A stretch of 64,000 bases of DNA from Proteiniphilum acetatigenes DSM 18083 (GTDB lineage Bacteria; Bacteroidota; Bacteroidia; Bacteroidales; Dysgonomonadaceae). Position 1 is the stretch's first letter; each line of letters starts with the position of its first letter. This document shows positions 1 to 64,000 of the stretch, piece after piece. The stretch is from contig NZ_KB905696.1 in the NCBI RefSeq assembly GCF_000380985.1, positions 124,001-188,000 of the forward strand, given 5' to 3'. The translations under genes were made by a program, and so were the position numbers. The notes below the pieces were generated by a model. It had not been told where the DNA came from and did not search any database. It saw only the letters and a list, made by a program, of their open reading frames with translations.

Positions 1-375
1 CAGAAGAACAAAGATGATACTGATATAATCACCCGACATCACTAAAAAATAGGGATGAAGGCTTAATAAGAACAACGGTGCAGTAAAAGGTAGGTTGGAA
101 CGTGAACGAAGAAGATTGAACCTGCTGTTTAACAGGGAGAGGAGCCAGGCGATCAAAAAAACAGCCAGCGTGGAAGTAATCAGCGAGACCTGTGGATGGG
201 CAAAAAGATATGCTATTGGCTCCCAAACATAATTATCCCCGAGGGAAGTAATCCGGGGCAACCCTTGCGTATAGAACAATGCAAACCGCATACCGATCAT
301 TCCAAAAGCGGCGAGCAGAGGAGCAAAACGCCCCTCGACAAAAGCTGCACGAAACGACCTGACAACAGAATGCAT
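1..375 (-). CDS. Partial integral membrane protein, C-terminus beyond left edge
   Basis: An ATG at 375 opens a frame of 125 codons that stays open to base 1, so the protein continues outside the window. It begins MHSVVRSFRAAFVEGRF and then shows at least three hydrophobic stretches (roughly residues 17-36, 68-88 and 100-120), which indicates a polytopic inner-membrane protein. It starts 15 bases after the purD stop on the same strand, so it is probably co-transcribed with purD. I do not recognise the family. No catalytic motif is visible in the part seen, and no function is assigned. Confidence 0.7.
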   Translation of the reverse strand, partial: MHSVVRSFRAAFVEGRFAPLLAAFGMIGMRFALFYTQGLPRITSLGDNYVWEPIAYLFAHPQVSLITSTLAVFLIAWLLSLLNSRFNLLRSRSNLPFTAPLFLLSLHPYFLVMSGDYISIIFVLL

Positions 376-390
376 GAGCGCCTTAGATTG

Positions 391-1665
391 TTATATACTG
401 AGATCGAAGCCTATATCTTTTCTGAAATAACTATTCTCAAATTTTATCTTCGCTATATTCTTATAAGATGTCTCCAATGCTTCATCCATAGTTTTCCCGT
501 AAGAGGTGACAGAAAGTACGCGCCCTCCCGAAGTAATTACTTTATCCCCTATCTTTTTCGTGCCGGCATGGAATACAATACTGTCCTGCACATCATTCAA
601 CCCCTCAATGATTTTTCCATTTTCATATCTTTCGGGATAGCCGCCGGAGACCATCATCACAGTGACGGCATGACGGTCGTCTGTCTCCAATGTTTTCTCA
701 TCTAATGTTTCGGTAGCTACGGCAGTAAATAATTCCAAAAAATCCGATTTGATCAGCGGCACCACTACTTCCGTCTCCGGATCACCCAAACGGACATTGT
801 ACTCAATCACTTTCGGATCCCTTCCTACATTAATCAGCCCAAGAAAAATAAACCCTTTGTAGTCTATTTTTTCTTTTTGTAATCCTTCGATAGTCGGCTC
901 CACAATCCGGCTACGCACTTTTTCCATAAATAGTTCATCGGCAAAAGGTACAGGTGACACTGCCCCCATTCCTCCGGTGTTCAGACCAGTATCACCCTCA
1001 CCGATCCGCTTATAATCTTTCGCTACCGGCAGAATTTTATATGATTTCCCGTCGGTCAGCACAAAAACCGAGCACTCGATACCCGACAGAAATTCCTCTA
1101 TCACCACGCTCTTACTGGCGGCTCCGAACTTTCCGTTGAGCATCTCCCAGAGTGATTGCTTCGCTTCATTCAGATCATTGACAATCAATACGCCTTTCCC
1201 TGCTGCCAGCCCATCCGCTTTCAGCACATAAGGCGATGAAAGTAAATCGAGAAAAGCATTCCCTTCCATCACATTCTCCAGGGTAACTGTCTTAAAACGT
1301 GCGGTAGGGATATTATAGCGGGACATAAACCTTTTGGCAAAATCCTTACTTCCTTCTAACTGTGCCCCTTCTTTAGATGGCCCAATCACAGCAATATGGC
1401 AGATATCCTCATCTTCATGGAAGTAGTCATACACACCCTCCACCAGAGGAACCTCGGGCCCGACGACGATCATATCTATGTCATGATCAAGCGAAAACCG
1501 CTTCATCGCTTCAAAATCCGCCACATCTATATCGATGTTCACACCTAACGATGCTGTACCGGCATTCCCCGGAGCGATATAAAGATTATTCAGGAGTCTG
1601 CTCTTTTGAATTTTCCAGGCCAACGCATGCTCGCGTCCACCGGAACCAAGAAGAAGGACGTTCAT
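391..1665 (-). CDS. purD: Phosphoribosylamine-glycine ligase (GARS)
   Basis: This enzyme ligates glycine to 5-phosphoribosylamine using ATP, the second step of de novo purine synthesis in the cytoplasm. The 424 residues match the usual single-domain PurD length. The N-terminus MNVLLLGSGGREHALAWK is the PurD signature. An ATP-grasp region follows, with VLKADGLAAGKGV near residue 150, GGMGAVSP near 230 and NVRLGDPETE near 290. It is monocistronic with, or leads, the membrane protein at the left edge. A -7 box (TAGCTTTG) lies about 110 bases upstream, and the leader is filled with AT-rich repeat words. Confidence 0.97.
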   Translation of the reverse strand: MNVLLLGSGGREHALAWKIQKSRLLNNLYIAPGNAGTASLGVNIDIDVADFEAMKRFSLDHDIDMIVVGPEVPLVEGVYDYFHEDEDICHIAVIGPSKEGAQLEGSKDFAKRFMSRYNIPTARFKTVTLENVMEGNAFLDLLSSPYVLKADGLAAGKGVLIVNDLNEAKQSLWEMLNGKFGAASKSVVIEEFLSGIECSVFVLTDGKSYKILPVAKDYKRIGEGDTGLNTGGMGAVSPVPFADELFMEKVRSRIVEPTIEGLQKEKIDYKGFIFLGLINVGRDPKVIEYNVRLGDPETEVVVPLIKSDFLELFTAVATETLDEKTLETDDRHAVTVMMVSGGYPERYENGKIIEGLNDVQDSIVFHAGTKKIGDKVITSGGRVLSVTSYGKTMDEALETSYKNIAKIKFENSYFRKDIGFDLSI

Positions 1666-1774
1666 ATAATTTTCAATTACAAATTAGCAATTACTAATTA
1701 CCAATTATTAATTACCACTTACAGTATTCTTATTGGCATATTGACACATCGGCACATTAGTCACATTGAATATG

Positions 1775-1782
1775 CAAAGCTA
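1775..1782 (-). promoter_or_regulatory. Putative -7 box for purD
   Basis: The minus strand reads TAGCTTTG, a match to the Bacteroidota TAnnTTTG -7 element, about 110 bases before the purD ATG. No clear TTTG -33 box is seen. Confidence 0.45.
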
Positions 1783-1935
1783 CTAAAAAAATTGAAACTG
1801 TAATGTAACGAAATTTGAAATTTGGATGGATAGAGGTAGGAATAAACGGGAATAGACGACCTCTTCCAAAACCGATTCCAATAAGCAAAATTGATTTTGT
1901 CCTACGACAATGAGGTAAAATCGTCGGGAGGTTGC

Positions 1936-1943
1936 TATCTTTG
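1936..1943 (+). promoter_or_regulatory. Putative -7 box for the FabK-like gene
   Basis: TATCTTTG matches TAnnTTTG and lies 57 bases before the ATG at 2001. The -33 region is not a good match. Confidence 0.45.
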
Positions 1944-1954
1944 TAACTTTATAC

Positions 1955-1993
1955 GACAAACAACGTTCAACGGAGTGAAACGTAGTTAAATAT
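1955..1993 (+). repeat. 39-base dispersed repeat, copy 1
   Basis: The 39 bases starting GACAAACAACGTTC and ending GTAGTTAAATAT recur exactly, as reverse complement, at 56953-56991. This copy ends 7 bases before the ATG of the FabK-like gene. Relative to the downstream gene both copies have the same orientation. Confidence 0.9.
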
Positions 1994-2000
1994 CTCAAAC

Positions 2001-2969
2001 ATGAATATAAACCGAATATCGGCTCTTTTTGGTATTCGCTATCCTATCATCCAGGCAGGAATGGTATGGTGCAGCGGTTGGAAATTAGCAGCAGCAGTAA
2101 GCAATGCCGGTGGGCTGGGACTGATTGGAGCGGGATCAATGCATCCCGACACACTACGTGAACATATCCAAAAGTGCAAGGCGGCGACCAGAAAACCTTT
2201 CGGGGTAAACATCCCGTTGATGTATCCCCAGATTGAAGAAATCATGCAGATCGTGCTCGGGGAGAAGGTACCGGTAGTTTTCACCTCCGCCGGTAACCCA
2301 AAAACATGGACAGCGACGCTCAAAGCAGAAGGAATAAAAGTGGCCCATGTGGTATCCAGCTCCAGATTTGCAGTTAAATCGGCTGAAGCAGGTGTTGACG
2401 CCATCGTGGCCGAAGGGTTTGAAGCCGGAGGGCATAACGGGCGCGAAGAAACTACAACTTTCACATTGATCCCACAAGTAAGGGATGCGGTCGATCTGCC
2501 GTTGATCGCCGCCGGAGGTATTGCTTCCGGTCAGGCAATGGCTGCCGCGTTTGCCCTGGGAGCTGAGGGGGTTCAGGTGGGAACACGGTTTGCACTGACG
2601 GAGGAGAGTTCCGCCAGCAATGCTTTCAAGCAACGGTGCATCTCCTTGAATGAGGGTGATACTATATTATCGCTCAAGAAGGTGAGTCCCACACGATTGA
2701 TAAAAAATGAGTTCTACCAACAGGTACAGCAGTTGGAAGACCGGGGCGCCACGTCCGAAGAACTACGTGAGCTATTAGGCAGGGGACGTTCCAAAAGAGG
2801 AATCTTCGAAGGAGATTTATCGGAAGGAGAACTGGAGATCGGACAGATCGCCTCACACATCAAAGAGATCATCCCCGCAAAGCAAGTTATCGAAGAAATG
2901 ATCGGGCAGTACAACCAAACTGTTCATCGTTTATCTCAATCGGCCATTGAAGAACAATTGGCCAATTAG
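2001..2969 (+). CDS. FabK-like enoyl-ACP reductase / nitronate monooxygenase family flavoprotein
   Basis: The 322-residue protein is an FMN-binding TIM barrel of the 2-nitropropane dioxygenase/FabK superfamily. Visible signatures are YPIIQAGMVW near residue 14, NAGGLGLIGAGS near 35, KPFGVNIPLM near 66, EAGGHNGREE near 140 and LIAAGGIASG near 168, followed by GAEGVQVGTRF. The C-terminal GDLSEGELEIGQIA pattern resembles FabK more than classical nitronate monooxygenases, so a role in the reductive step of fatty-acid elongation is plausible. The two activities cannot be separated by reading alone. It stands alone, with a repeat just before its start and another repeat tract after its stop. Confidence 0.85.
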   Translation: MNINRISALFGIRYPIIQAGMVWCSGWKLAAAVSNAGGLGLIGAGSMHPDTLREHIQKCKAATRKPFGVNIPLMYPQIEEIMQIVLGEKVPVVFTSAGNPKTWTATLKAEGIKVAHVVSSSRFAVKSAEAGVDAIVAEGFEAGGHNGREETTTFTLIPQVRDAVDLPLIAAGGIASGQAMAAAFALGAEGVQVGTRFALTEESSASNAFKQRCISLNEGDTILSLKKVSPTRLIKNEFYQQVQQLEDRGATSEELRELLGRGRSKRGIFEGDLSEGELEIGQIASHIKEIIPAKQVIEEMIGQYNQTVHRLSQSAIEEQLAN

Positions 2970-2971
2970 CA

Positions 2972-3037
2972 TACTATTCTCATTAGTCTTATTGGCGCAT
3001 TAGTCACATTAATCACATTAGTCTCATTGGCACATTA
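2972..3037 (+). repeat. CACATTAG-type low-complexity repeat tract
   Basis: The tract between the FabK-like gene and the MBL hydrolase is built from recurring words such as CATTAGTC, CACATTAG and ATTGGC. Related words occur at 1731-1770, about 56915-56925 and 57799-57830. It ends a few bases before the downstream ATG. Confidence 0.6.
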
Positions 3038-3043
3038 GTAAGT

Positions 3044-3868
3044 ATGCAGTATGAACTTTTTCCATCGGAACGATTCTCTTTTTTCAGCCTGAGCAGTGGT
3101 AGTTGTGGAAACAGCTACTATCTGGGAAATTCTCATTACGGCATCCTGATCGATGCCGGTATCGGTCCCCGTGTCATCAAAAAGCGGCTTGCTCATTATG
3201 GAGTCGAGCTCTCCTCAATCATGGCGATTCTGGTCACACACGACCACTATGACCATATCAAATCGGTGGGTTACCTGGGAGAGAAGCTGTATATCCCGGT
3301 CTATGCCACCCGCGAGGTACACAAGGCTATAATGAACCATCCCCTTGTCCGCAACAATCTCAACGGATCCACCAGATATATTGAAAAAGGGACACCATTT
3401 CAAATTGAAGATTTCCAAATTACCGCTTTCAACGTGCCCCACGATAGCGTAGATAATTCCGGGTACTTTATTCAGTTCGGTAATCATAGATTCACTCTAG
3501 CCACTGATGTAGGCTCCATTACCGACGAAGTAGCCTACTATATATGCAAGGCCAATCACCTCGTCATAGAGAGTAATTATGATGAAGAGATGCTAAACAA
3601 CGGACGCTATCCCTATCCATTGAAACAACGTATCTCCTCCGGATCGGGACACCTTAGTAACCGTCAAACAGCCGAGTTCCTGGCTAACAATTACTCGTCC
3701 GACCTCCGGAATATCTGGCTCTGTCACCTCAGCGGTGACAATAACAATCCGGAACTGGCCTACCAAACGGTAGAAACACATCTTAGCCGCAAAGGGATCA
3801 AGGTGGGGAAACAGGTCTCGCTACAGGTATTACAGCGGAATATATTGTCCTCTAAGACCGATTTTTAA
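3044..3868 (+). CDS. MBL-fold metallo-hydrolase, WalJ/YycJ-like
   Basis: The 274-residue cytoplasmic protein has the metallo-beta-lactamase fold. The metal-binding motif THDHYDH is near residue 66, an early GSCGNSYYLG loop near 20 is typical of the YycJ/WalJ group, and further ligands are plausible in NVPHDSVD near 130 and the TDVGSIT region near 153. Family members act on nucleic acids or phosphodiesters; the substrate here is unknown. It lies 42 bases upstream of the flippase on the same strand, which may only reflect proximity. Confidence 0.85.
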   Translation: MQYELFPSERFSFFSLSSGSCGNSYYLGNSHYGILIDAGIGPRVIKKRLAHYGVELSSIMAILVTHDHYDHIKSVGYLGEKLYIPVYATREVHKAIMNHPLVRNNLNGSTRYIEKGTPFQIEDFQITAFNVPHDSVDNSGYFIQFGNHRFTLATDVGSITDEVAYYICKANHLVIESNYDEEMLNNGRYPYPLKQRISSGSGHLSNRQTAEFLANNYSSDLRNIWLCHLSGDNNNPELAYQTVETHLSRKGIKVGKQVSLQVLQRNILSSKTDF

Positions 3869-3910
3869 ACGACCTGACATCCGGGAGATCATCATCCAAT
3901 AACACCGGAA

Positions 3911-5407
3911 ATGGAGAAGACACTGAAAGAAAAGACAGTAAACGCGTTGGTCTGGAATACCTTCGACAAGACGTTTTCTCAGATAACATATGCTGTTGTC
4001 GGGATTATCCTGGCCAATACCCTCTTTCCTGAAGATTTCGGGTTGATCCACATCATCACAGTCTTCTCTGCATTTCTTAGTGTTTTTATCGACAGCGGCT
4101 TTACTGTGGCACTTATACAACGGAAAAACATTACCGACAGGGATTACAATACCATTTTCTTTTTCAATTTATCAGCATCAATAGTCTTATATCTGCTCCT
4201 CTTTTTTCTGGCACCGCTTATTGCGGTCTGGTTCGAAGACGCACGGCTGGTTCCGCTCTCCCGGACAATGTTCCTTACTGTAATTATTCAGGCTTTCGGA
4301 CTGGTACAGAGCAGCATCCTGATGCGCAATATGCACATGAAGGCCTTTGCCATATCCAACATTGTTCCATTGTTGATATCGGGTACCATTGCCGTAATAT
4401 TGGCTTTAAACGGATACGGCCCCTGGGCATTGGTCGCCCAGGCGCTGGCATTAGCAGCTGTACGCTCCATCCTGTTATGGGTGCAAAACAGCTGGCGTCC
4501 ACGTATTCAATTTGACAAGGCATCTTTCATGAGTCTTTACTCAACAGGAAAGAACATGTTTCTCGCCTCATTTACGGGGACATTGTTCCAGAATCTGTAT
4601 CCGCTAATTATCGGTATTTGGTACAGTCTCAGGGACCTGGGATACTATAGCCAGGCAGATCGCTGGAGCAAGATGGGATATACCGCGCTGGGACAGGCAT
4701 TGGGACAGTCGCTCTTCCCTGCACTCTCTTCCATACAGGATGATCCCGAACGGATGCAGCGTGTTTATGGGAAAACAAACCGTACCGCAGCCTATCTCTC
4801 TTTTCCTTTCTTTCTGGGATTGATCGTTGTGGCAACACCGTTGTTCCATGTCCTGTTCGGAACAAAGTGGGATGCCTCGATTCCACTATTCCAACTCCTG
4901 CTGGTGAAAGGTATTTTCTTTGTGTTCACTACGCTTATGACCAACTACCTTATTGCCCAGGGAAGGACTAAAACGGTTTTTCATTTCGAACTGATAAAAA
5001 ATGGAGTTATCCTTCTTGCCATCTTACTGACCGTGCGGATAAGTATTCCTGCATTAGTGGCAGGACAGGCTGCTGCAGGATTGGCTCATTATGTCATCGC
5101 TCTCATTATTACAAGCCGCGCTACTCAATACAGTATCAAACAACAATTGAAAGATATATTTCCCTATATCGTGATCGGCGGATCGGTATGCGCCCTGTTG
5201 ATGCTTGTTCCAATGATTACAGAGAACCCTTATTGGCAACTGGTATTACAGATTACTGCCGGCTTTCTTATTTACACCGGTATCAACAAATTATTGCGAT
5301 CGACTATACAACAAGATATATTTAATACAATCGCAAACAAGATAAAAAACGTAAAAGATCTCCGGAAGAACGATCACAAAGGCAACAACGACTCTACGGT
5401 AGAGTGA
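3911..5407 (+). CDS. Polysaccharide flippase, MOP superfamily (Wzx/PST type)
   Basis: The 498-residue protein is almost entirely hydrophobic, with about 12-14 membrane segments. The N-terminal region KTVNALVWNTFDKTFSQ and the alternating pattern of helices are typical of PST-family O-unit or exopolysaccharide flippases, which move lipid-linked repeat units across the inner membrane. The soluble C-terminal tail is short and polar. Its last 34 bases overlap the end of the convergent HAD phosphatase gene. With the nonulosonate operon and glycosyltransferases nearby, it probably exports the glycan built by this locus. Confidence 0.85.
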   Translation: MEKTLKEKTVNALVWNTFDKTFSQITYAVVGIILANTLFPEDFGLIHIITVFSAFLSVFIDSGFTVALIQRKNITDRDYNTIFFFNLSASIVLYLLLFFLAPLIAVWFEDARLVPLSRTMFLTVIIQAFGLVQSSILMRNMHMKAFAISNIVPLLISGTIAVILALNGYGPWALVAQALALAAVRSILLWVQNSWRPRIQFDKASFMSLYSTGKNMFLASFTGTLFQNLYPLIIGIWYSLRDLGYYSQADRWSKMGYTALGQALGQSLFPALSSIQDDPERMQRVYGKTNRTAAYLSFPFFLGLIVVATPLFHVLFGTKWDASIPLFQLLLVKGIFFVFTTLMTNYLIAQGRTKTVFHFELIKNGVILLAILLTVRISIPALVAGQAAAGLAHYVIALIITSRATQYSIKQQLKDIFPYIVIGGSVCALLMLVPMITENPYWQLVLQITAGFLIYTGINKLLRSTIQQDIFNTIANKIKNVKDLRKNDHKGNNDSTVE

Positions 5408-5919
5408 AGTAACCCGCAGTCGTATAATATCTTTTCCACAAATTCGCGGAAAGCACCCCGGCCGCCCTGTCTGTTTGTCACATAGCTCACCTCTTTTTGG
5501 ATATAATCCGAAGCATCAGCCGGTGCGGCACTGAATCCTACCGTACGCAGCAGTGGCAGGTCGTTGATATCGTCACCGATAAACGCAATATCCTGCAAAG
5601 AAATATGGAGTTCTCCGCAAAGAAGTTTAGCCAGTTGCAGTTTATCCTGAACGCCTATATAACAACGCCCGATACGAAGTTTCCGTGCCCGTTGCTTCAC
5701 GATTTCCGTATTCTCACCGGTCATTATGACCGTATCGACACCGTGTTTCCGAAGCATCGCCACTCCCCATCCGTCACGGACAGAGAATTTTTTCATCACA
5801 TCGCCTTCGGCCGTATAGTACATACCGCCATCCGTCCATACCCCATCGATATCCGTAATCACCAGTTTCGGGAGATTTTTCTTCATTTCAGTTTCATCCA
5901 TATGCATCAGTCCATTCAA
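5374..5919 (-). CDS. KdsC-type HAD phosphatase, probable nonulosonate-9-phosphate phosphatase
   Basis: The 181-residue HAD protein of the C0/KdsC type carries motif I DIDGVWTDG near residue 21, motif II TGENT near 68, a Lys in QDKLQLAK near 92 and motif IV GDDINDLPLL near 115. Related enzymes dephosphorylate KDO-8-P or KDN/Neu5Ac-9-P; Bacteroides thetaiotaomicron has a KDN-9-P phosphatase of this type beside a NeuB-like synthase. The neighbouring synthase and cytidylyltransferase make a nonulosonate-9-phosphate the likely substrate. The start could also be the Met at residue 12 (5886). Its 3' end overlaps the flippase. Confidence 0.85.
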   Translation of the reverse strand: MNGLMHMDETEMKKNLPKLVITDIDGVWTDGGMYYTAEGDVMKKFSVRDGWGVAMLRKHGVDTVIMTGENTEIVKQRARKLRIGRCYIGVQDKLQLAKLLCGELHISLQDIAFIGDDINDLPLLRTVGFSAAPADASDYIQKEVSYVTNRQGGRGAFREFVEKILYDCGLLHSTVESLLPL

Positions 5920-5942
5920 AGAGAGCTATTCATCATTATTTG

Positions 5943-6986
5943 TCAACCCAGAAAATCACCATAAATAATTTCATCCTTCGGTATTTTCTTTGTTACCGTA
6001 CGCCCGATCACAAGTCCCCTATCTGCCCACTGGTAGCCGTCGCCCGGGCTTAGAAGGTGCAAGTCGCTTTCGGAGATCACATCTCCCGGCAACAGGTCTC
6101 GTTTGGCAGCCAACGACCGTTCGAGTTTGCGGCGCGCTTCTGCGACTTCCTCTTCTACAAAAAGATCTTCTTTTCCTAACCACCTTTCGGTCACACGAAT
6201 ATCACGGATCATTCGGTTGACTCCGTCAGGACCTAACGACCCGGCCTGGTCTGTCCCTTTCATACGGCGGTCGATAGATACATGTTTTTCAATTATTTCT
6301 GCTCCCATCCCTACTGCAACCGCCGCCGCTGCAATACCGATGGTATGGTCGGAAAAACCGATACGGTACTGACCGTAATGTTTCTTCAGATAACGGATCG
6401 TATTGAGGTTCAATTTATCGGGATGCGTTGGATATTGCGACACGCAATGCAGTATGGATATACTGGAATGATACCGGGTAATAATATCGAGCGCATCGTC
6501 CAGCTCTTTCTTTCCTGTCATACCGGTCGACAAGATGATAGGGATTTTTGTCTCAGCCATCGCTTCCAGCAGTGGAAGATTGGTCAGGTCGCGGCTGGCT
6601 ACTTTCAAATAGTCGGGTGTAAAGAGTTTCAGCAATGAGAGGCAACCTATTGCACAAAGAGTTTCTACAAATTCGAGTCCTCTCGACCGGGCATGTTGAT
6701 ATATTTCGTGATGCTCTTCGTCCGACAACTCGAGGAACGCCCGGTGTTCGCCATAGGTTCTGCCAAAAGCGTGCGGCGAATTATATGGCTGATTCATCTG
6801 TGAGACTGACAGTTCCTCTTTCAGATCACGTTTCGTCAATTTCACGGCATCCATCGGCTTCAGGTCGATATCGAAAACCTCTTCTTTCACCGGACGGGAC
6901 ACCAGATCGACAATCAGTTTGGCAATATCCACTGAACCGTTATGGTTCTGACCGATCTCCCCGATTATATAGGTATGTGGGTTCAT
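5943..6986 (-). CDS. neuB: NeuB-family nonulosonate (sialic acid/KDN-type) synthase
   Basis: The 347-residue enzyme condenses phosphoenolpyruvate with a six-carbon sugar or sugar phosphate to make a nine-carbon acid. The N-terminal TIM barrel begins IIGEIGQNHNGSVD and includes KLTKRDL, ILSTGMTG near residue 150, GFSDHT near 212 and EKHVSID near 235. A C-terminal SAF (antifreeze-like) domain starts near residue 280 with RSLAAKRDLLPGD. The adjacent phosphatase suggests a 9-phosphate product. The ATG lies 11 bases after a 34-base dispersed repeat (6998-7031). The exact sugar (Neu5Ac, KDN or another) cannot be told from sequence. Confidence 0.9.
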   Translation of the reverse strand: MNPHTYIIGEIGQNHNGSVDIAKLIVDLVSRPVKEEVFDIDLKPMDAVKLTKRDLKEELSVSQMNQPYNSPHAFGRTYGEHRAFLELSDEEHHEIYQHARSRGLEFVETLCAIGCLSLLKLFTPDYLKVASRDLTNLPLLEAMAETKIPIILSTGMTGKKELDDALDIITRYHSSISILHCVSQYPTHPDKLNLNTIRYLKKHYGQYRIGFSDHTIGIAAAAVAVGMGAEIIEKHVSIDRRMKGTDQAGSLGPDGVNRMIRDIRVTERWLGKEDLFVEEEVAEARRKLERSLAAKRDLLPGDVISESDLHLLSPGDGYQWADRGLVIGRTVTKKIPKDEIIYGDFLG

Positions 6987-6997
6987 ATGATTATAAA

Positions 6998-7031
6998 TTT
7001 AGACACAAGAGCCAAGAATCAAGACACAAGA
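6998..7031 (-). repeat. Oriented 5' element, copy 1 (upstream of neuB)
   Basis: In the sense of the downstream gene it reads TCTTGTGTCTTGATTCTTGG followed by CTCTTGTGTCTAAA, ending 11 bases before the neuB ATG. Close copies lie upstream of the methyltransferase (11769-11803) and trpE (60999-61033), all in the same orientation relative to the gene they precede. Confidence 0.85.
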
Positions 7032-7061
7032 TATTTTAATCATTAAATAGATTCATGCTGT

Positions 7062-7838
7062 TTATTTGATGTTCAAACGGATTTGCTGTTTCATCTGTTC
7101 GTAAAACCCGGGAAAAGCCTCTAATGTTTCCAGTACAGACTGAATATCGATCCTCCCGTACCTTTCCATGCAACGGGCATAAATTGTACACTGCATTTCA
7201 AAATCTTCCGGCGTATCCAGTGTCAGGCGGATATTGCTGTTCTCTTCTACCTCCCGTGGAATAGGAATAAGATCGATATCAAAACCATCGGGGTGCGTGT
7301 AGATGTAATTGGTGACATGCTCACGGTAAAGTTCTTCTGTGGTTGCCTCTGCAACGCGCTTCAGCGCATCGGAACGCACCGCTTCCGGCCAGAATCCCCA
7401 ATGTGTTTTTATCGTTGGCACCCCCTGCGATGTGGAAAAAGCGATATAATCATGATGCTGTGCATTGATACGCCCGGCCAACATCTCCACAGCATCCATA
7501 TCGAGGAACGGATTGTCTGCGCAAATACGGATTACCTTTCCTGCTCCGCTATAAGATGCCGCGTCAATAAAACGCCGGAGGACATCTTCCTCACTCCCCC
7601 GAAATACAGGAAAACCACACCTTTTCCCAATCTCTTCAATGAGATTATCCGACGGATTCACAGTAGTCGCCACCAGCATTACAACCTCCTGTTTACGGGC
7701 AAAATGCTCCTTCAACCTTTGCAACAGCAATTCCAGTACGCCTTTCTCTTTATAGAATGGCCTGACCATCTTACCGGGCAGACGGGTGGCTCCCATACGT
7801 GCCTGGATAATAATCCCTGTTGTATCTCCTTTTTCCAT
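7062..7838 (-). CDS. Acylneuraminate cytidylyltransferase-like protein (SpsF/NeuA type)
   Basis: This protein should transfer CMP to the nonulosonic acid, giving the activated donor. The nucleotidyltransferase signature IIIQARMGATRLPGKM lies at the N-terminus, and later motifs include VFRGSEEDVLRRF and ICADNPFLD, as in the SpsF branch of acylneuraminate cytidylyltransferases. I place the start at the ATG at 7838, one base after the stop of the upstream gene, because homologs begin at this motif. A longer frame to 7871 is open, and a TTG at 7847 follows an AGGAGG. It is the second gene of the nonulosonate operon. Confidence 0.82.
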   Translation of the reverse strand: MEKGDTTGIIIQARMGATRLPGKMVRPFYKEKGVLELLLQRLKEHFARKQEVVMLVATTVNPSDNLIEEIGKRCGFPVFRGSEEDVLRRFIDAASYSGAGKVIRICADNPFLDMDAVEMLAGRINAQHHDYIAFSTSQGVPTIKTHWGFWPEAVRSDALKRVAEATTEELYREHVTNYIYTHPDGFDIDLIPIPREVEENSNIRLTLDTPEDFEMQCTIYARCMERYGRIDIQSVLETLEAFPGFYEQMKQQIRLNIK

Positions 7839-7839
7839 A

Positions 7840-8694
7840 TCAGTCAACAGACATCCTCCTAAAAGCATCAATGAACGAGCCGGGAGTTATATTGATGATT
7901 TCTTTTCCTCTCTTCCTGCTGTAAGCCTCCACCTCATGGTATGAACGGAAGGCGACTGCCATGCTGTCCAGCAATTCATGTAACCTATGCGAAGACACCA
8001 CCCGTTGCGTACTATTCCGGTCATAGAAATGTGCCCGGTCTTCATTGACAATATTATTTTCATCCACCCAGATTTCCTTCATCCAGGAATGATCAGCACC
8101 AGCCAGATAGATCGTATCATAAGGCAGTTGAAGCGCCACCATCAGACACGCCACCAACACATTACGCGGACGGGGCATTCCAAGTCGTTTTCTGTAACAG
8201 AAATGACGAAAACTAACCACGCCTTCCACGGGAGTAGCGTTGAACCAGTGAATACGGATATAAGGCGACCGGCTTACTATCTCCTGCCAGGCAGCATATT
8301 TACGTGCACTTACCGGAACGAAGAGATGCATCTCCCACACCGTTCTATCTACCATCGGCACAAAAAGTTTCTGCCGTGTGGCTTCATCTTCAAAAAAAGC
8401 AGGATCCATCAGCAGGTAAAACATGGGGCGGAATCTGGCGAAATCATCCGAAGAAGCCGAAAAATTGACCATCATCAGATCTTTCCCTTCCAGAAAAGAT
8501 GACCGTTCGGATAATAACAGGCGGAGTGAAGGGCCGTTTCCCAGCACAACTAGCTCTTTATTGTTATTGTACACCGGCAGGGAAAACGGTTTTACCCTCC
8601 TTGACAACAGGATAATACGGAAAAGGCTCAACAAAGTATTTCCCACCTCTCCGATTTTTGTATATATTTGCTCCAATCCCGATATATTCTGCAT
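7840..8694 (-). CDS. Rossmann-type GNGPSL protein, putative nonulosonate transferase
   Basis: The 284-residue protein shows a Rossmann-like nucleotide loop ELVVLGNGPSL near residue 48 and a later YLAGADHSWMKEIWVD segment. GNGPSL near the start is also found in GT42 sialyltransferases, and similar glycine-rich loops occur in DUF115/MptE-like proteins, so a transferase using the CMP sugar made by the next two genes is a reasonable but unproven guess. The frame extends to 8745, but a strong promoter occupies 8716-8746. I therefore use the ATG at 8694, 22 bases below the -7 box. It is the first gene of the operon. Confidence 0.65.
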   Translation of the reverse strand: MQNISGLEQIYTKIGEVGNTLLSLFRIILLSRRVKPFSLPVYNNNKELVVLGNGPSLRLLLSERSSFLEGKDLMMVNFSASSDDFARFRPMFYLLMDPAFFEDEATRQKLFVPMVDRTVWEMHLFVPVSARKYAAWQEIVSRSPYIRIHWFNATPVEGVVSFRHFCYRKRLGMPRPRNVLVACLMVALQLPYDTIYLAGADHSWMKEIWVDENNIVNEDRAHFYDRNSTQRVVSSHRLHELLDSMAVAFRSYHEVEAYSRKRGKEIINITPGSFIDAFRRMSVD

Positions 8695-8715
8695 TTCGCT
8701 CACTGCCAATTTACA

Positions 8716-8746
8716 CAAAAATACTACTTTTGGCCAAACAATCAAA
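8716..8746 (-). promoter_or_regulatory. Promoter of the nonulosonate operon
   Basis: On the minus strand TTTG (8743-8746), a 19-base spacer and TATTTTTG (8716-8723) match the Bacteroidota -33/-7 consensus well. It rules out the in-frame ATG at 8745 and supports the start at 8694. Confidence 0.75.
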
Positions 8747-9087
8747 GTGTTTATATGAGTCTTTTTTCTCCCTGGTCATGTAAGATTGTATCACGTAGGC
8801 GAAGACTATTAGACCCCACACGATAAACTATACTACAGTAAAAGTATTTTTGTGGTGTATATCTCTTTTTCTGTATGATCTCTTCTTCCTTTTCAGGAAT
8901 GGATTTCTCTCATCTGACCCTAATACACTGTAAACAAAACACTTAAAAAATATCGATTATTTAAGTTTATTTAGCCAATAATCTATTGCATAATTCAAAA
9001 AAATACCTTATTTTAAAGTATTATTATTAACTATTATAAAAAATATTTATATTCTGCTTTTAAATAAACGATCAAAGCGATAAAACA
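8747..9087. other. AT-rich gap without recognisable genes
   Basis: This stretch of about 340 bases upstream of two small broken frames is AT-rich, especially 8940-9070. I see no convincing gene, RNA or repeat in it. It begins the decayed part of the polysaccharide locus. Confidence 0.5.
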
Positions 9088-9270
9088 ATGAATATCAACT
9101 ATGTAGGATTACGGATATACACGATCATCCCGGCACTGTTAATCCTTTTCGCCTCATGCGACCAAAATGAACTATTCTCTTCTCCCAATAAACCACTCGA
9201 AGGCACGGTGTGGAAGACTACGGAGGTAGAACGGTTGGTTGAATTCCAAAATCAGAGGCCTATGAAATGA
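9088..9270 (+). pseudogene. Truncated lipoprotein fragment
   Basis: The 60-residue frame has a lipoprotein signal with a hydrophobic stretch and lipobox LFASC (Cys24), then a short mature part beginning DQNELFSS and PLEGTVWKTTEVE, and ends abruptly. Bacteroidota lipoproteins of this kind are normally much longer, so this looks like the 5' remnant of a larger gene. The next frame overlaps its end by four bases. Confidence 0.45.
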
Positions 9271-9500
9271 TCTTGAAACTTTTAAAAGAGCCTGATACTG
9301 ATAGAATCATATCAAAGAAACGCCAGTTAACACTTTTGACTGAAAAACATAAACTGCTAAAGCCTATAAACAAACTTCTCATAGCACGTGACAAACAAAA
9401 GGGGTTGAAAGCTGTAAAAATATTGGAAAGTTATCCTTGTTCGTTTTCCACGAAAGAAAAAGAGGAGATTATTGGTCATATAAAAATGACCGGACACTAA
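9267..9500 (+). CDS. Small hypothetical protein, possibly a gene remnant
   Basis: The 77-residue, Lys-rich, hydrophilic frame begins MILKLLKEPDTDRIISKK. Its ATG overlaps the stop of the preceding fragment, and the frame is open upstream to 9243 without a start. I recognise no family. It could be the 3' part of a decayed gene or a small real protein. Confidence 0.3.
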   Translation: MILKLLKEPDTDRIISKKRQLTLLTEKHKLLKPINKLLIARDKQKGLKAVKILESYPCSFSTKEKEEIIGHIKMTGH

Positions 9501-9656
9501 TCTGAAAATAAGGGATAGAGATATTTTCAAAATTGGCCGGGAGTCTTGTTCATTCGGCGTTCTGTCTCGGCTATGGTTAAAACACTTGGCAAAACACGAT
9601 ATAGAAGTTTTTCTTCCTTATCCTTATTTAAGTTTACATATTTTTTCAAATAGTAT

Positions 9657-9876
9657 AAAATCGTTACTTTTGTATCCTTACGCACGACAAAGTAACTCAT
9701 TGATTTGATGGTCGGCCGATTGCTAATTACACATTGATAATTGTAAAAATGAAGGTACTTCTCATCAGTACATACGATAACGATATACAGGGAGGAGCAA
9801 CCATAACCGCAAGCCGGTTATTACATGCAGCGCGCCATGCCAGATACGATATATTGATGGCGGTACGCGACAAACA
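9657..9876 (+). pseudogene. 5' fragment of a GT4 glycosyltransferase with its promoter box
   Basis: The ATG at 9749 begins MKVLLISTYD and stays homologous for about 43 codons to the start of the intact GT4 gene at 10499, with QGGATITASRLLHA against QGGAAIAATRLLHA and a two-codon difference. Upstream, 16 bases (9657-9672, including TACTTTTG) are identical to the intact gene's promoter (10459-10474). Homology stops around 9876, just before the ORF6N gene begins. This is a partial, diverged duplicate whose body is missing. Confidence 0.75.
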
Positions 9877-9899
9877 GGATATTAAAACACAAAAAGAAT

Positions 9900-10448
9900 A
9901 TGGAACTACAAGCAATCGAAAACAAAATCTTTACGATCCAGGGAAAACAAGTAATCCTTGACAGTGATGTAGCTGAATTGTACAATGTAGAGACAAAGCG
10001 TATCAACGAAGCAGTAAAGAATAATCCCGGTAAATTTCCCGAAGGATATATTATTACTTTGACGGATGATGAAATGAATTTTTTAAGGTCGAAAATTTCG
10101 ACCTTAAAAAATACCGGACGCGGTAAACATGCAAAATACAACGCAAAATGTTTTTCCGAGAAAGGTTTATATATGTTGGCAACCATCCTGAAATCACCAA
10201 AAGCAACGGAAACCACCATCGCAATTATTGAAACTTTTGCCAAAGTTAGAGAATTATCCCGTACGATCTCTCAATTATCGGAACAGTCCGATAAAGAGCG
10301 ACAAAAGTCTATGATAAAAAAAAGCGGAGAACTGATTTCTGACATATTAAGCGATGATTCTCAGACAGTAGGGACGGAAACCACAATTGAGTTTAACTTT
10401 TCAGTACTGAAGGTCAAACATACTGTTAAGAAGAAACCCAAAGAATAA
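9900..10448 (+). CDS. ORF6N-domain protein
   Basis: The 182-residue protein carries an N-terminal ORF6N domain (IENKIFTIQGKQVILDSDVA, then ELYNVETKRINEAVKNN). This is a DNA-binding module of phage and accessory genes also widespread in Bacteroidota chromosomes. The C-terminal half is a charged helical region with EQSDKERQ. It sits between a glycosyltransferase fragment and the intact gene, which share promoter and start sequence, so it probably arrived with or during a rearrangement. Its role (regulator, anti-phage or mobile cargo) is unknown. Confidence 0.85.
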   Translation: MELQAIENKIFTIQGKQVILDSDVAELYNVETKRINEAVKNNPGKFPEGYIITLTDDEMNFLRSKISTLKNTGRGKHAKYNAKCFSEKGLYMLATILKSPKATETTIAIIETFAKVRELSRTISQLSEQSDKERQKSMIKKSGELISDILSDDSQTVGTETTIEFNFSVLKVKHTVKKKPKE

Positions 10449-10466
10449 CTTATCATCCAAAATCGT

Positions 10467-10474
10467 TACTTTTG
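10467..10474 (+). promoter_or_regulatory. -7 box of the intact GT4 gene
   Basis: TACTTTTG matches TAnnTTTG and ends 24 bases before the ATG at 10499. The upstream TTG-start frame at 10472 would begin inside this box and is therefore unlikely. The 16-base block around it is repeated at 9657-9672. Confidence 0.65.
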
Positions 10475-10498
10475 CATTCTTGCATCGAATATTCAGAA

Positions 10499-11737
10499 AT
10501 GAAGGTACTTATTATCAGCACATACGACATACAGGGAGGAGCAGCCATAGCCGCGACCCGGTTATTGCATGCAATGCGCCTTGCCGGATGCGATGTTTCA
10601 ATGGTGGTGCGTACCAAACTGGGAAGTGATACGGCGGTATTTACCGCGGGAAGCAAAGAGGTGAATACGCTACGGTTCTATCGGGAGCGTGGTGTTATTT
10701 ATCTTTACAATCGCCTGTCAAGAAAGAACCTGTTCGATGTCTCAATCGCCAATACGGGTGTATCCATTACGGAACTCCCGGTATTCAAAGAGGCTGACGT
10801 TATCCATCTACATTGGATAAACCAGGGGATGCTCTCCATCAAAGAGATCGGAAAAATCCTCTCCTCCGGGAAAAAAGTAGTATGGACAATGCACGATATG
10901 TGGCCGTTTACCGGCATCTGCCACCATGCCGGTGCCTGTGACGCCTATACCTTCGGGTGCGGACATTGTCCCTATCTGAAAAGACCCTCCCGAAAAGACC
11001 TCTCACATATTATTTTCAAACGGAAGCATTCTACCTACTTAACCGGCAATATCACTTTTACAGCATGTAGCCACTGGTTACGGGAGTTGGCCGAGCAGAG
11101 CCCTCTTACACAGGGACACAGGGTTACTTCCATCCCCAATCCTATCGATACTGAAACCTACCGCCCGATGGATAAAAGCGAAATACGTAAAAAACTGAAT
11201 TTGCCACTTGATAAAAAAATTATTCTGTTCGCAGCAGTGAAAGCAGCCGACAAGCGCAAAGGGATGGACTATTTGGTGGAGGCAGCCAGGCTGATGGCAC
11301 ACCATTCGGAAAACCTGCTTTTTCTTATCGCCGGGAGCCAGGGAGAGGAGATAGAGAAGAGGCTTTCCCTGCCAACAAGGAGTATGGGATATATTTCTCC
11401 CCAACAGATGCCGGAGCTCTATAATGCATCCGACCTGTTCATCACTCCCTCTCTCTATGAGAACTTGCCCAACACCATTATGGAGGCGATGGCCTGCGGC
11501 ACGCCTTGTGTAGGTTTTCGTACCGGGGGAATTCCGGAAATGATCGATCACCGGAAGAACGGATACGTAGCCGAATACAAAAATGCACAAGATCTGGCAG
11601 ATGGACTGATCTGGACATTATTTGAAGCCGATTCCGAAACGCTTTTTGTCAACGCCCGCAACAAAGTGCTGGAAGAATACACCCAGGTGAAAGTCGCACA
11701 ACAATACAAGGAAATTTACGAGTACGAAACAAGCTGA
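10499..11737 (+). CDS. GT4 family glycosyltransferase
   Basis: The protein is about 412 residues from the ATG at 10499, chosen because a promoter box covers the longer start. It has the two Rossmann domains of GT-B enzymes. The N-terminus is MKVLIISTYDIQGGAAIAA. Near residue 130 are VVWTMHDMWPFTGICHHAG and a Cys cluster CGHCPYLKRP. The C-terminal donor site reads TPSLYENLPNTIMEAMACG, then FRTGGIPEMI, including the EX7E-type pattern. It should add a sugar to a lipid-linked glycan at the cytoplasmic face. The next genes (methyltransferase, GT2) probably act on the same glycan. Confidence 0.9.
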   Translation: MKVLIISTYDIQGGAAIAATRLLHAMRLAGCDVSMVVRTKLGSDTAVFTAGSKEVNTLRFYRERGVIYLYNRLSRKNLFDVSIANTGVSITELPVFKEADVIHLHWINQGMLSIKEIGKILSSGKKVVWTMHDMWPFTGICHHAGACDAYTFGCGHCPYLKRPSRKDLSHIIFKRKHSTYLTGNITFTACSHWLRELAEQSPLTQGHRVTSIPNPIDTETYRPMDKSEIRKKLNLPLDKKIILFAAVKAADKRKGMDYLVEAARLMAHHSENLLFLIAGSQGEEIEKRLSLPTRSMGYISPQQMPELYNASDLFITPSLYENLPNTIMEAMACGTPCVGFRTGGIPEMIDHRKNGYVAEYKNAQDLADGLIWTLFEADSETLFVNARNKVLEEYTQVKVAQQYKEIYEYETS

Positions 11738-11768
11738 TGAACCGTTTATACACAAGTATACAATTATG

Positions 11769-11803
11769 TCCTGTGTCTTGACTCCTGGTTCTTGTATCTA
11801 AAC
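11769..11803 (+). repeat. Oriented 5' element, copy 2 (upstream of methyltransferase)
   Basis: It reads TCCTGTGTCTTGACTCCTGG followed by TTCTTGTATCTAAA and ends about 10 bases before the ATG at 11814. It is a diverged copy of the elements at 6998-7031 and 60999-61033, in the same orientation relative to the downstream gene. Confidence 0.8.
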
Positions 11804-11813
11804 TTTTAATTGT

Positions 11814-12536
11814 ATGAAGGAGAATAACAATATAACCGATAAAGAATACTGGGATAACTACTGGAGTAACTACCAGTACGACAGTATACCTAAGAAAGTA
11901 GTATTCGAAAAGTTTATACCGATGTTGGTGAAAGGTGAGAACTTTATCGAGATCGGTGGCTTTCCCGGAATCTTTGCCGCCTGTTTCTATCAACGTGGCA
12001 TACATGATGTAACGATCGTTGATTTTTATATCAACAAGGATATTATTCGGAATTTAGAGAAGATCAACGGATTACCTGAAGGGGTTATCCAGTGTATAGA
12101 AAGTGATTTTTTCACATTTTCTTCCGACAAAAAATATGATGTGGTTTTCTCCTCCGGTTTTATCGAGCATTTCGAAGACACAAGGGATGTGATTAGTCGC
12201 CATGTCAAACTACTCTCGGAGAATGGGCAGTTGCTGATACTTATCCCCAATTTCCTGGGGTTAAATGGAAAACTCCAGAAACGATTCGATAGAGAGAATC
12301 TGGAGGCTCATAATCTCCAATCGATGGAAATATCCGGTCTGAAAGAGATCATGCAATCATTCAACCTTCATGATGTTTCGGTAGAATATATCGGAAAGCC
12401 GATGCTCTGGCTCGAACCAAAACCTGAACACCGAAACAGGAGAAAGTGGGTAAAGATACTGAGTTATGCCGCCAAATTATTTCCTGTGAAGGGTAAGTTA
12501 TTATCACCTTACATTGCCATATACGCCCGAAAATGA
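11814..12536 (+). CDS. SAM-dependent methyltransferase, class I
   Basis: The 240-residue protein has the class I Rossmann methyltransferase core. Motif I is seen as FIEIGGFPGIFA near residue 44, an acidic motif II as VTIVDFYIN near 68, and a post-motif VVFSSGFIEHF near 110. The N-terminal DKEYWDNYWSNY pattern is common in methyltransferases of polysaccharide loci. Its stop overlaps the GT2 start by four bases (ATGA), so the two genes are translationally coupled. The substrate is probably a sugar or glycan intermediate. Confidence 0.85.
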   Translation: MKENNNITDKEYWDNYWSNYQYDSIPKKVVFEKFIPMLVKGENFIEIGGFPGIFAACFYQRGIHDVTIVDFYINKDIIRNLEKINGLPEGVIQCIESDFFTFSSDKKYDVVFSSGFIEHFEDTRDVISRHVKLLSENGQLLILIPNFLGLNGKLQKRFDRENLEAHNLQSMEISGLKEIMQSFNLHDVSVEYIGKPMLWLEPKPEHRNRRKWVKILSYAAKLFPVKGKLLSPYIAIYARK

Positions 12537-13279
12537 TAAAACTAACTGTTATTACCGTTACCTGGAATGCTGAGAAAACGCTGGAACGAACGTTGGAAAG
12601 CGTACAGGAACAGACATATCCTCATCTGGAGCATTTGATTGTGGACGGAGTATCGGGTGACGGAACAGTGGAACTGATTCGCAAATATGCAGAGGAGAAG
12701 GTGAGCGCACAAGGGAAGTTAAGATGGGTCAGCGAACCCGACCAGGGTCTGTACGACGCCATGAACAAAGCCATCGGGATGGCTTCCGGCGATTGGCTCT
12801 GTTTTCTGAATGCGGGAGACACTTTTCATGCACCGGATACAGTAGAAAGAATGATGCATTCATTCGATACAAACAAACCACCGGATATCCTCTACGGAGA
12901 AACTGCCATTGTAGACGATAAAGGCAATTTTCTCTATATGCGTCGGCTGAAAGCACCCGACAGGCTCACATGGAAAAGTTTTAAGCAGGGGATGCTGGTC
13001 TGCCATCAGGCTTTTATTGTAAAGCGTGAGCTGTCGGAACCCTACGACCTCTCCTACCGCTTCTCTTCCGATTTTGACTGGTGTATCCGCATGATGAAAA
13101 AAGCCACCTCTATCCACAACACCCGTCTCACACTGATCAACTACCTGAACGAAGGGATGACCACGACCAACCGACAAGCTTCTTTGAAAGAGCGTTATCG
13201 CATCATGGCAAAGTATTACGGACATATCTCTACCTTTTTCCATCATATATGGTTTGTTGTCAGGGCAATTCTGAAATAA
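12533..13279 (+). CDS. GT2 family glycosyltransferase
   Basis: The 248-residue protein has the GT-A fold of family 2: N-terminal LTVITVTWNAEKTLERTLES, the acidic GVSGDGT and SEPDQGLYDAMNKAI segments near residues 42 and 64, and GDWLCFLNAGD near 84 (DXD-like region). This arrangement matches WcaA-like enzymes that add one sugar from a nucleotide donor. It has no membrane anchor. It ends 22 bases from the convergent kinase gene and closes the polysaccharide locus. Confidence 0.9.
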   Translation: MIKLTVITVTWNAEKTLERTLESVQEQTYPHLEHLIVDGVSGDGTVELIRKYAEEKVSAQGKLRWVSEPDQGLYDAMNKAIGMASGDWLCFLNAGDTFHAPDTVERMMHSFDTNKPPDILYGETAIVDDKGNFLYMRRLKAPDRLTWKSFKQGMLVCHQAFIVKRELSEPYDLSYRFSSDFDWCIRMMKKATSIHNTRLTLINYLNEGMTTTNRQASLKERYRIMAKYYGHISTFFHHIWFVVRAILK

Positions 13280-13301
13280 AAATCATTTTTTATGCAGATT
13301 G

Positions 13302-14633
13302 TTACTTATTGATCGGATATCCTTCTCCCATCACGGCACTAAGACAGGCACCGAACGCAGCTTCTTCCTGATAAGGAGAAAAGGTTACATTACTGCCGAA
13401 TTGTTCCTCAAAAGCTCTGCACAACAGGGGATTTTTCTTTAAAGCATTTCCTGAGCCTATTATTGTATCTTTGTTGCCTTTTATTTCCTCAGGTAAGTTA
13501 TAATAAAAGTCATATAATTCCCGGCTAATCCCTTTCAGGAAGCCTATAATTAAATTCTCCGGGGTGAAATTAGTGAGTGATATACTTTCTATCTCTCCTC
13601 TTTTCCATGGAGCAAAACGAGTACCATCAAACAATGTTGAGACAATGGGCATATCTTCTTCATTTCTCTTATACGGTACTGTGGTCATTATCCTATAGAC
13701 ATCTGACTCCGACAGAATTTCTCCCGTGAATAATTGAAGTACCTGCATAAAGAAATTCTTTAACATAGCAAAGGCCTGCCCTCCACACAAAGCAGCACCT
13801 ACTAAAATATATCCTCCTCCAGGAAAGGGACGTGTATCTAAAGTCGGTATCCTGATATACTTGTCACAATAAACAGATATTTGACTACTGGTTCCGACAG
13901 TTATATGAATAGATTTATGGATATCTTTTACCGATCCAAGAAAAGCGGCCTGATTATCTCCTATTGCAGAATATACAGGGATTATTCCTCTAAAACTTCC
14001 ACAATAACTGGCAGATTCTCTCAACTGCGGTAACAAGGAGCAATCGACACCTATCTTTTCAAAAGCCACTTTGTCGAATACAAGATTTTCCAAATCGAAG
14101 AAACCGAGACTGGCGCCGATGGAATAATCTGTCAAAGGGTTTTTCCTTCCTGACAATTTCATTACGGTATAATCCATTATAGTACATATCTGTTGGGTAT
14201 TTTCGGGAATCAGATTGTTCTTCATATTATAAAAATGGGTAACCAGCCCGAAGCCGGTAGCTACCGGATATCCGGTTATCCCGGACAAATAAGCCGAATA
14301 TGTTTTATCACCCTTATATAATTGGTTAGCACGTCTGTCTTGCCAGGTAAAGAGAGGGCTGACGGCGTTACCCTCGTTATCAATATAGAGTATCCCGTGC
14401 ATTTGCCCGGTAACGCCTATCCCTTGTATATTTGTATAACGGTTAATGAAACCATCCACTATTTCCAGTACCAGTTGTAAAATTCGATCAGGGTCCTGAA
14501 TTTTTTCCCAATCATCTTTTGACAAGATTGTGGCATCGTTTTCCAGTGTGACCGATTCTATTTCTTTTTTTTCGTAATCATATATAACACCACTTATAGA
14601 GCTGGTTCCTATATCTATTCCAATAAAGTACAT
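13302..14633 (-). CDS. FGGY carbohydrate kinase, sedoheptulokinase-like
   Basis: This 443-residue FGGY kinase phosphorylates a keto-sugar with ATP. It shows the N-terminal phosphate loop GIDIGTSSISG, GVTGQMHG (residues 73-80), TWQDRR (96-101), ATGFG (125-129), the catalytic Asp in AIGDNQAAF (Asp226) and TVGTSSQ (245-251). The TGQMHG/TWQD/ATGFG/GDxQA set resembles vertebrate SHPK sedoheptulokinase more than xylulokinase or glycerol kinase, as far as I can recall those sequences. It is the last gene of the PUL operon, after an FHS permease, so it probably phosphorylates the released monosaccharide. Whether that is fructose, sedoheptulose or another ketose is open. Confidence 0.8.
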   Translation of the reverse strand: MYFIGIDIGTSSISGVIYDYEKKEIESVTLENDATILSKDDWEKIQDPDRILQLVLEIVDGFINRYTNIQGIGVTGQMHGILYIDNEGNAVSPLFTWQDRRANQLYKGDKTYSAYLSGITGYPVATGFGLVTHFYNMKNNLIPENTQQICTIMDYTVMKLSGRKNPLTDYSIGASLGFFDLENLVFDKVAFEKIGVDCSLLPQLRESASYCGSFRGIIPVYSAIGDNQAAFLGSVKDIHKSIHITVGTSSQISVYCDKYIRIPTLDTRPFPGGGYILVGAALCGGQAFAMLKNFFMQVLQLFTGEILSESDVYRIMTTVPYKRNEEDMPIVSTLFDGTRFAPWKRGEIESISLTNFTPENLIIGFLKGISRELYDFYYNLPEEIKGNKDTIIGSGNALKKNPLLCRAFEEQFGSNVTFSPYQEEAAFGACLSAVMGEGYPINK

Positions 14634-14664
14634 ATTGTCTTTCTTTAATTACTACTCTCAATTT

Positions 14665-15828
14665 TCACCCTTTCTGATAGATCGACTTAAATTTGAACGT
14701 CAGAAAAACCAGATAAGCTACGCAAACCGTCAATACAATAACAGCCCCTGTTTGCCCTCCCAAACTATCGGAAGCCACACCCATCAGCAGTGGAAATACA
14801 GCACCTCCGGCTATTCCCATGATCATCAGTCCTGATATCTCATTGCTCCGGGCTGGCATATACATCATAGCACGCGAGAAAATAATCGGGAATATATTAG
14901 AGTTACCTAATCCTATCAAAGCAACACATATATAGATCGTTATCTGATTATAGCTAAAATAAAGCCCCAGGATTCCGAACAGAATCATACAAACGCTTAC
15001 TGTAAAGAAATTTCGTGGAGGAAATTTAGCCAATATAAAAGTACCTGCAAAACAACCGAACGTTCTGAACAAAAAATAAAGACTGGTAGCATATCCGGCA
15101 TCTGCCAATACCATGCCGACTCTTTCTATCAGGAGCTTAGGGGCAGTAATATTCACCCCTACATCTATGCCTACATGGACTAATATACCTAAGAAGAGAA
15201 TGAAAATAACCTTATTTTTCAACAATCCAACACACTCCTTAAAAGAAGATGGTTTTCCCTCTATCACATGCTCTTTGATCTCTGTAAAATACAGATAAAC
15301 CATAGCAATCAGAGTGGCAACAGCAAAAAGAGGAAATAAAAGTTTCCAATTCCCGTAATAGATCAATGCCTGGGCAGCAATAACAGGTGCAATAAATGAA
15401 GCAATTGCTTTCACAAACTGTCCCATTGTAAGATAACTGGGCAGTTTATTTCCCTGAACGATATTTGTCAATAAGGGATTAAGGGACACCTGCATCAAAG
15501 TATTCCCCAATCCCAATAAAGAAAAGCAGAGTAACATCGAAAAACCGGTATAGATCAAAAATGGGATACACAGCCCTATAAAGGTTACAACTAAACTTAG
15601 CAATACAGTTTTTTTACGTCCTATTTTATTCATCAGTATTCCTGTCGGAACAGAAAACACAAGGAACCATAAGAATACCATGACCGAGAAAGCATTGGCC
15701 GCGGTATCGGAAAGAGCAAAATCACTTTTCACATAATTCGTTGCTATTCCGATCAGGTCAATAAATCCCATTGTAAAAAAGACAAACATTACTGGAATTA
15801 TTTTTTCGATTATACTCTCTTTTTTCAT
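14665..15828 (-). CDS. FHS-type MFS sugar permease
   Basis: The 387-residue protein has about 12 membrane segments and belongs to the major facilitator superfamily. The fucose/glucose/galactose (FHS) signature is recognisable in LLGLGNTLMQVSLNPLL near residue 110, and PTGILMNKIGRKKTV near 61 is the MFS loop 2-3 motif. It should carry the monosaccharide from periplasm to cytoplasm by proton symport. It lies between susD and the FGGY kinase. Its ATG is embedded in TCGTATG, which is complementary to a segment 5' of it in the leader (see 15822-15923). Confidence 0.85.
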   Translation of the reverse strand: MKKESIIEKIIPVMFVFFTMGFIDLIGIATNYVKSDFALSDTAANAFSVMVFLWFLVFSVPTGILMNKIGRKKTVLLSLVVTFIGLCIPFLIYTGFSMLLCFSLLGLGNTLMQVSLNPLLTNIVQGNKLPSYLTMGQFVKAIASFIAPVIAAQALIYYGNWKLLFPLFAVATLIAMVYLYFTEIKEHVIEGKPSSFKECVGLLKNKVIFILFLGILVHVGIDVGVNITAPKLLIERVGMVLADAGYATSLYFLFRTFGCFAGTFILAKFPPRNFFTVSVCMILFGILGLYFSYNQITIYICVALIGLGNSNIFPIIFSRAMMYMPARSNEISGLMIMGIAGGAVFPLLMGVASDSLGGQTGAVIVLTVCVAYLVFLTFKFKSIYQKG

Positions 15829-15923
15829 ACGATAATATTTAATTTTTTACACTATGGTCGTATGGAACTCGCATATTATCATATTCTTGTGTGAGAACAG
15901 TTATCATGCTCATTTCATACGAC
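15822..15923 (-). promoter_or_regulatory. PUL leader element A: alternative pairing around the MFS start codon
   Basis: Plus-strand CATACGAT (15826-15833, covering the MFS start codon), GTCGTATG (15857-15864) and CATACGAC (15916-15923) are alternately complementary. In the minus-strand transcript the middle segment CAUACGAC can pair either with the upstream GUCGUAUG (8 bp) or with UCGUAUG at the start codon (7 bp). A related element B precedes susD, where all three segments carry a matching base change. 37 bases (15886-15922) match 17929-17965 at 33 positions. Function is inferred only; protein operators are an alternative reading. Confidence 0.5.
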
Positions 15924-16028
15924 TATTTTATTTGTTTTCGTTATCCGTCCATCAATTAGTCTCCGTTTCAGCGATATTTTCTGCCAATCGGCAGCAGTCA
16001 TCCGGCTTAAATGAGTACAGAGAAAGTT

Positions 16029-16066
16029 TCTCAGCGGTTGGATTAAACTATTCCAAACCGCTGAGA
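16029..16066 (-). terminator. Stem-loop just after susD
   Basis: TCTCAGCGGTT (16029-16039) and AACCGCTGAGA (16056-16066) form an 11-bp stem, extended by a further GGA/TCC helix after one bulged base. It lies about 10 bases after the susD stop. There is no U-tract on the minus strand, so partial termination or 3' end protection separating susCD from the permease and kinase is more likely than full termination. Confidence 0.6.
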
Positions 16067-16076
16067 GCACTTTGTT

Positions 16077-17795
16077 TTACCATCCTGCATTTTGTTTATA
16101 CAATCCCTTCACATAGCTGATCTGCTGCTGAGGGATGGGAAAATACTCATCCCGATTCTTCGTAAATTTGGCATCCTTCAGGTAGGAACGCCTTTCTTTT
16201 TCCACCTCAAAATATTCATTCATAAATTCTGCGGCAATACCCCAACGCACAAGGTCAAAAAACCATTTCCCTTCGGTAGAAAACTCCAGATGACGCTCCC
16301 AGCGAAGTGCCTGCATGGCAAAATCCTTTGTCCATGGCGGACAATTGACTCCGGGTTTATATGGCTGAACGTCAAATTTACCCGTAGGTGTCCCATCTTC
16401 AAATACCAATCGTCCCGTACTGTTAGCGGCACGCTCACGAACCTTATTAATCAAAGACAATGCTTCGTCCATATTTTGCTCCAATTGGATCAATACTTCT
16501 GCACGCCACAGCATCACTTCATCCAAACGCAATACATCCCAGTTTAAACCAGCACCCATAAAGGGATTAGTCTTTTTAAAACAATCGCTGGTAGGTAAAA
16601 CCAATAATTTCTGACTCATCGAATATCCGTAAACTTCCGGTGTACGCACCCAGTTTTCTTCCATAATATAAGATGGTTCATATTTCCAGGGCATACCCGG
16701 TACACAGGCAGTATGCATCAGACGCGGATCCATCGGCATTTCAGCGAAAGCCGCCTTATTATCTAATGTTCTTCCCTTATTATAATTCTCAAAATCAGGA
16801 ACCCCATTCACCGTTTTGTGCCGGTTCATCATATTGACAGAAGGCTGTAAAAATCCGCAACATCCATAATCGGAATTTACCGGTGAAACCAACCACGAAT
16901 TTAAACGTCCCTGTGGCGTGTCTGTTGTGTACTGAATAGCCCAGATAGATTCCGCTCCGTTCTGGTATTCACAAAGAAAATTCTCTGCAAAATCGGGGGC
17001 CAGGGAACTTCCGGAATTGTCAATAATATCCTTGCATAAAGAAGCGACTTCAGTCAGCTTATCCCGATTGACATTGATTACATTATGCTTATCATCCTGT
17101 TCATAGGCTGCAAAAATCAACGTCTTGGCCAGATAAGCTTTCGCAGCAAACTTTGTCGGCCGACCCACCTCATCCTGTCTTTCAGGTAGTATTTGCGCTG
17201 CATACCGGAAATCGTCAATAAGTTTTCCCCATAATTCATCATTTGTCAGTTCATCATTACTTACCTTATCATACATCTCTTCCGGGGTATCTTCATCGAT
17301 ATAAGGGAAGAATTTGAAACACAGTTTCATATACATATAGATGTGTCCACGCAGAAAGCGAAGTTCTGCAATACGCTGCTCCCGAAGGGGGTACTCCTCT
17401 GGTGTAAGATTCTTAACCTTCCGCAAAGCATCGTGAATACGTCCTACGGCAACATAATGTACCCACCATAGGTTATCCAGATCACCTACATTCGTAGGCT
17501 GCAGATAAGTAAAGGTCTCCCATCGGTTCCTCTCTTCATTATCGTTCGTACCGGAACCTCCTTTATAAGCTTCTCCCCCTCTTACTGAACCTTCTTCATA
17601 AGGCATGCCAATCTGCTTGTTAAAGTGATTCTGTCCGCAAAACGAATAAGCAGCATTTATCATTTGTTCTACCCTCTCCGGGGTATTCAGGTCTTTATCG
17701 GCGACCACTCCCTGTGGTTTTGTTTCAAGCATGGATTCACATGCGGAAAACAACGAAAGGAATAAACCCAAACTGATTATTTTGACCGTTTTCAT
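16077..17795 (-). CDS. SusD/RagB family outer-membrane glycan-binding lipoprotein
   Basis: I start this 572-residue protein at the ATG at 17795, which gives a lipoprotein signal MKTVKIISLGLFLSLFSAC with Cys19. The longer frame to 17855 uses GTG and places the signal internally. The mature protein has the SusD pattern of TPR helices (LREQRIAELRFLRGHIYMYM) and the C-terminal RERAANSTGR, ALRWERHLEFSTEGKWFFDL and YFPIPQQQI segments typical of RagB/SusD. It sits on the cell surface and caps the SusC transporter to bind the oligosaccharide. It is directly downstream of susC in the leftward PUL operon. Confidence 0.95.
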   Translation of the reverse strand: MKTVKIISLGLFLSLFSACESMLETKPQGVVADKDLNTPERVEQMINAAYSFCGQNHFNKQIGMPYEEGSVRGGEAYKGGSGTNDNEERNRWETFTYLQPTNVGDLDNLWWVHYVAVGRIHDALRKVKNLTPEEYPLREQRIAELRFLRGHIYMYMKLCFKFFPYIDEDTPEEMYDKVSNDELTNDELWGKLIDDFRYAAQILPERQDEVGRPTKFAAKAYLAKTLIFAAYEQDDKHNVINVNRDKLTEVASLCKDIIDNSGSSLAPDFAENFLCEYQNGAESIWAIQYTTDTPQGRLNSWLVSPVNSDYGCCGFLQPSVNMMNRHKTVNGVPDFENYNKGRTLDNKAAFAEMPMDPRLMHTACVPGMPWKYEPSYIMEENWVRTPEVYGYSMSQKLLVLPTSDCFKKTNPFMGAGLNWDVLRLDEVMLWRAEVLIQLEQNMDEALSLINKVRERAANSTGRLVFEDGTPTGKFDVQPYKPGVNCPPWTKDFAMQALRWERHLEFSTEGKWFFDLVRWGIAAEFMNEYFEVEKERRSYLKDAKFTKNRDEYFPIPQQQISYVKGLYKQNAGW

Positions 17796-17966
17796 ATGAC
17801 TAAAATTATTTATTTTCAATGGTGTCATATGGAACTCGCATTTAGTCATGTTCACTGAAGTTAGTCGTTTTCTACGCTCAACATAGTAAAAACAAGTTTT
17901 TCCTATGTATTCGCTTATCGAAAACGTTCTTGTGTAAAAACAGTTATCATGCTCGTTTCATATGAT
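17789..17966 (-). promoter_or_regulatory. PUL leader element B: alternative pairing around the SusD start codon
   Basis: Plus-strand CATATGAC (17793-17800, over the susD start codon), GTCATATG (17824-17831) and CATATGAT (17959-17966) repeat the arrangement of element A. In the transcript the middle CAUAUGAC can pair with GUCAUAUG at the start codon (8 bp) or with the upstream UCAUAUG (7 bp). The flanking segment GGAACTCGCAT next to the middle arm is identical in A and B. Unlike A, element B contains an extra hairpin at 17866-17926. CATATG is self-complementary, which weakens this copy taken alone. Confidence 0.45.
17866..17926. repeat. Nested hairpin inserted in PUL leader element B
   Basis: Outer arms CGTTTTC (17866-17872) and GAAAACG (17920-17926) enclose a second hairpin, ACATAGTAAAAAC (17881-17893) against GTTTTTCCTATGT (17896-17908), with one mismatch. 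Element A lacks this block, so it looks like a small insertion with terminal inverted repeats. Confidence 0.6.
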
Positions 17967-17986
17967 TTCTTATTTTTTATTACTAC

Positions 17987-20900
17987 TTAAAATGAAATAT
18001 TTACAGCAAATGTCATTGAGAATGGCAACGGGTAACTATTCCCCGGTGTTTCAGGATCAAGCCCCGTATAAAGATCATCACCCCATGTCTTTTTCAGGGT
18101 AAGTACATTATCGGCCCTCAATGCTAAACGAACTCTGTTTATTTTTGCTTTTTCCAATAACACTTTAGGAACTGTATATCCTAATTCCATATTTCGGATC
18201 TTCATATAGGAACCGCTTTCCACATAATAGGTAGAAAAACGCCCCTCATCGTTATAGTTATTAATGGACATAGCCGGAATAGTAGTATTTGTATTGGTCG
18301 GTGTCCATGCATCCAGTATACGCGTACCATAGTTCTCTCCCGAGGTACTTAATGCATAAATATCGGTCCATGATTTCCAACCACCTACATTCAATTTCTT
18401 TCCAAATATCCCATTTAAGAATACAGAGAAGTCAAAATCTCTCCAGGTCAACCCCAGATTAATACCATACTCCAGTTTTGGGTCCTGGTTACCTAACCAT
18501 GTACGGTCTTCGCTGTTGATTTTGCCATCGCCATTGATGTCACGATAACGGATCCGTCCGGGAGCAGCACCTACCTGAGTAGCGTGGGCTTCCACTTCTG
18601 CCTGGGACTGGAATAAACCATCGGCAATATATCCATACATAGAAGTACGCGAACGCCCTAAAACATTCTGGTCTGTTCCGTTCCCGGCAAAATTGTTAAT
18701 TACCTCTTCCGGCACTTTTACGATCTTCTGCTTATTATGTGAGAAAACTCCACTGACATCAAAGCCGACTTCTCCTATTTTGTCCGTATAACTTAGAGTC
18801 AGTTCAAATCCTTTATTATCTATATCGGCACCGTTTAACCACATATGAGCTCCCTCACCCAACGTGGCAACTGTTCCCGGCTTCATCAAAATATCGGTTG
18901 TCTTTTTGATATAATAGTCGAGGGAGCCTCCTAATTTTGAATTGAAGAACCCGAAATCTACACCAATATTATGTTGAGTAGTTGTCTCCCATTTCAGATT
19001 CGGATTGTTTCGCTGTGTCCGGCGAAAACCCGAAGGCAGGTTATTTCCTCCCTGGCCTGTGAAATCATAGGCTGTACCCCAGTTCCAATCATGGGAATTA
19101 TAGTCATACAAAGCCTGATACATTAAATAGGCTGCATAATCATCAATTCGTGAATTACCATTTTGTCCCCAACCATACCTGAGTTTCAAAATAGAAAATC
19201 CGGACAGCGCATCTCTCAGGAAAGCCTCGTTATTCAAAGTCCATCCCAGTGAGAATGCGGGGAATGTAGCCCAACGATTATTTTCTCCAAAGACAGAGGA
19301 AGCATCCCGCCGGAGAGTAAAGGAGGCCAGATAACGGTTATCATAATTATAATTGGCTTTACCAAACCAGGATATCAAAGTATTATGGCTGGAATTACCC
19401 CCGTTATCACGATCCTCTTCACCGGCATCTAACTGCATATACTCAGGCGTTTCGAGTGCAAACACACGACGGCTACCCCAATGGTGCTGATAATTATGAT
19501 CTATAGTCTCCTGACCGAGCATAACATCAAAATTATGTTTATCCACATCAAATACATATTGCAGGATGTTACTGTTATTCCAGTCGAAGTTATAACCGGA
19601 CGACTGAGTCACTTTATTTCGGCTCTCGCTCATGAAACCGGATTTATATGTCAAATCCATTATTCTCCTTGTCTGACCGACAAAATCTATACCGAGAGAG
19701 GAACGGAAAGTCAAACCTTTCAATAATTCAATACTGATATAGCCATTTCCAAACAAGCGCAAATTATCCTGACAATTCTGTAGATTATCCTCTATCAGTC
19801 GAACCGGATTCTGACGGTCACTCATCCCGCCGATAGGTCCTCCCCAACCTATTCCATCCACCGTATGAACCGGCACTATGGACATCAGCGACTTGGTAGA
19901 ACCTAAATTACCGTCACCTATATTGGGATTGCTTCTCCATTGAGAAATCGTAAAATTCTCACCGACCCTAACCCGGCCGTCCAACCAACTGTAGTCCGTA
20001 TTGACCCGACCATTGAAACGTCTGAAATAACTACCTTTAATTGTTCCTTTATTATCATAAAGATCCAGTGCGAACAAGGCATTACCACTATCGGTACCCG
20101 AAGAAAGCGTAATATTGTATTGTTGGATTTGTCCGGTCCTGAGTATTTCTTTTTGCCAGTCTGTATCAGCCGAACGCATTGTCTGTTCTATCGGATCCAG
20201 GAACTCTCTCCAGGAGACGTTATCCAATACCCAGTTTCCATTTGCATCCTGATGATCCTCATACCGGTATAAACCTCCGTGCCCATTCACATAACCAATA
20301 CCTACCTGATTAGGGTCGACATTCGGATTATCATTTTTAATTGCCCAATATTGAGCAATACCCCGTTGCTCGGTATTCATGAGTCCATACGGTTTCTTAC
20401 TACTGGTCACCGTATAGGAAGCTTTAAAATCTACTGTAGTTCCTCTCTTCCCTTTACGGGTTGTTATGATAATAACCCCGTTGGCCGCACGTGAACCATA
20501 AATAGAAGCGGATGAAGCGTCTTTCAAGACCTGAATTGATTCGATATCCAACGTGGCAAGCTCTTCCATGGAGCGGGTTGTAGGTGTACCGTCAATTATA
20601 TACAAAGGGTCGTTGTTGTTCAATGTTCCTTCTCCACGAATACGTACGGTAGCTCCGGGATTGGGTGAACCATTTGCGGATACTGCCATACCTGCCACCC
20701 TCCCCTGAATTGCACGCATGGCACTTCCGGTAGTGCTTGAACGGATCTGATCAACTTTTACCACAGATACCGCACCCGTCAGGTCTGCTTTTCGCTGGGT
20801 GGTATAACCTGTCACAACAACCTCTTCCAGATTCAAGGCATCTTCATTCAGCCGAATGACAATATCCTTTGCACTCGATGCCGGAACTTCTATTGTCTTA

Positions 20901-21187
20901 TAACCGATAAAACTCAATACTAATGTACCTGTACCCTCCACAGTCAGAGAGAAACGGCCATCAATATCCGTTATTGTTCCATTACTTTCCTTGTCCTTCT
21001 CTACGATAGAGACGCCAGGTAAAGGATCTCCCATTTCATCAAGGACAATACCTGTTGCTACTACTTTCTGCTGATTCACTTCACCGGAACGACCGGAAGC
21101 ATATACACTCTCCGGAATAGGGAACAGAGAAGCCACAAGTATCATACAACACATTGTTTTTTTCTTTAAAAATGCTACCTGATTCAT
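17987..21187 (-). CDS. SusC/RagA family TonB-dependent outer-membrane transporter
   Basis: The 1066-residue protein starts with a signal peptide ending near SVYA. A CarboxypepD_reg-like domain (ATGIVLDEMGDPLPGVSIVE near residue 44), the TonB box-like LEEVVVTGY near 120, a plug domain (IRGEGTLNNNDPLYIIDGTP near 188) and a long beta-barrel ending in Phe (MTFAVNISF) follow. It lacks an N-terminal STN signalling domain, so it is a transporter only. It imports the oligosaccharide bound by SusD using TonB energy. A GH32 gene precedes it and susD follows. Confidence 0.96.
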   Translation of the reverse strand: MNQVAFLKKKTMCCMILVASLFPIPESVYASGRSGEVNQQKVVATGIVLDEMGDPLPGVSIVEKDKESNGTITDIDGRFSLTVEGTGTLVLSFIGYKTIEVPASSAKDIVIRLNEDALNLEEVVVTGYTTQRKADLTGAVSVVKVDQIRSSTTGSAMRAIQGRVAGMAVSANGSPNPGATVRIRGEGTLNNNDPLYIIDGTPTTRSMEELATLDIESIQVLKDASSASIYGSRAANGVIIITTRKGKRGTTVDFKASYTVTSSKKPYGLMNTEQRGIAQYWAIKNDNPNVDPNQVGIGYVNGHGGLYRYEDHQDANGNWVLDNVSWREFLDPIEQTMRSADTDWQKEILRTGQIQQYNITLSSGTDSGNALFALDLYDNKGTIKGSYFRRFNGRVNTDYSWLDGRVRVGENFTISQWRSNPNIGDGNLGSTKSLMSIVPVHTVDGIGWGGPIGGMSDRQNPVRLIEDNLQNCQDNLRLFGNGYISIELLKGLTFRSSLGIDFVGQTRRIMDLTYKSGFMSESRNKVTQSSGYNFDWNNSNILQYVFDVDKHNFDVMLGQETIDHNYQHHWGSRRVFALETPEYMQLDAGEEDRDNGGNSSHNTLISWFGKANYNYDNRYLASFTLRRDASSVFGENNRWATFPAFSLGWTLNNEAFLRDALSGFSILKLRYGWGQNGNSRIDDYAAYLMYQALYDYNSHDWNWGTAYDFTGQGGNNLPSGFRRTQRNNPNLKWETTTQHNIGVDFGFFNSKLGGSLDYYIKKTTDILMKPGTVATLGEGAHMWLNGADIDNKGFELTLSYTDKIGEVGFDVSGVFSHNKQKIVKVPEEVINNFAGNGTDQNVLGRSRTSMYGYIADGLFQSQAEVEAHATQVGAAPGRIRYRDINGDGKINSEDRTWLGNQDPKLEYGINLGLTWRDFDFSVFLNGIFGKKLNVGGWKSWTDIYALSTSGENYGTRILDAWTPTNTNTTIPAMSINNYNDEGRFSTYYVESGSYMKIRNMELGYTVPKVLLEKAKINRVRLALRADNVLTLKKTWGDDLYTGLDPETPGNSYPLPFSMTFAVNISF

Positions 21188-21496
21188 AAAATATATATTT
21201 AGTTATCAATTAAACTTAAGGCACCTTTTTATCTCTCATATGGGAAAATATATAGTCAAATATTTCCCTCATAAATATTCAATTATCCACTGTTAAGATT
21301 TTTCATAGTTTTAATTTTTTATTCATAAATCATTCAACTCCATTTATTATTCCTCACTGACAAAAACAGGGATAAGGAACACAATCCACCCGATTATCGG
21401 GGAAGACTTCAACCAATTATCAAGCAATCTCCAACGATTTTTTCAGGATACGAACAAATAAGAGTCCTAAGCAAACTCTCTATTAATCCTCTAACA
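21188..21496. other. Leader between GH32 and susC with two small inverted repeats
   Basis: No gene is seen in these 309 bases. They contain the palindrome CCCGATTATCGGG at 21389-21401 and an inverted repeat GGGAAAATAT (21242-21251) / ATATTTCCC (21260-21268) about 55 bases before the susC ATG, next to a CTCATATG word. A separate susC promoter or a regulatory hairpin could sit here, but I see no clear -7/-33 pair. Confidence 0.4.
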
Positions 21497-22978
21497 CTAA
21501 TCTTTAATCTTCTGAATCTTTATATCCCGGATAACAGCATTCCCGTTTTTCACATAAAAGAAAAGGTTATTACCTTTTTGCTCAGGCAAACGGTTCAATA
21601 CAGATCGTTTATTATTTACAGACACATCAAAAAATTCACCATACACGATCACATCCAAAATGATAGTTTTTTCTAAATCTTTCACGGCCTGAATAGAGGT
21701 ATTATGCATTAACACTGTATGATTATCAGCATTTAATTCCAATCGGTAACCATTTCTATTCTTATCGATAGCACGTAAAAATAAGCCTAACTCCTCATAA
21801 TTTCCATCCGGTTCAATTTTCATTGAAATACGATAATTCTCCGGTAAACCGGCAAGGGAAGCAACGCCTATATTTCCCGATGCATTCATCTGAATAAAAT
21901 CATTAGATACAGATACGATATTCACCGGCGAAGCAATCTCTATAACCGGAGTAGATATCGGATCCATTGCCGGCAATACTTCTTTCAGAAAATGGGTAGA
22001 TAAAGTCCCATCCGGTTCCTGATAAAGCTCCCGAAACAAAATAGTACCTCCCCATATTCTGTCTCCGTTATCTTTATCATCCTTGCGGCAAGGGGAATAG
22101 GCTACAGCAATGCGACGACCGTCCTTGAAGCCGGCTGTTTTATAAACACTTCCAAAATATTCAATGAGGGCCTGAGATTCAGGGTATATCCAGGGTCCGT
22201 ATGCTTCTTTCGACATCAGATAATAGGTATGACCACCAATACTATATAATAGATAATACCAATCGTTCCACTTAAAATAATCAGCACATTCAGGCGTACC
22301 TCTTTGCCCTCCCAATGGAGACTCTATCTCTTCCCAGTTTTTCAGATCTGTTGAGACCAGATGCACCAGATAACCTCCAAAACCAGCCAATGAGGGTTCT
22401 TTTAAATTACCCGAAACAAACAGATGAAAAAGACCATCTATATCTTTAAAAACTTTCGGATCCCTGAAATCACGGCTGATACATTCTTCGGGAGCATAAT
22501 AAAACGGGTTGGGTTCCTGTTTCTGGTAATGGTATCCTCCATCTGTACTGATTGCATAACTCAATTGTTCATGCACTTTTCCCTCTTCTTTTACACGTGT
22601 AGCGTAAAAAGCATAGAATTTATCCCCTTCAGCAATAACCGAGCCTGTACATATCGATTTTTCCCACTCCTCATTATCTATTCCCAATGCAACCGGATAA
22701 TGTTTCCAGTGGATAAGATCCGTGGTTGTACTTAAGGCCCATTGATGTCCACCTAATCCATCCAGTCCGGCATGATGTCCTTCATCTAATAACCAATACA
22801 GATAGAAAGTTCCGTCGTGATAATAAGGCATACAATCGCCGGAAAACAAATGTTCCTCCACAGGTTTAAAATATTGCAGATGGGATGTCCGCTGGATAGA
22901 AGGATTATAATCTTTCACAACCTGTGCCATCGAAGAGATTGTAATAAATAAAAGAGGTATGAATAATTGCTTTTTCAT
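21497..22978 (-). CDS. GH32 family glycoside hydrolase
   Basis: From the ATG at 22978 the protein has 493 residues with a Sec signal peptide (MKKQLFIPLLFITISSMAQ), so it is probably periplasmic. The five-bladed propeller shows all three GH32 catalytic motifs: nucleophile Asp48 in SGDCMPYYHDG, the RDP motif at 172-174 in DFRDPKVF, and acid/base Glu230 in GTPECADYF. A beta-sandwich fills the C-terminus. GH32 enzymes hydrolyse beta-fructofuranosides such as levan, inulin or sucrose. The GDxMP form and GHHAGLDGLGGHQWA loop differ from classical WMNDPNG invertases, so substrate specificity is uncertain. It is the first gene of the leftward PUL operon. Confidence 0.88.
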   Translation of the reverse strand: MKKQLFIPLLFITISSMAQVVKDYNPSIQRTSHLQYFKPVEEHLFSGDCMPYYHDGTFYLYWLLDEGHHAGLDGLGGHQWALSTTTDLIHWKHYPVALGIDNEEWEKSICTGSVIAEGDKFYAFYATRVKEEGKVHEQLSYAISTDGGYHYQKQEPNPFYYAPEECISRDFRDPKVFKDIDGLFHLFVSGNLKEPSLAGFGGYLVHLVSTDLKNWEEIESPLGGQRGTPECADYFKWNDWYYLLYSIGGHTYYLMSKEAYGPWIYPESQALIEYFGSVYKTAGFKDGRRIAVAYSPCRKDDKDNGDRIWGGTILFRELYQEPDGTLSTHFLKEVLPAMDPISTPVIEIASPVNIVSVSNDFIQMNASGNIGVASLAGLPENYRISMKIEPDGNYEELGLFLRAIDKNRNGYRLELNADNHTVLMHNTSIQAVKDLEKTIILDVIVYGEFFDVSVNNKRSVLNRLPEQKGNNLFFYVKNGNAVIRDIKIQKIKD

Positions 22979-23061
22979 TGGAATAGGATTTTTTAAAGAG
23001 GCATTCATTTTGAGTTTTTATTTTACATTTAGATTACTGATCATCCGATATCTTTTGGACA

Positions 23062-23092
23062 CAAATATAGATATCTCACACACACAAACAAA
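23062..23092 (-). promoter_or_regulatory. Promoter of the GH32-susC-susD operon
   Basis: On the minus strand TTTG (23089-23092), a 19-base spacer and TATATTTG (23062-23069) match the Bacteroidota consensus closely. GATATC occurs on both sides of the -7 box. The transcript would have a leader of about 75 bases before the GH32 ATG at 22978. Confidence 0.75.
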
Positions 23093-23411
23093 CAATAATT
23101 TTACATTTTAGAGTATTTTAAACTATCATATTTATTACATTTTAATTCATAAATGATATTATTGAACATATAGAATTAACATAAAAACAGAGCAGGCAGA
23201 GATATCAATAAGATAGATTAATTAAATAAAAATCAATTATTTAATAGCTAAATCAGAAAAGTCGATGAAAAGAAAAAAAGAACTACATCACATTTATAAA
23301 ATGTAAACATTTGTCCATCAATATTTAACATTCCAAATTTCTAATCATAATCAAAAAACATATTTATCATGCATAATTTATTTTTAAGAAGAAAAAAATA
23401 ATTACATTTAT
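23093..23411. other. AT-rich divergent control region
   Basis: Between the leftward GH32 promoter and the regulator's operator there are about 320 very AT-rich bases with no coding signal. I see no further repeat or RNA element. Confidence 0.5.
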
Positions 23412-23438
23412 TTTTCATATATGCAAATTATATGAAAA
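23412..23438 (+). promoter_or_regulatory. Candidate operator upstream of the GntR/LacI-type regulator
   Basis: TTTTCATATA (23412-23421) and TATATGAAAA (23429-23438) form a perfect 10-base inverted repeat with a 7-base spacer. It ends 7 bases before the -7 box at 23446-23453, so a dimeric repressor bound here would cover the -33 region. Autoregulation by the adjacent GntR-type protein is the obvious hypothesis. Confidence 0.6.
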
Positions 23439-23445
23439 TAATAAT

Positions 23446-23453
23446 TACATTTG
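23446..23453 (+). promoter_or_regulatory. -7 box of the GntR/LacI-type regulator gene
   Basis: TACATTTG matches TAnnTTTG and lies 23 bases before the ATG at 23477. It shows that the longer open frame starting at 23432 is not the real start. Confidence 0.6.
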
Positions 23454-23476
23454 CATATCATTTTAAAATTCTCATC

Positions 23477-24568
23477 ATGAAATCTAGAATTAGTTACAGA
23501 ACTATTTACAACACCTTGAAAGATCAAATAGTAAAAGAGGCTTTCCGTCCGGGTTCAATGTTACCGACAGAGCAGACCCTGGCCGAAAAATATTCTGTAT
23601 CTCGTCCGACCATTGCTAAAGTATACAACCAGTTGCAGGAAGAAGGATTTGTCAAAAAGACAAAAGGGTTGGGAACGGTTGTAGTCTATCAATGTTCAAA
23701 TACTACTTATACTTTTGGCTTACTATTACCCGGCGCGGGTGAGTCCGAAATATTTTCCATCATCAATGATCAACTTCTCAGACAATCGGATATCGGTCGA
23801 TTCAATTGTCTTTGGGAAGGAGCAACTGCAAGTAGTGCAGAAATCAGAAAAACACTTATTGAAACATGCTGTGAAAGCTATATAAATAAGAAGGTAGATG
23901 GAATTTTCTTTTCCCCATTAGAACGGGTTCCGGATTCTTACGAAATAAACCTCAGGATTTGCAAGGCTGTGAAAGAGGCCAATATCCCACTCATACTTAT
24001 CGATAGAGATGTTCTGGCGTTTCCCGAGCGGAGTGAATTCGACCTGGTATGCATTGATAACTTCAATGCGGGCTGTGTTATGGCTCAACACCTGATAGAA
24101 CAAGGATGTGAGATAATTCACTTCTTTCACCGCCCCGATTCGGCGAACTCCGTCGCTCTTCGCCTGTCCGGTGTAAGAGATGTCGTTTTAAAGAATGGTT
24201 ACCAATTTAATAGCCACAATATATTTAACGGCAACCCCGAAGATCTGGATTTCGTAAAACAAATGGAGATTATTCCCGGAAAAACAGGGATTGTATGTGC
24301 TAATGATTCTACTGCTGCAGTATTAATGTCATCATTAGACGCACTGGACATTAAGATATCATCAGACGTATTAATGTGTGGCTATGATGATATGAAATAT
24401 TCTAAACACCTCAAACATTCCCTGACATCATACAGGCAGCCGTGTGAAGAGATCGCCAATATCAGTATTGAATTACTCATGCGCAGGTTAAAGGACAATG
24501 ACCGAATTCCCATCACAGTAACGCTGACAGGAGAAATAGTTGTCCGTAATTCAAGTCAGTTTCTCTGA
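23477..24568 (+). CDS. GntR-type regulator with LacI-like sugar-binding domain
   Basis: The 363-residue protein combines an N-terminal GntR winged helix (SYRTIYNTLKDQIVKEAFRP, then LAEKYSVSRPTIAKVYNQLQ) with a C-terminal periplasmic-binding-protein fold as in LacI/AraR regulators (DGIFFSPLERVP, LILIDRD, GIVCANDSTAA, CGYDDMKYS). Such hybrids usually repress sugar genes until the ligand binds. The gene lies divergent to the GH32-SusCD operon and just before the GH32-like lipoprotein, so it probably controls both. This is unlike many Bacteroidota fructan loci, which use hybrid two-component sensors. The perfect palindrome before its promoter may be its operator. Confidence 0.9.
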   Translation: MKSRISYRTIYNTLKDQIVKEAFRPGSMLPTEQTLAEKYSVSRPTIAKVYNQLQEEGFVKKTKGLGTVVVYQCSNTTYTFGLLLPGAGESEIFSIINDQLLRQSDIGRFNCLWEGATASSAEIRKTLIETCCESYINKKVDGIFFSPLERVPDSYEINLRICKAVKEANIPLILIDRDVLAFPERSEFDLVCIDNFNAGCVMAQHLIEQGCEIIHFFHRPDSANSVALRLSGVRDVVLKNGYQFNSHNIFNGNPEDLDFVKQMEIIPGKTGIVCANDSTAAVLMSSLDALDIKISSDVLMCGYDDMKYSKHLKHSLTSYRQPCEEIANISIELLMRRLKDNDRIPITVTLTGEIVVRNSSQFL

Positions 24569-24642
24569 TAACAGATCCAGCCAATTGCTTCTCACTACGC
24601 CTGTCATTCATTGCAATAACAATTATTTATATACCTACAATA

Positions 24643-26712
24643 ATGAATAAAAAACAACACACACTGCCCGTAATTATTCTTATGATTATCAGCAGCATTT
24701 TATTAGTTAGCTGTATGGAGAAAAAGAGATCGGTACAGCTTGAACTATACTCTTCTCCCTGGAATTTTATAACAGAGGATACGCCATTAAGCACTCTCTC
24801 GGTACAAAATAGCAGAGCAGATCTTACCGTCCCGAACGACAGTTCCAGTTTCACTATCAAATTGCAGGTAAATCTTCCCTTTGTAAACCCGAAAAAATCG
24901 ATTCTCACTATTCCTGACGTATTGGAGCTAACCGTTTATCAACATGATGTCAATGACAGAAAACAGCAGAACTACCCGGCCTATCCAATGCCCGACGGTT
25001 CGGTTCCTGTACTGGAAGCATCTCTTCTGCTCCATTTACCGGTCGAACCCACCGAAGCCCGATACATGCAGGTAGGTCTTCCTCTTGCCATGCTGAAAAA
25101 GCCGGCAGGCGATCATGAAGTTATTCTTCATTTTTCAGGAACTCAGTGGACTATTTATATCGACAACGAACTAATGGATAACGATTTCCCATTGGGTTAT
25201 CCCAAATGGGGAACGTCAAACTCATGGCAGATAGATCCGTCTGTTGTATCCAAAGCGGAAATATTCTTTCCGGGAATCGAACCTCAGAAAGTTGCATTAA
25301 ACAGTCCCCGCATTTCACAGGAGATACAATACTGGACTCCTCCCGGACATAATACCTGGGTAGGCGATGTAGCCACTTTCTACCATAAAGGACGCTATCA
25401 TATATTCTATCTTTACGACAGGCGTGGACATGCCAGTAAATTCGGACGAGGAGCTCATTACTTTGAACACATCTCCACAGCCGATTTCAAGACATGGACA
25501 GAACATCTTGCCGCAACTCCTATTGAGGAACAATGGGAAACATTCGGAACAGGGACGCCCTTTATTTTCAACGACCAGTTATGCATCAGCTATGGGCTCC
25601 ATACCACACGCATTTATCCACGAGAACAAACAACATTGCCTTTGCTGTGGGATTTCTACAATACACATAACGTTACAGGTTCTTTCCTCTATGATACAAT
25701 CCCCGGTTATCCGGCCGGATCTACTTACTCTATCAGTGAGGATGGTATCAGTAACTTTAAAAAAACTCACATATTGTTTCACCCTTGTGAAAATCCAAGC
25801 GTTTATACCGATCCCGAAGGGCGGTTGCGTATGTTAGCCAACTATGGAGCCAAAGGCACATGGGAGTCAGAATCTATCGATGGGGGCTGGTGGAGTGTCA
25901 ATCCCGGATTTCCTCCGGGCGGTGATTGTACATTCTTCTTTCGCTGGGGCAACTTCGATTATATAATCGGTGGTTTTACGGGATTATGGTCGAAACCGGC
26001 CAGTGCACCGGAAGACAATTATGAAAGTATAGTTGAGAAAGGGTTGGATTTCTATAACGGGATGTGCGTACCGGCTATTACGGAGATATCAGACGGACGT
26101 TTCCTGATGGCCGGATGGATTCCTATGGTAAACTGGGGAGGAACCCTCAATATTCATGAAATGATCCAATATCCTGACGGAAGAATCGGCACCAAATGGA
26201 TGGAAGAAATCATTCCCACAACCCAAAAAGCCAAAACACTGACCCGGGAGGTGAAAGAAACATCATCCTTTACCGTCGACAACTCTTCTTTCATGCTTAC
26301 ATTCGATGTAAATCCGGGAGAGGCAATATCAGAAAAAATGGGATTGCTATTGTCGGGATCCGATGAAGACAAGACTTGTGAATTACAAATCACCCCCCGG
26401 GCAAAAAGAGCACAGTACGGAAAAGGAAATACCACCCACTATTCCGAAGAGGAGAAAACATTACGTGAAGGAGGCTATCCCAATCATGCGCGCGATTATG
26501 CGATCGAAAATCTGATTGGCACCGATAAACCGTTTACGGTTCGTATAATTGTCAAATATGAAGAAAAATATGGCGGTTCACAAATCGACACGGAGATTGC
26601 AGGTCAACGCACCATGATCTCTTTCCGTCCCGGCTTGAAAGTAGAAAATTTATTATTCAGGTCGGAACAATCTACAATCAAAAATGTTAAGATAGCTTCT
26701 CTCAAAAATTAA
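24643..26712 (+). CDS. Divergent GH32-like lipoprotein
   Basis: The 689-residue protein has a lipoprotein signal with Cys24 (ILLVSC), an N-terminal beta-sandwich of about 180 residues, a five-bladed propeller similar to GH32 (about 225-530) and a C-terminal sandwich. Nucleophile-like Asp242 lies in VGDVATFYHKGRYHIFY. At the RDP position I find ENPSV (383-387), and at the EC position GGDC (426-429), so the usual stabiliser and acid/base are not obvious. It may be a surface fructan-binding or hydrolytic protein with rearranged catalysis. It follows the regulator by 74 bases on the same strand. Confidence 0.75.
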   Translation: MNKKQHTLPVIILMIISSILLVSCMEKKRSVQLELYSSPWNFITEDTPLSTLSVQNSRADLTVPNDSSSFTIKLQVNLPFVNPKKSILTIPDVLELTVYQHDVNDRKQQNYPAYPMPDGSVPVLEASLLLHLPVEPTEARYMQVGLPLAMLKKPAGDHEVILHFSGTQWTIYIDNELMDNDFPLGYPKWGTSNSWQIDPSVVSKAEIFFPGIEPQKVALNSPRISQEIQYWTPPGHNTWVGDVATFYHKGRYHIFYLYDRRGHASKFGRGAHYFEHISTADFKTWTEHLAATPIEEQWETFGTGTPFIFNDQLCISYGLHTTRIYPREQTTLPLLWDFYNTHNVTGSFLYDTIPGYPAGSTYSISEDGISNFKKTHILFHPCENPSVYTDPEGRLRMLANYGAKGTWESESIDGGWWSVNPGFPPGGDCTFFFRWGNFDYIIGGFTGLWSKPASAPEDNYESIVEKGLDFYNGMCVPAITEISDGRFLMAGWIPMVNWGGTLNIHEMIQYPDGRIGTKWMEEIIPTTQKAKTLTREVKETSSFTVDNSSFMLTFDVNPGEAISEKMGLLLSGSDEDKTCELQITPRAKRAQYGKGNTTHYSEEEKTLREGGYPNHARDYAIENLIGTDKPFTVRIIVKYEEKYGGSQIDTEIAGQRTMISFRPGLKVENLLFRSEQSTIKNVKIASLKN

Positions 26713-26731
26713 GGGAAAACAAAGTATACAC

Positions 26732-27268
26732 ATGCAACGACGAAAACTAAAGATTGAAGAACTGAACCGCATCTCGGTCGAGGAGTTCCGGGAAGCAAAA
26801 AAAATACCGTTGGCAATGGTGCTCGACAACGTACGCAGCCGGCATAATATAGGGTCGGCATTCCGTACGGGGGACGCCTTCCGGGTAGAGGAGATATTGC
26901 TCTGCGGCATCACAGGTACACCGCCCGACGTAGAGATTCACAAAACAGCCCTTGGCGCCGAAGATTCTGTAAAATGGCGTTATTTCGAAGAAACTCTTTC
27001 GGCTGTAGAAACATTAAAATCAGAGGGATATGCAGTCTTCTCCATTGAGCAGGCTGAACACAGTATCTCACTGGAAGAAATTGAATTGGATAACAAAAAA
27101 AAATATGCCGTGATCTTCGGGCATGAAGTACATGGCGTAGCACAACAGGTAATAGACGCATCAGACGGATGCATCGAAATTCCTCAGTATGGGACCAAGC
27201 ATTCTCTCAACGTATCAGTGACAGCAGGTATTGTAATATGGGATTTCTTCCAACAACTTAGAGGCTAG
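26732..27268 (+). CDS. TrmH/SpoU family RNA 2'-O-methyltransferase
   Basis: The 178-residue protein has the SPOUT trefoil-knot motifs: motif 1 NVRSRHNIGSAFRTGDAF near residue 31, motif 2 VIFGHEVHGV near 130, and motif 3 LNVSVTAGIVIWDF near 160. Such enzymes methylate ribose in tRNA or rRNA from S-adenosylmethionine. The short N-terminal extension is basic. It follows the GH32-like gene by 19 bases but is probably a housekeeping gene unrelated to the PUL. The exact target nucleotide is unknown. Confidence 0.9.
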   Translation: MQRRKLKIEELNRISVEEFREAKKIPLAMVLDNVRSRHNIGSAFRTGDAFRVEEILLCGITGTPPDVEIHKTALGAEDSVKWRYFEETLSAVETLKSEGYAVFSIEQAEHSISLEEIELDNKKKYAVIFGHEVHGVAQQVIDASDGCIEIPQYGTKHSLNVSVTAGIVIWDFFQQLRG

Positions 27269-27319
27269 GGAAATTTCCAAACGAAAAATCGATAACTCTA
27301 AAGGAACCCGCATATATCT

Positions 27320-28075
27320 CTATGTCCATTGCTTTAACTGTACACTTTCCCCGTCGAATTCCGCATAGGAAAAAAGAGTGATCCAGTCGCCCAGCATGAT
27401 CACTCGACTCTGCTCAGCGATGGGTAGGTCGAGTAAAACGTGACGGTGTCCAAATATAAAGTAGTTGATATCAGGGATCTCTTTCAACTTATTTTTCGCG
27501 AAACGGATCAGATGCTCCTGGTCTTCCCCCAGATAAGGAACTACACCCCCATTCTCGCGACTGCTGTTCGACCAGGAATGCGCCAGTGGTATCGTCCATC
27601 GCGGATGAATGGTTGAAAAGCATCTTTGCAGGAATTTACTGCGAAACAGTTTCCGAAGAAGGTGAAACGAACGGGAGTCATCACCCAGCCCGTCGCCATG
27701 GGCAAGGAAAAATTTTCTGCCCTCAATATCCGTGATATATGGCTCCAGGTGGAGGATCATCCCGCACTCTTCAGAGAGGTAATCAGTCACCCAAAGATCA
27801 TGATTTCCTACAAAGAAATGAATTTCCACTCCGTCATCAGTCAATTCGGCCAACTTTCCAAGAACACGTGTAAACCCTCTGGGTACCACATACCGGTACT
27901 CATACCAATAATCGAAGATATCTCCCATCAAAAAGATCACAGCGGCATCGCGCTTCACCTGATCGAGCCATCGGCACAGTTTACGTTCCGTTTCAATGGA
28001 ATCGGCATGTGATTTGGAGCCTAAATGGGCGTCGGCAAGAAAATAGATTTTATTTCTCACAATCAATTTATTCAA
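27320..28075 (-). CDS. LpxH-like UDP-2,3-diacylglucosamine diphosphatase family metallophosphoesterase
   Basis: The 251-residue calcineurin-like phosphoesterase shows the dimetal ligands in order: ADAHLGSKSH near residue 15, LMGDIFDYW near 49, VGNHDLW near 84, LAHGDG near 124 and FGHRHVLLD near 210. This matches LpxH-type enzymes that cleave UDP-diacylglucosamine at the inner membrane in lipid A synthesis. The gene runs opposite to the TrmH-like gene and starts 18 bases after the DUF59 gene's stop, so these two may be co-transcribed. Confidence 0.85.
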   Translation of the reverse strand: MNKLIVRNKIYFLADAHLGSKSHADSIETERKLCRWLDQVKRDAAVIFLMGDIFDYWYEYRYVVPRGFTRVLGKLAELTDDGVEIHFFVGNHDLWVTDYLSEECGMILHLEPYITDIEGRKFFLAHGDGLGDDSRSFHLLRKLFRSKFLQRCFSTIHPRWTIPLAHSWSNSSRENGGVVPYLGEDQEHLIRFAKNKLKEIPDINYFIFGHRHVLLDLPIAEQSRVIMLGDWITLFSYAEFDGESVQLKQWT

Positions 28076-28093
28076 CTAGCCTCTTTACCCTGA

Positions 28094-28411
28094 TTACATC
28101 ATTCCCAGCTCCAACAATGCTTCTTCACTCATCATAGACCGGTCCCATGGGGGATCGAAAGTGAGGTCGATTTCCACTTTATTCACTTCAGGGATTGATT
28201 CTACCTTTAATTGCACATCCATCAGTATGAAATCGGCTGCGGGACAACTGGGAGAAGTGAAGGTCATCTCAATGGTCACATTATTCTCCTCATCTATATC
28301 CACATCATAGATCATTCCCAGGTCATAAATATTCACGGGAATCTCAGGGTCGTATACCGTACGGAGCATGACCACTATTTTATCTTGTAAAGCTTGTAAT
28401 TCTTCGTTCAT
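28094..28411 (-). CDS. DUF59/MIP18 family iron-sulfur cluster assembly factor
   Basis: The 105-residue protein is a stand-alone DUF59 (SufT/MIP18-like) domain. The typical pattern DPEIPVNIYDLGMIYDVDI lies near residue 22 and TSPSCPAADF near 52 contains the conserved Cys. Family members help load or mature Fe-S clusters. It lies between radC and the LpxH-like gene on the same strand. Confidence 0.9.
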   Translation of the reverse strand: MNEELQALQDKIVVMLRTVYDPEIPVNIYDLGMIYDVDIDEENNVTIEMTFTSPSCPAADFILMDVQLKVESIPEVNKVEIDLTFDPPWDRSMMSEEALLELGMM

Positions 28412-28460
28412 AATCTCGTTTTTTGATTAAACCGATTGCCCGGCATATTGTTTAATTGCA

Positions 28461-29150
28461 TCAGATAATTCCTTCATCTGCAAAACTGAAATAACTATCA
28501 CCACAGACGATAATATGGTCGAGCAGAGAGATATCCATCCACTGGGCAGCCTCTTTCAGTTTTTTGGTAAGGAGGGTATCCTGTGGACTTGGTCTGCATT
28601 GCCCCGAGGGATGGTTGTGCCCGAGAATGATTCCTGACGCATACTGCCCCAGCGCCTCCCGCAGGATCAACCGGATATCTACTACCGTACCCGATATACC
28701 GCCGCGGCTCACCTGAATAGTACTAAGCACCTTGTTGGAACGGTCGGTCAGCAATGCCCATGTCTCCTCATGATTCAAATCAGAAATCAGAGGAAAAAAG
28801 TACTCATAAGCAATCCTCGAGGAAGTAATCTTTTTCCGACGTGGAGTTTCCACCGCTTTCCTGCGTCTGCCCAACTCAAGCGCAGCAAAAACAGTTACTG
28901 CTTTTGCTTTTCCAATGCCGTGAAAATTATTTACCAGATCGGATACGCTCATCCGGGCCAATTTGTTCAGATCGTTACCGGCCTTCGACAAAATATGTTG
29001 GGCCAGTTCTACTGCACTTTGCTTATCGTTGCCCGAACCGATAAGGATAGCGAGAAGCTCCGAATCGGAAAGTACTGAAACACCTTTCAGTAGTAATTTT
29101 TCACGGGGACGATCTTCCTCCGCCCACTGCTTGATACTTAACTTGCTCAT
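28461..29150 (-). CDS. radC: RadC family JAB-domain protein
   Basis: From the ATG at 29150 the protein has 229 residues and begins MSKLSIKQWAEEDRPREKL, as RadC homologs do; a start at 29162 only adds four residues. An N-terminal helix-hairpin-helix region (LARMSVSDLVNNFHGIGKAK) precedes the JAB/MPN+ metalloprotease-like domain with ILGHNHPSGQCRPSPQDT near residue 175 (HxHx10D). The biological role of RadC proteins is unsettled. A -7 box lies about 100 bases upstream, across a dispersed repeat. Confidence 0.93.
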   Translation of the reverse strand: MSKLSIKQWAEEDRPREKLLLKGVSVLSDSELLAILIGSGNDKQSAVELAQHILSKAGNDLNKLARMSVSDLVNNFHGIGKAKAVTVFAALELGRRRKAVETPRRKKITSSRIAYEYFFPLISDLNHEETWALLTDRSNKVLSTIQVSRGGISGTVVDIRLILREALGQYASGIILGHNHPSGQCRPSPQDTLLTKKLKEAAQWMDISLLDHIIVCGDSYFSFADEGII

Positions 29151-29164
29151 AACGGTCCACAAAA

Positions 29165-29239
29165 ATCAGACTACTTCTCGCCGTAGCGTAAGGATAAGTG
29201 AACTCATGTTCGGCGCATTCGGCTTAACGAAATAGTTCT
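29165..29239 (-). repeat. Dispersed repeat with conserved ends, copy 1
   Basis: On the minus strand it starts AGAACTATTTCGTTAAGC and ends GTAGTCTGAT, just before radC. The same ends occur at 44553-44622 on the plus strand, with a different middle. Both copies point toward the downstream gene. Confidence 0.75.
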
Positions 29240-29252
29240 GTGTTCGGCAAAG

Positions 29253-29260
29253 CAAATATA
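29253..29260 (-). promoter_or_regulatory. -7 box for radC
   Basis: The minus strand reads TATATTTG, a match to TAnnTTTG, about 100 bases before the radC ATG. The -33 region is T-rich without a clear TTTG. Confidence 0.5.
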
Positions 29261-29470
29261 CGAAAAATTCCGAAAATACCATCCTCTGCTTCAAATAGTT
29301 TTTGTTATCCGGCGTCTGTCATTTACGTATAAAGCAAGTCTGAATAAAAATTCAAGATTGAAATTTTATTTTTCACTCTGTAGATTTTCTGTCGTCACTC
29401 GGTATAATACAAATAAACCTGTACTCTGTCATCGTTTCTGAAAAAATTCATTTTTAGTTTACTAAATTCC

Positions 29471-30232
29471 TTACCGTACGAATACCCAGGTATCCTCTTT
29501 CGAAAGGACCGGATAGTAAAAATAACCTTCGTAATCAAACCCTTTCACTTCCTCCGGATCTGTCAACCTGTTTTTAATGATAAAACGGGACATCAGGCCG
29601 CGCGCTTTCTTGGAATGCACCACAATCTGTTTCAATTTATCATTTTCTTGCTGCAGAAACTGGATGTCGATGATTTTCACACCTTTCGGCAACTTGTTTT
29701 TCCTGACTACCTTTGCGTACTCTTTGGATGCTACATTGATGATGGTTTTATCTCCTTTCCGGAGTTTTTTCGAGAGATGGCCATTGACCGTATCTTCCCA
29801 GAAATCGTAGAGTGTCTTATATCCTCGCGGCATAATTTTTCTCTGCATCTCGAGCCGGTAAGGCTTAATTGCATCCAGCGGACGAACAATACCGTATAAC
29901 CCGGAGATGATATTGAGATGCCGCTGCGCGAAATCGAAATCTTCCACAGAAAAATCATGGGCATTCAAACCCTTATAAGCAATACCGTTATACGCGAGTG
30001 CGGCCGATTGTTTCGGAGTAGGCCGGAGATCAAACGTCTGGAAATATTCATATACTTCATGCGCCATTTTGGCATTGATCTCCATCTCCGTCGCGATCTC
30101 CCTTTCCGAGAGTTGCCGGCATACAGTTATCAACTCTTTAGTCTTTTCCGGGAATAACGGTCTTGACGATTTTATGTCTCCCCCTTTACCGGAAAAGTCC
30201 ATTAACTTGGCAGGTGACAGGATAATTTGCAT
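29471..30232 (-). CDS. yaaA: YaaA family peroxide-stress protein (DUF328)
   Basis: The 253-residue cytoplasmic protein matches YaaA in length and motifs: IILSPAKLMDF at the N-terminus, LAYNGIAYKGL near residue 82, and the basic KKARGLMSRFIIKNR segment near 207. In Escherichia coli YaaA limits free iron during peroxide stress and contains a DNA-binding fold. It begins 13 bases after the stop of the ATPase gene on the same strand, so the two may be co-transcribed. Confidence 0.93.
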   Translation of the reverse strand: MQIILSPAKLMDFSGKGGDIKSSRPLFPEKTKELITVCRQLSEREIATEMEINAKMAHEVYEYFQTFDLRPTPKQSAALAYNGIAYKGLNAHDFSVEDFDFAQRHLNIISGLYGIVRPLDAIKPYRLEMQRKIMPRGYKTLYDFWEDTVNGHLSKKLRKGDKTIINVASKEYAKVVRKNKLPKGVKIIDIQFLQQENDKLKQIVVHSKKARGLMSRFIIKNRLTDPEEVKGFDYEGYFYYPVLSKEDTWVFVR

Positions 30233-30245
30233 ATTACTATTTTTA

Positions 30246-31373
30246 TCAGAATCTTCTCACATTTTTTTTGAACCACAGCTTAAAAACAGGATCATTAAAA
30301 CTGACGATTTTACCCGAAATATAGATCAACTCCTTGTTTTCAAGAGATGTTTTCAATCGTCTTATATTGGCTGATGTCCCTAACTGGTAACGCTTCAGAT
30401 TCTCCTTCCTGGTAAATTCAGACGTTACACCCTCCGCCACAGCATACAAAAAATTAAGCTGGTAGGTGGTCAGGCCATCGATATACTTATAATAAAGCAT
30501 CGAATTTTGATTCAGTAAATCGGCATATGCTGCCTGAAAGCCGGTTTCGGATGCCTTCACATCCGTTTGCACCCATAAAAGCCAAGCCAACTGCTGCACA
30601 TATGAGGAGTGGTTTTCTACCGTAAGGCAAACTTTTTCAGCAAGTTCGGGCGATATTTGCTTTCCGGTAACTTCAAACCGGCGACAGATAAATGATATCC
30701 AGTCAGACGTATTAATTTTCTGGAGATAGATTACATCACCGAACTTATAAAACGGCATACTCTGTTTCGAGAACAGTTTAGTCATTAAGTGCTGTTTGCT
30801 CCCGTAAAGACAATAGGTTACATCCTGGTGCAACTGCCATGCCGACCGCAATTTCCGCTGAAAATAAAGCGCATTGTCAAATTCGGCGATTTGCTGAAAT
30901 TCATCCAGGCATACCACGATACGGATGCCTTTCTCTTTTGTGATTTTTTGGGGGAGATTCAGTACCTCTTCGTTCTGCTGCTGATTGGAGAAATCGAACG
31001 AAAGAGCGAAATCGGTCATCGGATCAACGCCAATACTGATCTTCGGCACCAGTCCCGACAAAAAGCGTTTCGCGTTTTCTACCCATTCTTCCCACCTGCT
31101 TGCTGTTTGCTTGATCAGCTCTGTAGCATAAAGGGTGTAGAACTCCTCCGCGTTGCGACAGGAGAACACATCCATATTGACAACTTTCAGATCCGATGAA
31201 CAGGCTTCTTCGCTCACCTTTCTCACAAGTGAGGTCTTACCCCAACGACGTGGTGAAATGAGTATCGTATTCACACCATGTGTGAAATTCGCCAACAGGC
31301 GCTTAGCATCTGCTTCGCGGTCAGTAAACCATTCGCCCGATGTAGCCGAACCAAAAACAAACGGATTTCCCAT
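30246..31373 (-). CDS. P-loop ATPase of the archaeal-ATPase/STAND-like type
   Basis: The 375-residue protein has a Walker A in ISPRRWGKTSLV (residues 39-50), a Walker B in RIVVCLDEFQQI near 138, and a C-terminal winged-helix-like region. The N-terminal NPFVFGSATSGEWFTDREAD leader is typical of the ATPase_2 family found in archaea and Bacteroidota. The function is unknown. Its promoter (31395-31402) lies beside a 3-copy 15-base tandem repeat. A Shine-Dalgarno-like AAGGAGA lies just upstream of the ATG. Confidence 0.85.
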   Translation of the reverse strand: MGNPFVFGSATSGEWFTDREADAKRLLANFTHGVNTILISPRRWGKTSLVRKVSEEACSSDLKVVNMDVFSCRNAEEFYTLYATELIKQTASRWEEWVENAKRFLSGLVPKISIGVDPMTDFALSFDFSNQQQNEEVLNLPQKITKEKGIRIVVCLDEFQQIAEFDNALYFQRKLRSAWQLHQDVTYCLYGSKQHLMTKLFSKQSMPFYKFGDVIYLQKINTSDWISFICRRFEVTGKQISPELAEKVCLTVENHSSYVQQLAWLLWVQTDVKASETGFQAAYADLLNQNSMLYYKYIDGLTTYQLNFLYAVAEGVTSEFTRKENLKRYQLGTSANIRRLKTSLENKELIYISGKIVSFNDPVFKLWFKKNVRRF

Positions 31374-31394
31374 ACAGTTATCTCCTTTCTGTCA

Positions 31395-31402
31395 CAAAGA
31401 TA
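31395..31402 (-). promoter_or_regulatory. -7 box for the P-loop ATPase gene
   Basis: The minus strand reads TATCTTTG about 21 bases before the ATG. The last unit of the neighbouring tandem repeat supplies GTTG or TTTG at 19 or 15 bases upstream, which could serve as the -33 element. Confidence 0.6.
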
Positions 31403-31416
31403 GGTAAAAAATAACT

Positions 31417-31461
31417 ACAAACAACTTTGTTACAAACAACTTTGTTACAAACAACTTTGTT
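31417..31461. repeat. Tandem 15-base repeat, three copies, abutting a promoter
   Basis: ACAAACAACTTTGTT is repeated exactly three times, with a partial fourth unit. Each unit contains a potential -33 element for the ATPase promoter, so copy-number change could alter expression. Confidence 0.85.
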
Positions 31462-31588
31462 ACAAAATTATCCCGCACATATAATTTATTAATATACTCA
31501 TAACAAATGAATAGGCAAACAGGATATATTGTGGGATCCCATCAAATTGGAAGAGAAGTCAACTTATTCTGGATTTTTCAGAGCTTCA

Positions 31589-32251
31589 TCAGCCTTTCAC
31601 AGCCCTGTTCAAAAACGCATTAAGGGGATATTGTATTTTGCAGAGTTCCACAAGCCGGTCAATCCCCCCTTCTTGTTGGAAAAACTCATTTTCAAGAGGA
31701 TAATGGGTAATAAAGTGTTTATTTTTCAATAGTTCGATTTCCTTAAAATCTTTCGGATAACCCTTGGGCGGATTTTTAAGCCTATCTTCAGCAGACAGTT
31801 CGGGGAAAGTTTTTTTGAACTTCCTATTATCAAGAATACTCCGTATCTCCTCGGGCTGATGATAAATCTCGTTTCTGATGGATTCCAAAGCAGCCGGGTC
31901 GGGACTATAAATACCACCGGCAAAGAATGATTCGTCCGGTTGAATATGGATATAGTAGCCTGCAAACCGGGTTTTCTTTCCCCCGTTTGCTATAAAGGCA
32001 CTGAGATGGGTTTTATAAGGTGTTTTATCGTGAGAGAAACGGGTATCGCGATAAATACGAAAAACAGACTCATTGGCCGTAACCGATCCGATATCCGGAT
32101 CGAGTTGAGCAAGCGGCACAATGAGCCTGTTAATAAAGTTTTCAAAATCGGCCCGGATTTGATCATACTCGAATTTATGCTCATGGAACCAGTTGCGGTC
32201 GTTATTTATCTGCAACCGAACAAGAAAATCGAATATGCGGTCGAAGTCCAT
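31589..32251 (-). CDS. DUF2461 family protein
   Basis: The protein has 220 residues from the ATG at 32251, which I prefer over the TTG at 32272. It shows the DUF2461 (TIGR02453) pattern: FLVRLQINNDRNWFHEHK near the N-terminus, FRIYRDTRFSHDKTPYKTH near residue 68, and GGIYSPDPAALESIRNEI near 110. The function of the family is unknown. It follows efp by 21 bases and is probably transcribed with it. Confidence 0.9.
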   Translation of the reverse strand: MDFDRIFDFLVRLQINNDRNWFHEHKFEYDQIRADFENFINRLIVPLAQLDPDIGSVTANESVFRIYRDTRFSHDKTPYKTHLSAFIANGGKKTRFAGYYIHIQPDESFFAGGIYSPDPAALESIRNEIYHQPEEIRSILDNRKFKKTFPELSAEDRLKNPPKGYPKDFKEIELLKNKHFITHYPLENEFFQQEGGIDRLVELCKIQYPLNAFLNRAVKG

Positions 32252-32272
32252 ACGTCTAAATGCTATTTGCAA

Positions 32273-32839
32273 CTATCCTCTTACACGCTCGACATATGAT
32301 CCATCGCGTGTATCTACTTTGATCTTTTCACCCGCATCGATAAACAGAGGTACACGCACTTCGGCGCCTGTCTCCACAGTGGCGGGTTTAAGCGTGTTTG
32401 TAGCGGTATCACCCTTGATACCCGGTTCGGTATAGGTCACCTCGAGCACCACATGTACCGGCATTTCGGCGGTAAGGATTGTACCGCTTTCGGCATGGAT
32501 CTGCACATCCACCACATCACCCTCTTTCAGGAACCGCACTCCTTCGATCTGCTCTTCCGGAATGGGGATCTGTTCGAAAGTTTCGGTATTCATAAAGTTA
32601 TACCCCATATCATCGCGGTAAAGATACTGGAACGGGCGACGTTCAATACGCACCTCATCCACCTTTACACCTGAGTTGAATGTCTTTTCGAGCACTCGTC
32701 CCGTAGTTACATTTTTCAGTTTAGTACGGACAAAAGCTGCACCCTTACCCGGTTTCACATGAAGAAACTCTACGATAAAATAATACTGGCCATCCAGATC
32801 GATGCACATTCCGTTCCTGAAATCAGCAGTTGTTGCCAT
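32273..32839 (-). CDS. efp: Translation elongation factor P
   Basis: EF-P binds stalled ribosomes and promotes peptide-bond formation at polyproline. The 188 residues contain the three beta-barrel domains of full-length EF-P. The modifiable tip residue is seen as Lys32 in [14 protein letters not shown], so a lysine-type EF-P is present. The C-terminal signature [16 protein letters not shown] and [16 protein letters not shown] is intact. It has a good promoter at 32879-32910, and the DUF2461 gene follows. Confidence 0.96.
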
Positions 32840-32878
32840 AAGATATTTATTGTTACTATTTTATATTGATTTAGGCCG

Positions 32879-32910
32879 CAAAAGTAGTCATTTCAGTCGA
32901 CATACACAAA
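32879..32910 (-). promoter_or_regulatory. Promoter of efp
   Basis: On the minus strand TTTG (32907-32910), a 20-base spacer and TACTTTTG (32879-32886) match the consensus. The leader is about 40 bases. Confidence 0.7.
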
Positions 32911-32919
32911 CGATCCCGG

Positions 32920-34230
32920 TTAAAGCACGTTCATTCCATCGAGTACCATCTTCGCAATAAACAGCACGAAGATTACCCACATGGTGACTGATATATGTCT
33001 GAACTTTCCACTCAATGCTTTCAGGAAGACAAAAGAGAGCATACCGAAGACAATTCCCTGAGCAATACTGAAAGCAAACGGCATCATCACAATGGTGAGA
33101 AATGCGGGTAATGCTTCGGTCATATCGTCGAAATTGATCTTCACTACGGAAGTGATCATAAACAGTCCTACCAGAATCAAGGCGGGGGCAGTAGCTGCAG
33201 CCGGTACCATCAGGAAGAGCGGAGCAAAGAATAGCGCCAGGGCAAACATGGCCGCCGTAGAAAGAGCGGTCAGCCCCGTGCGACCACCTACAGCCACTCC
33301 CGAAGCACTTTCCACATAAGAAGTAACTGTGCTGGTCCCCAGTACAGCGCCAAAGGTAGTACCGAGTGCATCGGCAAAGAGAGCACGTTTAAGCTGAGGA
33401 AAGTCGCCGTTCTCATCGGTAATGCCTATTTTAGAAGCCACCCCTAACAATGTTCCGATAGTATCAAAAAGGTTCACGAACAGGAAAGTGAATACCACGA
33501 TTAGCATATCGAAAGTAAAAATATTCGTCCATTCGAATTGTACAAAAATGGGCGAAATATCGGGTGGAAGCGCAACCACGCTTCCTTCAGGAAAGTGTAC
33601 CAGCCCGAGGACAACTGCGAAGATAGTAGCTGCCGCAATTCCGATAAGAAAAGCTCCGTGCACCTTTTTGTAAAAGAGTACCGCAGTAAGGATAAGTCCT
33701 AACAAAGCTACCCATACGTGAGGATTAGACATGACGCCCAGCGTGACCATAGTATTTTCATCCTTCACAATCAATCCCGCATTTTGCAGGCCGAGCAAAG
33801 TGATAAAGAGCCCGATACCCACAGGGATAGCATTTTTAATAGTGCCCGGAATACTCTTCACTATCAGTTCACGGATATTGAACAGGGTGAGAAGTACGAA
33901 GATAATACCCTGAATAAAGACCGCTGTCAAGGCCATCTGCCAGGAGTATCCCAATCCTATCACCACCGAAAATGCGAAAAAGGAGTTCAACCCCATGCCC
34001 GGTGCCTGTGCCACCGGCAGATTAGGGATAAACGCCATAAAAAGTGTACCTAATACAGTTGCAAGTGCTGTTGCGGTAAAAAGTGCTGACCTGTCCATTC
34101 CCGTCGCTCCTAGGATATTGGGGTTCACCACCAGGATATAGGACATGGTAAGAAAAGTAATGACTCCCGCCACGAGTTCCGTCCGTACAGTTGTCTTATG
34201 TTGCTTCAGTTTAAATAATTTTTCCAGCAT
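32920..34230 (-). CDS. NCS2 family purine permease (AzgA-like)
   Basis: The 436-residue protein has about 13 membrane segments and belongs to the AzgA branch of nucleobase-cation symporters, which take up adenine, guanine or hypoxanthine. Signatures are ELVAGVITFLTMSYILVVNP at the N-terminus, APGMGLNSFFAF near residue 76, NLFDTIGTLLGVA near 252 and VESASGVAVGGRTGL near 308. It follows a Tsx-like porin gene by 18 bases, so outer- and inner-membrane uptake of nucleosides/bases may be coupled. Confidence 0.93.
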   Translation of the reverse strand: MLEKLFKLKQHKTTVRTELVAGVITFLTMSYILVVNPNILGATGMDRSALFTATALATVLGTLFMAFIPNLPVAQAPGMGLNSFFAFSVVIGLGYSWQMALTAVFIQGIIFVLLTLFNIRELIVKSIPGTIKNAIPVGIGLFITLLGLQNAGLIVKDENTMVTLGVMSNPHVWVALLGLILTAVLFYKKVHGAFLIGIAAATIFAVVLGLVHFPEGSVVALPPDISPIFVQFEWTNIFTFDMLIVVFTFLFVNLFDTIGTLLGVASKIGITDENGDFPQLKRALFADALGTTFGAVLGTSTVTSYVESASGVAVGGRTGLTALSTAAMFALALFFAPLFLMVPAAATAPALILVGLFMITSVVKINFDDMTEALPAFLTIVMMPFAFSIAQGIVFGMLSFVFLKALSGKFRHISVTMWVIFVLFIAKMVLDGMNVL

Positions 34231-34248
34231 GATTTTATGGGATTTAGA

Positions 34249-34974
34249 TTAAAAATTCCATTTGGTAGCTATCGTAGGGATAGCATAAAAGCTATTTGCC
34301 CCGATAACAAAATTATAACTCACCTCTACCTCACTTCCAATAGCAAATTGGGGTGTAATATTGTACCATATCTGGGGTTCGCTTAGCAAAACCATCTTCT
34401 TCCCCTTTTCGTCTCCTTCTCCGGTACGATTCTTGTTTTCACTCCAGATATCCAGGAAACCGGCCAGTGAAAGCTTGCCACCGGCAAGGGTAGAGTTCCA
34501 TGTAAGTGTCCACTGTGCATCATGACTTAACTCTTGGAAAGCATTCAGTTTATAAGCCACGTAAGTACTCATGAAAAAATTACCCAGTTGGAACGGATAA
34601 CCAAATCCACCCAGATAAGAACTTGGAATGGAAAAACCAACGCCATCCAGCCCTCTTACTAATCCCAATCCGCCATTGTATTCAATATGGGGCAGTAAAG
34701 GAAAATCACCAATCTTAAATTCGCGGGCTATCTCAGCATAAGCAAGTCCGGGATTACGTTTATCGAAATTGAAATCGAAATCCACGAACATGAAAGTACT
34801 TCCCCACTGGTCGGGTTTAAACATCTCAAAGGTAGCGGTAAGATAATTGACAGGAGCACCTATCTTATCTCCATACAATGAATGACGGGGATCGAAGTGC
34901 AGTTGCAGGTTCTGCGCTTGAATAGTCCCTGCCGCACATAAAATAACAAGGGATAGAACAATGTTTCGTACCAT
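34249..34974 (-). CDS. Tsx/DUF5020-like outer-membrane protein
   Basis: Starting at the ATG at 34974 gives a Sec signal peptide (MVRNIVLSLVILCAAGTIQA) and a protein of 241 residues; the longer frame to 35100 runs through low-complexity sequence and the -7 box. The mature part has alternating beta-strands (FMFVDFDFNF, FKIGDFPLLPHIEY, FFMSTYVAYKL) and ends in Phe, as expected for a small beta-barrel of the Tsx/DUF5020 group. Pairing with a purine permease supports nucleoside uptake, but this is inference. Confidence 0.75.
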   Translation of the reverse strand: MVRNIVLSLVILCAAGTIQAQNLQLHFDPRHSLYGDKIGAPVNYLTATFEMFKPDQWGSTFMFVDFDFNFDKRNPGLAYAEIAREFKIGDFPLLPHIEYNGGLGLVRGLDGVGFSIPSSYLGGFGYPFQLGNFFMSTYVAYKLNAFQELSHDAQWTLTWNSTLAGGKLSLAGFLDIWSENKNRTGEGDEKGKKMVLLSEPQIWYNITPQFAIGSEVEVSYNFVIGANSFYAIPTIATKWNF

Positions 34975-35018
34975 AAAGACTTTTTGTTTTAATAATTCAA
35001 GTGAATCCAAAGAAGCCG

Positions 35019-35026
35019 CAAAAATA
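35019..35026 (-). promoter_or_regulatory. -7 box for the Tsx-like gene
   Basis: The minus strand reads TATTTTTG about 45 bases before the ATG at 34974. No clear -33 box. Confidence 0.4.
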
Positions 35027-35055
35027 TTAAAAATATACAAAACAGCCTCATAAAT

Positions 35056-35200
35056 GTGACTCTTTTTCAAGATTTGACTCCGTCGATTTTCCATTTTCAA
35101 TTCTCTATTTCCAATTCATTTCAGTCCACTCATCCACTTAGCCGCCTAACCACTCAGGCACCTTTCCGCTTTTCCTCTTTTCCACATTCCCACTTTACTT
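35056..35200 (+). repeat. Pyrimidine-rich low-complexity tract before cysS
   Basis: Words such as ATTTTCAATT, ATTTCCAATT, CCACTCA and CCACTT recur through this stretch, which lies 5' of the cysS promoter. The tract happens to be open in the cysS frame but is not coding: it precedes the promoter. Similar words precede trpD (58914-58955). Confidence 0.5.
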
Positions 35201-35225
35201 TTACATATTATTCTATTATAATTTG

Positions 35226-35233
35226 TATTTTTG
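35226..35233 (+). promoter_or_regulatory. -7 box for cysS
   Basis: TATTTTTG ends 26 bases before the ATG at 35260 and decides that start over the upstream open frame. Confidence 0.5.
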
Positions 35234-35259
35234 CCTCTCTTAAAAAAACATCATTCATT

Positions 35260-36738
35260 ATGAGCGAAGAAAAGGAAAAGAGGTTGATAATCTACAACAC
35301 ACTCAGTAGGACAAAAGAACCATTTGAACCGCTGCATCCCCCTCTTGTGGGTATGTATGTTTGCGGACCTACTGTCTACAGCGATATACATCTCGGGAAT
35401 TGCCGCACTTTCATCTCTTTTGATATGATATACAGGTATCTGCTCCATCTCGGATACAAGGTACGCTATGTGCGTAACATCACCGATGCCGGCCATTTGG
35501 AGGGCGACCGGGATGAGGGTGATGATAAATTTGCCAAAAGGGCCAAACTGGAGCAGTTGGAACCGATGGAGATAGTACAGAAATACACTATTGGCTTCCA
35601 TGACGTAATGGCACTCTTCAACACACTTCCTCCCAGCATAGAGCCGGCTGCCACCGGGCATATAATAGAGCAGATAGAGATGATCAAAAAGATCATGGCC
35701 GCGGGGTTCGCTTATGAGGTAAACGGTTCTGTCTATTTCGATGTGGAGAAATACAGCAAAGAGCATGATTACGGCCAACTCACTAACCGAAAGATGGAAG
35801 ACCTGCTGGAAGGGACACGGGAACTGGGCGGACAGGACGAGAAGCGGGGCAGGCTCGACTTTGCCCTTTGGATCAAGGCAAAACCGGAGACCCTGATGCA
35901 GTGGCCCTCCCCCTGGGGATGGGGATTCCCCGGCTGGCATATAGAGTGTTCGGCAATGAGTACAAAGTATCTGGGCACTACTTTCGATATACATGGGGGA
36001 GGGATGGATCTCCAGGCAACCCACCACACCAACGAGATCGCCCAATCAGAAGCTTGTAACCACACCGCACCCGCCAAATACTGGTTGCACACCAATATGC
36101 TCACTGTGAACGGTGCCCGCATGTCCAAAACAGCCGGGAACGGCTTCTTACCCAAAGAACTGTTCACAGGAGACCATCCCTTATTGGAAAGAGGATACTC
36201 TCCAATGACAGTACGCTTCTTCATGGCGCAATCACACTACAGAAGCACGCTCGATTTCTCCAACGAAGCACTGCAAGCAGCAGAAAAAGGATACAAAAAA
36301 CTGATGGAAAGCCTGTCGGTATTAGAGAAATTATCTCCGTCCGCTTCCTCTTCGGTAGATATCGCTGCACTGGAGGAAAAATGTTATGCCGCCATGAACG
36401 ATGATTTTAACAGTCCTGTACTGATCGCAAATCTGTTTGAAGGGGTACGTATCATCAATTCGGCTAACGACAAAAAAGAAACCCTCACCACGGCCGACCT
36501 GGAGGCTTTGAGAAAACTAATGCATACCTTTATTTTCGAGGTATTGGGACTGCTTGACGAGTCAAAAAGCATGGGCGGCAGTGACGTGATAGAGGGATTG
36601 ATGAATTTAATTATCGACATCCGTAAAACGGCACGGGAAAACAAAGACTGGAGTACATCAGATAAAATCCGCGATGAACTGAAAGCGATTGGTGTAGAGA
36701 TAAAAGACACCAAAGAGGGGGTAGAATGGAGAATTTAA
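35260..36738 (+). CDS. cysS: Cysteinyl-tRNA synthetase
   Basis: The 492-residue class I synthetase charges tRNA-Cys. The zinc/HIGH region is seen as YVCGPTVYSDIHLGNCRTF near residue 32, with HLGN as the HIGH variant; WHIECSAMS near 228 and HTNEIAQSEA near 252 contain zinc ligands and the Cys-binding site; KMSKS is RMSKTAGN near 288. The C-terminal DALR region is present. The start at 35260 (MSEEKEKRLIIYNTLSRTKE) fits homologs and the promoter. The NSS transporter follows but is probably independent. Confidence 0.96.
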   Translation: MSEEKEKRLIIYNTLSRTKEPFEPLHPPLVGMYVCGPTVYSDIHLGNCRTFISFDMIYRYLLHLGYKVRYVRNITDAGHLEGDRDEGDDKFAKRAKLEQLEPMEIVQKYTIGFHDVMALFNTLPPSIEPAATGHIIEQIEMIKKIMAAGFAYEVNGSVYFDVEKYSKEHDYGQLTNRKMEDLLEGTRELGGQDEKRGRLDFALWIKAKPETLMQWPSPWGWGFPGWHIECSAMSTKYLGTTFDIHGGGMDLQATHHTNEIAQSEACNHTAPAKYWLHTNMLTVNGARMSKTAGNGFLPKELFTGDHPLLERGYSPMTVRFFMAQSHYRSTLDFSNEALQAAEKGYKKLMESLSVLEKLSPSASSSVDIAALEEKCYAAMNDDFNSPVLIANLFEGVRIINSANDKKETLTTADLEALRKLMHTFIFEVLGLLDESKSMGGSDVIEGLMNLIIDIRKTARENKDWSTSDKIRDELKAIGVEIKDTKEGVEWRI

Positions 36739-36774
36739 AAGACCATCATCAGAATTAACGAAAACAACTATATT

Positions 36775-38109
36775 ATGTCTGATAAACGAGCAACATTTGT
36801 ATCAAAAATCGGAGTAATCGCCGCAGCCGCAGGATCAGCCGTAGGTTTAGGTAATATCTGGCGTTTTCCCAGCCAGACGGCTGATGGTGGAGGGGCCATT
36901 TTTATCCTGGTATACATTGGTTGTATCTTGTTTTTCGGCATACCGCTTATGGTAAGCGAATTCATGGTCGGCAGGGCCTCCCGGGCCAATACCGCCGGTG
37001 CTTATCACAAACTGGCTCCCGGTACCCAATGGAAATGGGTCGGCAGGCTGGGTGTACTCACCGGATTTGTCATCATGGGATTTTATATGGTAGTGTGCGG
37101 CTGGACACTTGTCTATATCTTCCAATCGGTCTCGGGATATCTCTTTGGGGTGGATAATCTTTCGGCCAACTTCATAGAATTGCAAAGTAATCCTGCCAAA
37201 CAAATCATCTGGATGATTATCTTTACACTTCTCACTGCATTCTTTATCCTTTCCGGCGTGAAGAAAGGGATTGAGCAATCTGCCAAGATTTTAATGCCAT
37301 TACTCTTCCTGTTACTTATTATACTGGCCATCCGTTCGGTTACCCTTGACGGTGCTATAGCAGGACTCAATTTCCTTTTCAAGCCCGACCTGGCGCATGT
37401 AAAATCGACCGTCTTCCTCGATGCCATGGGACAGGCTTTCTTCTCCCTCTCCCTCGGCATGGGTTGTATGATCACTTACGGATCCTACTTCAATGATAAG
37501 ACTCCACTTGTAAAAACAGCGGTACAGGTTTCCGTTCTCGACTCACTGGTGGCTATTCTCGCCGGTGTGGTCATCTTTCCCGCGGCATTCGCTTTGACAA
37601 CCAATCCCGGCACCATTGTCGACGAACTGGTAGCCGGCGGTCCGGGATTACTCTTTATCACATTACCCGAATTGTTCAACCAGATGGCGGGTTCTATGAT
37701 TTGGAGCACCCTTTTCTTTTGCCTGTTGGCACTCGCAGCCCTTACATCCACTATTTCCCTGATGGAGGTAGTCACGGTATATATCCACGAAGAATATCAC
37801 ATTTCACGTAGAAAAAGTACACTATTGGTCACTGCAGGTGTAATCATTTTAGGCATCTTCGCCTCGTTCTCCTCATCATTTTTCAATTTCCTCGATGTTG
37901 CTTCTGCCAAATTCATGCTGCCGATAGGCGGTTTCTTCATTTCTCTTTTCGTAGGATGGCATCTCAACCGCAGACTTGTATATGCACAACTCACCAATGA
38001 AAGGACGCTCAAATTTGGCATAGGATTTCTCAGAACCTATATATTCCTTTTACGCTATGTAGTCCCTACTGCCATGCTGGCTATCTTTATCTACGGGTTG
38101 GCCGCATAA
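36775..38109 (+). CDS. Sodium-dependent transporter, NSS/SNF family
   Basis: The 444-residue protein has about 11 membrane segments with the LeuT fold. The sodium/substrate site of the first helix is seen as AAAGSAVGLGNIWRFPSQT near residue 14, followed by GIPLMVSEFMVG near 59 and the TM6-7 region LSLGMGCMITYGSYF near 222. Bacterial members take up amino acids with sodium. The substrate is not predictable. It lies between cysS and aroA. Confidence 0.93.
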   Translation: MSDKRATFVSKIGVIAAAAGSAVGLGNIWRFPSQTADGGGAIFILVYIGCILFFGIPLMVSEFMVGRASRANTAGAYHKLAPGTQWKWVGRLGVLTGFVIMGFYMVVCGWTLVYIFQSVSGYLFGVDNLSANFIELQSNPAKQIIWMIIFTLLTAFFILSGVKKGIEQSAKILMPLLFLLLIILAIRSVTLDGAIAGLNFLFKPDLAHVKSTVFLDAMGQAFFSLSLGMGCMITYGSYFNDKTPLVKTAVQVSVLDSLVAILAGVVIFPAAFALTTNPGTIVDELVAGGPGLLFITLPELFNQMAGSMIWSTLFFCLLALAALTSTISLMEVVTVYIHEEYHISRRKSTLLVTAGVIILGIFASFSSSFFNFLDVASAKFMLPIGGFFISLFVGWHLNRRLVYAQLTNERTLKFGIGFLRTYIFLLRYVVPTAMLAIFIYGLAA

Positions 38110-38195
38110 CGCGGTAGTTGAAAGAGAAAAAAGTTTAAATCAATTAAAACAAAGTAAAAGCGGAAATAAACCGCTCAACCTTCGGTTTAAAGTAT

Positions 38196-38203
38196 TATTT
38201 TTG
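38196..38203 (+). promoter_or_regulatory. -7 box for aroA
   Basis: TATTTTTG matches TAnnTTTG and ends 20 bases before the aroA ATG at 38224. Confidence 0.5.
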
Positions 38204-38223
38204 TATCAATATTTCACCCGCAA

Positions 38224-39453
38224 ATGCCGTTACAATATAAAATATACCCACCTGATGCCCTGCGCACAACCGTGCAGCTTCCCGCATCCAAGAGTATGAG
38301 CAATAGGGCACTTATTCTGAATGCCTTGAGTTTGAGTCCTTACCCGATCAGGAATCTGTCGGACTGTGAAGATACACAAGTGCTCATAGACGCATTCAAT
38401 TCCAAATCCAACCAGTTCGATATAAAGGCTGCCGGTACCGCCATGCGTTTTCTGACAGCTTTTCTGGCAGGAATGGAAGGCGAATGGATCATCAAAGGCT
38501 CGAAGCGGATGCATGAAAGGCCCATTTATCCGCTGGTGGAGACACTTATAGCCTTAGGAGCCGAAATTGATTATTTGGAAAAAGAGGGATATCCACCCTT
38601 GAAAATAAAAGGTAAAAGGCTAAAAGGAGGCGAAGTCTACCTGTCGGGCAATATCAGCTCGCAATTTATATCTGCCTTACTGATGATAGCACCCGGAATG
38701 GAAAACGGACTGGTGATGCATATCGAAAATGAAATCGTATCGAAGCCCTATATACACCTCACTGTCAGCATGATGGAGAAATGCGGGGTACAGACTAAGT
38801 GGGACGGTAACGACATCGTCGTGAAACCGCAGGTGTACAACCCTGTAGAGTTTGTGGTGGAACCGGACTGGACTGCCGCCTCTTACTGGTATGAGATGGT
38901 ATCCCTTATCCCCGGGGCGGAAGTAACGTTAAAAGGCTTAGGAAGAAACAGCCTTCAGGGCGATTCCAACGTGACCAACCTGTTCAGCGATTTGGGGGTT
39001 ACAACAGAATTCGTCCCGGAAGGCATTATCATCCGAAATACAAAAAAGGGAACCAAAAAATTTTTCCACGATTTTGTAAATGAGCCGGATCTGGCACAAA
39101 CTTTTGCCGCCACTTGTTGTTTTAAAGGCATACCGTTTCTTTTCTCCGGGATTCAAAGCCTGAAGATAAAGGAAACTGACAGGGTGGCCGCACTGATCAA
39201 CGAATTGAAGAAGTCGGGCTACCTGCTTAAGGAAAATGGGATCGGGATGCTGGAATGGGACGGAGAACGGTGTCTGCCGGAAAAAGAACCGGCCATCGAC
39301 ACTTATGACGATCACCGGATGGCCATGTCACTGGCTCCCGGAGCCATTGTGTCCGGATCACTCATTATCAATGATCCTAAAGTAGTATCCAAATCCTACC
39401 CTGATTTTTGGAACGACCTGAAACAGGCGGGATTTACAATTGAAGAAAGGTAA
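38224..39453 (+). CDS. aroA: 3-phosphoshikimate 1-carboxyvinyltransferase (EPSP synthase)
   Basis: The sixth enzyme of the shikimate pathway transfers enolpyruvate from PEP to shikimate-3-phosphate. The 409 residues show LPASKSMSNRALILNAL near residue 19, AGTAMRFLTAFLAG near 75, HERPIYPLVE near 98, SGNISSQFISALLM near 138 and YDDHRMAMSLA near 360. It feeds chorismate to the trp operon found later in the window. The length is a little shorter than the E. coli enzyme. It is followed, nearly touching, by a small membrane protein and an ABC permease. Confidence 0.96.
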   Translation: MPLQYKIYPPDALRTTVQLPASKSMSNRALILNALSLSPYPIRNLSDCEDTQVLIDAFNSKSNQFDIKAAGTAMRFLTAFLAGMEGEWIIKGSKRMHERPIYPLVETLIALGAEIDYLEKEGYPPLKIKGKRLKGGEVYLSGNISSQFISALLMIAPGMENGLVMHIENEIVSKPYIHLTVSMMEKCGVQTKWDGNDIVVKPQVYNPVEFVVEPDWTAASYWYEMVSLIPGAEVTLKGLGRNSLQGDSNVTNLFSDLGVTTEFVPEGIIIRNTKKGTKKFFHDFVNEPDLAQTFAATCCFKGIPFLFSGIQSLKIKETDRVAALINELKKSGYLLKENGIGMLEWDGERCLPEKEPAIDTYDDHRMAMSLAPGAIVSGSLIINDPKVVSKSYPDFWNDLKQAGFTIEER

Positions 39454-39458
39454 TTATT

Positions 39459-39893
39459 ATGCAAAGTTTACTCCTTTTCACAGGCATTATACTCTTTTTC
39501 GTTGTGGCACTCACAATCTCCAACTACCTGCAACGCAGGAAAGGGAACAATAAGGAGCGTGAGGCAACTCCCCCTTCCATAAATCTGGGAGATAGCGGCT
39601 GTTGCGGTGCACATGAAACATGTGAGCGGGATAGCCTGATAGCTGCTTTTGCAGAGAAACCGGAATATTTCGACGATGAAGAGCTCGACCGGTATGCTCA
39701 CCGCGATTCTGACGGCTATGCAGCCAATGAAATAGATGAATTCCGGGAAGTCTTTTATTCCGTACTCGACGAAGAAAAGCCACGCTGGATCAGGAGTCTC
39801 CAAATGAGGGATATTTCCCTTCCTGACCAGTTGAAAGACGAAGTGCTGATGTTCGTCAATGAATTGAGGGCACAAAAAATGCACGCCTGCTGA
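39459..39893 (+). CDS. Small membrane-anchored protein with Cys motif
   Basis: The 144-residue protein has one N-terminal membrane helix (LLLFTGIILFFVVALTISNY) and a soluble acidic domain. A CCGAHETC cluster near residue 48 could bind a metal. I do not recognise a family with a known function. It begins 5 bases after aroA and ends 4 bases before a zinc/manganese-type ABC permease, so the three genes form a tight operon. A metal-related role is possible but unproven. Confidence 0.75.
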   Translation: MQSLLLFTGIILFFVVALTISNYLQRRKGNNKEREATPPSINLGDSGCCGAHETCERDSLIAAFAEKPEYFDDEELDRYAHRDSDGYAANEIDEFREVFYSVLDEEKPRWIRSLQMRDISLPDQLKDEVLMFVNELRAQKMHAC

Positions 39894-39897
39894 CCGG

Positions 39898-40740
39898 ATG
39901 AATATCATTGAACTCCTGGATTATGCTTTCTTTCGCAATGCTCTGCTAGGCAGTTTTTTTGCAAGTATTGCCTGTGGTATCATAGGCACTTACGTAGTCA
40001 CCAAAAGATTGGTATTCATCAGCGGCGGTATAACCCACGCCTCGTTAGGAGGATTGGGGATAGGGTTCTATTTCAGCCTCTCTCCCATTTTGTCGGCTAT
40101 GGTTTTCTCCATATTCTCGGCATTCGGCATCCAATGGTTATCACAGAAACAGGGTGTACGTGAAGATTCGGCCATTGCCGTCTTCTGGTCATTGGGGATG
40201 GCCATCGGGATAGTGCTCACCTTCCTCACACCCGGCTATGCGCCCAACCTGTCGGAGTACCTCTTCGGGAATATCCTTACCATCACTCGTAGTGATATCA
40301 CCGCCCTGCTCGTCCTATCGTTGATCCTCCTGCTTTTCTTTATCCTGTTCTATCATGCTATTGTTTCGGTATCGTTCGATACCGAATTTGCACAAACCCG
40401 ACGCTTACCCACACAGTTTATCGAATATGCGATGATGCTTTTCATTGCCGTTACCATCGTATTAAGCATCCGGTTGGTGGGAATCGTACTGCTGATGTCC
40501 CTGATCACAGTGCCGCAGATGACAGCCAACCTCTTCACGGTGAACTATTCAAAAATAATTTCTCTCTCAATCCTGTTAAGCTTTACAGGTTGTGTAACAG
40601 GATTGTTACTCTCCTATTATCTGAATGTACCTTCCGGCGCGTTTATCATTTTTGTGCTTATCATGATGTTTTTTATTGCCAAGGCAATAAAAGTTATTAC
40701 CGGTAAAACATTAAAGACTGCGCCACAAGAGATACCGTAG
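39898..40740 (+). CDS. Metal ABC transporter permease (ZnuB/MntB family)
   Basis: The 280-residue protein has about 8 membrane segments and matches the ABC-3 family that moves Zn, Mn or Fe. Motifs include ISGGITHASLGGLGIGFYF near residue 41, EDSAIAVFWSLGMAIGI near 90 and SIRLVGIVLLMSLITVP near 184. No ATPase or substrate-binding protein gene is adjacent in this window, which is unusual for this family. It must pair with components encoded elsewhere, or with relatives of the upstream Cys protein. Confidence 0.9.
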   Translation: MNIIELLDYAFFRNALLGSFFASIACGIIGTYVVTKRLVFISGGITHASLGGLGIGFYFSLSPILSAMVFSIFSAFGIQWLSQKQGVREDSAIAVFWSLGMAIGIVLTFLTPGYAPNLSEYLFGNILTITRSDITALLVLSLILLLFFILFYHAIVSVSFDTEFAQTRRLPTQFIEYAMMLFIAVTIVLSIRLVGIVLLMSLITVPQMTANLFTVNYSKIISLSILLSFTGCVTGLLLSYYLNVPSGAFIIFVLIMMFFIAKAIKVITGKTLKTAPQEIP

Positions 40741-40865
40741 AGACAAAAATTCTGTTTACTCCAATAGGATTGGTATTCCATTTAGTTTCAAACACACGGT
40801 AGGACAATAAAATTCTATTTTTCGAGTTAATTAAAAGAGATAATTACCCGGAAAGGAGATCACCA

Positions 40866-42827
40866 GTGTTATCAACAGAAAGAATAAGGAGGAAAGAAAA
40901 AACAGGGCATATACTATGGATATTGGCCTGTATCACTCTTTTTACAGGATGTACCACCAGAAGAAATACGACAGCCACACGCGCCTATCATGAACTCACC
41001 ACACGTTACAATATCTATTTCAATGCCGAAGAGGCTTACCACGAGATTTTAAAAGAGAGAACGGAGAATTTTCATGAAAACTATGGGGAATTGCTTCCCT
41101 TCTACCCTTCACTCCCTAATGCAGAAAAATCGTCCTCCGGAGGGATTTTCGATCCGGTGATCGAAAAAACCGAAAAAGCCATCCGTGAACACTCCATCAC
41201 GGCAAAGCCGCGTCGCGATCCTGCTAAAGCCCACTCTCAGGAATACCGGCAATGGCTACGGCAGGAGGAATTCAATCCATTCCTGAAAAATGTATGGATG
41301 CTACGGGGAAAAGCCCTTTTGCAGAATGGTGATTATGACGAGGCACTGACGGTCTTCTCCGGGATGCTGCGCCAGTTCGGTCACGATCCCGACGTGGTGG
41401 ATGAAACGGAGATATGGATGCTTCGGATATATACGGAAACGGAAAGGACATACGAAGCAGAACAAACAATCTATGCATTAAGAAATAAAAAATTATCCGT
41501 GGATCTGGACAGATTGTTTGCCGAACATTACACTTATTTTTTGATACGGAAAAAGGAGTTTCCTGAAGCGATCCCTCAATTACAAAAAACCATAGCGCAG
41601 GAATCCGACCATCTCAGGAGAAAAAGATTACAATTCCTGCTTGGGCAAATCTATGCAGTGACCGGGGAAAAGGACAAAGCCCACCGTGCCTTTGAAGAGG
41701 TGAAAGGGCTTCGCACCCCCTCCGAACTTACATTAAACGCTGTCCGTTGGCAATCAGCTATAGCAAATGACTCACTGGCACAGATTTTTCGCCCTTCCGA
41801 ACCCGATAATAAAGCAGTACAAAAGGTGATGACTACGGTTATGGTTGCAACTGATTCAATTGCCGGAAATATACAGCACAGCCAAAATACCCACGGGCGG
41901 TTGTCAGAAGGTAGAACTTTAGCGGAAAATGCTTCCTTGCACAGGCAATGGCGATCCCGAAACGGATTATGGCAATCACGCCCAATCGGCTCCGCTGAGA
42001 GTAGGAACGGGCAAGTCATCCCTTTCAGTCCCGATAAAAACGGGCTGCATTACCTTTTGCTTACCTTTGCATCTGGTTCGGTCGATAAAAACCAACTTCT
42101 CTTCACAATAGCCGATTTCAATTTTTCTCATTTCAAACTCCGCAGGTTCAACTTCTCCTATATATATCTGCCGGGGGTAGAAGCACTTCAGATCGAACCT
42201 TTCCAGTCTTTTGAAGAGGTATCCCGATACACAGAGATAATACTTTCCGACTCTCTTTTCCTATCTGCCATTATGGAAACTACTCCCGTCATCATCTCCG
42301 AAGAGAACACGAGACTCATACAATCAGGGAAAAAATTGAATGAATACAATGCTTTCTATAAAGAAAATATGGCAACGGCCACTGTGACTTTCCAATCAAT
42401 AATAAAAGATGAAAGGGTAGAAATTGAAGAAAAAAGGGATAAAGAATCGGAAAAGATTGTATCTTTGGAGACATCTCCGGTCACTATTCCGGAACAAAAA
42501 GAGATATCCTCTCAACCGCAACCGGTGTATCAGACTGAACGGATAACATCCGGGGAGAAAACTGTTCGGACAGAACCGGCCCGTCAGATTGAACGGGAAA
42601 CACCCGAATCGCTGAAGCGAAAACTCGAGGAAAATGCTGCCAAAGCATTACAGCAACAGCAGGGAACGGCGTCCCGCAAAAACAGGGAACAATTGATAAA
42701 AGAGCGGGAGCGGCAACGTGAAGCCAGGATCCGGCAAAGAGAACAGGAATTAAAAGAGAGACAGCGGAAGCGTGAAGCAGCGCTGAAACAACGCGAGAGG
42801 GAAAGGGCTCAAAAAATAAGAAAGTAA
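40866..42827 (+). CDS. porW: PorW/SprE-like lipoprotein
   Basis: The 653-residue protein starts at GTG 40866, supported by AAGGAG seven bases upstream. The signal ends in LFTGC (Cys29). The following [20 protein letters not shown] is typical of PorW/SprE, a periplasmic outer-membrane lipoprotein needed for type IX secretion. TPR-like helices span roughly 140-320. The C-terminal 60 residues are a very charged coiled coil rich in Arg, Glu and Gln. Homologs also occur in Bacteroidales without an obvious T9SS, so function here is inferred. Confidence 0.82.
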
Positions 42828-42829
42828 CA

Positions 42830-43408
42830 ATGAGGGAAATAGTTTTTGCCACCAACAACCAACATAAACTCGACGAGATCCGGAAAATTACAGGAGGACG
42901 GTTACGTATCCTCAGCCTCGCCGATATCGACTGCCATGAAGAGATCGAAGAAACAGGCAGCACCCTGGAGGAAAACGCACTGATCAAGGCCGGATTTGTC
43001 AGGGAGAAATATGGTTACGACTGCTTTGCCGACGATACCGGCCTGGAAGTGGAGGCACTGGATGGCGCACCCGGTGTCTACTCGTCACGGTATGCGGGAA
43101 ACGGTTGCAACCCGACGGATAATATGGATAAGTTACTTTCGGTTTTAAAGGGGGCAGAAAATCGGGCAGCACAATTCCGTACCGTGATTGCATTAGTCAT
43201 CGACGGAAAAGAGCATCTTTTTGATGGAGTGATCAAAGGGAAGATCATCGAAGAAAAACGGGGTACGACCGGTTTCGGATACGATCCCATTTTCATGCCT
43301 GACGGGTATGATAAAACCTTTGCCGAATTGGGCAACGAAGTAAAGAACAGTATTAGCCACCGGGCATTGGCTATGGAGAAACTGGTCGGTTTTCTGCTAA
43401 AAATTTGA
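42830..43408 (+). CDS. rdgB: RdgB/HAM1 non-canonical purine NTP pyrophosphatase
   Basis: The 192-residue enzyme hydrolyses dITP/XTP to keep wrong purines out of DNA. Signatures are [13 protein letters not shown] at the N-terminus, [20 protein letters not shown] near residue 65 and [15 protein letters not shown] near 143, with SHRALAMEK at the end. It begins two bases after the porW-like gene, so they are likely co-transcribed. Confidence 0.96.
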
Positions 43409-43439
43409 ATTGGCTTCATCATCAAATTGTCACCACTTG

Positions 43440-43455
43440 TCCCGACTTGTCGGGA
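43440..43455. repeat. TCCCGA hairpin
   Basis: TCCCGA CTTG TCGGGA forms a 6-bp stem between rdgB and the oxidoreductase. The same stem with a different loop occurs at 56932-56947, and CCCGATTATCGGG lies at 21389-21401. Confidence 0.6.
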
Positions 43456-43511
43456 TCGTTAAATTATTAAATTGTCAAATTTTTCACTTTTAACTTTTAA
43501 CTTAACAACCT

Positions 43512-44594
43512 ATGTCAACCAACATTCGCACAGGTATTATCGGTTACGGACTTTCCGGCCGGGTATTTCATGCTCCTTTTATCGATGTAGTAGAAGGATT
43601 TGAACTCACGAAGATCAGCACATCCGATCCCGAAAGAGAAGCGCTTATTGAAGAACGATACCCTATTACCGCAGTGGTTCCCGACGGAAAAGGGATCATC
43701 GACGATCCCGAGATTGACCTCGTTATTGTTACTTCACCCAATACCGACCATTTCCGCTGGGCACGGGAAGCCCTGCTGGCAGGTAAGCATGTAGTGGTGG
43801 AAAAACCATTCACTGTAGATGTAAAGGAAGCTGCCGAACTGATCGAGATCTCCAAGCGGCAGCAAAAAATCCTCACCGTCTATCACAACCGTCGTTTCAC
43901 AAGTGATACCAAAACGGTGAAAAAACTGCTCGATAGCGGTCTTCTCGGAGAAATTGTTGATTATGAAACTCACTTCGACCGCTACCGTACCGAACCCCGC
44001 CCGAGAGGTGCATGGCGGGAAGAACCACTACCCGGATCAGGGATTTTCTATGATCTGGGTTCGCACCTTATAGATCAGGCACTCTGGTTTTTCGGTATGC
44101 CGGAAGCGGTAACGGCCGAGATCAATGCGCAGCGCCCCTGGGCAAAAGCCGACGACCATTTCGATGTACGCCTCCACTATCCCACTTTTACAGCCACGCT
44201 GAAATCGGGAATGATCTGCCGTATTCCCGGAGCTACCTACATGCTTCACGGCACCAATGGCTCATTTGTGAAATATGGACTTGACGTGCAGGAGGCGACA
44301 CTCGACGGAGGCGCCAAACCCGAAGGAAAAGACTGGGGACGCGAACCCGAAAACATCTGGGGTACTATCAATGCCGAGTATAAAGGAGTGAAGATACAGG
44401 GAAAACTGGAAAGTGAACATGGCGATTACCGCGATTATTTCATCAACCTGCGTGACGCCATCAACGGTAAAGTACCTCTTGCCGTCAAACCGGAAGAAGC
44501 CCTCAATGTGATGCGGATCATTGAACTCGCTTTCCAAAGTAGCCGCGAAAAAAGAACTATTTCGTTAAGCGAGAACAATGTCAAGCTCGCTTGA
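43512..44594 (+). CDS. Gfo/Idh/MocA family oxidoreductase
   Basis: The 360-residue protein has an N-terminal NAD(P)-binding Rossmann fold (GIIGYGLSGRVFHAPF near residue 8), the family motif EKPFTVDVKEAAELI near 97, and a C-terminal alpha/beta domain with GSGIFYDLGSHLIDQALW near 178, including the catalytic-type His. Substrates in this family are sugars or inositols; the one here is unknown. The last 14 codons lie inside a dispersed repeat (44553-44622), so the C-terminus may be repeat-derived. Confidence 0.92.
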   Translation: MSTNIRTGIIGYGLSGRVFHAPFIDVVEGFELTKISTSDPEREALIEERYPITAVVPDGKGIIDDPEIDLVIVTSPNTDHFRWAREALLAGKHVVVEKPFTVDVKEAAELIEISKRQQKILTVYHNRRFTSDTKTVKKLLDSGLLGEIVDYETHFDRYRTEPRPRGAWREEPLPGSGIFYDLGSHLIDQALWFFGMPEAVTAEINAQRPWAKADDHFDVRLHYPTFTATLKSGMICRIPGATYMLHGTNGSFVKYGLDVQEATLDGGAKPEGKDWGREPENIWGTINAEYKGVKIQGKLESEHGDYRDYFINLRDAINGKVPLAVKPEEALNVMRIIELAFQSSREKRTISLSENNVKLA

Positions 44595-44622
44595 ACATTG
44601 TCGAGCGCAGAAATAGTCTGAT
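44553..44622 (+). repeat. Dispersed repeat with conserved ends, copy 2, containing a hairpin
   Basis: It starts AGAACTATTTCGTTAAGC and ends AATAGTCTGAT, like the copy at 29165-29239. Its middle holds a 12-bp stem, ACAATGTCAAGC (44575-44586) with GCTTGAACATTGT (44589-44601, one bulged A), which spans the oxidoreductase stop codon and could act in termination or 3' end protection. Confidence 0.7.
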
Positions 44623-44673
44623 GAAATCGAACCATCGAGGTTAAGTAATTGTTTATAACTAAAGACGCTGACT

Positions 44674-44901
44674 ATGGGACACGACGCGATCAAATTGGAA
44701 CTCATCGAATGGCTTGCCCGTCTTGAAGATGAAGAGGTAATTCGCTATCTAAAAATAGTAAAAGATAGCGAACGTGATCATGATTGGTGGAATGATCTGA
44801 GCGATGAACAAAAGGCAGGGATCGAAAGGGGATTGAAAGATATTGACGAAGGAAGAACCGTTCCGCACGAGGAGGTAAAACAACGGTATGGGCTCTTATA
44901 A
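44674..44901 (+). CDS. Probable antitoxin
   Basis: The 75-residue acidic protein (MGHDAIKLELIEWLARLEDE, ending EEVKQRYGLL) has the size and composition of antitoxins that precede RelE/ParE toxins in Bacteroidota; the DLSDEQKAGIERGLKDIDEG segment is typical. Its stop overlaps the toxin start by 14 bases, which implies translational coupling. The DNA-binding fold is not clear from the sequence alone. Confidence 0.8.
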   Translation: MGHDAIKLELIEWLARLEDEEVIRYLKIVKDSERDHDWWNDLSDEQKAGIERGLKDIDEGRTVPHEEVKQRYGLL

Positions 44902-45184
44902 ACTTCGTTGGTCGGAAGAATCAATTCGTAATTTAGAAGATATTCTCGATTATCTCCATGAGAATTGGTCAGAAAAAGTAATCACTGATTTCAAGGAAAA
45001 TTTAAATAAACAACTTGATCTGATTTGTCGGTTTCCGTTTATCTTTCCTCGGTCGGAATATCAAAAAAGACTTCGAAAAGCGGTATTGAGCAAACAAACT
45101 ACAATTTTCTACGAAGTGAAAAATAATAATATCCTCATTGCGTACATTTTTGATAATAAACAAAATATCGCACGAATTAAATAA
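44888..45184 (+). CDS. RelE/ParE-type toxin
   Basis: The 98-residue basic protein has the ParE/RelE fold pattern: LRWSEESIRNLEDILDYL at the N-terminus, FPFIFPRSEYQKRLRKAVL in the middle and IAYIFDNKQNIARIK at the end. Members either inhibit gyrase (ParE) or cleave mRNA at the ribosome (RelE). It follows and overlaps its antitoxin. A bidirectional terminator hairpin lies about 70 bases downstream. Confidence 0.87.
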   Translation: MGSYKLRWSEESIRNLEDILDYLHENWSEKVITDFKENLNKQLDLICRFPFIFPRSEYQKRLRKAVLSKQTTIFYEVKNNNILIAYIFDNKQNIARIK

Positions 45185-45253
45185 ATATCCTCTCTTGCCG
45201 AGTGAGTTTTATCCTGTAAACTTATACATGCTCCGGATTTTACACGTACAAAA

Positions 45254-45282
45254 GGTGGCGCTGCTCAAAAAGCAGCGCCACC
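45254..45282. terminator. Bidirectional terminator hairpin
   Basis: GGTGGCGCTGCT (45254-45265), loop CAAAA and AGCAGCGCCACC (45271-45282) form a perfect 12-bp GC-rich stem. It lies between the convergent toxin gene and the lipoprotein gene. The minus strand continues with a short U-run, the plus strand with AT-rich sequence. Confidence 0.85.
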
Positions 45283-45307
45283 TCAATTTATTCTGTATAT
45301 TTGAGTC

Positions 45308-46285
45308 TTATGGATTAGGGTCAACAGGCGTTTCTGTTCCCCCATCTCCTTCAAGATCGATCGTTCCCCCATCTCCCATTTCAGTACTTTCAGTAGTTAT
45401 GGTTAAATTGTTATCCACCAGTGCGTCATTTACTTTAACCCGTATTGTCGTAAGCATATTTCGTTTAAAAGCTATGTCTTGTGTAGCTATAGGGACTTCG
45501 GCTCCATCAGCTTTTAACCAATTGACGGAAAGAGTGATGGTTTCCGAATAATTATCGTTCGTCCAGCTAGCATAAGGATAAGTGTTTTGAAAAGTGAAAA
45601 TCTGTTGTATTTCAGTCGCAGGATACTCAATATACAAATCAGGTGCTTCAGAGATACTTATTTTTACTTGTCCATCCGTAACTCCTTCTACTTCCACTTT
45701 TACTCCAAATACTACACGCTTCATGTTAATAGATACGGAACCATTGTTAGATGGAGTATAGCCTTCAATCTGCCCATGGTATCTATCAAGATTTGGACGA
45801 TCAAAAATCGACCGGGGATTTATTAAAAATGTCGATCCTCTTGACAATGACGTCATTTCCTTAGAGGAAGAATAGGTAAATGCATTGTTTAGTGGAGTAA
45901 CCTCATTTGTGTAAAATGGTAAATAATAACCACCACCGCTAAAAAGCAATCTGTTTTTCCCATCTACAACCATTGAACATACGAATTTATACTTGTATCC
46001 CTCCAATAATTTTACCGTCATTGAAGCTTTGTTATCAAATAACCCATACGCATAAGGCTTGTAGTCAGTACTGCCCTGTGTAGGTGCAGCATAGACTTGT
46101 ATGCCGTATAAATCATTGCTTTCCGTTGACCTTAAAGGTGATTCGGAAATTTCTGTTATTTCACCGGAAAAACCCAATGACACAATGTACTCTTTAGATG
46201 TTACAGGTTCATCGATAACTGGTGTGTCTTTACTACAGGAAAAGAATAGACCTATCCCCATCAATAGAATTAAAGCTTTCTTCAT
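45308..46285 (-). CDS. Lipoprotein, possibly fimbrillin-like
   Basis: The 325-residue protein has a lipobox LFFSC (Cys17) after a short signal. The mature part is rich in beta-strands and Ser/Thr/Tyr, with GVKVEVEGVTDGQVKISI near residue 200, a pattern seen in fimbrillin-family and other Bacteroidales surface lipoproteins. The C-terminus is acidic and repetitive (two EGDGG/GDGGT units and a Pro-rich tail). Function is unknown. It lies between two toxin-antitoxin modules. Confidence 0.8.
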   Translation of the reverse strand: MKKALILLMGIGLFFSCSKDTPVIDEPVTSKEYIVSLGFSGEITEISESPLRSTESNDLYGIQVYAAPTQGSTDYKPYAYGLFDNKASMTVKLLEGYKYKFVCSMVVDGKNRLLFSGGGYYLPFYTNEVTPLNNAFTYSSSKEMTSLSRGSTFLINPRSIFDRPNLDRYHGQIEGYTPSNNGSVSINMKRVVFGVKVEVEGVTDGQVKISISEAPDLYIEYPATEIQQIFTFQNTYPYASWTNDNYSETITLSVNWLKADGAEVPIATQDIAFKRNMLTTIRVKVNDALVDNNLTITTESTEMGDGGTIDLEGDGGTETPVDPNP

Positions 46286-46404
46286 AATTAGAAATTTATA
46301 GTGAAACTTGAAAAATTGTCTTTATAAATAATGATAATAATTAGCTAAAAAACAGCCATGGGAGATTGTGATCCCTGAATATACTCTGCACTGAGCTTTT
46401 CGTT

Positions 46405-46680
46405 TTATTTATCCCCGTAATGTCCGTAGGCGGAAAGGACAAGCACCAGTACCACTTCATCGTAAACCCGATAAACCAACCGATGTTTATCGGAAATCCT
46501 GCGTGACCACGTTTCTTCTCCGTAATGTTTCATCCTTTCCACATGCCCGGTTCCGGAATAGGGATGATGCTCCAGCTCTTCAAGCAGCTTCACCACTTTT
46601 TTGTATGCTTTTGGCTCACTGCGTTTCAACCGCTTGATATCATAGGTGGCTTCGTCAGTAAAGCTAATCAAATAGTTCAT
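46405..46680 (-). CDS. Txe/YoeB family toxin
   Basis: The 91-residue toxin matches YoeB: an N-terminal DEATYDIKRLKRSEPKAYKK helix pair, then HPYSGTGHVERMKHYG and the C-terminal EETWSRRISDKHRLVYRVYD, with the expected Arg/His/Tyr catalytic region. YoeB binds the ribosome and cleaves mRNA. Its ATG overlaps the antitoxin stop by four bases (46677-46680). Confidence 0.92.
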   Translation of the reverse strand: MNYLISFTDEATYDIKRLKRSEPKAYKKVVKLLEELEHHPYSGTGHVERMKHYGEETWSRRISDKHRLVYRVYDEVVLVLVLSAYGHYGDK

Positions 46681-46934
46681 AACGAATGCAGAAAGGCCTG
46701 TAATTCTTCTTTATTGTGTATTGTTTTTGTTTTTCCCTCTTTCGCCTGTTGAATAGAACGGTCTATTTTGGCGTAAAATTCCTCTTCCGTCATTAATGTG
46801 TCGTCTTTTTCAATTGGTGTCAGTTTGTAGGACACCCCTTTACGGCGTAGGATAACCTGCTCTCCTTTTTCTATGAGGCCGAAATAATAGCCTTGCTTGT
46901 CCCGGAATTGTCTGCTGCTGATAATGGTTGCCAT
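46677..46934 (-). CDS. Antitoxin of the YoeB module (Phd/YefM-like)
   Basis: The 85-residue protein has the Phd/YefM-type N-terminus (IISSRQFRDKQGYYFGLIEK, then GEQVILRRKGVSYKL) that binds DNA, followed by an acidic toxin-binding tail. It is the first gene of the pair, and a TATCTTTG -7 box lies upstream at 46970-46977. Confidence 0.87.
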   Translation of the reverse strand: MATIISSRQFRDKQGYYFGLIEKGEQVILRRKGVSYKLTPIEKDDTLMTEEEFYAKIDRSIQQAKEGKTKTIHNKEELQAFLHSL

Positions 46935-46969
46935 ATTTTTATTCTTTTTTTACAAATTATTTCTTGTTA

Positions 46970-46977
46970 CAAAGATA
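46970..46977 (-). promoter_or_regulatory. -7 box of the YoeB antitoxin-toxin operon
   Basis: The minus strand reads TATCTTTG, about 36 bases before the antitoxin ATG. Confidence 0.55.
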
Positions 46978-47053
46978 GTCCTTATTTTCGAAAACGGTCA
47001 CAAAAGCGGCTACATTTTGAGCATTACGCTTTCAGATGTTATTTAATTTTCAC

Positions 47054-47061
47054 TACTTTTG
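47054..47061 (+). promoter_or_regulatory. -7 box of the ECF sigma factor gene
   Basis: TACTTTTG lies 26 bases before the ATG at 47087. No convincing -33 box is seen. Confidence 0.5.
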
Positions 47062-47086
47062 CAATTCATTCTATTATTGATTGCCG

Positions 47087-47593
47087 ATGCGGATTTTAGA
47101 AAAAAAGTTTTCCGGATATTTCTGCACTTATTACCGTCAGCTTTGTCTGCACGCCTTGCATTTTATGGGTAACCCTGAAGAAGCAGAGGATGTGGTACAA
47201 GAAACATTTATGAGTCTCTGGGATAAAAAAGAACAGATAGAAACGATCCAGTCAGTGAAATCGTATCTGTACACAGCCGTTAGAAATAACTGCCTGACCC
47301 GTATCCGTGATGCGAAGCCTACTACTTCACTCGATATACTCCCCGACGAACAGTTTGCTGAAGAAGATCAGATGAAACGTGCCGAAATGGAAGCCCGTAT
47401 CTGGAAAATGATAGACGAACTACCGGAGCGCCGTCGCGAGATCTTCCTGATGGCAAAACGCGACGGAATAAGCTACAAAGAGATTGCCGAACAAACCGGA
47501 TTATCGGTAAAAACCGTGGAGAACCACGTATTTCGCGCCATGCAATCGCTCCGGAACAAAGACTTCAATGCGTATCTTTTCTTTTTTGCGTAA
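47087..47593 (+). CDS. ECF-family RNA polymerase sigma factor
   Basis: From the ATG at 47087 (a TTG two codons earlier is also open) the protein has 168 residues. Region 2 includes NPEEAEDVVQETFMSLWD near residue 25 and region 4 includes LPERRREIFLMAKRDGISYK, then EIAEQTGLSVKTVENHV near 135. It should be held inactive by the FecR protein and released when the TonB receptor senses its substrate. Unusually, about 1.9 kb with other genes separates it from fecR. Confidence 0.95.
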   Translation: MRILEKKFSGYFCTYYRQLCLHALHFMGNPEEAEDVVQETFMSLWDKKEQIETIQSVKSYLYTAVRNNCLTRIRDAKPTTSLDILPDEQFAEEDQMKRAEMEARIWKMIDELPERRREIFLMAKRDGISYKEIAEQTGLSVKTVENHVFRAMQSLRNKDFNAYLFFFA

Positions 47594-47718
47594 AATTCTT
47601 CACTTTCGAGTGAGGGATTTTTAGCTTTCGTGCATCATATAATAAGAATACTACTTTAATATTTATTTACCCGAATTCCTGACTAAAAAAGGCATGAGGG
47701 AAACAAAAAATTAAGATT

Positions 47719-48770
47719 ATGAAAACAAAAAAGTATCTCTTATTAACTAGTACCCTTTGTATTGGGTTAGCATTTGCATTTGTTATTACAAGTTGCAATA
47801 GAGATGAAGCTATTGTGGAACAAGCCGGTAATGAAGGGCTTGTGGAGATTATGGGTGTGAGTGTAGAATTGAAAAATAATACATTAACACTGAATAGCGA
47901 GAGTGAATTGCAAGACTTAGTATTAAGTTGAAAGCCTATCAATCTGTTTCAACAAGACAGGGTAGTGATGAAGTTTTCAATAATGACGTAAATAAGACAT
48001 TATGTATTGATGGTTTTAAATCGCTTTATGATATTTTTGTAGATGCGATGAGAGATGCAGAGTCATACTATGATAGAGAAGGCGGCTACGAGGAATTTAA
48101 GAAGAAATATGCTTCTCTTTATTTCCCTGAATATGGGGATGACTATTCTGCTTACCTTCCCGTAAGCGATCCAGCTTTATCTAAATTCCTTAATAGTGAT
48201 GGAGAAATAATTATAGATGGAGAAACAGTCAACATGAAAAACATTTCTACTTATGAACAGTTAAGAGAGCTTGGTCTAACACCACCAGAGGAAGTCGTGA
48301 TTATATCAGACGAGGGTTCCCCTTCAAATACTCGAGCAGGAGATGTTTTCTTCCCTGGTGCACCATTTCAGTTGTTACCAGACAAAACATTTCAAATGAA
48401 CAATAGGCGCATATGGGTTACTCTGGATGATGTGACTGTAGATAATAATGCTAGAACGAAAGCTGGTTTTGATATCTGTTTCAGGAAAAAAGGATTTCTT
48501 GGAGCGTGGTATAACCATTGGGCGCTTACAAAAACTTATGCCCATATTGGTCCTCAGGGACTGAGGGTTGTCGACAATAAAACGATAGACGGTTATTCCT
48601 CGCATGATCACTCATTTTTCTTAGTAAACGGCACGGAAATATCCACCCCAACTACTACACCAGGCTATTATCAGAAAGATGTTTATGGAGAGGCCCAGAT
48701 TTATTACGATGCTTTGAGAGCATATACTTTTATAGTGCCATTGCATTATAGATTTTTCAGATGGTGGTAA
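47719..48770 (+). pseudogene. Lipoprotein gene split by a frameshift
   Basis: The first part (47719-47931) encodes a lipoprotein signal with Cys26 and 44 mature residues, ending at a TGA at 47929. The second part (to 48770) continues in another frame without a plausible start and encodes about 280 residues, including DYSAYLPVSDPALSKFL and FDICFRKKGFLGAWYNHWAL. Adding one T in AGTTGA would join the two as LVLSLKAYQS. This is therefore one gene broken by a one-base deletion, or a sequencing error. No slippery heptamer is seen. I do not recognise the family. Confidence 0.7.
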
Positions 48771-48828
48771 TTACAAAAGTAAAAATTAAGGTATGTTTTA
48801 TTGATATATTAATAATGAAGAATAAATT

Positions 48829-49428
48829 ATGAGGGAAACAATTTTACTAAGTTTATCTGTTTTATTCCTATTTTCTTCCCCCGCCATAATGGCACAGGAC
48901 AAAAAAATAGGATTGCAACTGGAAGCAGGATATGGAATAATAAGCAACAAAGACAATGCCAGTGCGTATCAATTTTTTCTTTCACCTTATTATCGAGTTA
49001 ATGACAATTTCTCAATGGGGATTGGAGCAGGTCTTATGCAACACAAAAGTACTTTTCCGGAAAGGAGTTATCCGGTATATGTTCATTCTAAATATAGATT
49101 GAATACGAACTCGAATTTAAAGCCATTTTTTAATTTAAAAATTGGATATGGCTTTGGCTCAACAGATATGGGAATAGCCGGCATAGATGTCAATGACCTT
49201 CAGTACTCCGGTGAAATTAAGTACAGTGCTGATTTTTTCATTTCGCCGTCAATAGGAATAAGCTATGATGTAGTAAAGCAACGTTCTCTTTTTCTTGCTA
49301 TTTCGTATGATTTGTTGAAAGTGAAGACTAAGAATATGATTCGTCAAGAAAATGCCGTCGTAGATTTAAAACAGTATACTGAAAAAAACAGTTCAATAAT
49401 TGGATTGAGAGTGGGATACGAGTTTTAG
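48829..49428 (+). CDS. Outer-membrane beta-barrel protein
   Basis: The 199-residue protein has a Sec signal (MRETILLSLSVLFLFSSPAI, ending near MAQ) and a mature part of alternating strands (LQLEAGYGII, YQFFLSPYYRVNDNFSMGIG, KPFFNLKIGYGFG) ending in GLRVGYEF, as expected for an 8-stranded outer-membrane barrel. It follows the frameshifted lipoprotein gene by 58 bases and the two may form an accessory pair inserted between sigma and anti-sigma genes. Confidence 0.8.
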   Translation: MRETILLSLSVLFLFSSPAIMAQDKKIGLQLEAGYGIISNKDNASAYQFFLSPYYRVNDNFSMGIGAGLMQHKSTFPERSYPVYVHSKYRLNTNSNLKPFFNLKIGYGFGSTDMGIAGIDVNDLQYSGEIKYSADFFISPSIGISYDVVKQRSLFLAISYDLLKVKTKNMIRQENAVVDLKQYTEKNSSIIGLRVGYEF

Positions 49429-49438
49429 AATTATTATC

Positions 49439-49507
49439 ACCCCTGAATCTTGTACGACAAGTATCATTAAAAAATAGTATTAATTTTGTTGACCAAGATT
49501 CGGGGGT
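49439..49507. repeat. 14-base inverted repeat enclosing the fecR promoter box
   Basis: ACCCCTGAATCTTG (49439-49452) and CAAGATTCGGGGGT (49494-49507) are complementary apart from one T-G position. The 41-base interior contains TAATTTTG (49481-49488), the likely -7 box for fecR. It could be a miniature element, a terminator for the barrel gene, or a regulatory structure. Confidence 0.65.
49481..49488 (+). promoter_or_regulatory. -7 box for the fecR operon
   Basis: TAATTTTG matches TAnnTTTG and lies 45 bases before the fecR ATG, inside the loop of an inverted repeat. This suggests fecR is transcribed apart from the sigma gene. Confidence 0.5.
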
Positions 49508-49533
49508 AATTTATCTCTAAATATAAGATCGTT

Positions 49534-50358
49534 ATGCGACGGTTAGAAATCGATAAAACAGAAGAATCCGTACGTTTTGTAGCCCGGCACTATCAACCCG
49601 GCAGGTTCGACAGCCGTAAAGCCTGGCTTCAAATGGGTGGGCGTTTAGGTATCGCCCCGGAACGGCGGTCATTGACTTTGTTGTGGCGTGTTGCGGCAGT
49701 AGCAATAGTTGTTATCACGGCAGGAATTTTGTATCTCACCGCAGAAAGGGGTGATACGCTCATTGCCGGATACGATCACACTGAATTCACACTCCCCGAC
49801 CAAACCGAGATCGTGATGCAAAAGGGGTCGGTATTGAAATACGACAAATATTTCGATAAAACCGAACGACGTGTCTCAATGTATGGAGAGATTACGTTTG
49901 AAGTCGCCCCTGATGAAACAAAACCGTTTATTATCTCTACACCTGCAGCACAAATAAAAGTACTCGGAACAGAGTTTACCGTCATTGCCGATGATGATGA
50001 AACCCGCCTCAGCGTAACTTCAGGTAAGGTACTTTTCACCCCTGATGATCCGGTGATCCCTTTACTATGTACTGCCGGCATGACCGTACATTACAGCGCC
50101 GGGAGCAAAACCGTCAAAATCGCTTCTACCGACAGCGAAATGGAAATCAATGGCAAAACGAGATCACTCACTTTCGAGAATATGAGACTGAAAGAGGTGG
50201 TGATGGTACTGTCACACTTCTATAAGATACAAATTGAATTGCCGGAGAGCGAATCGGAGTTGACATTCAGTTCCTCTTTTACCCAGGCAAGCATTATCGA
50301 AATCATCAATATTATCAATCTCACACTCGATACGCATATTACTATTATAGAACCATAA
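49534..50358 (+). CDS. FecR family anti-sigma factor
   Basis: The 274-residue protein has a short cytoplasmic N-terminus, one membrane helix (LLWRVAAVAIVVITAGILYL near residue 50) and a periplasmic FecR domain with EFTLPDQTEIVMQKGSVLKY and the typical GEITFEVAPDETKPFIIST near 125. A C-terminal DUF4974 domain (LTFENMRLKEVVMVLSHFY) follows. It should bind the ECF sigma factor and respond to the STN domain of the receptor encoded next, which it overlaps by one base. Confidence 0.94.
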   Translation: MRRLEIDKTEESVRFVARHYQPGRFDSRKAWLQMGGRLGIAPERRSLTLLWRVAAVAIVVITAGILYLTAERGDTLIAGYDHTEFTLPDQTEIVMQKGSVLKYDKYFDKTERRVSMYGEITFEVAPDETKPFIISTPAAQIKVLGTEFTVIADDDETRLSVTSGKVLFTPDDPVIPLLCTAGMTVHYSAGSKTVKIASTDSEMEINGKTRSLTFENMRLKEVVMVLSHFYKIQIELPESESELTFSSSFTQASIIEIINIINLTLDTHITIIEP

Positions 50359-53114
50359 TGAGACGAAACATTCTTCTCCTGTTGCTGACCATCACCTTTC
50401 CATTGGCAGCAGTCAGTCAGGGAAAAATAGAATTGAATCTGGAAAACCGGCCGGTTATTGAGGCGCTTCGGCAAATCGAAAAACAGTCGGGCTACACTTT
50501 TTCGTACAACCCTTCCCTATTGAAAGACTTCCCTAAGGTCACCATCCGGATCACAGATGAACCACTCGAAGAAGCACTACAGGCACTTTTCGGAAAGACC
50601 AATATCCGGTTTGTCATACAGGGGAAATATATTATCCTGAAAAAACGCCCTAAAGAGATTACCGTCAGCGGGTTTATCTACGACCGGGAATCACACGAAT
50701 CGCTGATAGCCGCCAATGTGTACGACCTTATTTCGGGACATGGCGCCGCCAGTAACAATTTCGGATTTTACAGCCTCTCTGTTCCACCGGGGGAGGTAGA
50801 GCTTCGTCCCAGTTATGTGGGATATGCCTCCGACAATTATTCCTTTACAGTTATACAAGATACCGTAATCCATTTTTTTCTGCAACCGTCCTCACTACTG
50901 AAAGAAGTGGTGGTGGACGGGGAACTGAAAAATCCGGCACAACACGCCGAGACAGGCAAGATAAGCCTGAACTCCTTGATGCTGAAAGCTATACCTGCAT
51001 TTATGGGCGAAAGCGACATCATCAAAACACTGCAGCAAATGCCGGGTGTGGCAGTCGGCACCGATGGTATGGCCGGGCTTTATGTACGGGGCGGAAATGC
51101 CGATGAGAACCTCTACCTTGTAGACGGGAATCCCCTCTATCACGTTCATCACCTATTGGGGCTCTTTTCCACCTTTAATCCCGAAGCGGTGAAAACAATG
51201 GATTTCTATAAAGGCAGTTTTCCCGCGCGCTACGGAGGACGCCTCTCCTCAGTTGTAGATGTGAGGATGAATGATGGCGATATGAAAAAGTTCTCAGGAA
51301 CGGCTTCCATCGGTTTAATCTCATCCCGTTTGAATTTCCAGGGGCCTATCATCAAAGATAAAACGTCGTTCTCAGTCTCGTTCCGCCGTACCTATCTCGA
51401 CCTGCTGGCCCGTCCGGCAATGTATTTTATCAACAGGAAGAATGAAAAGAAAGACCCGGACAATTACGATAAGATTGATTTTGCATACTATTTCTATGAT
51501 CTCAACGCCAAAGTCAATCATAAATTCTCCGACAGGAGCCGGATTTATCTGAGTTTATATGACGGGAAAGACAAACTTTTCGCTAATGGTAAAAGCAGAA
51601 GTAAAGATATATTGTACGGAGATTCCGGTTATATTTCTTATACCTCTGAAACAGACCACCCTGACATTCCCGCTTATCAATACGCGTACAATACAAATAC
51701 TGATCAAAGTACAAACATAGATATAGGCTGGGGAACCCGTATGGCATCGCTCAACTGGACTTATGCCGTCAACAGCAAACTGTTCTCAAATGCCACGCTG
51801 GTATATAGCCGATATCGGTCGGATATTTCAGTTTTAAGTGAAAGCAAAGGAACTTATATATTCAGAGATAATGAAAATCAGCAAGAAAGATCGGAAAATT
51901 TCTATCGCTCTTTTAATCCGATATATAAGTCCGGCATTGAAGATATAGGCTATCGCCTCGATTTTGATTATGCATACAATAATAATCACCTGATCCGGTT
52001 CGGAACAGCGTTACTGCATCATGATTTCCGCCCCGAGGAGAGTCGGGTTTTCCGGAAAATAGACGGAGACAGAAATAAGAACGATACCATCACCTATGCG
52101 GACGATCAGATCTCAGTGCGGGAACTATCCCTCTATGCAGAGGACGAGATGGAATTAACCGAAAGATTGAGGGTAAACGCCGGCATGCATCTGTCAGGAT
52201 TTTTCGTACAGGGGAAATCCTATTTGAGTGCCCAACCCCGCCTGGCAGCCCGTTATCTCTTGTCGGAAGACTTCTCCCTGAAGGCATCTTACGGTAAAAT
52301 GAGCCAATATGTCCATTTGTTGCAAAGCAGTTATATAAACTCACCCAACGATTTATGGGTACCTATCACCAAAAATGTGAAACCGCTCTCTTCACACCAG
52401 TTTTCGGCAGGGATATTCGGACGTTACCGGGGATTTGACCTCTCGGCAGAGACATACTACAAAAAATCGACCAACCAGGTGGAATACAAAGACGGCGCGA
52501 CCATACTTGCCGGCAACACAAACTGGGAAGACCGCATCGCCCAGGGTATCGGCACATCATACGGATTAGAGCTGATGGCAAAAAAAAGTTTCGAGAAAAC
52601 ATCGGGATGGATCGGCGACACCCTCTCCTGGGCAAACCGTCAGTTCCCGAACGGAGAGATCAACCAGGGAAAAGTATATCCGGCGAAATATGATAACCGG
52701 CATAAGGTCAATGCGGTTCTTTTGCATAAGTTTAATTCCAAATTCGACCTGAATGTTTCATGGATCTACGCCACCGGCAACTGGACAACCCTCCCGATAG
52801 AAGAATATATTGATATGAACGGAAATAAGAGACAGTATATTCACCAGCGAAATAATTATAAGATGCCAAACTACCAGCGGCTCGATCTGAGTTTCAATTA
52901 CTACCGCCACAAGAAAAACGGCAGAATGGGGATATGGAATTTCAGCATCTATAATGCATATATGCATCACAACTCGTTCCTGGTATTGCCTGATGAGAGT
53001 TTTGCTCCTGACCCTAACAGTGTAGACGGTTATCCTCAAAAGAGTTACCCCACCTATCAGAGCTACTCTATCTTCCCCATTATTCCCTCATTTTCCTATA
53101 CGTATAAATTCTGA
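50358..53114 (+). CDS. STN-domain TonB-dependent receptor (signalling transporter)
   Basis: The 918-residue outer-membrane receptor has a signal peptide, an N-terminal STN (secretin/TonB) signalling domain (LENRPVIEALRQIEKQSGYT near residue 27), a CarboxypepD_reg-like domain (ITVSGFIYDRESHESLIAAN near 98), a plug (GLYVRGGNADENLYLVDGNP near 235) and a large barrel ending in Phe (FSYTYKF). The STN domain marks it as the sensor for the FecR/ECF pair. The ligand is unknown; the DUF4249 lipoprotein that follows is often its partner. Confidence 0.95.
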   Translation: MRRNILLLLLTITFPLAAVSQGKIELNLENRPVIEALRQIEKQSGYTFSYNPSLLKDFPKVTIRITDEPLEEALQALFGKTNIRFVIQGKYIILKKRPKEITVSGFIYDRESHESLIAANVYDLISGHGAASNNFGFYSLSVPPGEVELRPSYVGYASDNYSFTVIQDTVIHFFLQPSSLLKEVVVDGELKNPAQHAETGKISLNSLMLKAIPAFMGESDIIKTLQQMPGVAVGTDGMAGLYVRGGNADENLYLVDGNPLYHVHHLLGLFSTFNPEAVKTMDFYKGSFPARYGGRLSSVVDVRMNDGDMKKFSGTASIGLISSRLNFQGPIIKDKTSFSVSFRRTYLDLLARPAMYFINRKNEKKDPDNYDKIDFAYYFYDLNAKVNHKFSDRSRIYLSLYDGKDKLFANGKSRSKDILYGDSGYISYTSETDHPDIPAYQYAYNTNTDQSTNIDIGWGTRMASLNWTYAVNSKLFSNATLVYSRYRSDISVLSESKGTYIFRDNENQQERSENFYRSFNPIYKSGIEDIGYRLDFDYAYNNNHLIRFGTALLHHDFRPEESRVFRKIDGDRNKNDTITYADDQISVRELSLYAEDEMELTERLRVNAGMHLSGFFVQGKSYLSAQPRLAARYLLSEDFSLKASYGKMSQYVHLLQSSYINSPNDLWVPITKNVKPLSSHQFSAGIFGRYRGFDLSAETYYKKSTNQVEYKDGATILAGNTNWEDRIAQGIGTSYGLELMAKKSFEKTSGWIGDTLSWANRQFPNGEINQGKVYPAKYDNRHKVNAVLLHKFNSKFDLNVSWIYATGNWTTLPIEEYIDMNGNKRQYIHQRNNYKMPNYQRLDLSFNYYRHKKNGRMGIWNFSIYNAYMHHNSFLVLPDESFAPDPNSVDGYPQKSYPTYQSYSIFPIIPSFSYTYKF

Positions 53115-53118
53115 CGAG

Positions 53119-54279
53119 ATGGCAAAATCAATATATACATATTTATCGATTGTACTGACCGCCACATTGCTCTCTTTATCCGCATGCCAGAAAGAGATCC
53201 ATCTTGATGTGGCCAATTACAAGCCCAGGATTGTAATGAACGGGATTATTTCGCCCGACTCGCTCATAGAAATAAGCCTCAGCAAGAGTTTTTTATATAC
53301 CGACACGCTTTTGGACAGAAGCCTGCTGAAGAATGCCTCGATGATCCTGTTCATCAATGGAGTGGAACGGGAAACGATGCGGATGGTACGGGTGGATACT
53401 GTCCACGGTCGCGACAGGCTCTTTGGATATACCGCACTAACCGGTATATATCGTTCTACGATACGCCCGAAGGTAGGTGATAAGATACGTATAGAAGCCT
53501 CTGCGGGAGAGCTTCAACCTGTCTGGGCAGAAACGACCATACCCATTCCGGCTCAAATCCTCAGTGTTGACACAGTCACCTTTTTAACATCCATGCATAT
53601 CATCCATAACAGCTACGCAGATCCCGGCGACACAGGAGAAGGTGCTTTCCGGAATATGCGTATCAAAATGGCGGTTAGTGACAACCCTACAGCAACAAAA
53701 CGCTATTTCCGGCTTCAACTCAGGTTAATGGCTGAAAAGATCGAGGAGTATCCCAACCTGCCGGATCAATACCTTTATATATACACTGACGATGATCCGA
53801 TTTTTGAAGAGGGTTATCGGAACAGCATTCTCGAAGACCTAGTTTCAGAGAACTCTCCTCTTAACGATACGCAATATTACAATTCAGCGCTTTTTTCCAA
53901 TAAATTATTTCGTGACAACGGATATACACTCGATTTTTCAATCACCGACTATTACTATATCCACACCATTTATGAGGAAAAAGAGAATGATAACATATGG
54001 GGCTATCCGATCTATGTCCCTGTCAAGACAGAAATATTCAACCCTCCAATAGAAGTGATATTCACGGCCATATCGCCGGAACTGCATCCCTATTTCCGGG
54101 AAGGGGATTTTAATCCCGACAGCGATAAAGAGTCACTCAAAATAATCTCCGAGCCGGGAATCACGTTCAGCAATGTGCACAATGGCATCGGGATTGTCGG
54201 TTCGGTATCCACGGCAAAAGCTTATATCAATATCCCGCCGTTAGAAGAAGGAGAAAGTACAATTTCCGGAAGGTACTGA
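53119..54279 (+). CDS. DUF4249 family lipoprotein
   Basis: The 386-residue protein has a lipobox SLSAC (Cys23) and the DUF4249 pattern of beta-strands (RIVMNGIISPDSLIEISLSK near residue 38, GDKIRIEASAGELQPVWAET near 118). These lipoproteins are commonly encoded right after TonB receptors in Bacteroidota and probably sit at the cell surface with them. It begins five bases after the receptor stop. Confidence 0.9.
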   Translation: MAKSIYTYLSIVLTATLLSLSACQKEIHLDVANYKPRIVMNGIISPDSLIEISLSKSFLYTDTLLDRSLLKNASMILFINGVERETMRMVRVDTVHGRDRLFGYTALTGIYRSTIRPKVGDKIRIEASAGELQPVWAETTIPIPAQILSVDTVTFLTSMHIIHNSYADPGDTGEGAFRNMRIKMAVSDNPTATKRYFRLQLRLMAEKIEEYPNLPDQYLYIYTDDDPIFEEGYRNSILEDLVSENSPLNDTQYYNSALFSNKLFRDNGYTLDFSITDYYYIHTIYEEKENDNIWGYPIYVPVKTEIFNPPIEVIFTAISPELHPYFREGDFNPDSDKESLKIISEPGITFSNVHNGIGIVGSVSTAKAYINIPPLEEGESTISGRY

Positions 54280-54339
54280 ACCGGGTATTCTTCAATCCGT
54301 CTTCCCAATTCCACACTACAATCCTGAGTGAACCATTCC

Positions 54340-55224
54340 TTATAAAAAGAAGATGCTTGCTCCGGCGATACTGATTACCGCTCCGATTACCTGTCGGGCG
54401 GTAATTTTTTCTTTAAACATAAAAGCAGTAGGCACTATAATGAAGATGGGAACCAGCGCCATTAACGTGGAAGCAATCCCGGTTTCGGTATGTTGTACGG
54501 CATAAAGCGACAAGGATACACCAATGAATGGGCCAAAAACAGTTCCCACGGTAATGGCTTTCATCGATGTTCCATCGTTTACTGTCCGGAATACCCGCCT
54601 CCAACGGTTGAGAAAGGTGATTAACAGGACGAAAGAGAAAAAACCGAATATCGCGCGGATCTGTGTGGCAGCCACAGCGTCATAGTCACCCATTCCCTTT
54701 TTGCTGAGTATCAACCCCAGAGCTTGTCCTGCCGCACCACCCAGCGCATAGAGAAACCCATGTAACGGCACATTCAGTCTTAATCCCTTCCCTGCTACAG
54801 CGAGCATGATTCCTGAAACACTTACAAGGATCCCAAGAATACTTTTCATTGAAAGGATCTCATCCAGAAAAAACCATCCGATAGCCGCTGTAATCATGGG
54901 TGCGAGGCTCATCACAAGCTGGGAGGTACGGGAGCCGATGATAGTATAGGATTTAAAAAGGAAAAGGTCACCGAGGAAAAAACCGATTATTCCCGAAATA
55001 CCGAGCCACACCCAGTTATAAAGCGTGGCATCCTTTGGGAAAAACATGCCACGGGTAAACAAGGTAGTAATTCCCAGGAAGAGAATCCCCAGGAAAAGAC
55101 GAAGAATATTCACCGACATAGAACCTACGCGTCGGCCGGCTTTCTCAAAAAAGATGGCGCTCAGCGTCCAGCAGATTGCTGTCAGCAATGAGGCCAGTTC
55201 ACCAACATGTGATTGGAAAAGCAT
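54340..55224 (-). CDS. EamA/DMT family transporter
   Basis: The 294-residue protein has about ten membrane segments arranged as two EamA repeats, with GELASLLTAICWTLSAIFFE at the start, YTIIGSRTSQLVMSLAPMIT near residue 95 and AVQHTETGIASTLMALVPIF near 232. These permeases move small metabolites or amino acids; the substrate is unknown. It lies 109 bases below trpA on the same strand, so it may be read through from the trp operon, although no coupling is seen. Confidence 0.9.
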   Translation of the reverse strand: MLFQSHVGELASLLTAICWTLSAIFFEKAGRRVGSMSVNILRLFLGILFLGITTLFTRGMFFPKDATLYNWVWLGISGIIGFFLGDLFLFKSYTIIGSRTSQLVMSLAPMITAAIGWFFLDEILSMKSILGILVSVSGIMLAVAGKGLRLNVPLHGFLYALGGAAGQALGLILSKKGMGDYDAVAATQIRAIFGFFSFVLLITFLNRWRRVFRTVNDGTSMKAITVGTVFGPFIGVSLSLYAVQHTETGIASTLMALVPIFIIVPTAFMFKEKITARQVIGAVISIAGASIFFL

Positions 55225-55332
55225 AGAGAGATTGCCGATTCCTCTTTTGGAACAAACGGCTTACAAAGGTAATTGAAAGGAGTATAATTGCAAAATCACA
55301 CAAGAGCCTAATTTAAATATAAACGAATTTCC

Positions 55333-56103
55333 TCAACGGATAGCTTCCACCAATTTCTTCACTGCCCCACCAATCGTCTTTTCACTGCCCAGCAATGAAA
55401 TAAATTTACTTCCGATGATCGCTCCCGAAGCTTCCCGACAAGCGGCATCAAACGTATCTTTATTAGAAATACCAAAACCGATAAGACGGGGGTTTTTCAG
55501 TTTCATTGCATTCACCCGACGGAAATAAGCCAGGTTTTCGTCACCAAAACTATTCTTAGCTCCGGTCACAGAAGCGGTAGAGACCATATAAATAAATCCG
55601 GAGGTATGTTCATCGATCAACCTGATCCGCTCTTCCGATGTTTCTGGTGTGATCAGCATAATGATATGCAATCCATATTTTTCGGCTACAGGCTTAAAGG
55701 TATCCATATATTCGGCGAACGGCAGGTCGGGAATGATGAGTCCGTCAATGCCGCACTTCACCGCTTCCGCACAATAATTATCGAATCCGAACTGGATGAT
55801 CGGGTTCAGATATCCCATCAGTACCAGCGGGATCGACACCTTTTCACGAATCCCGGCCAGCTGTCCGAAAAGACGTTTCACACTCATGCCGTTTTCCAAT
55901 GCCCGGGCTCCGGATGCCTGGATCACCGGCCCGTCGGCCATGGGATCACTGAACGGTACACCGATCTCTATCAAATCCACACCTTGTTTTTCCAGCGCTT
56001 TGATCACCTTTACGGTATCATCGAATTGAGGATATCCGGCCGTAAAGTAAACCGACAGGATACCGCTCTTTTTTTCTTCAAACAATCGATCTATTCTGTT
56101 CAT
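55333..56103 (-). CDS. trpA: Tryptophan synthase alpha chain
   Basis: TrpA cleaves indole-3-glycerol phosphate to indole and glyceraldehyde-3-phosphate. The 256 residues show the TIM-barrel motifs YFTAGYPQFDDT near residue 19, LIEIGVPFSDPMADGPVIQ near 40 (both catalytic acids) and GLIIPDLPFAE near 121. It is the last gene of the trp operon, separated from its partner trpB by the other trp genes. Confidence 0.97.
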   Translation of the reverse strand: MNRIDRLFEEKKSGILSVYFTAGYPQFDDTVKVIKALEKQGVDLIEIGVPFSDPMADGPVIQASGARALENGMSVKRLFGQLAGIREKVSIPLVLMGYLNPIIQFGFDNYCAEAVKCGIDGLIIPDLPFAEYMDTFKPVAEKYGLHIIMLITPETSEERIRLIDEHTSGFIYMVSTASVTGAKNSFGDENLAYFRRVNAMKLKNPRLIGFGISNKDTFDAACREASGAIIGSKFISLLGSEKTIGGAVKKLVEAIR

Positions 56104-56243
56104 TATCTGATTTTCTATTTGATTTTATCTTTTTCTTTGTAACTCCTAAAAAGCATTGACTTCGCTTTATCCCTTCACAGCCCACCAAACTTAAAAGAAG
56201 TATGTTTCCGGCTTTATTACTCAGTGAATTATTATCCTATCAA

Positions 56244-56867
56244 CTAACGAAATGCACTTATAAATTTCTGTAATAACTGTGTATTTTTGACGGCAGGCGA
56301 GGTTTCAAATCCGCTGTTCAGATCAATACCAACACATTTCGGATGTGAGAATCGTTTTACTTCCTCCACATCTTCCGGCGAAATACCTCCGCTTAACAGA
56401 AAAGGCGTCCCTCCCTGGTAATCCGAAATGATCTCCCATCCAAATTTTCTTCCTGAACCGCCATAAAGATCCGTATGCGTATCAAAAAGGAAATAGTCAC
56501 AACAGTCTTCATACCGTTCCGTCAATTCAGAAGGGAAAGGTTTCTCCGTGGTGATACCAAATGCCTTGATAACGAGAAAATCTTTTTCTTGGAGCGCTTT
56601 GCAAAGCTCGGGAGACTCGTCCCCATGTAATTGAAGGATATCCAATCTGTTTTTTTCAGCCAACGTAAGGAGCCGATCAGTATCTTCATTCACAAAGATA
56701 CCGACCTTTTTTACGCTCTCCGGCAGGTAGGCCAACGTCTTCCCCACATAGCGCGGCGATTTCGGATAGAAAATAAATCCCATCCAATCCGCACCCAACT
56801 GTTCCACCTCACGCACGTTCGCTTCCTCTCGCATGCCGCATACTTTGATTATCATATTGTTATTCAA
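56244..56867 (-). CDS. trpF: Phosphoribosylanthranilate isomerase
   Basis: The 207-residue TIM barrel catalyses the Amadori rearrangement of phosphoribosylanthranilate. The catalytic Cys lies in IIKVCGMREEANVREV at the N-terminus and the general acid Asp in DYFLFDTHTDLYGGSGRKF near residue 125. PFLLSGGISPEDV and GIDLNSGFE form the phosphate site. It is preceded by AT-rich repeat words, then a TCCCGA hairpin and a 39-base dispersed repeat. Confidence 0.95.
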   Translation of the reverse strand: MNNNMIIKVCGMREEANVREVEQLGADWMGFIFYPKSPRYVGKTLAYLPESVKKVGIFVNEDTDRLLTLAEKNRLDILQLHGDESPELCKALQEKDFLVIKAFGITTEKPFPSELTERYEDCCDYFLFDTHTDLYGGSGRKFGWEIISDYQGGTPFLLSGGISPEDVEEVKRFSHPKCVGIDLNSGFETSPAVKNTQLLQKFISAFR

Positions 56868-57000
56868 TTACTAATTACTAATTACCAATTACCAATTACT
56901 AACTAGCCAAATCATCACATTAGTCATTACTTCCCGATTTATCGGGATTAGCATATTTAACTACGTTTCACTCCGTTGAACGTTGTTTGTCATATTCGCC
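56868..57000. repeat. trpC-trpF spacer made of repeat elements
   Basis: This spacer holds the 39-base dispersed repeat (56953-56991, exact reverse complement of 1955-1993), a TCCCGA/TCGGGA hairpin (56932-56947) and AATTACTAATTACC-type words (56869-56905) up to the trpF ATG. The words have the same order and orientation as in the purD leader. Confidence 0.8.
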
Positions 57001-57798
57001 TCATTGGTCCTGCCGAATAACTTGTTCGATAAACTCCTTCAGACTTTGCCCGGGATTACCGCTTTTCATAAAATACTCCCCGATCAGGAATCCCCGATAA
57101 CCTGTCTCCCGTAATTCCCTCACAATCCGCGTATCCGATATACCGCTTTCCGAAATCCATACTGCCTCCCTGGGCAAAAGATCAGCCATCCTGAACGACT
57201 TCTGCAAATCGGTCACAAAACTTCCCAGGTTACGGTTGTTGATACCGACAAGTCTGTTGAGCGGCCCGATATGGTCGACTTCCCCCTCATCATGCAGTTC
57301 CAAAAGCACTTCCAGTTGCAGTTGATTCGCCAGTTCCGTAAATCGTCTACATTCTTCCCGTGTAATAGCCGCAGCAATCAGCAGTACTGCACTCGCTCCG
57401 GAAAGTTTAGCCTCGAACAACTGGTATTCATCCACAATAAACTCTTTCCGCATCACCGGTATCTCCACACCCCCGGTGGCTTGTCGCAGGTCGTCCATTG
57501 TTCCGCCAAAATATTTCTCATCCGTCAGTACCGACAGCGCTGAAGCGCCTGCCGATGCATATGCCTTTGCCACTTCGTTCACATCAGCTGTTTGAAACAG
57601 CCATCCTTTACTTGGTGAACGTCGTTTGAACTCAGCAATAATCCCTGACTTTGAGTTTTCCAAAGCTGCTTTTAACGAGTAAAATGGGATACTACTCCTC
57701 GCCAACTCTTTTTCCAATTCAGAAAGGGGCAGTCTTTCTTTTTGCTCCGCAACTTCTTCTTTTTTGTGAGCAATAATTTCACTTAATATATCTTTCAT
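57001..57798 (-). CDS. trpC: Indole-3-glycerol phosphate synthase
   Basis: The 265-residue TIM barrel closes the indole ring. Signatures are GIIAEFKRRSPSKGW near residue 54, VLTDEKYFGGTMDDL near 88, VMRKEFIVDEYQLFEA near 114 and GINNRNLGSF near 182, with ESGISD near 215. It is a stand-alone enzyme, not fused to trpF. The spacer before it contains AATTGACAATTGAC-type and GGCACATTGG-type words. Confidence 0.97.
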   Translation of the reverse strand: MKDILSEIIAHKKEEVAEQKERLPLSELEKELARSSIPFYSLKAALENSKSGIIAEFKRRSPSKGWLFQTADVNEVAKAYASAGASALSVLTDEKYFGGTMDDLRQATGGVEIPVMRKEFIVDEYQLFEAKLSGASAVLLIAAAITREECRRFTELANQLQLEVLLELHDEGEVDHIGPLNRLVGINNRNLGSFVTDLQKSFRMADLLPREAVWISESGISDTRIVRELRETGYRGFLIGEYFMKSGNPGQSLKEFIEQVIRQDQ

Positions 57799-57896
57799 AA
57801 TTTAATATGCCAACGTGAATAATATGCCAATGTGCCAATTAAATTACCAATTGTCAATTGTCAATTGTCATTTCCCCAGTTTTCACCATCTTCCAG

Positions 57897-58892
57897 TCAT
57901 CTGTTCAGTTTTACAAACTTCTCCAACGCTTTCAACGCCTTTTTTCCATACAATGAATCTCTGGCAATCTCAAGACACTCTCCGATCGGTTTATCCTGTT
58001 CAATCGTCTGAATACCAAAAGCAGCATTGATCAGTACCGCATTCATCTGCGCATCGGTAGCACTGGCATGCAACACATTCCGGAATATCTGCGAAGCCTC
58101 TTCAAGCGTATTGCCACCATACAATTCTTCCTGCGCAACCCGCCGATAACCGAGTTCCTCGGGAATATAAAGTTGTTCACCTTTATTGGTAATCACCTTG
58201 AACTGACTTGTAAGAGATATCTCATCATAACCGTCCATACTGTGTACGATACAGAATTTCTTCTTTTCCTCCTGATAGATATAGCCGTATAACCGTGACA
58301 TACCCAGGTTATAGACCCCCAGCATCTGGAATTCGGGTTGCACGGGATTTACCAATGGTCCCAATACATTGAAGAAGGTACGTACTCCCAGGCTTTTCCT
58401 TACAGGGGCGACTGCTTTTAGTGCCGGACTGAACAGCGGAGCATGCAGATAAGCTATATGGCAATTATCGAGGCTTTCACGCAACTTTTCACTATCAGTA
58501 GCGAATTTCACACCCTGTTGCTCGATCACATTACTGGCCCCACTGATAGAAGTCGCACCGTAATTACCATGTTTCACCACATTGTACCCTGCACCGGCAA
58601 CCACAAAACAGGCGGCTGTAGAGATATTGAAAGTGTTCTTCCCATCTCCTCCCGTTCCGACGATGTCGAGTGCCCCGTAATCAGACAAATCTACTCCCAC
58701 CCGCATATCGAGCAGTGCATCACGGAAGCCCAGTATTTCATCCACCGAGATATTCCGCATCAGGAAAGAGGTGATAAGCGAAGCGATCTGGGTGTCAGCC
58801 ACATCACCTTTTACAATAGAGAACAACACCTCTTTGGCCTCTTCGCGCGAGAGGTAGTGGTAATCGAATAGTTTATATAATATTTCTTTCAT
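57897..58892 (-). CDS. trpD: Anthranilate phosphoribosyltransferase
   Basis: TrpD joins anthranilate to PRPP. I start it at the ATG at 58892 (MKEILYKLFDYHYLSREEAK); the open frame up to 58955 reads through FQISN-like low-complexity repeat. The 331 residues include GTGGDGKNTFNIST near residue 80, VVKHGNYGATSISGASNVIE near 106 and PVRKSLGVRTFFNVLGPLVN near 160. It overlaps no neighbour and is a single-domain protein. Confidence 0.96.
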   Translation of the reverse strand: MKEILYKLFDYHYLSREEAKEVLFSIVKGDVADTQIASLITSFLMRNISVDEILGFRDALLDMRVGVDLSDYGALDIVGTGGDGKNTFNISTAACFVVAGAGYNVVKHGNYGATSISGASNVIEQQGVKFATDSEKLRESLDNCHIAYLHAPLFSPALKAVAPVRKSLGVRTFFNVLGPLVNPVQPEFQMLGVYNLGMSRLYGYIYQEEKKKFCIVHSMDGYDEISLTSQFKVITNKGEQLYIPEELGYRRVAQEELYGGNTLEEASQIFRNVLHASATDAQMNAVLINAAFGIQTIEQDKPIGECLEIARDSLYGKKALKALEKFVKLNR

Positions 58893-59005
58893 TTTTTTAG
58901 AATAAAGACTGTTTGAGATTTGGAATGTCGGATTTGGGATTTGAGAATTCAACAATTCAACGGTCTAATATCGATTTATTTGTAGTTTGTAATTAAAAAA
59001 ACATC

Positions 59006-59575
59006 TCAGCTTCCAATAAAATTCCTTATAATGTGAATCCCTTCCGGGGTGAGTATCGATTCGGGATGGAACTGCACACCATGCAAATCAAGCCGCTTAT
59101 GCTTCATCGCCATAATACTGCCCGCCTCATCCAATGCGGTGATCTCTAATTCTGGAGGAAAATTCTCTCCCGATACGATCCATGAGTGATAGCGTCCCAC
59201 AAGGATCTCCTCCGGCAAGCCGTGAAAGAGATAATCATTTCCGGTGATCTTTGCCCTTGTCTGTACACCATGAAAGACAAACGGAATATTTTCCAATGTA
59301 GCGCCGAAAACCACTCCGATAGCCTGATGGCCGAGACATACACCTAATATGCTCTTCGTTTCGGCATATTGTTCAATCAATGGCAGTAACAAACCCGCCT
59401 CTTCAGGGATACCGGGGCCAGGGGAAAGGATAATCTTGTCATACTGTGCTACCGATGAAAGATCGATCTTGTCGTTACGCACCACATCCACATCATTATA
59501 ACCTAATGATTTTACTGCATGGAGCAGGTTGTAGGTGAACGAATCGTAGTTATCGAGAATAAGTATCTTACTCAT
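59006..59575 (-). CDS. trpG: Anthranilate synthase glutamine amidotransferase subunit
   Basis: The 189-residue class I amidotransferase supplies ammonia to TrpE. The catalytic Cys is in ILGVCLGHQAIG near residue 79 and the His/Glu pair in GVQFHPESILTPEG near 168. The N-terminus ILILDNYDSFTYNLLHAV is typical. It begins 11 bases after trpE on the same strand. Confidence 0.97.
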   Translation of the reverse strand: MSKILILDNYDSFTYNLLHAVKSLGYNDVDVVRNDKIDLSSVAQYDKIILSPGPGIPEEAGLLLPLIEQYAETKSILGVCLGHQAIGVVFGATLENIPFVFHGVQTRAKITGNDYLFHGLPEEILVGRYHSWIVSGENFPPELEITALDEAGSIMAMKHKRLDLHGVQFHPESILTPEGIHIIRNFIGS

Positions 59576-59586
59576 TGCAAAAAAGT

Positions 59587-60993
59587 TTAGGCGTTATACA
59601 ATGTGACCGCCATATCGATGGCTTTTTTCAGTGCTCCCAGCTTACTATTCACTTCGCGTAACTCATATTCGTCACTACTTTGTGAAACAACACCCGCACC
59701 GGCCTGATACCATAACTCGTTGTTTCTGCTTACAAAAGTACGGATAGTGATAGCCTGGTTCAGATCACCATTCAGTCCGACGAAACCGATACATCCACCG
59801 TAAGCGCCACGGTTGTGCGACTCAATCCCGGAGATAAGCTGCATGGCACGTATCTTGGGCGCTCCCGAGAGTGTTCCGGCCGGAAAAGTATCAAAAAAGG
59901 CTTTGATAGGATCAGCATCCTCGTTAAGCTGACCACTCACGCGTGATACTAAGTGTATTACATGCGAATAGAATTGTGGTTCCTTGAAAAAATCGACCTG
60001 CACATCGTAGGCATTCCTACTCAGATCGTTACGCGCCAGATCGACGAGCATCACATGTTCGGCATTTTCTTTCGGGTCATTCAACAGAAAATCCACCGAT
60101 TTCATATCTTCCTGATAATTGCCGGTCCGCTTTGTAGTTCCCGCAATCGGGTCGATACTGATACGTGATCCGCGGATCTTGCAATGTGTCTCGGGCGATG
60201 ATCCGAAGATACGGAATCCGCCGAAATCAAAATAGAAGAGATAGGGCGAAGGATTGATGGAACGCAGTGCCCGGTATACCTTGAAGTCGTCACCTGAAAA
60301 AGGTTGTATGAATCTCCTTGAAAGTACTATCTGGAAAATATCACCGCGAAGGCAATGCTCTACTCCGCTGCGTACATACTGCTTGTATTCCTCGTCGGTA
60401 ATAGTACTCCGCTCCGCTCCTTCTGTAAAGAAGTTGTAGGTAGCAAAATTGCGCTGATTGATCAGCGACTCCACCTTGAAGAGGTTGCTTATTTCCCCTT
60501 CTTCCAATAATTCTATCAGGGTAATTTCATCGGTAAAATGGTTGAATACCAACAGGTACTTATAGAGGATATAAAGCATATCAGGGGCATCATTCCTTGC
60601 CTCTTTACTTTCACGGACAGGGATATTCTCGGTATATTTCACGCAATTGAATGTAGTATAACCGAACAGTCCGCACTGCTCTTTATTGTCGCCCGCTACC
60701 TCAAAGCGGTAAATAAAATTGCTTAGCGCATCAGAGATGGTAAAATCGTCTGACAGCGATTTTTGCTCCTCTTTATCGTCCGGAGACAGGAATGTACATA
60801 TCCCTCTGTTCACCTCTACCCGTGCGATTGGCTTCAATGCGATATAGGATACGCTGTTCTCATTGGCGTGAAAATCAGAACTCTCCAGAAGCGCCGACTG
60901 GGGGTAAGCATCTCTTACTTTGAGGTAAATACTGACCGGCGTATGCAGGTCACCCATTATCTTCTTACTATTGGTTTGGAATTTTAATTTCAT
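59587..60993 (-). CDS. trpE: Anthranilate synthase component I
   Basis: TrpE makes anthranilate from chorismate. I use the ATG at 60993, since the longer frame starts inside a dispersed repeat with a TTG. The 468 residues include the tryptophan feedback site LLESSDF (35-41), the chorismate-binding core IDPIAGTTKRTGNYQ, LVDLARNDLSRNAYDV, FPAGTLSGAPKIRAM and AYGGCIGFVG. The LLES motif predicts feedback inhibition by Trp in addition to attenuation. Confidence 0.96.
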   Translation of the reverse strand: MKLKFQTNSKKIMGDLHTPVSIYLKVRDAYPQSALLESSDFHANENSVSYIALKPIARVEVNRGICTFLSPDDKEEQKSLSDDFTISDALSNFIYRFEVAGDNKEQCGLFGYTTFNCVKYTENIPVRESKEARNDAPDMLYILYKYLLVFNHFTDEITLIELLEEGEISNLFKVESLINQRNFATYNFFTEGAERSTITDEEYKQYVRSGVEHCLRGDIFQIVLSRRFIQPFSGDDFKVYRALRSINPSPYLFYFDFGGFRIFGSSPETHCKIRGSRISIDPIAGTTKRTGNYQEDMKSVDFLLNDPKENAEHVMLVDLARNDLSRNAYDVQVDFFKEPQFYSHVIHLVSRVSGQLNEDADPIKAFFDTFPAGTLSGAPKIRAMQLISGIESHNRGAYGGCIGFVGLNGDLNQAITIRTFVSRNNELWYQAGAGVVSQSSDEYELREVNSKLGALKKAIDMAVTLYNA

Positions 60994-60998
60994 AAATT

Positions 60999-61033
60999 TT
61001 TTAGACATAAGAGCCAAGAATCAAGACACAAGA
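60999..61033 (-). repeat. Oriented 5' element, copy 3 (upstream of trpE)
   Basis: In the sense of trpE it reads TCTTGTGTCTTGATTCTTGG, then CTCTTATGTCTAAA, and ends six bases before the ATG. A single base change creates an in-frame ATG inside it (61008). Copies 1 and 2 are at 6998-7031 and 11769-11803. Confidence 0.85.
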
Positions 61034-61065
61034 CTTTTGATTTAGGATATGCCTCATACCGATCC

Positions 61066-61100
61066 ATTGGTAATTAATAATTAGTAATTGGTAATTAAAA
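61066..61100 (-). repeat. AT-rich repeat words in the trpB-trpE spacer
   Basis: GGTAATTAATAATTAGTAAT-type words (plus-strand reading) fill this part of the spacer. They match the tracts before purD and trpF but in the opposite orientation relative to the operon. Confidence 0.6.
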
Positions 61101-61119
61101 ACACTTCTAACTTCCAACT

Positions 61120-62295
61120 TCAGTACTTAAAATAAGTCTCCAGATCCTTTTCTCCCCTTCCCGAAAGTGTCAACACCACAATATCGCCGGAAGAGAATGT
61201 AACCTTTTCAAGTGCCGCCAGGGCATGGGCTGATTCCAACGCAGGGATGATCCCTTCGTTGCGGGTAAGATCAAAAGCAGCCTGGAGTGCTTCATCGTCG
61301 TTGATGGCCAACACCTGTGCACGCCCTGTCGATGCAAGATGGGCATGTATAGGCCCGATACCGGGATAATCCAGTCCGGCAGAGATTGAATAAGGTTCAG
61401 TAATCTGTCCGTCTTCGGTCTGCATCAGAAGTGTCCTGCAACCATGAAGGACACCGGCACTTCCCAGATGAATGGTCGCTGCCGATTCGCCGCTGTCAAC
61501 TCCCCTTCCACCTGCTTCCGCCAGCACAATACGTACCCTCTCGTCATTGAGATAATGATAGATAGTTCCTGCCGCATTGCTTCCCCCTCCTACACAGGCA
61601 AAGAGATAATCGGGATAATCGCGTCCCTCTTCCCGGGCAAGTTGTTCTTTTATTTCGCGACTGATGATTGACTGTAACCGGGCCACCATATCGGGATAAG
61701 GATGCGGGCCTATAGTGGAACCGATGATGTAATGCGTATCACCCGGATGGGTACACCAGTCGCGTATCGCCTCATTGGTCGCATCTTTGAGCGTCATGTT
61801 GCCCGAAGTTACCGGTACGACTGTCGCCCCCAGCATTTCCATCTTCTTTACATTCACTTGCTGACGTCCTACATCGGTCTTCCCCATGTAGACAGTGCAG
61901 GGCATCTGCATCAGTGCGCAGACAGTGGCGGTAGCCACTCCATGTTGTCCGGCACCGGTCTCGGCGATAATACGTGTTTTGCCCATCTCACGGGCAATCA
62001 ATATCTGTCCGACCGTATTGTTAATCTTGTGCGCTCCTGTATGGTTGAGATCTTCCCGCTTCAGATATATTTTGCAGCCATACCGCCCGGAAAGTTGTTT
62101 CGAATGGTATAGCGGAGAGGGACGTCCTACATAATCGCGGAGCAACTGTGCATAATCCTGCCGGAAACGTTCGCTTTCCATAATGCGGAGGTACGACTCT
62201 TTCAAATCGGTTACACATTTGTGCAGGATCTCGGGGATGTACGCTCCGCCGAACTCACCGTAATACCCCTTTTCGTCAATTGCATAATTTTGCAT
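61120..62295 (-). CDS. trpB: Tryptophan synthase beta chain
   Basis: TrpB condenses indole and serine with PLP. The 391 residues show the TrpB1 signatures GYYGEFGGAYIPEIL near residue 10, KREDLNHTGAHKINNTVGQI near 75 (PLP Lys), AETGAGQHGVATATV near 108 and FACVGGGSNAAGTIYHYL near 228. It is the first structural gene, ahead of trpE; the leader peptide and terminator lie upstream, so the whole operon is downstream of the attenuator. Confidence 0.98.
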   Translation of the reverse strand: MQNYAIDEKGYYGEFGGAYIPEILHKCVTDLKESYLRIMESERFRQDYAQLLRDYVGRPSPLYHSKQLSGRYGCKIYLKREDLNHTGAHKINNTVGQILIAREMGKTRIIAETGAGQHGVATATVCALMQMPCTVYMGKTDVGRQQVNVKKMEMLGATVVPVTSGNMTLKDATNEAIRDWCTHPGDTHYIIGSTIGPHPYPDMVARLQSIISREIKEQLAREEGRDYPDYLFACVGGGSNAAGTIYHYLNDERVRIVLAEAGGRGVDSGESAATIHLGSAGVLHGCRTLLMQTEDGQITEPYSISAGLDYPGIGPIHAHLASTGRAQVLAINDDEALQAAFDLTRNEGIIPALESAHALAALEKVTFSSGDIVVLTLSGRGEKDLETYFKY

Positions 62296-62402
62296 ATATC
62301 AAATTGTTTAATTATTTTCCAAACTACTATCCGGTCGGTGATCGTATAATGGGACTTATTCGTCTCCCCATTCATTTCACTATGAGAACCGGCTCTATTA
62401 TG

Positions 62403-62437
62403 AAAAAAGCCTGTCGCAGGATTGCGACAGGCTTTTT
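62403..62437 (-). terminator. trp operon attenuator terminator
   Basis: On the minus strand AAAAAGCCTGTCGCA, a 4-base loop and TGCGACAGGCTTTTT form a perfect 15-bp stem ending in six U. It lies 37 bases after the leader peptide stop and about 108 bases before trpB, the expected place for a transcription attenuator. Confidence 0.9.
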
Positions 62438-62474
62438 ATATTTCTGATTCACTATAAACGCATGATGCTCTTCC

Positions 62475-62534
62475 TTACGACTTTGAGAGTTGTAAGTAGC
62501 GCCACCAATATCCGTTTAATAATGAATTGTTCAT
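62475..62534 (-). CDS. trpL: trp leader peptide with tandem Trp codons
   Basis: An ATG at 62534 opens a 19-codon frame encoding MNNSLLNGYWWRYLQLSKS, with adjacent TGG TGG codons, ending TAA at 62475. It lies between a plausible promoter (62555-62586) and an intrinsic terminator (62403-62437) in front of trpB. Two neighbouring Trp codons in so short a peptide are the classic signature of ribosome-mediated attenuation: with scarce Trp-tRNA the ribosome would stall at the WW codons and change RNA folding. An AGGA lies a few bases upstream of the ATG. I could not identify the competing antiterminator by eye; CTTAC (in the leader) and GTAAG (at its stop) can pair. Confidence 0.85.
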   Translation of the reverse strand: MNNSLLNGYWWRYLQLSKS

Positions 62535-62554
62535 TTTCCTATGAATTTTGTTTG

Positions 62555-62586
62555 CAAAGAAAAGTGTTTTAAAAATACAATGCAAC
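62555..62586 (-). promoter_or_regulatory. Putative promoter of the trp operon
   Basis: On the minus strand GTTG (62583-62586), a 20-base spacer and TTTCTTTG (62555-62562) approximate the -33/-7 consensus. Transcription would start a few bases before the leader peptide. Confidence 0.5.
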
Positions 62587-62625
62587 TGTTTTCCGCATTT
62601 TAACATAATCAATGAAAAAAATAAA

Positions 62626-62657
62626 TTTGTCACACTATAACATTTAAACTAACTTTG
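62626..62657 (+). promoter_or_regulatory. Promoter of the lipoprotein gene at 62727
   Basis: TTTG (62626-62629), a 20-base spacer and TAACTTTG (62650-62657) match the consensus well. The leader is about 65 bases. It runs divergent to the trp promoter. Confidence 0.65.
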
Positions 62658-62726
62658 TAAAATTAACACAATAAATGAAGGTTACTTATCTCTTTTCTGA
62701 AAGTAACGACTAGCGTCAAAGTACAA

Positions 62727-63359
62727 ATGAAATCAACCAAAGTAGTTTACTTATCACTTTTTGTATGCTTTACTCTTCTAAGCTGCGAGAAAGAACCTAT
62801 TGACACTCCAGCCCCTGAAGTCGAACCGCAAATCTTCACTTATGTATATACAAATCAACATGAGACAAAAGATTTCAATGTATATGTCGGTCCGGAGGGT
62901 CAGAAAATTCCGTACAGTATAGACAATGCATCCCATTTCTGGGGAGAATATAGCTCATTGGGCCAACCATACTACGATACATTGGTTGTAGATACCAAGA
63001 ATGACAGTATATATCTGAAGCATCAATATTCGTCGATAAGTCAAGAACTTACTATCTCCTCCGACACGCTCAAATATAGTGCCGATGGCATGCTGTACTG
63101 GGGATTTTTTGTAGGAGACTCAACCTTTATAATGAACAGGGCACACTACTTTATTCACTATGACGGGCGGAAAACAGACTGGAATCCATACTCTCATATC
63201 GGTGCTTACGGTTATTGGCGTTACCATGAAGAAGCCCGGATGAATGAGTTCTTTCATAAGAATGCACGTTTCAGGAATTTACAGGATATGACGCTCCCAT
63301 CCGATACTATCGCATGGTTAACAGAGTATTATCATTTTAAACTGGTTGAAACCAAATAA
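62727..63359 (+). CDS. Lipoprotein of unknown function
   Basis: The 210-residue protein has a lipobox LLSC (Cys20) and a mature part rich in Tyr, Ser and Asp with alternating strands (EPQIFTYVYTNQHETKDFNV near residue 34, LYWGFFVGDSTFIMNRAHYF near 123). I recognise no family. It is monocistronic with its own promoter and faces the phosphoesterase gene at the right edge. Confidence 0.8.
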   Translation: MKSTKVVYLSLFVCFTLLSCEKEPIDTPAPEVEPQIFTYVYTNQHETKDFNVYVGPEGQKIPYSIDNASHFWGEYSSLGQPYYDTLVVDTKNDSIYLKHQYSSISQELTISSDTLKYSADGMLYWGFFVGDSTFIMNRAHYFIHYDGRKTDWNPYSHIGAYGYWRYHEEARMNEFFHKNARFRNLQDMTLPSDTIAWLTEYYHFKLVETK

Positions 63360-63382
63360 TTCCTGAGGAATATAATTTTTTA

Positions 63383-64000
63383 TCAATCCAACTCAAAGGT
63401 AAATTCATCATGAGGTTCAACTCTCCAGGCATATTTCTGTGTAGTGGGGGAAATAGCGAACAGAGGCGAGAAAGTCTTTACCTTTATAGTTTTTCCGTCC
63501 GGTAAAAACTCAAGGATACGCAGCCAGCCGTCGCCACCGTTACCATGCCACCCTCCACCAAGGGCCTGGGCGTTGAACACCATCTGGCTCACCTTTTTTC
63601 CTCCTGCATTTTCATCTACCCTGAAAGCGATGTGGCCTTTCGGATCATCGGGAATTCCAATATGACCGGCAAAAACCATCTGGATATTCTTCGAGGGTTG
63701 CACTAATTTCTGCCATACGGCTTCCCCGTAGTTCGGATCGGGAATCTTATAATTCTCATGCACGATATGCTTGTTGTTACTATCCATATAGGAATGCGTG
63801 AGGAGGATCACGGTATGATCCATATACTGCTCTTTTTCAATTATACCCTTTGCCCATTCCAGTGCTTCGTCACGCGGTGCAAATTCCAGTACGAGTACCA
63901 GAAACTTCCTTCCATGCGGACTGACAAACTCGTAAGCTGCATTTGCCAGTGTAGGTCTTCCTTCAGCATTCATTCCCACCTCACGGAGCATCTGCTGATT
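63383..64000 (-). CDS. Metallophosphoesterase, N-terminus beyond right edge
   Basis: The frame is open from the window edge (in-frame codons continue upstream of the Met at 63991), so only about 205 C-terminal residues are seen. Calcineurin-like metal ligands are visible in ILLTHSYMD and VFAGHIGIPD. The protein continues with a Gly-rich ALGGGWHGNGGDGWLRILEF and ends with a beta-rich domain. The family is a probable secreted or periplasmic phosphoesterase; the substrate is unknown. Confidence 0.8.
   Translation of the reverse strand, partial: NQQMLREVGMNAEGRPTLANAAYEFVSPHGRKFLVLVLEFAPRDEALEWAKGIIEKEQYMDHTVILLTHSYMDSNNKHIVHENYKIPDPNYGEAVWQKLVQPSKNIQMVFAGHIGIPDDPKGHIAFRVDENAGGKKVSQMVFNAQALGGGWHGNGGDGWLRILEFLPDGKTIKVKTFSPLFAISPTTQKYAWRVEPHDEFTFELD

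What the first reader, a model, noticed from the sequence alone, without database searches (positions are those of the whole stretch)
15822..17966. Paired PUL leader elements that can sequester the start codon of the next gene
Before the MFS permease and before susD, three segments share one motif: an upstream arm, a middle arm complementary to it, and the start codon region, also complementary to the middle arm. In the first all three carry CGTATG/CATACG; in the second all three carry CATATG. The change is thus matched in each copy, which suggests mutually exclusive pairing (start codon free or blocked). Only one position is informative and CATATG is self-complementary, so statistical support is limited. 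TF operators are the main alternative.
Basis: partly seen in the sequence, partly recalled or inferred. Interest (0 to 1): 0.8.

Follow-up and report, generated by a model that had tools for sequence, protein, structure and literature searches.

The report
Tiny mobile repeat replacing start codons
The two look-alike leaders are copies of a roughly 100-base DNA element, found in many Bacteroidota, that inserts itself mostly at gene start codons and supplies a new one, with its two ends matched to a strip inside it that appears built to hold them together.

Summary
On the minus strand, before the MFS gene and before susD, lie two copies of one element with three matching arms: L (upstream), B (middle), R (start codon). 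It is not a PUL switch but a dispersed repeat (40 model matches at E<=0.01 in this genome), seen in 43 of 395 phylum genomes (host included). Most copies sit at starts of unrelated genes. Close relatives show exact empty sites: the element enters after NTG, mostly of a start codon, and brings its own ATG. In 131 copies, B and R triplets are exact complements in 94 (shuffle mean 13.6, maximum 26); host bases beside L match in 12 (mean 4.6, maximum 12). A structure-free covariation scan ranks B:R first, L:B next, a third helix fifth. B can thus hold both ends together. Best explanation: a non-autonomous mobile element with guide-like single-strand insertion (IS608 logic); start-codon hiding in mRNA is possible but secondary. 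The enzyme is unknown: no Y1 transposase and no integron integrase above cut-off in the host. No Rfam match in the loci tested; no description in the open-licence papers searched.

The parts
15823..15924 (-). Element copy 1 (no nested insert), between the end of susD and the MFS permease gene
   Evidence: R1 match 112.1 bits, E 3.4e-19 (this copy is in the model); R2 15823-15921, 81.9 bits, E 9.6e-14 (not in that model)
15906..15923 (-). Copy 1, L arm: host-side GTCGTATG plus element AAATGAGCAT
   Evidence: sequence
15873..15882 (-). Copy 1, A arm (ATGATAATAT), pairs with R' just upstream of the start codon
   Evidence: the A:R' pair is the fifth strongest of all column pairs in the family
15856..15874 (-). 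Copy 1, B arm (ATGCGAGTTCCATACGACC), the splint complementary to L and to R
15823..15838 (-). Copy 1, right end R'+R (ATATTATCGTATGAAA) with the MFS start codon at 15826-15828
17789..17965 (-). Element copy 2, between susC and susD, with a nested insertion
   Evidence: R1 match 17790-17888, E 3.5e-9; R2 matches 17790-17887 (E 2.3e-7) and, weakly, 17899-17964 (E 0.021)
17949..17965 (-). Copy 2, L arm (TCATATGAAACGAGCAT)
   Evidence: sequence
17850..17925 (-). Nested hairpin repeat of another dispersed family inside copy 2 (approximate limits; GAAC on both sides)
   Evidence: query part 41-112 recurs alone at many places in the genome
17841..17849 (-). Copy 2, A arm (ATGACTAAA)
17823..17841 (-). 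Copy 2, B arm (ATGCGAGTTCCATATGACA)
17789..17805 (-). Copy 2, right end R'+R (TTTTAGTCATATGAAAA) with the susD start codon at 17793-17795
   Evidence: the protein from 17795 matches SusD_RagB
14665..15828 (-). MFS permease gene
   Evidence: PF07690, E 2.3e-27
16077..17795 (-). susD-like gene
   Evidence: PF07980, E 9.1e-31
17987..21187 (-). susC-like gene
   Evidence: PF07715 and PF00593

Best explanation
Both leaders are copies of a ~100-bp non-autonomous mobile element of Bacteroidota. SHOWN (by comparison of genomes): it is dispersed, absent from the same junctions in relatives, and inserted just 3' of an NTG, mostly that of a start codon. Its left end is AAACGAGC; its right end is CxxATG, so the downstream gene starts on an ATG supplied by the element. 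An internal strand B (GCGAGTTCCATxxG) is complementary to the left end by its 5' half and to the right end by its 3' half, and both pairings covary. A further covarying pair joins the A arm to the bases before R. INFERRED: B is a splint or guide that aligns the two ends (and, in a circular or tandem form, the continuous junction CxxATGAAACGAGC) and, in insertion, pairs with an ATG in single-stranded target DNA in place of R. An enzyme supplied in trans cuts and joins. This is the logic of IS608: insertion 3' of a short target kept in the left flank, chosen by base pairing. Start codons are hit because the guide reads ATG(A)AA and because insertion there is harmless when the element restores a start codon. 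In mRNA the same B:R pairing may lower translation of some genes as a by-product.
For: Empty and filled sites: rplY-pth junction, element seen by eye in 3 of 30 loci read, host included, and absent from G010, the nearest by Pth (97%). Six further host sites gave 30 rows in six other genomes, 4 filled and 26 empty (a seventh site gave no row; some rows are only 67-78% identical). groES-like gene: TTTTAGTAGT-ATGAACATT in G010...CGTAGT-ATGAAACGAGC...AAATCGT-ATGAATATT in the host. Site L067: the host flank keeps TTG at the left while the right end has ATG, so ATG belongs to the element. B:R covariation: 94 of 131 exact, shuffle maximum 26; A2, 84 distinct rows, model without B:R: 43 two-sided cells against 12.3 shuffled and score 0.217 against 0.101, both 0 of 500; A3: score 0.321 against 0.104 for L:B plus B:R. 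Structure-free ranking: B:R first and second, L:B third and fourth, A:R' fifth. Among copies at least 80% alike, 323 pairs differ on both sides, 234 of them with both perfect, 70 on one side only. Tandem copies share one ATGAAA junction. Two copies at different places of the host are 95% alike (L065, L067). G-U pairs are not enriched in B:R, which fits DNA pairing. IS608 logic: passages of PMC5934647.
Against: No enzyme identified. Y1 transposase (PF01797): 0 matches in G000, G015 and G007; 6 of 39 genus genomes have matches, among them the high-copy genomes G010 (one, E 1.2e-5) and G018 (two fragments with stops); the 10 Y1 loci gave one element match at E 0.16. No movement was observed; all evidence is between species. 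19 of 85 model matches do not open an ORF of 50 codons at R, and 38 of 131 pattern copies open fewer than 60 codons. The rlmN-like site lies 15 bases before the start codon, at a non-ATG word, and the TTG of L067 may not be a start codon. Unlike IS608 there is no covarying hairpin between B and R. Two of the five measures do not exceed shuffles (pairs changed on both sides 88 of 500; pair types 389 of 500). Covariation cannot separate ssDNA from RNA folding. Some left flanks carry what look like older element remnants, which blurs the boundary.
Confidence: 0.6

Rival explanations
1. One reading: a cis-acting RNA switch. B pairs with L (start free) or with R (start hidden), and this regulation is the reason the element is kept.
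For: B:R includes the start codon and covaries. With L removed, B:R is predicted above 0.5 in 91 of 131 copies. R opens an ORF of 50 codons or more in 66 of 85 model matches.
Against: No shared gene function seen; empty orthologous sites in relatives for housekeeping-type genes; L core and R can bind B together (30 of 131) and window copy 1 is predicted hardly ever to use B:R; G-U pairs not enriched in B:R; the host triplet beside L matches B in only 12 of 131.
Confidence: 0.2
2. An attC-like folded single-strand site recombined by a tyrosine recombinase (integron-type or host Xer), with ATGAAA as crossover.
For: In tandem or circular form the stem has an A-C mismatch and a tandem G-A mismatch, a variable loop, and ends that meet at one junction; resemblance to attC recalled.
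Against: Integron integrase (TIGR02249) reaches its cut-off in only 1 of 14 element-bearing genomes, not in G000; no attC core motif GTTRRRY/RYYYAAC by inspection (motif recalled). Sub-cut-off matches, likely other tyrosine recombinases, occur in 14 of 14, so this is not excluded.
Confidence: 0.15
3. An RNA-level retroelement: a transcribed, folded RNA copied into DNA by a reverse transcriptase in trans.
For: Eight genomes with 12 to 57 copies each have a PF00078 match (that of G020 below the cut-off); four with 0-4 copies (G001, G005, G008, G022) have none.
Confidence: 0.1
4. The covariation is not selected: replication or repair copies one arm from the other through the hairpin, which keeps B and R complementary.
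For: Coordinated two-sided changes far outnumber one-sided ones between close copies (323 against 70), with two triplet codes even within one contig (L189).
Against: Needs the arms to meet repeatedly in one molecule, which again implies a folded or circular form; L:B and A:R' covary as well.
Confidence: 0.2
5. Inverted operator sites for a transcription factor.
For: Inverted repeats upstream of genes.
Against: The half-sites take 13 exactly matched forms, two of them within one contig, which no single factor would be expected to read; elements lie before unrelated genes.
Confidence: 0.03

Closest known systems
IS200/IS605 family (IS608, ISDra2) and derived non-autonomous elements
   Same: Insertion 3' of a short target kept in the left flank, own copy of the site at the right end, no terminal inverted repeats, internal bases complementary to both ends (PMC5934647 passages). 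Tandem junctions are seen; circles were not looked for
   Different: No TnpA gene in the element, no Y1 match in the host; one shared splint instead of a guide beside a hairpin at each end; target is NTG, mostly of start codons; about 100 bases; extra covarying right-end bases
REP elements and TnpA-REP (RAYT)
   Same: Small high-copy intergenic folded repeats with conserved stem mismatches (PMC8266576 passages)
   Different: No GTAG tag in the consensus, two to five times longer than the 20-50 nt given there, precise gene-start sites, no Y1 match in the host
Integron attC sites / gene cassettes
   Same: Folded strand with mismatches, variable loop, circle junction (recalled)
   Different: No attC core motif by inspection, no gene, integrase above cut-off in 1 of 14 genomes
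Correia, RUP, BOX and other MITE-type repeats
   Same: Small, dispersed, non-autonomous (recalled)
   Different: No terminal inverted repeats; supplies the start codon; ends matched to an internal strand
Start-codon-sequestering leaders / riboswitch-like expression platforms
   Same: Arm complementary to the start codon, competing arm upstream
   Different: Mobile; no common regulon seen; arms can pair together; no Rfam match

Membership tests
IS200/IS605-type (non-autonomous) | Insertion 3' of a fixed short target that stays in the left flank | tested here: met
   NTG kept at the left, element ATG at the right; the rlmN-like site is an exception (non-ATG word)
IS200/IS605-type (non-autonomous) | Cleavage sites read by base pairing with internal guide bases | tested here: inconclusive
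   Complementarity and covariation shown; that it directs cleavage is not shown
IS200/IS605-type (non-autonomous) | Guide 5' of a hairpin at each end | tested here: not met
   One B strand serves both ends; no covarying helix between B and R among the top 40 column pairs. The single-sequence fold of copy 2 does show a weak small hairpin there
IS200/IS605-type (non-autonomous) | HUH Y1 transposase available | tested here: not met
   0 matches in G000, G015, G007; 6 of 39 genus genomes, including fragments or a weak match in G018 and G010
REP/RAYT | GTAG or CGTC tag beside the palindrome | tested here: not met
   Absent from the consensus of 131 copies, by inspection
Integron attC | Integron integrase in the genome | tested here: not met
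   Over cut-off in 1 of 14 element-bearing genomes (G439), not in G000
Integron attC | Core sites RYYYAAC / GTTRRRY (recalled) | tested here: not met
   Left and B strands read ATGAAAC / GTTCCAT, by inspection
DDE-type MITE | Terminal inverted repeats | tested here: not met
   Ends AAACGAGC and CxxATG are not inverted copies; the complementary strand is internal, by inspection
DDE-type MITE | Target duplication of variable sequence | tested here: not met
   Only ATG(AA) is shared by both sides, and at L067 the sides differ (TTG/ATG)
Rfam cis-regulatory RNA | Match to a described family | tested here: not met
   No match at E<=1 for window 15700-18100 nor at E<=0.1 in five other loci
Start-codon-sequestering RNA switch | Covarying helix that includes the start codon | tested here: met
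   the ATG:CAT pairs themselves hardly vary, the neighbouring pairs do
Start-codon-sequestering RNA switch | Change of translation when the helix changes | not testable with these tools
   needs reporters

The most novel reading that the evidence does not exclude
A phylum-wide class of miniature elements that home to start codons: one internal strand aligns both element ends and reads the target ATG by base pairing, the inserted copy takes over translation initiation of the host gene, and matched end triplets (xx) change together so that sublineages carry their own end code. The enzyme would be a single-strand nuclease or recombinase not yet linked to such elements.
Probability: 0.35. Interest if true: 0.9.

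Novelty: new variant of a known kind. Interest (0 to 1): 0.8.

Why it matters
If right, a good number of Bacteroidota genes, housekeeping ones included, have had their start codon and leader replaced by a mobile element. That affects start-codon annotation, leader and operator predictions in PULs, and studies of translation initiation in a phylum that makes little use of Shine-Dalgarno sites (recalled). It also offers a natural guide-and-target element with several matched end codes, useful for finding a new single-strand transposition enzyme.

Tried and rejected
PUL-specific regulation: rejected, since elements precede unrelated genes. The window susD has no relative above 44% identity among 39 genus genomes, so no empty site could be shown for the window copies themselves. 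Transcription factor operators: rejected on the many matched half-sites. RAYT/REP: no Y1 match in the host; not excluded as a past or visiting enzyme, since 6 of 39 genus genomes have matches. Integron integrase: below cut-off in the host. Autonomous versions with a gene between L and B: a scan of the loci found one L-B pair further apart than usual (264 bases) and 48 lone ends; the lone ends were not followed up, so gene-bearing copies are not excluded. Viral carriers: 2 stretches only, not examined further. Rfam: none in the loci tested. Papers: the listings showed no description of such an element (open-licence PMC only; titles and abstract starts seen). Only PMC5934647 and PMC8266576 were opened, as passages.

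R1 was built from copies ending in ATGAAA (10) or ATAAAA (1), which favours that ending in its matches. Two of the 85 rows of A2 are loci of one copy (L063/L072). For the empty-site search I gave 7 of the 18 host junctions listed with long ORFs; of the Pth matches I read 30 of 37 rows. In one search only 10 candidates per genome were scored, so copy numbers and prevalence are lower bounds. A3 used 60 of 107 diverse copies, and its model R2 contained B:R; searches do not depend on that model.
Full report
WHAT IS THERE. The window is a stretch of one contig of a 4.78-Mb genome (G000). On its minus strand runs a set of genes: a GH32-family enzyme, susC, susD, an MFS permease and an FGGY-type kinase (Pfam). 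They are real. In sense orientation copy 1 reads GTCGTATGAAATGAGCAT...(A arm)...ATGCGAGTTCCATACGACC...ATTATCGTATGAAA, the last ATG being the MFS start. Copy 2 has CATATG in all three arms and ends on the susD start. Copy 2 carries an extra hairpin of about 76 bases between L and A; that hairpin is itself a dispersed repeat (query 41-112).

A GENOME-WIDE FAMILY. A search with copy 2 found 56 matching stretches in the host genome, many of them to the nested repeat only. A covariance model from 11 natural uninterrupted copies (A1, R1) found 63 rows at E<=1 in the host, some of them two rows for one interrupted copy, and 40 at E<=0.01. It matched 20 of 24 other genomes of the genus. Of the 80 titles shown, 78 name Bacteroidota as far as I can judge from the names; the other two are 'bacterium BMS3Abin03', which NCBI leaves unclassified. 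A second model from 60 diverse copies (A3, R2) matched 43 of 395 genomes drawn from the phylum, host included, in 22 of 171 genera, with only ten candidates scored per genome. Rfam 15 gave no match in the stretches searched.

IT SITS MOSTLY AT START CODONS. Of 85 model matches, R is ATG in 80, followed by AAA in 76 (the model itself favours ATGAAA), and opens an ORF of at least 50 codons in 66. Of 131 pattern copies, 90 open at least 60 codons, 38 fewer, 3 run off the locus; some of the short ones look like tandem copies. As a rough control, 65 of 205 intergenic or start-codon ATGAAA words in the same loci open an ORF of 80 codons, against 66 of 85 element ends; the control words include element ends. 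The genes are unrelated: pth, groES-like, hutH, uxaC, sucC-like, susD-like and others. These names are mine from the sequences; no family search was run on them outside the window.

EMPTY SITES. At the rplY-pth junction, 30 loci of the genus were read by eye. Three carry an element (G000, G015, G013, with clearly different sequences) and 27 show none that I recognise; three of those (L124, L134, L145) end in TCAAATG after an AT-rich stretch, which may be remnants. G010, with a 97% identical Pth, reads AAAGAGAGTGTGAA-ATGAAATATTTG. The host reads AAAGAGAGAGGT-ATGAAACGAGC...TTGTCGT-ATGAAATATTTG. Seven more host sites were queried in six other genomes; six gave 30 rows, 4 filled and 26 empty, some rows at only 67-78% identity; one gave none. 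The groES-like site is the cleanest: GTAGT-ATGAACATT empty, GTAGT-ATGAAACGAGC...AAATCGT-ATGAATATT filled. At L067 three of four relatives have TTGAAA(G/A)ATATG; the host keeps TTG at the left and has ATG at the right, so the right-hand ATG comes with the element. At the rlmN-like gene the insertion is 15 bases before the start codon, at a non-ATG word. Tandem copies share a single xxATGAAACGAGC junction (for example L002/L072). For the window's own copies no orthologous junction was found in the genus sample (best susD relative 44%).

THE FOLD. In 131 distinct copies from the loci, the three bases after CAT in B and the three before ATG in R are exact complements in 94 (shuffle mean 13.6, maximum 26 of 2000 shuffles). 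The three host bases beside L match B in 12 (mean 4.6, maximum 12), a small excess that tandem insertion may explain. There are 13 exactly matched forms, among them CATCCG/CGGATG, CATACG/CGTATG, CATGTG/CACATG, CATCTG/CAGATG, CATATG/CATATG, CATCAG/CTGATG and CATTCG/CGAATG. On the 84 distinct rows of A2, whose model did not contain B:R, the helix has 43 two-sided cells against 12.3 shuffled and covariation 0.217 against 0.101 (0 of 500 shuffles each); slid versions reach at most 0.075. Two of the five measures, the number of pairs changed on both sides and the number of pair types, do not exceed shuffles. On the same B columns, pairing with the L side fails in 22, 26 and 35 rows, pairing with R in 5, 8 and 14. 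A mutual-information scan of all column pairs of the 131 copies, with no structure assumed, ranks two B:R pairs first and second, two L:B pairs third and fourth and an A:R' pair fifth. So B can hold the left end with its 5' half and the right end with its 3' half, and A:R' would add a pseudoknot. Among 176 distinct copies, pairs at least 80% alike outside these triplets differ on both sides in 323 cases (234 with both perfect), on one side in 70 and on neither in 229; two codes occur even within one contig, L189. These pairs share members, so they are not independent events. G-U pairs do not exceed chance in B:R (3 and 3 of 130 at the two variable pairs, below the shuffled counts), which fits DNA pairing slightly better than RNA pairing.

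INTERPRETATION. The ends, the kept target, the own right-end site, the absence of terminal inverted repeats and the internal strand that matches both ends are what guide-based single-strand transposons show. IS608 inserts 3' of TTAC, which stays in the left flank; guide bases pair with the cleavage sites and with the target; a circular junction is the intermediate (passages of PMC5934647). I therefore think this is a non-autonomous element moved as folded single-stranded DNA, with B as the guide and ATG as the target. The enzyme is unknown. Y1 transposases gave no match in the host nor in G015 and G007, but fragments or a weak match in two other high-copy genomes, G018 and G010, and matches in 6 of 39 in all; the ten loci around them gave one element match at E 0.16. 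Integron integrase is above its cut-off in 1 of 14 element-bearing genomes, not in the host. Reverse transcriptase matches follow copy number roughly, but genome size confounds this. The element is not filed as an IS200/IS605 member, because a guide beside a hairpin at each end and a Y1 enzyme in the host were tested and not met.

B:R does cover the start codon, so start hiding is possible. Predicted RNA folds give mean probability 0.51 for B:R and 0.59 for the L:B core over 131 copies, both above 0.5 in 30. Window copy 1 shows almost no B:R (though its start codon is paired elsewhere at 0.58), copy 2 shows 0.81. The two pairings are thus only partly exclusive and their balance differs between the two window copies. 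As the main reason for the element's existence I give this 0.2.

LIMITS. All mobility evidence is comparative. Element limits at the left are uncertain by one to three bases, because ATGAA is shared. Left flanks sometimes seem to hold older remnants (hutH site). No paper describing the element appeared in the listings of the searches of open-licence PMC papers; subscription papers were not searched.

Noticed in passing
window 17850-17925 (-) and host loci such as L040-L041, L044, L048-L052, L054-L059: A second dispersed hairpin repeat (about GTTTTCGATAAGCGAATACAGAGGAAAAACTTGTTTTTACTATGTTGAGCGTAGAAAAC) occurs alone at some two dozen places or more and nests inside the loop of some start-codon elements.
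   Followed up: partly
L014/L035, L034, L026, L019, L007: Further nested inserts at fixed places of the element (after TTTGAA; between GAGTT and CCATATG), as if its loops are landing sites for other small repeats.
   Followed up: no
L002/L045/L072, L113, L189, L216, L223, L264, L287, L295: Copies that look tandem: the start codon of one copy is the entry site of the next.
   Followed up: partly
L069 (host) and L322 (G010): A shared copy with R = TCGTATA and B = TATACGA: the start codon word is absent and the pairing kept; the gene (rlmN-like) starts 15 bases further on.
   Followed up: partly
rplY-pth junction: L119, L121, L144: Three species carry different sublineages of the element at the same start codon, with empty sites in relatives: a hot spot or replacement.
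   Followed up: partly
element L arm, 42 of 117 copies with an L ATG: The old start codon at the left opens a mini-ORF of 2 or 4 codons, which could couple or compete with initiation at the new start.
   Followed up: no
window 16029-16066: Perfect 11-bp inverted repeat (TCTCAGCGGTT/AACCGCTGAGA) just after the susD stop, perhaps a terminator or processing hairpin inside the gene set.
   Followed up: no
The eight high-copy genus genomes tested have reverse transcriptase matches and four low-copy ones none, with G023 against the trend; genome size is a confounder.
   Followed up: partly
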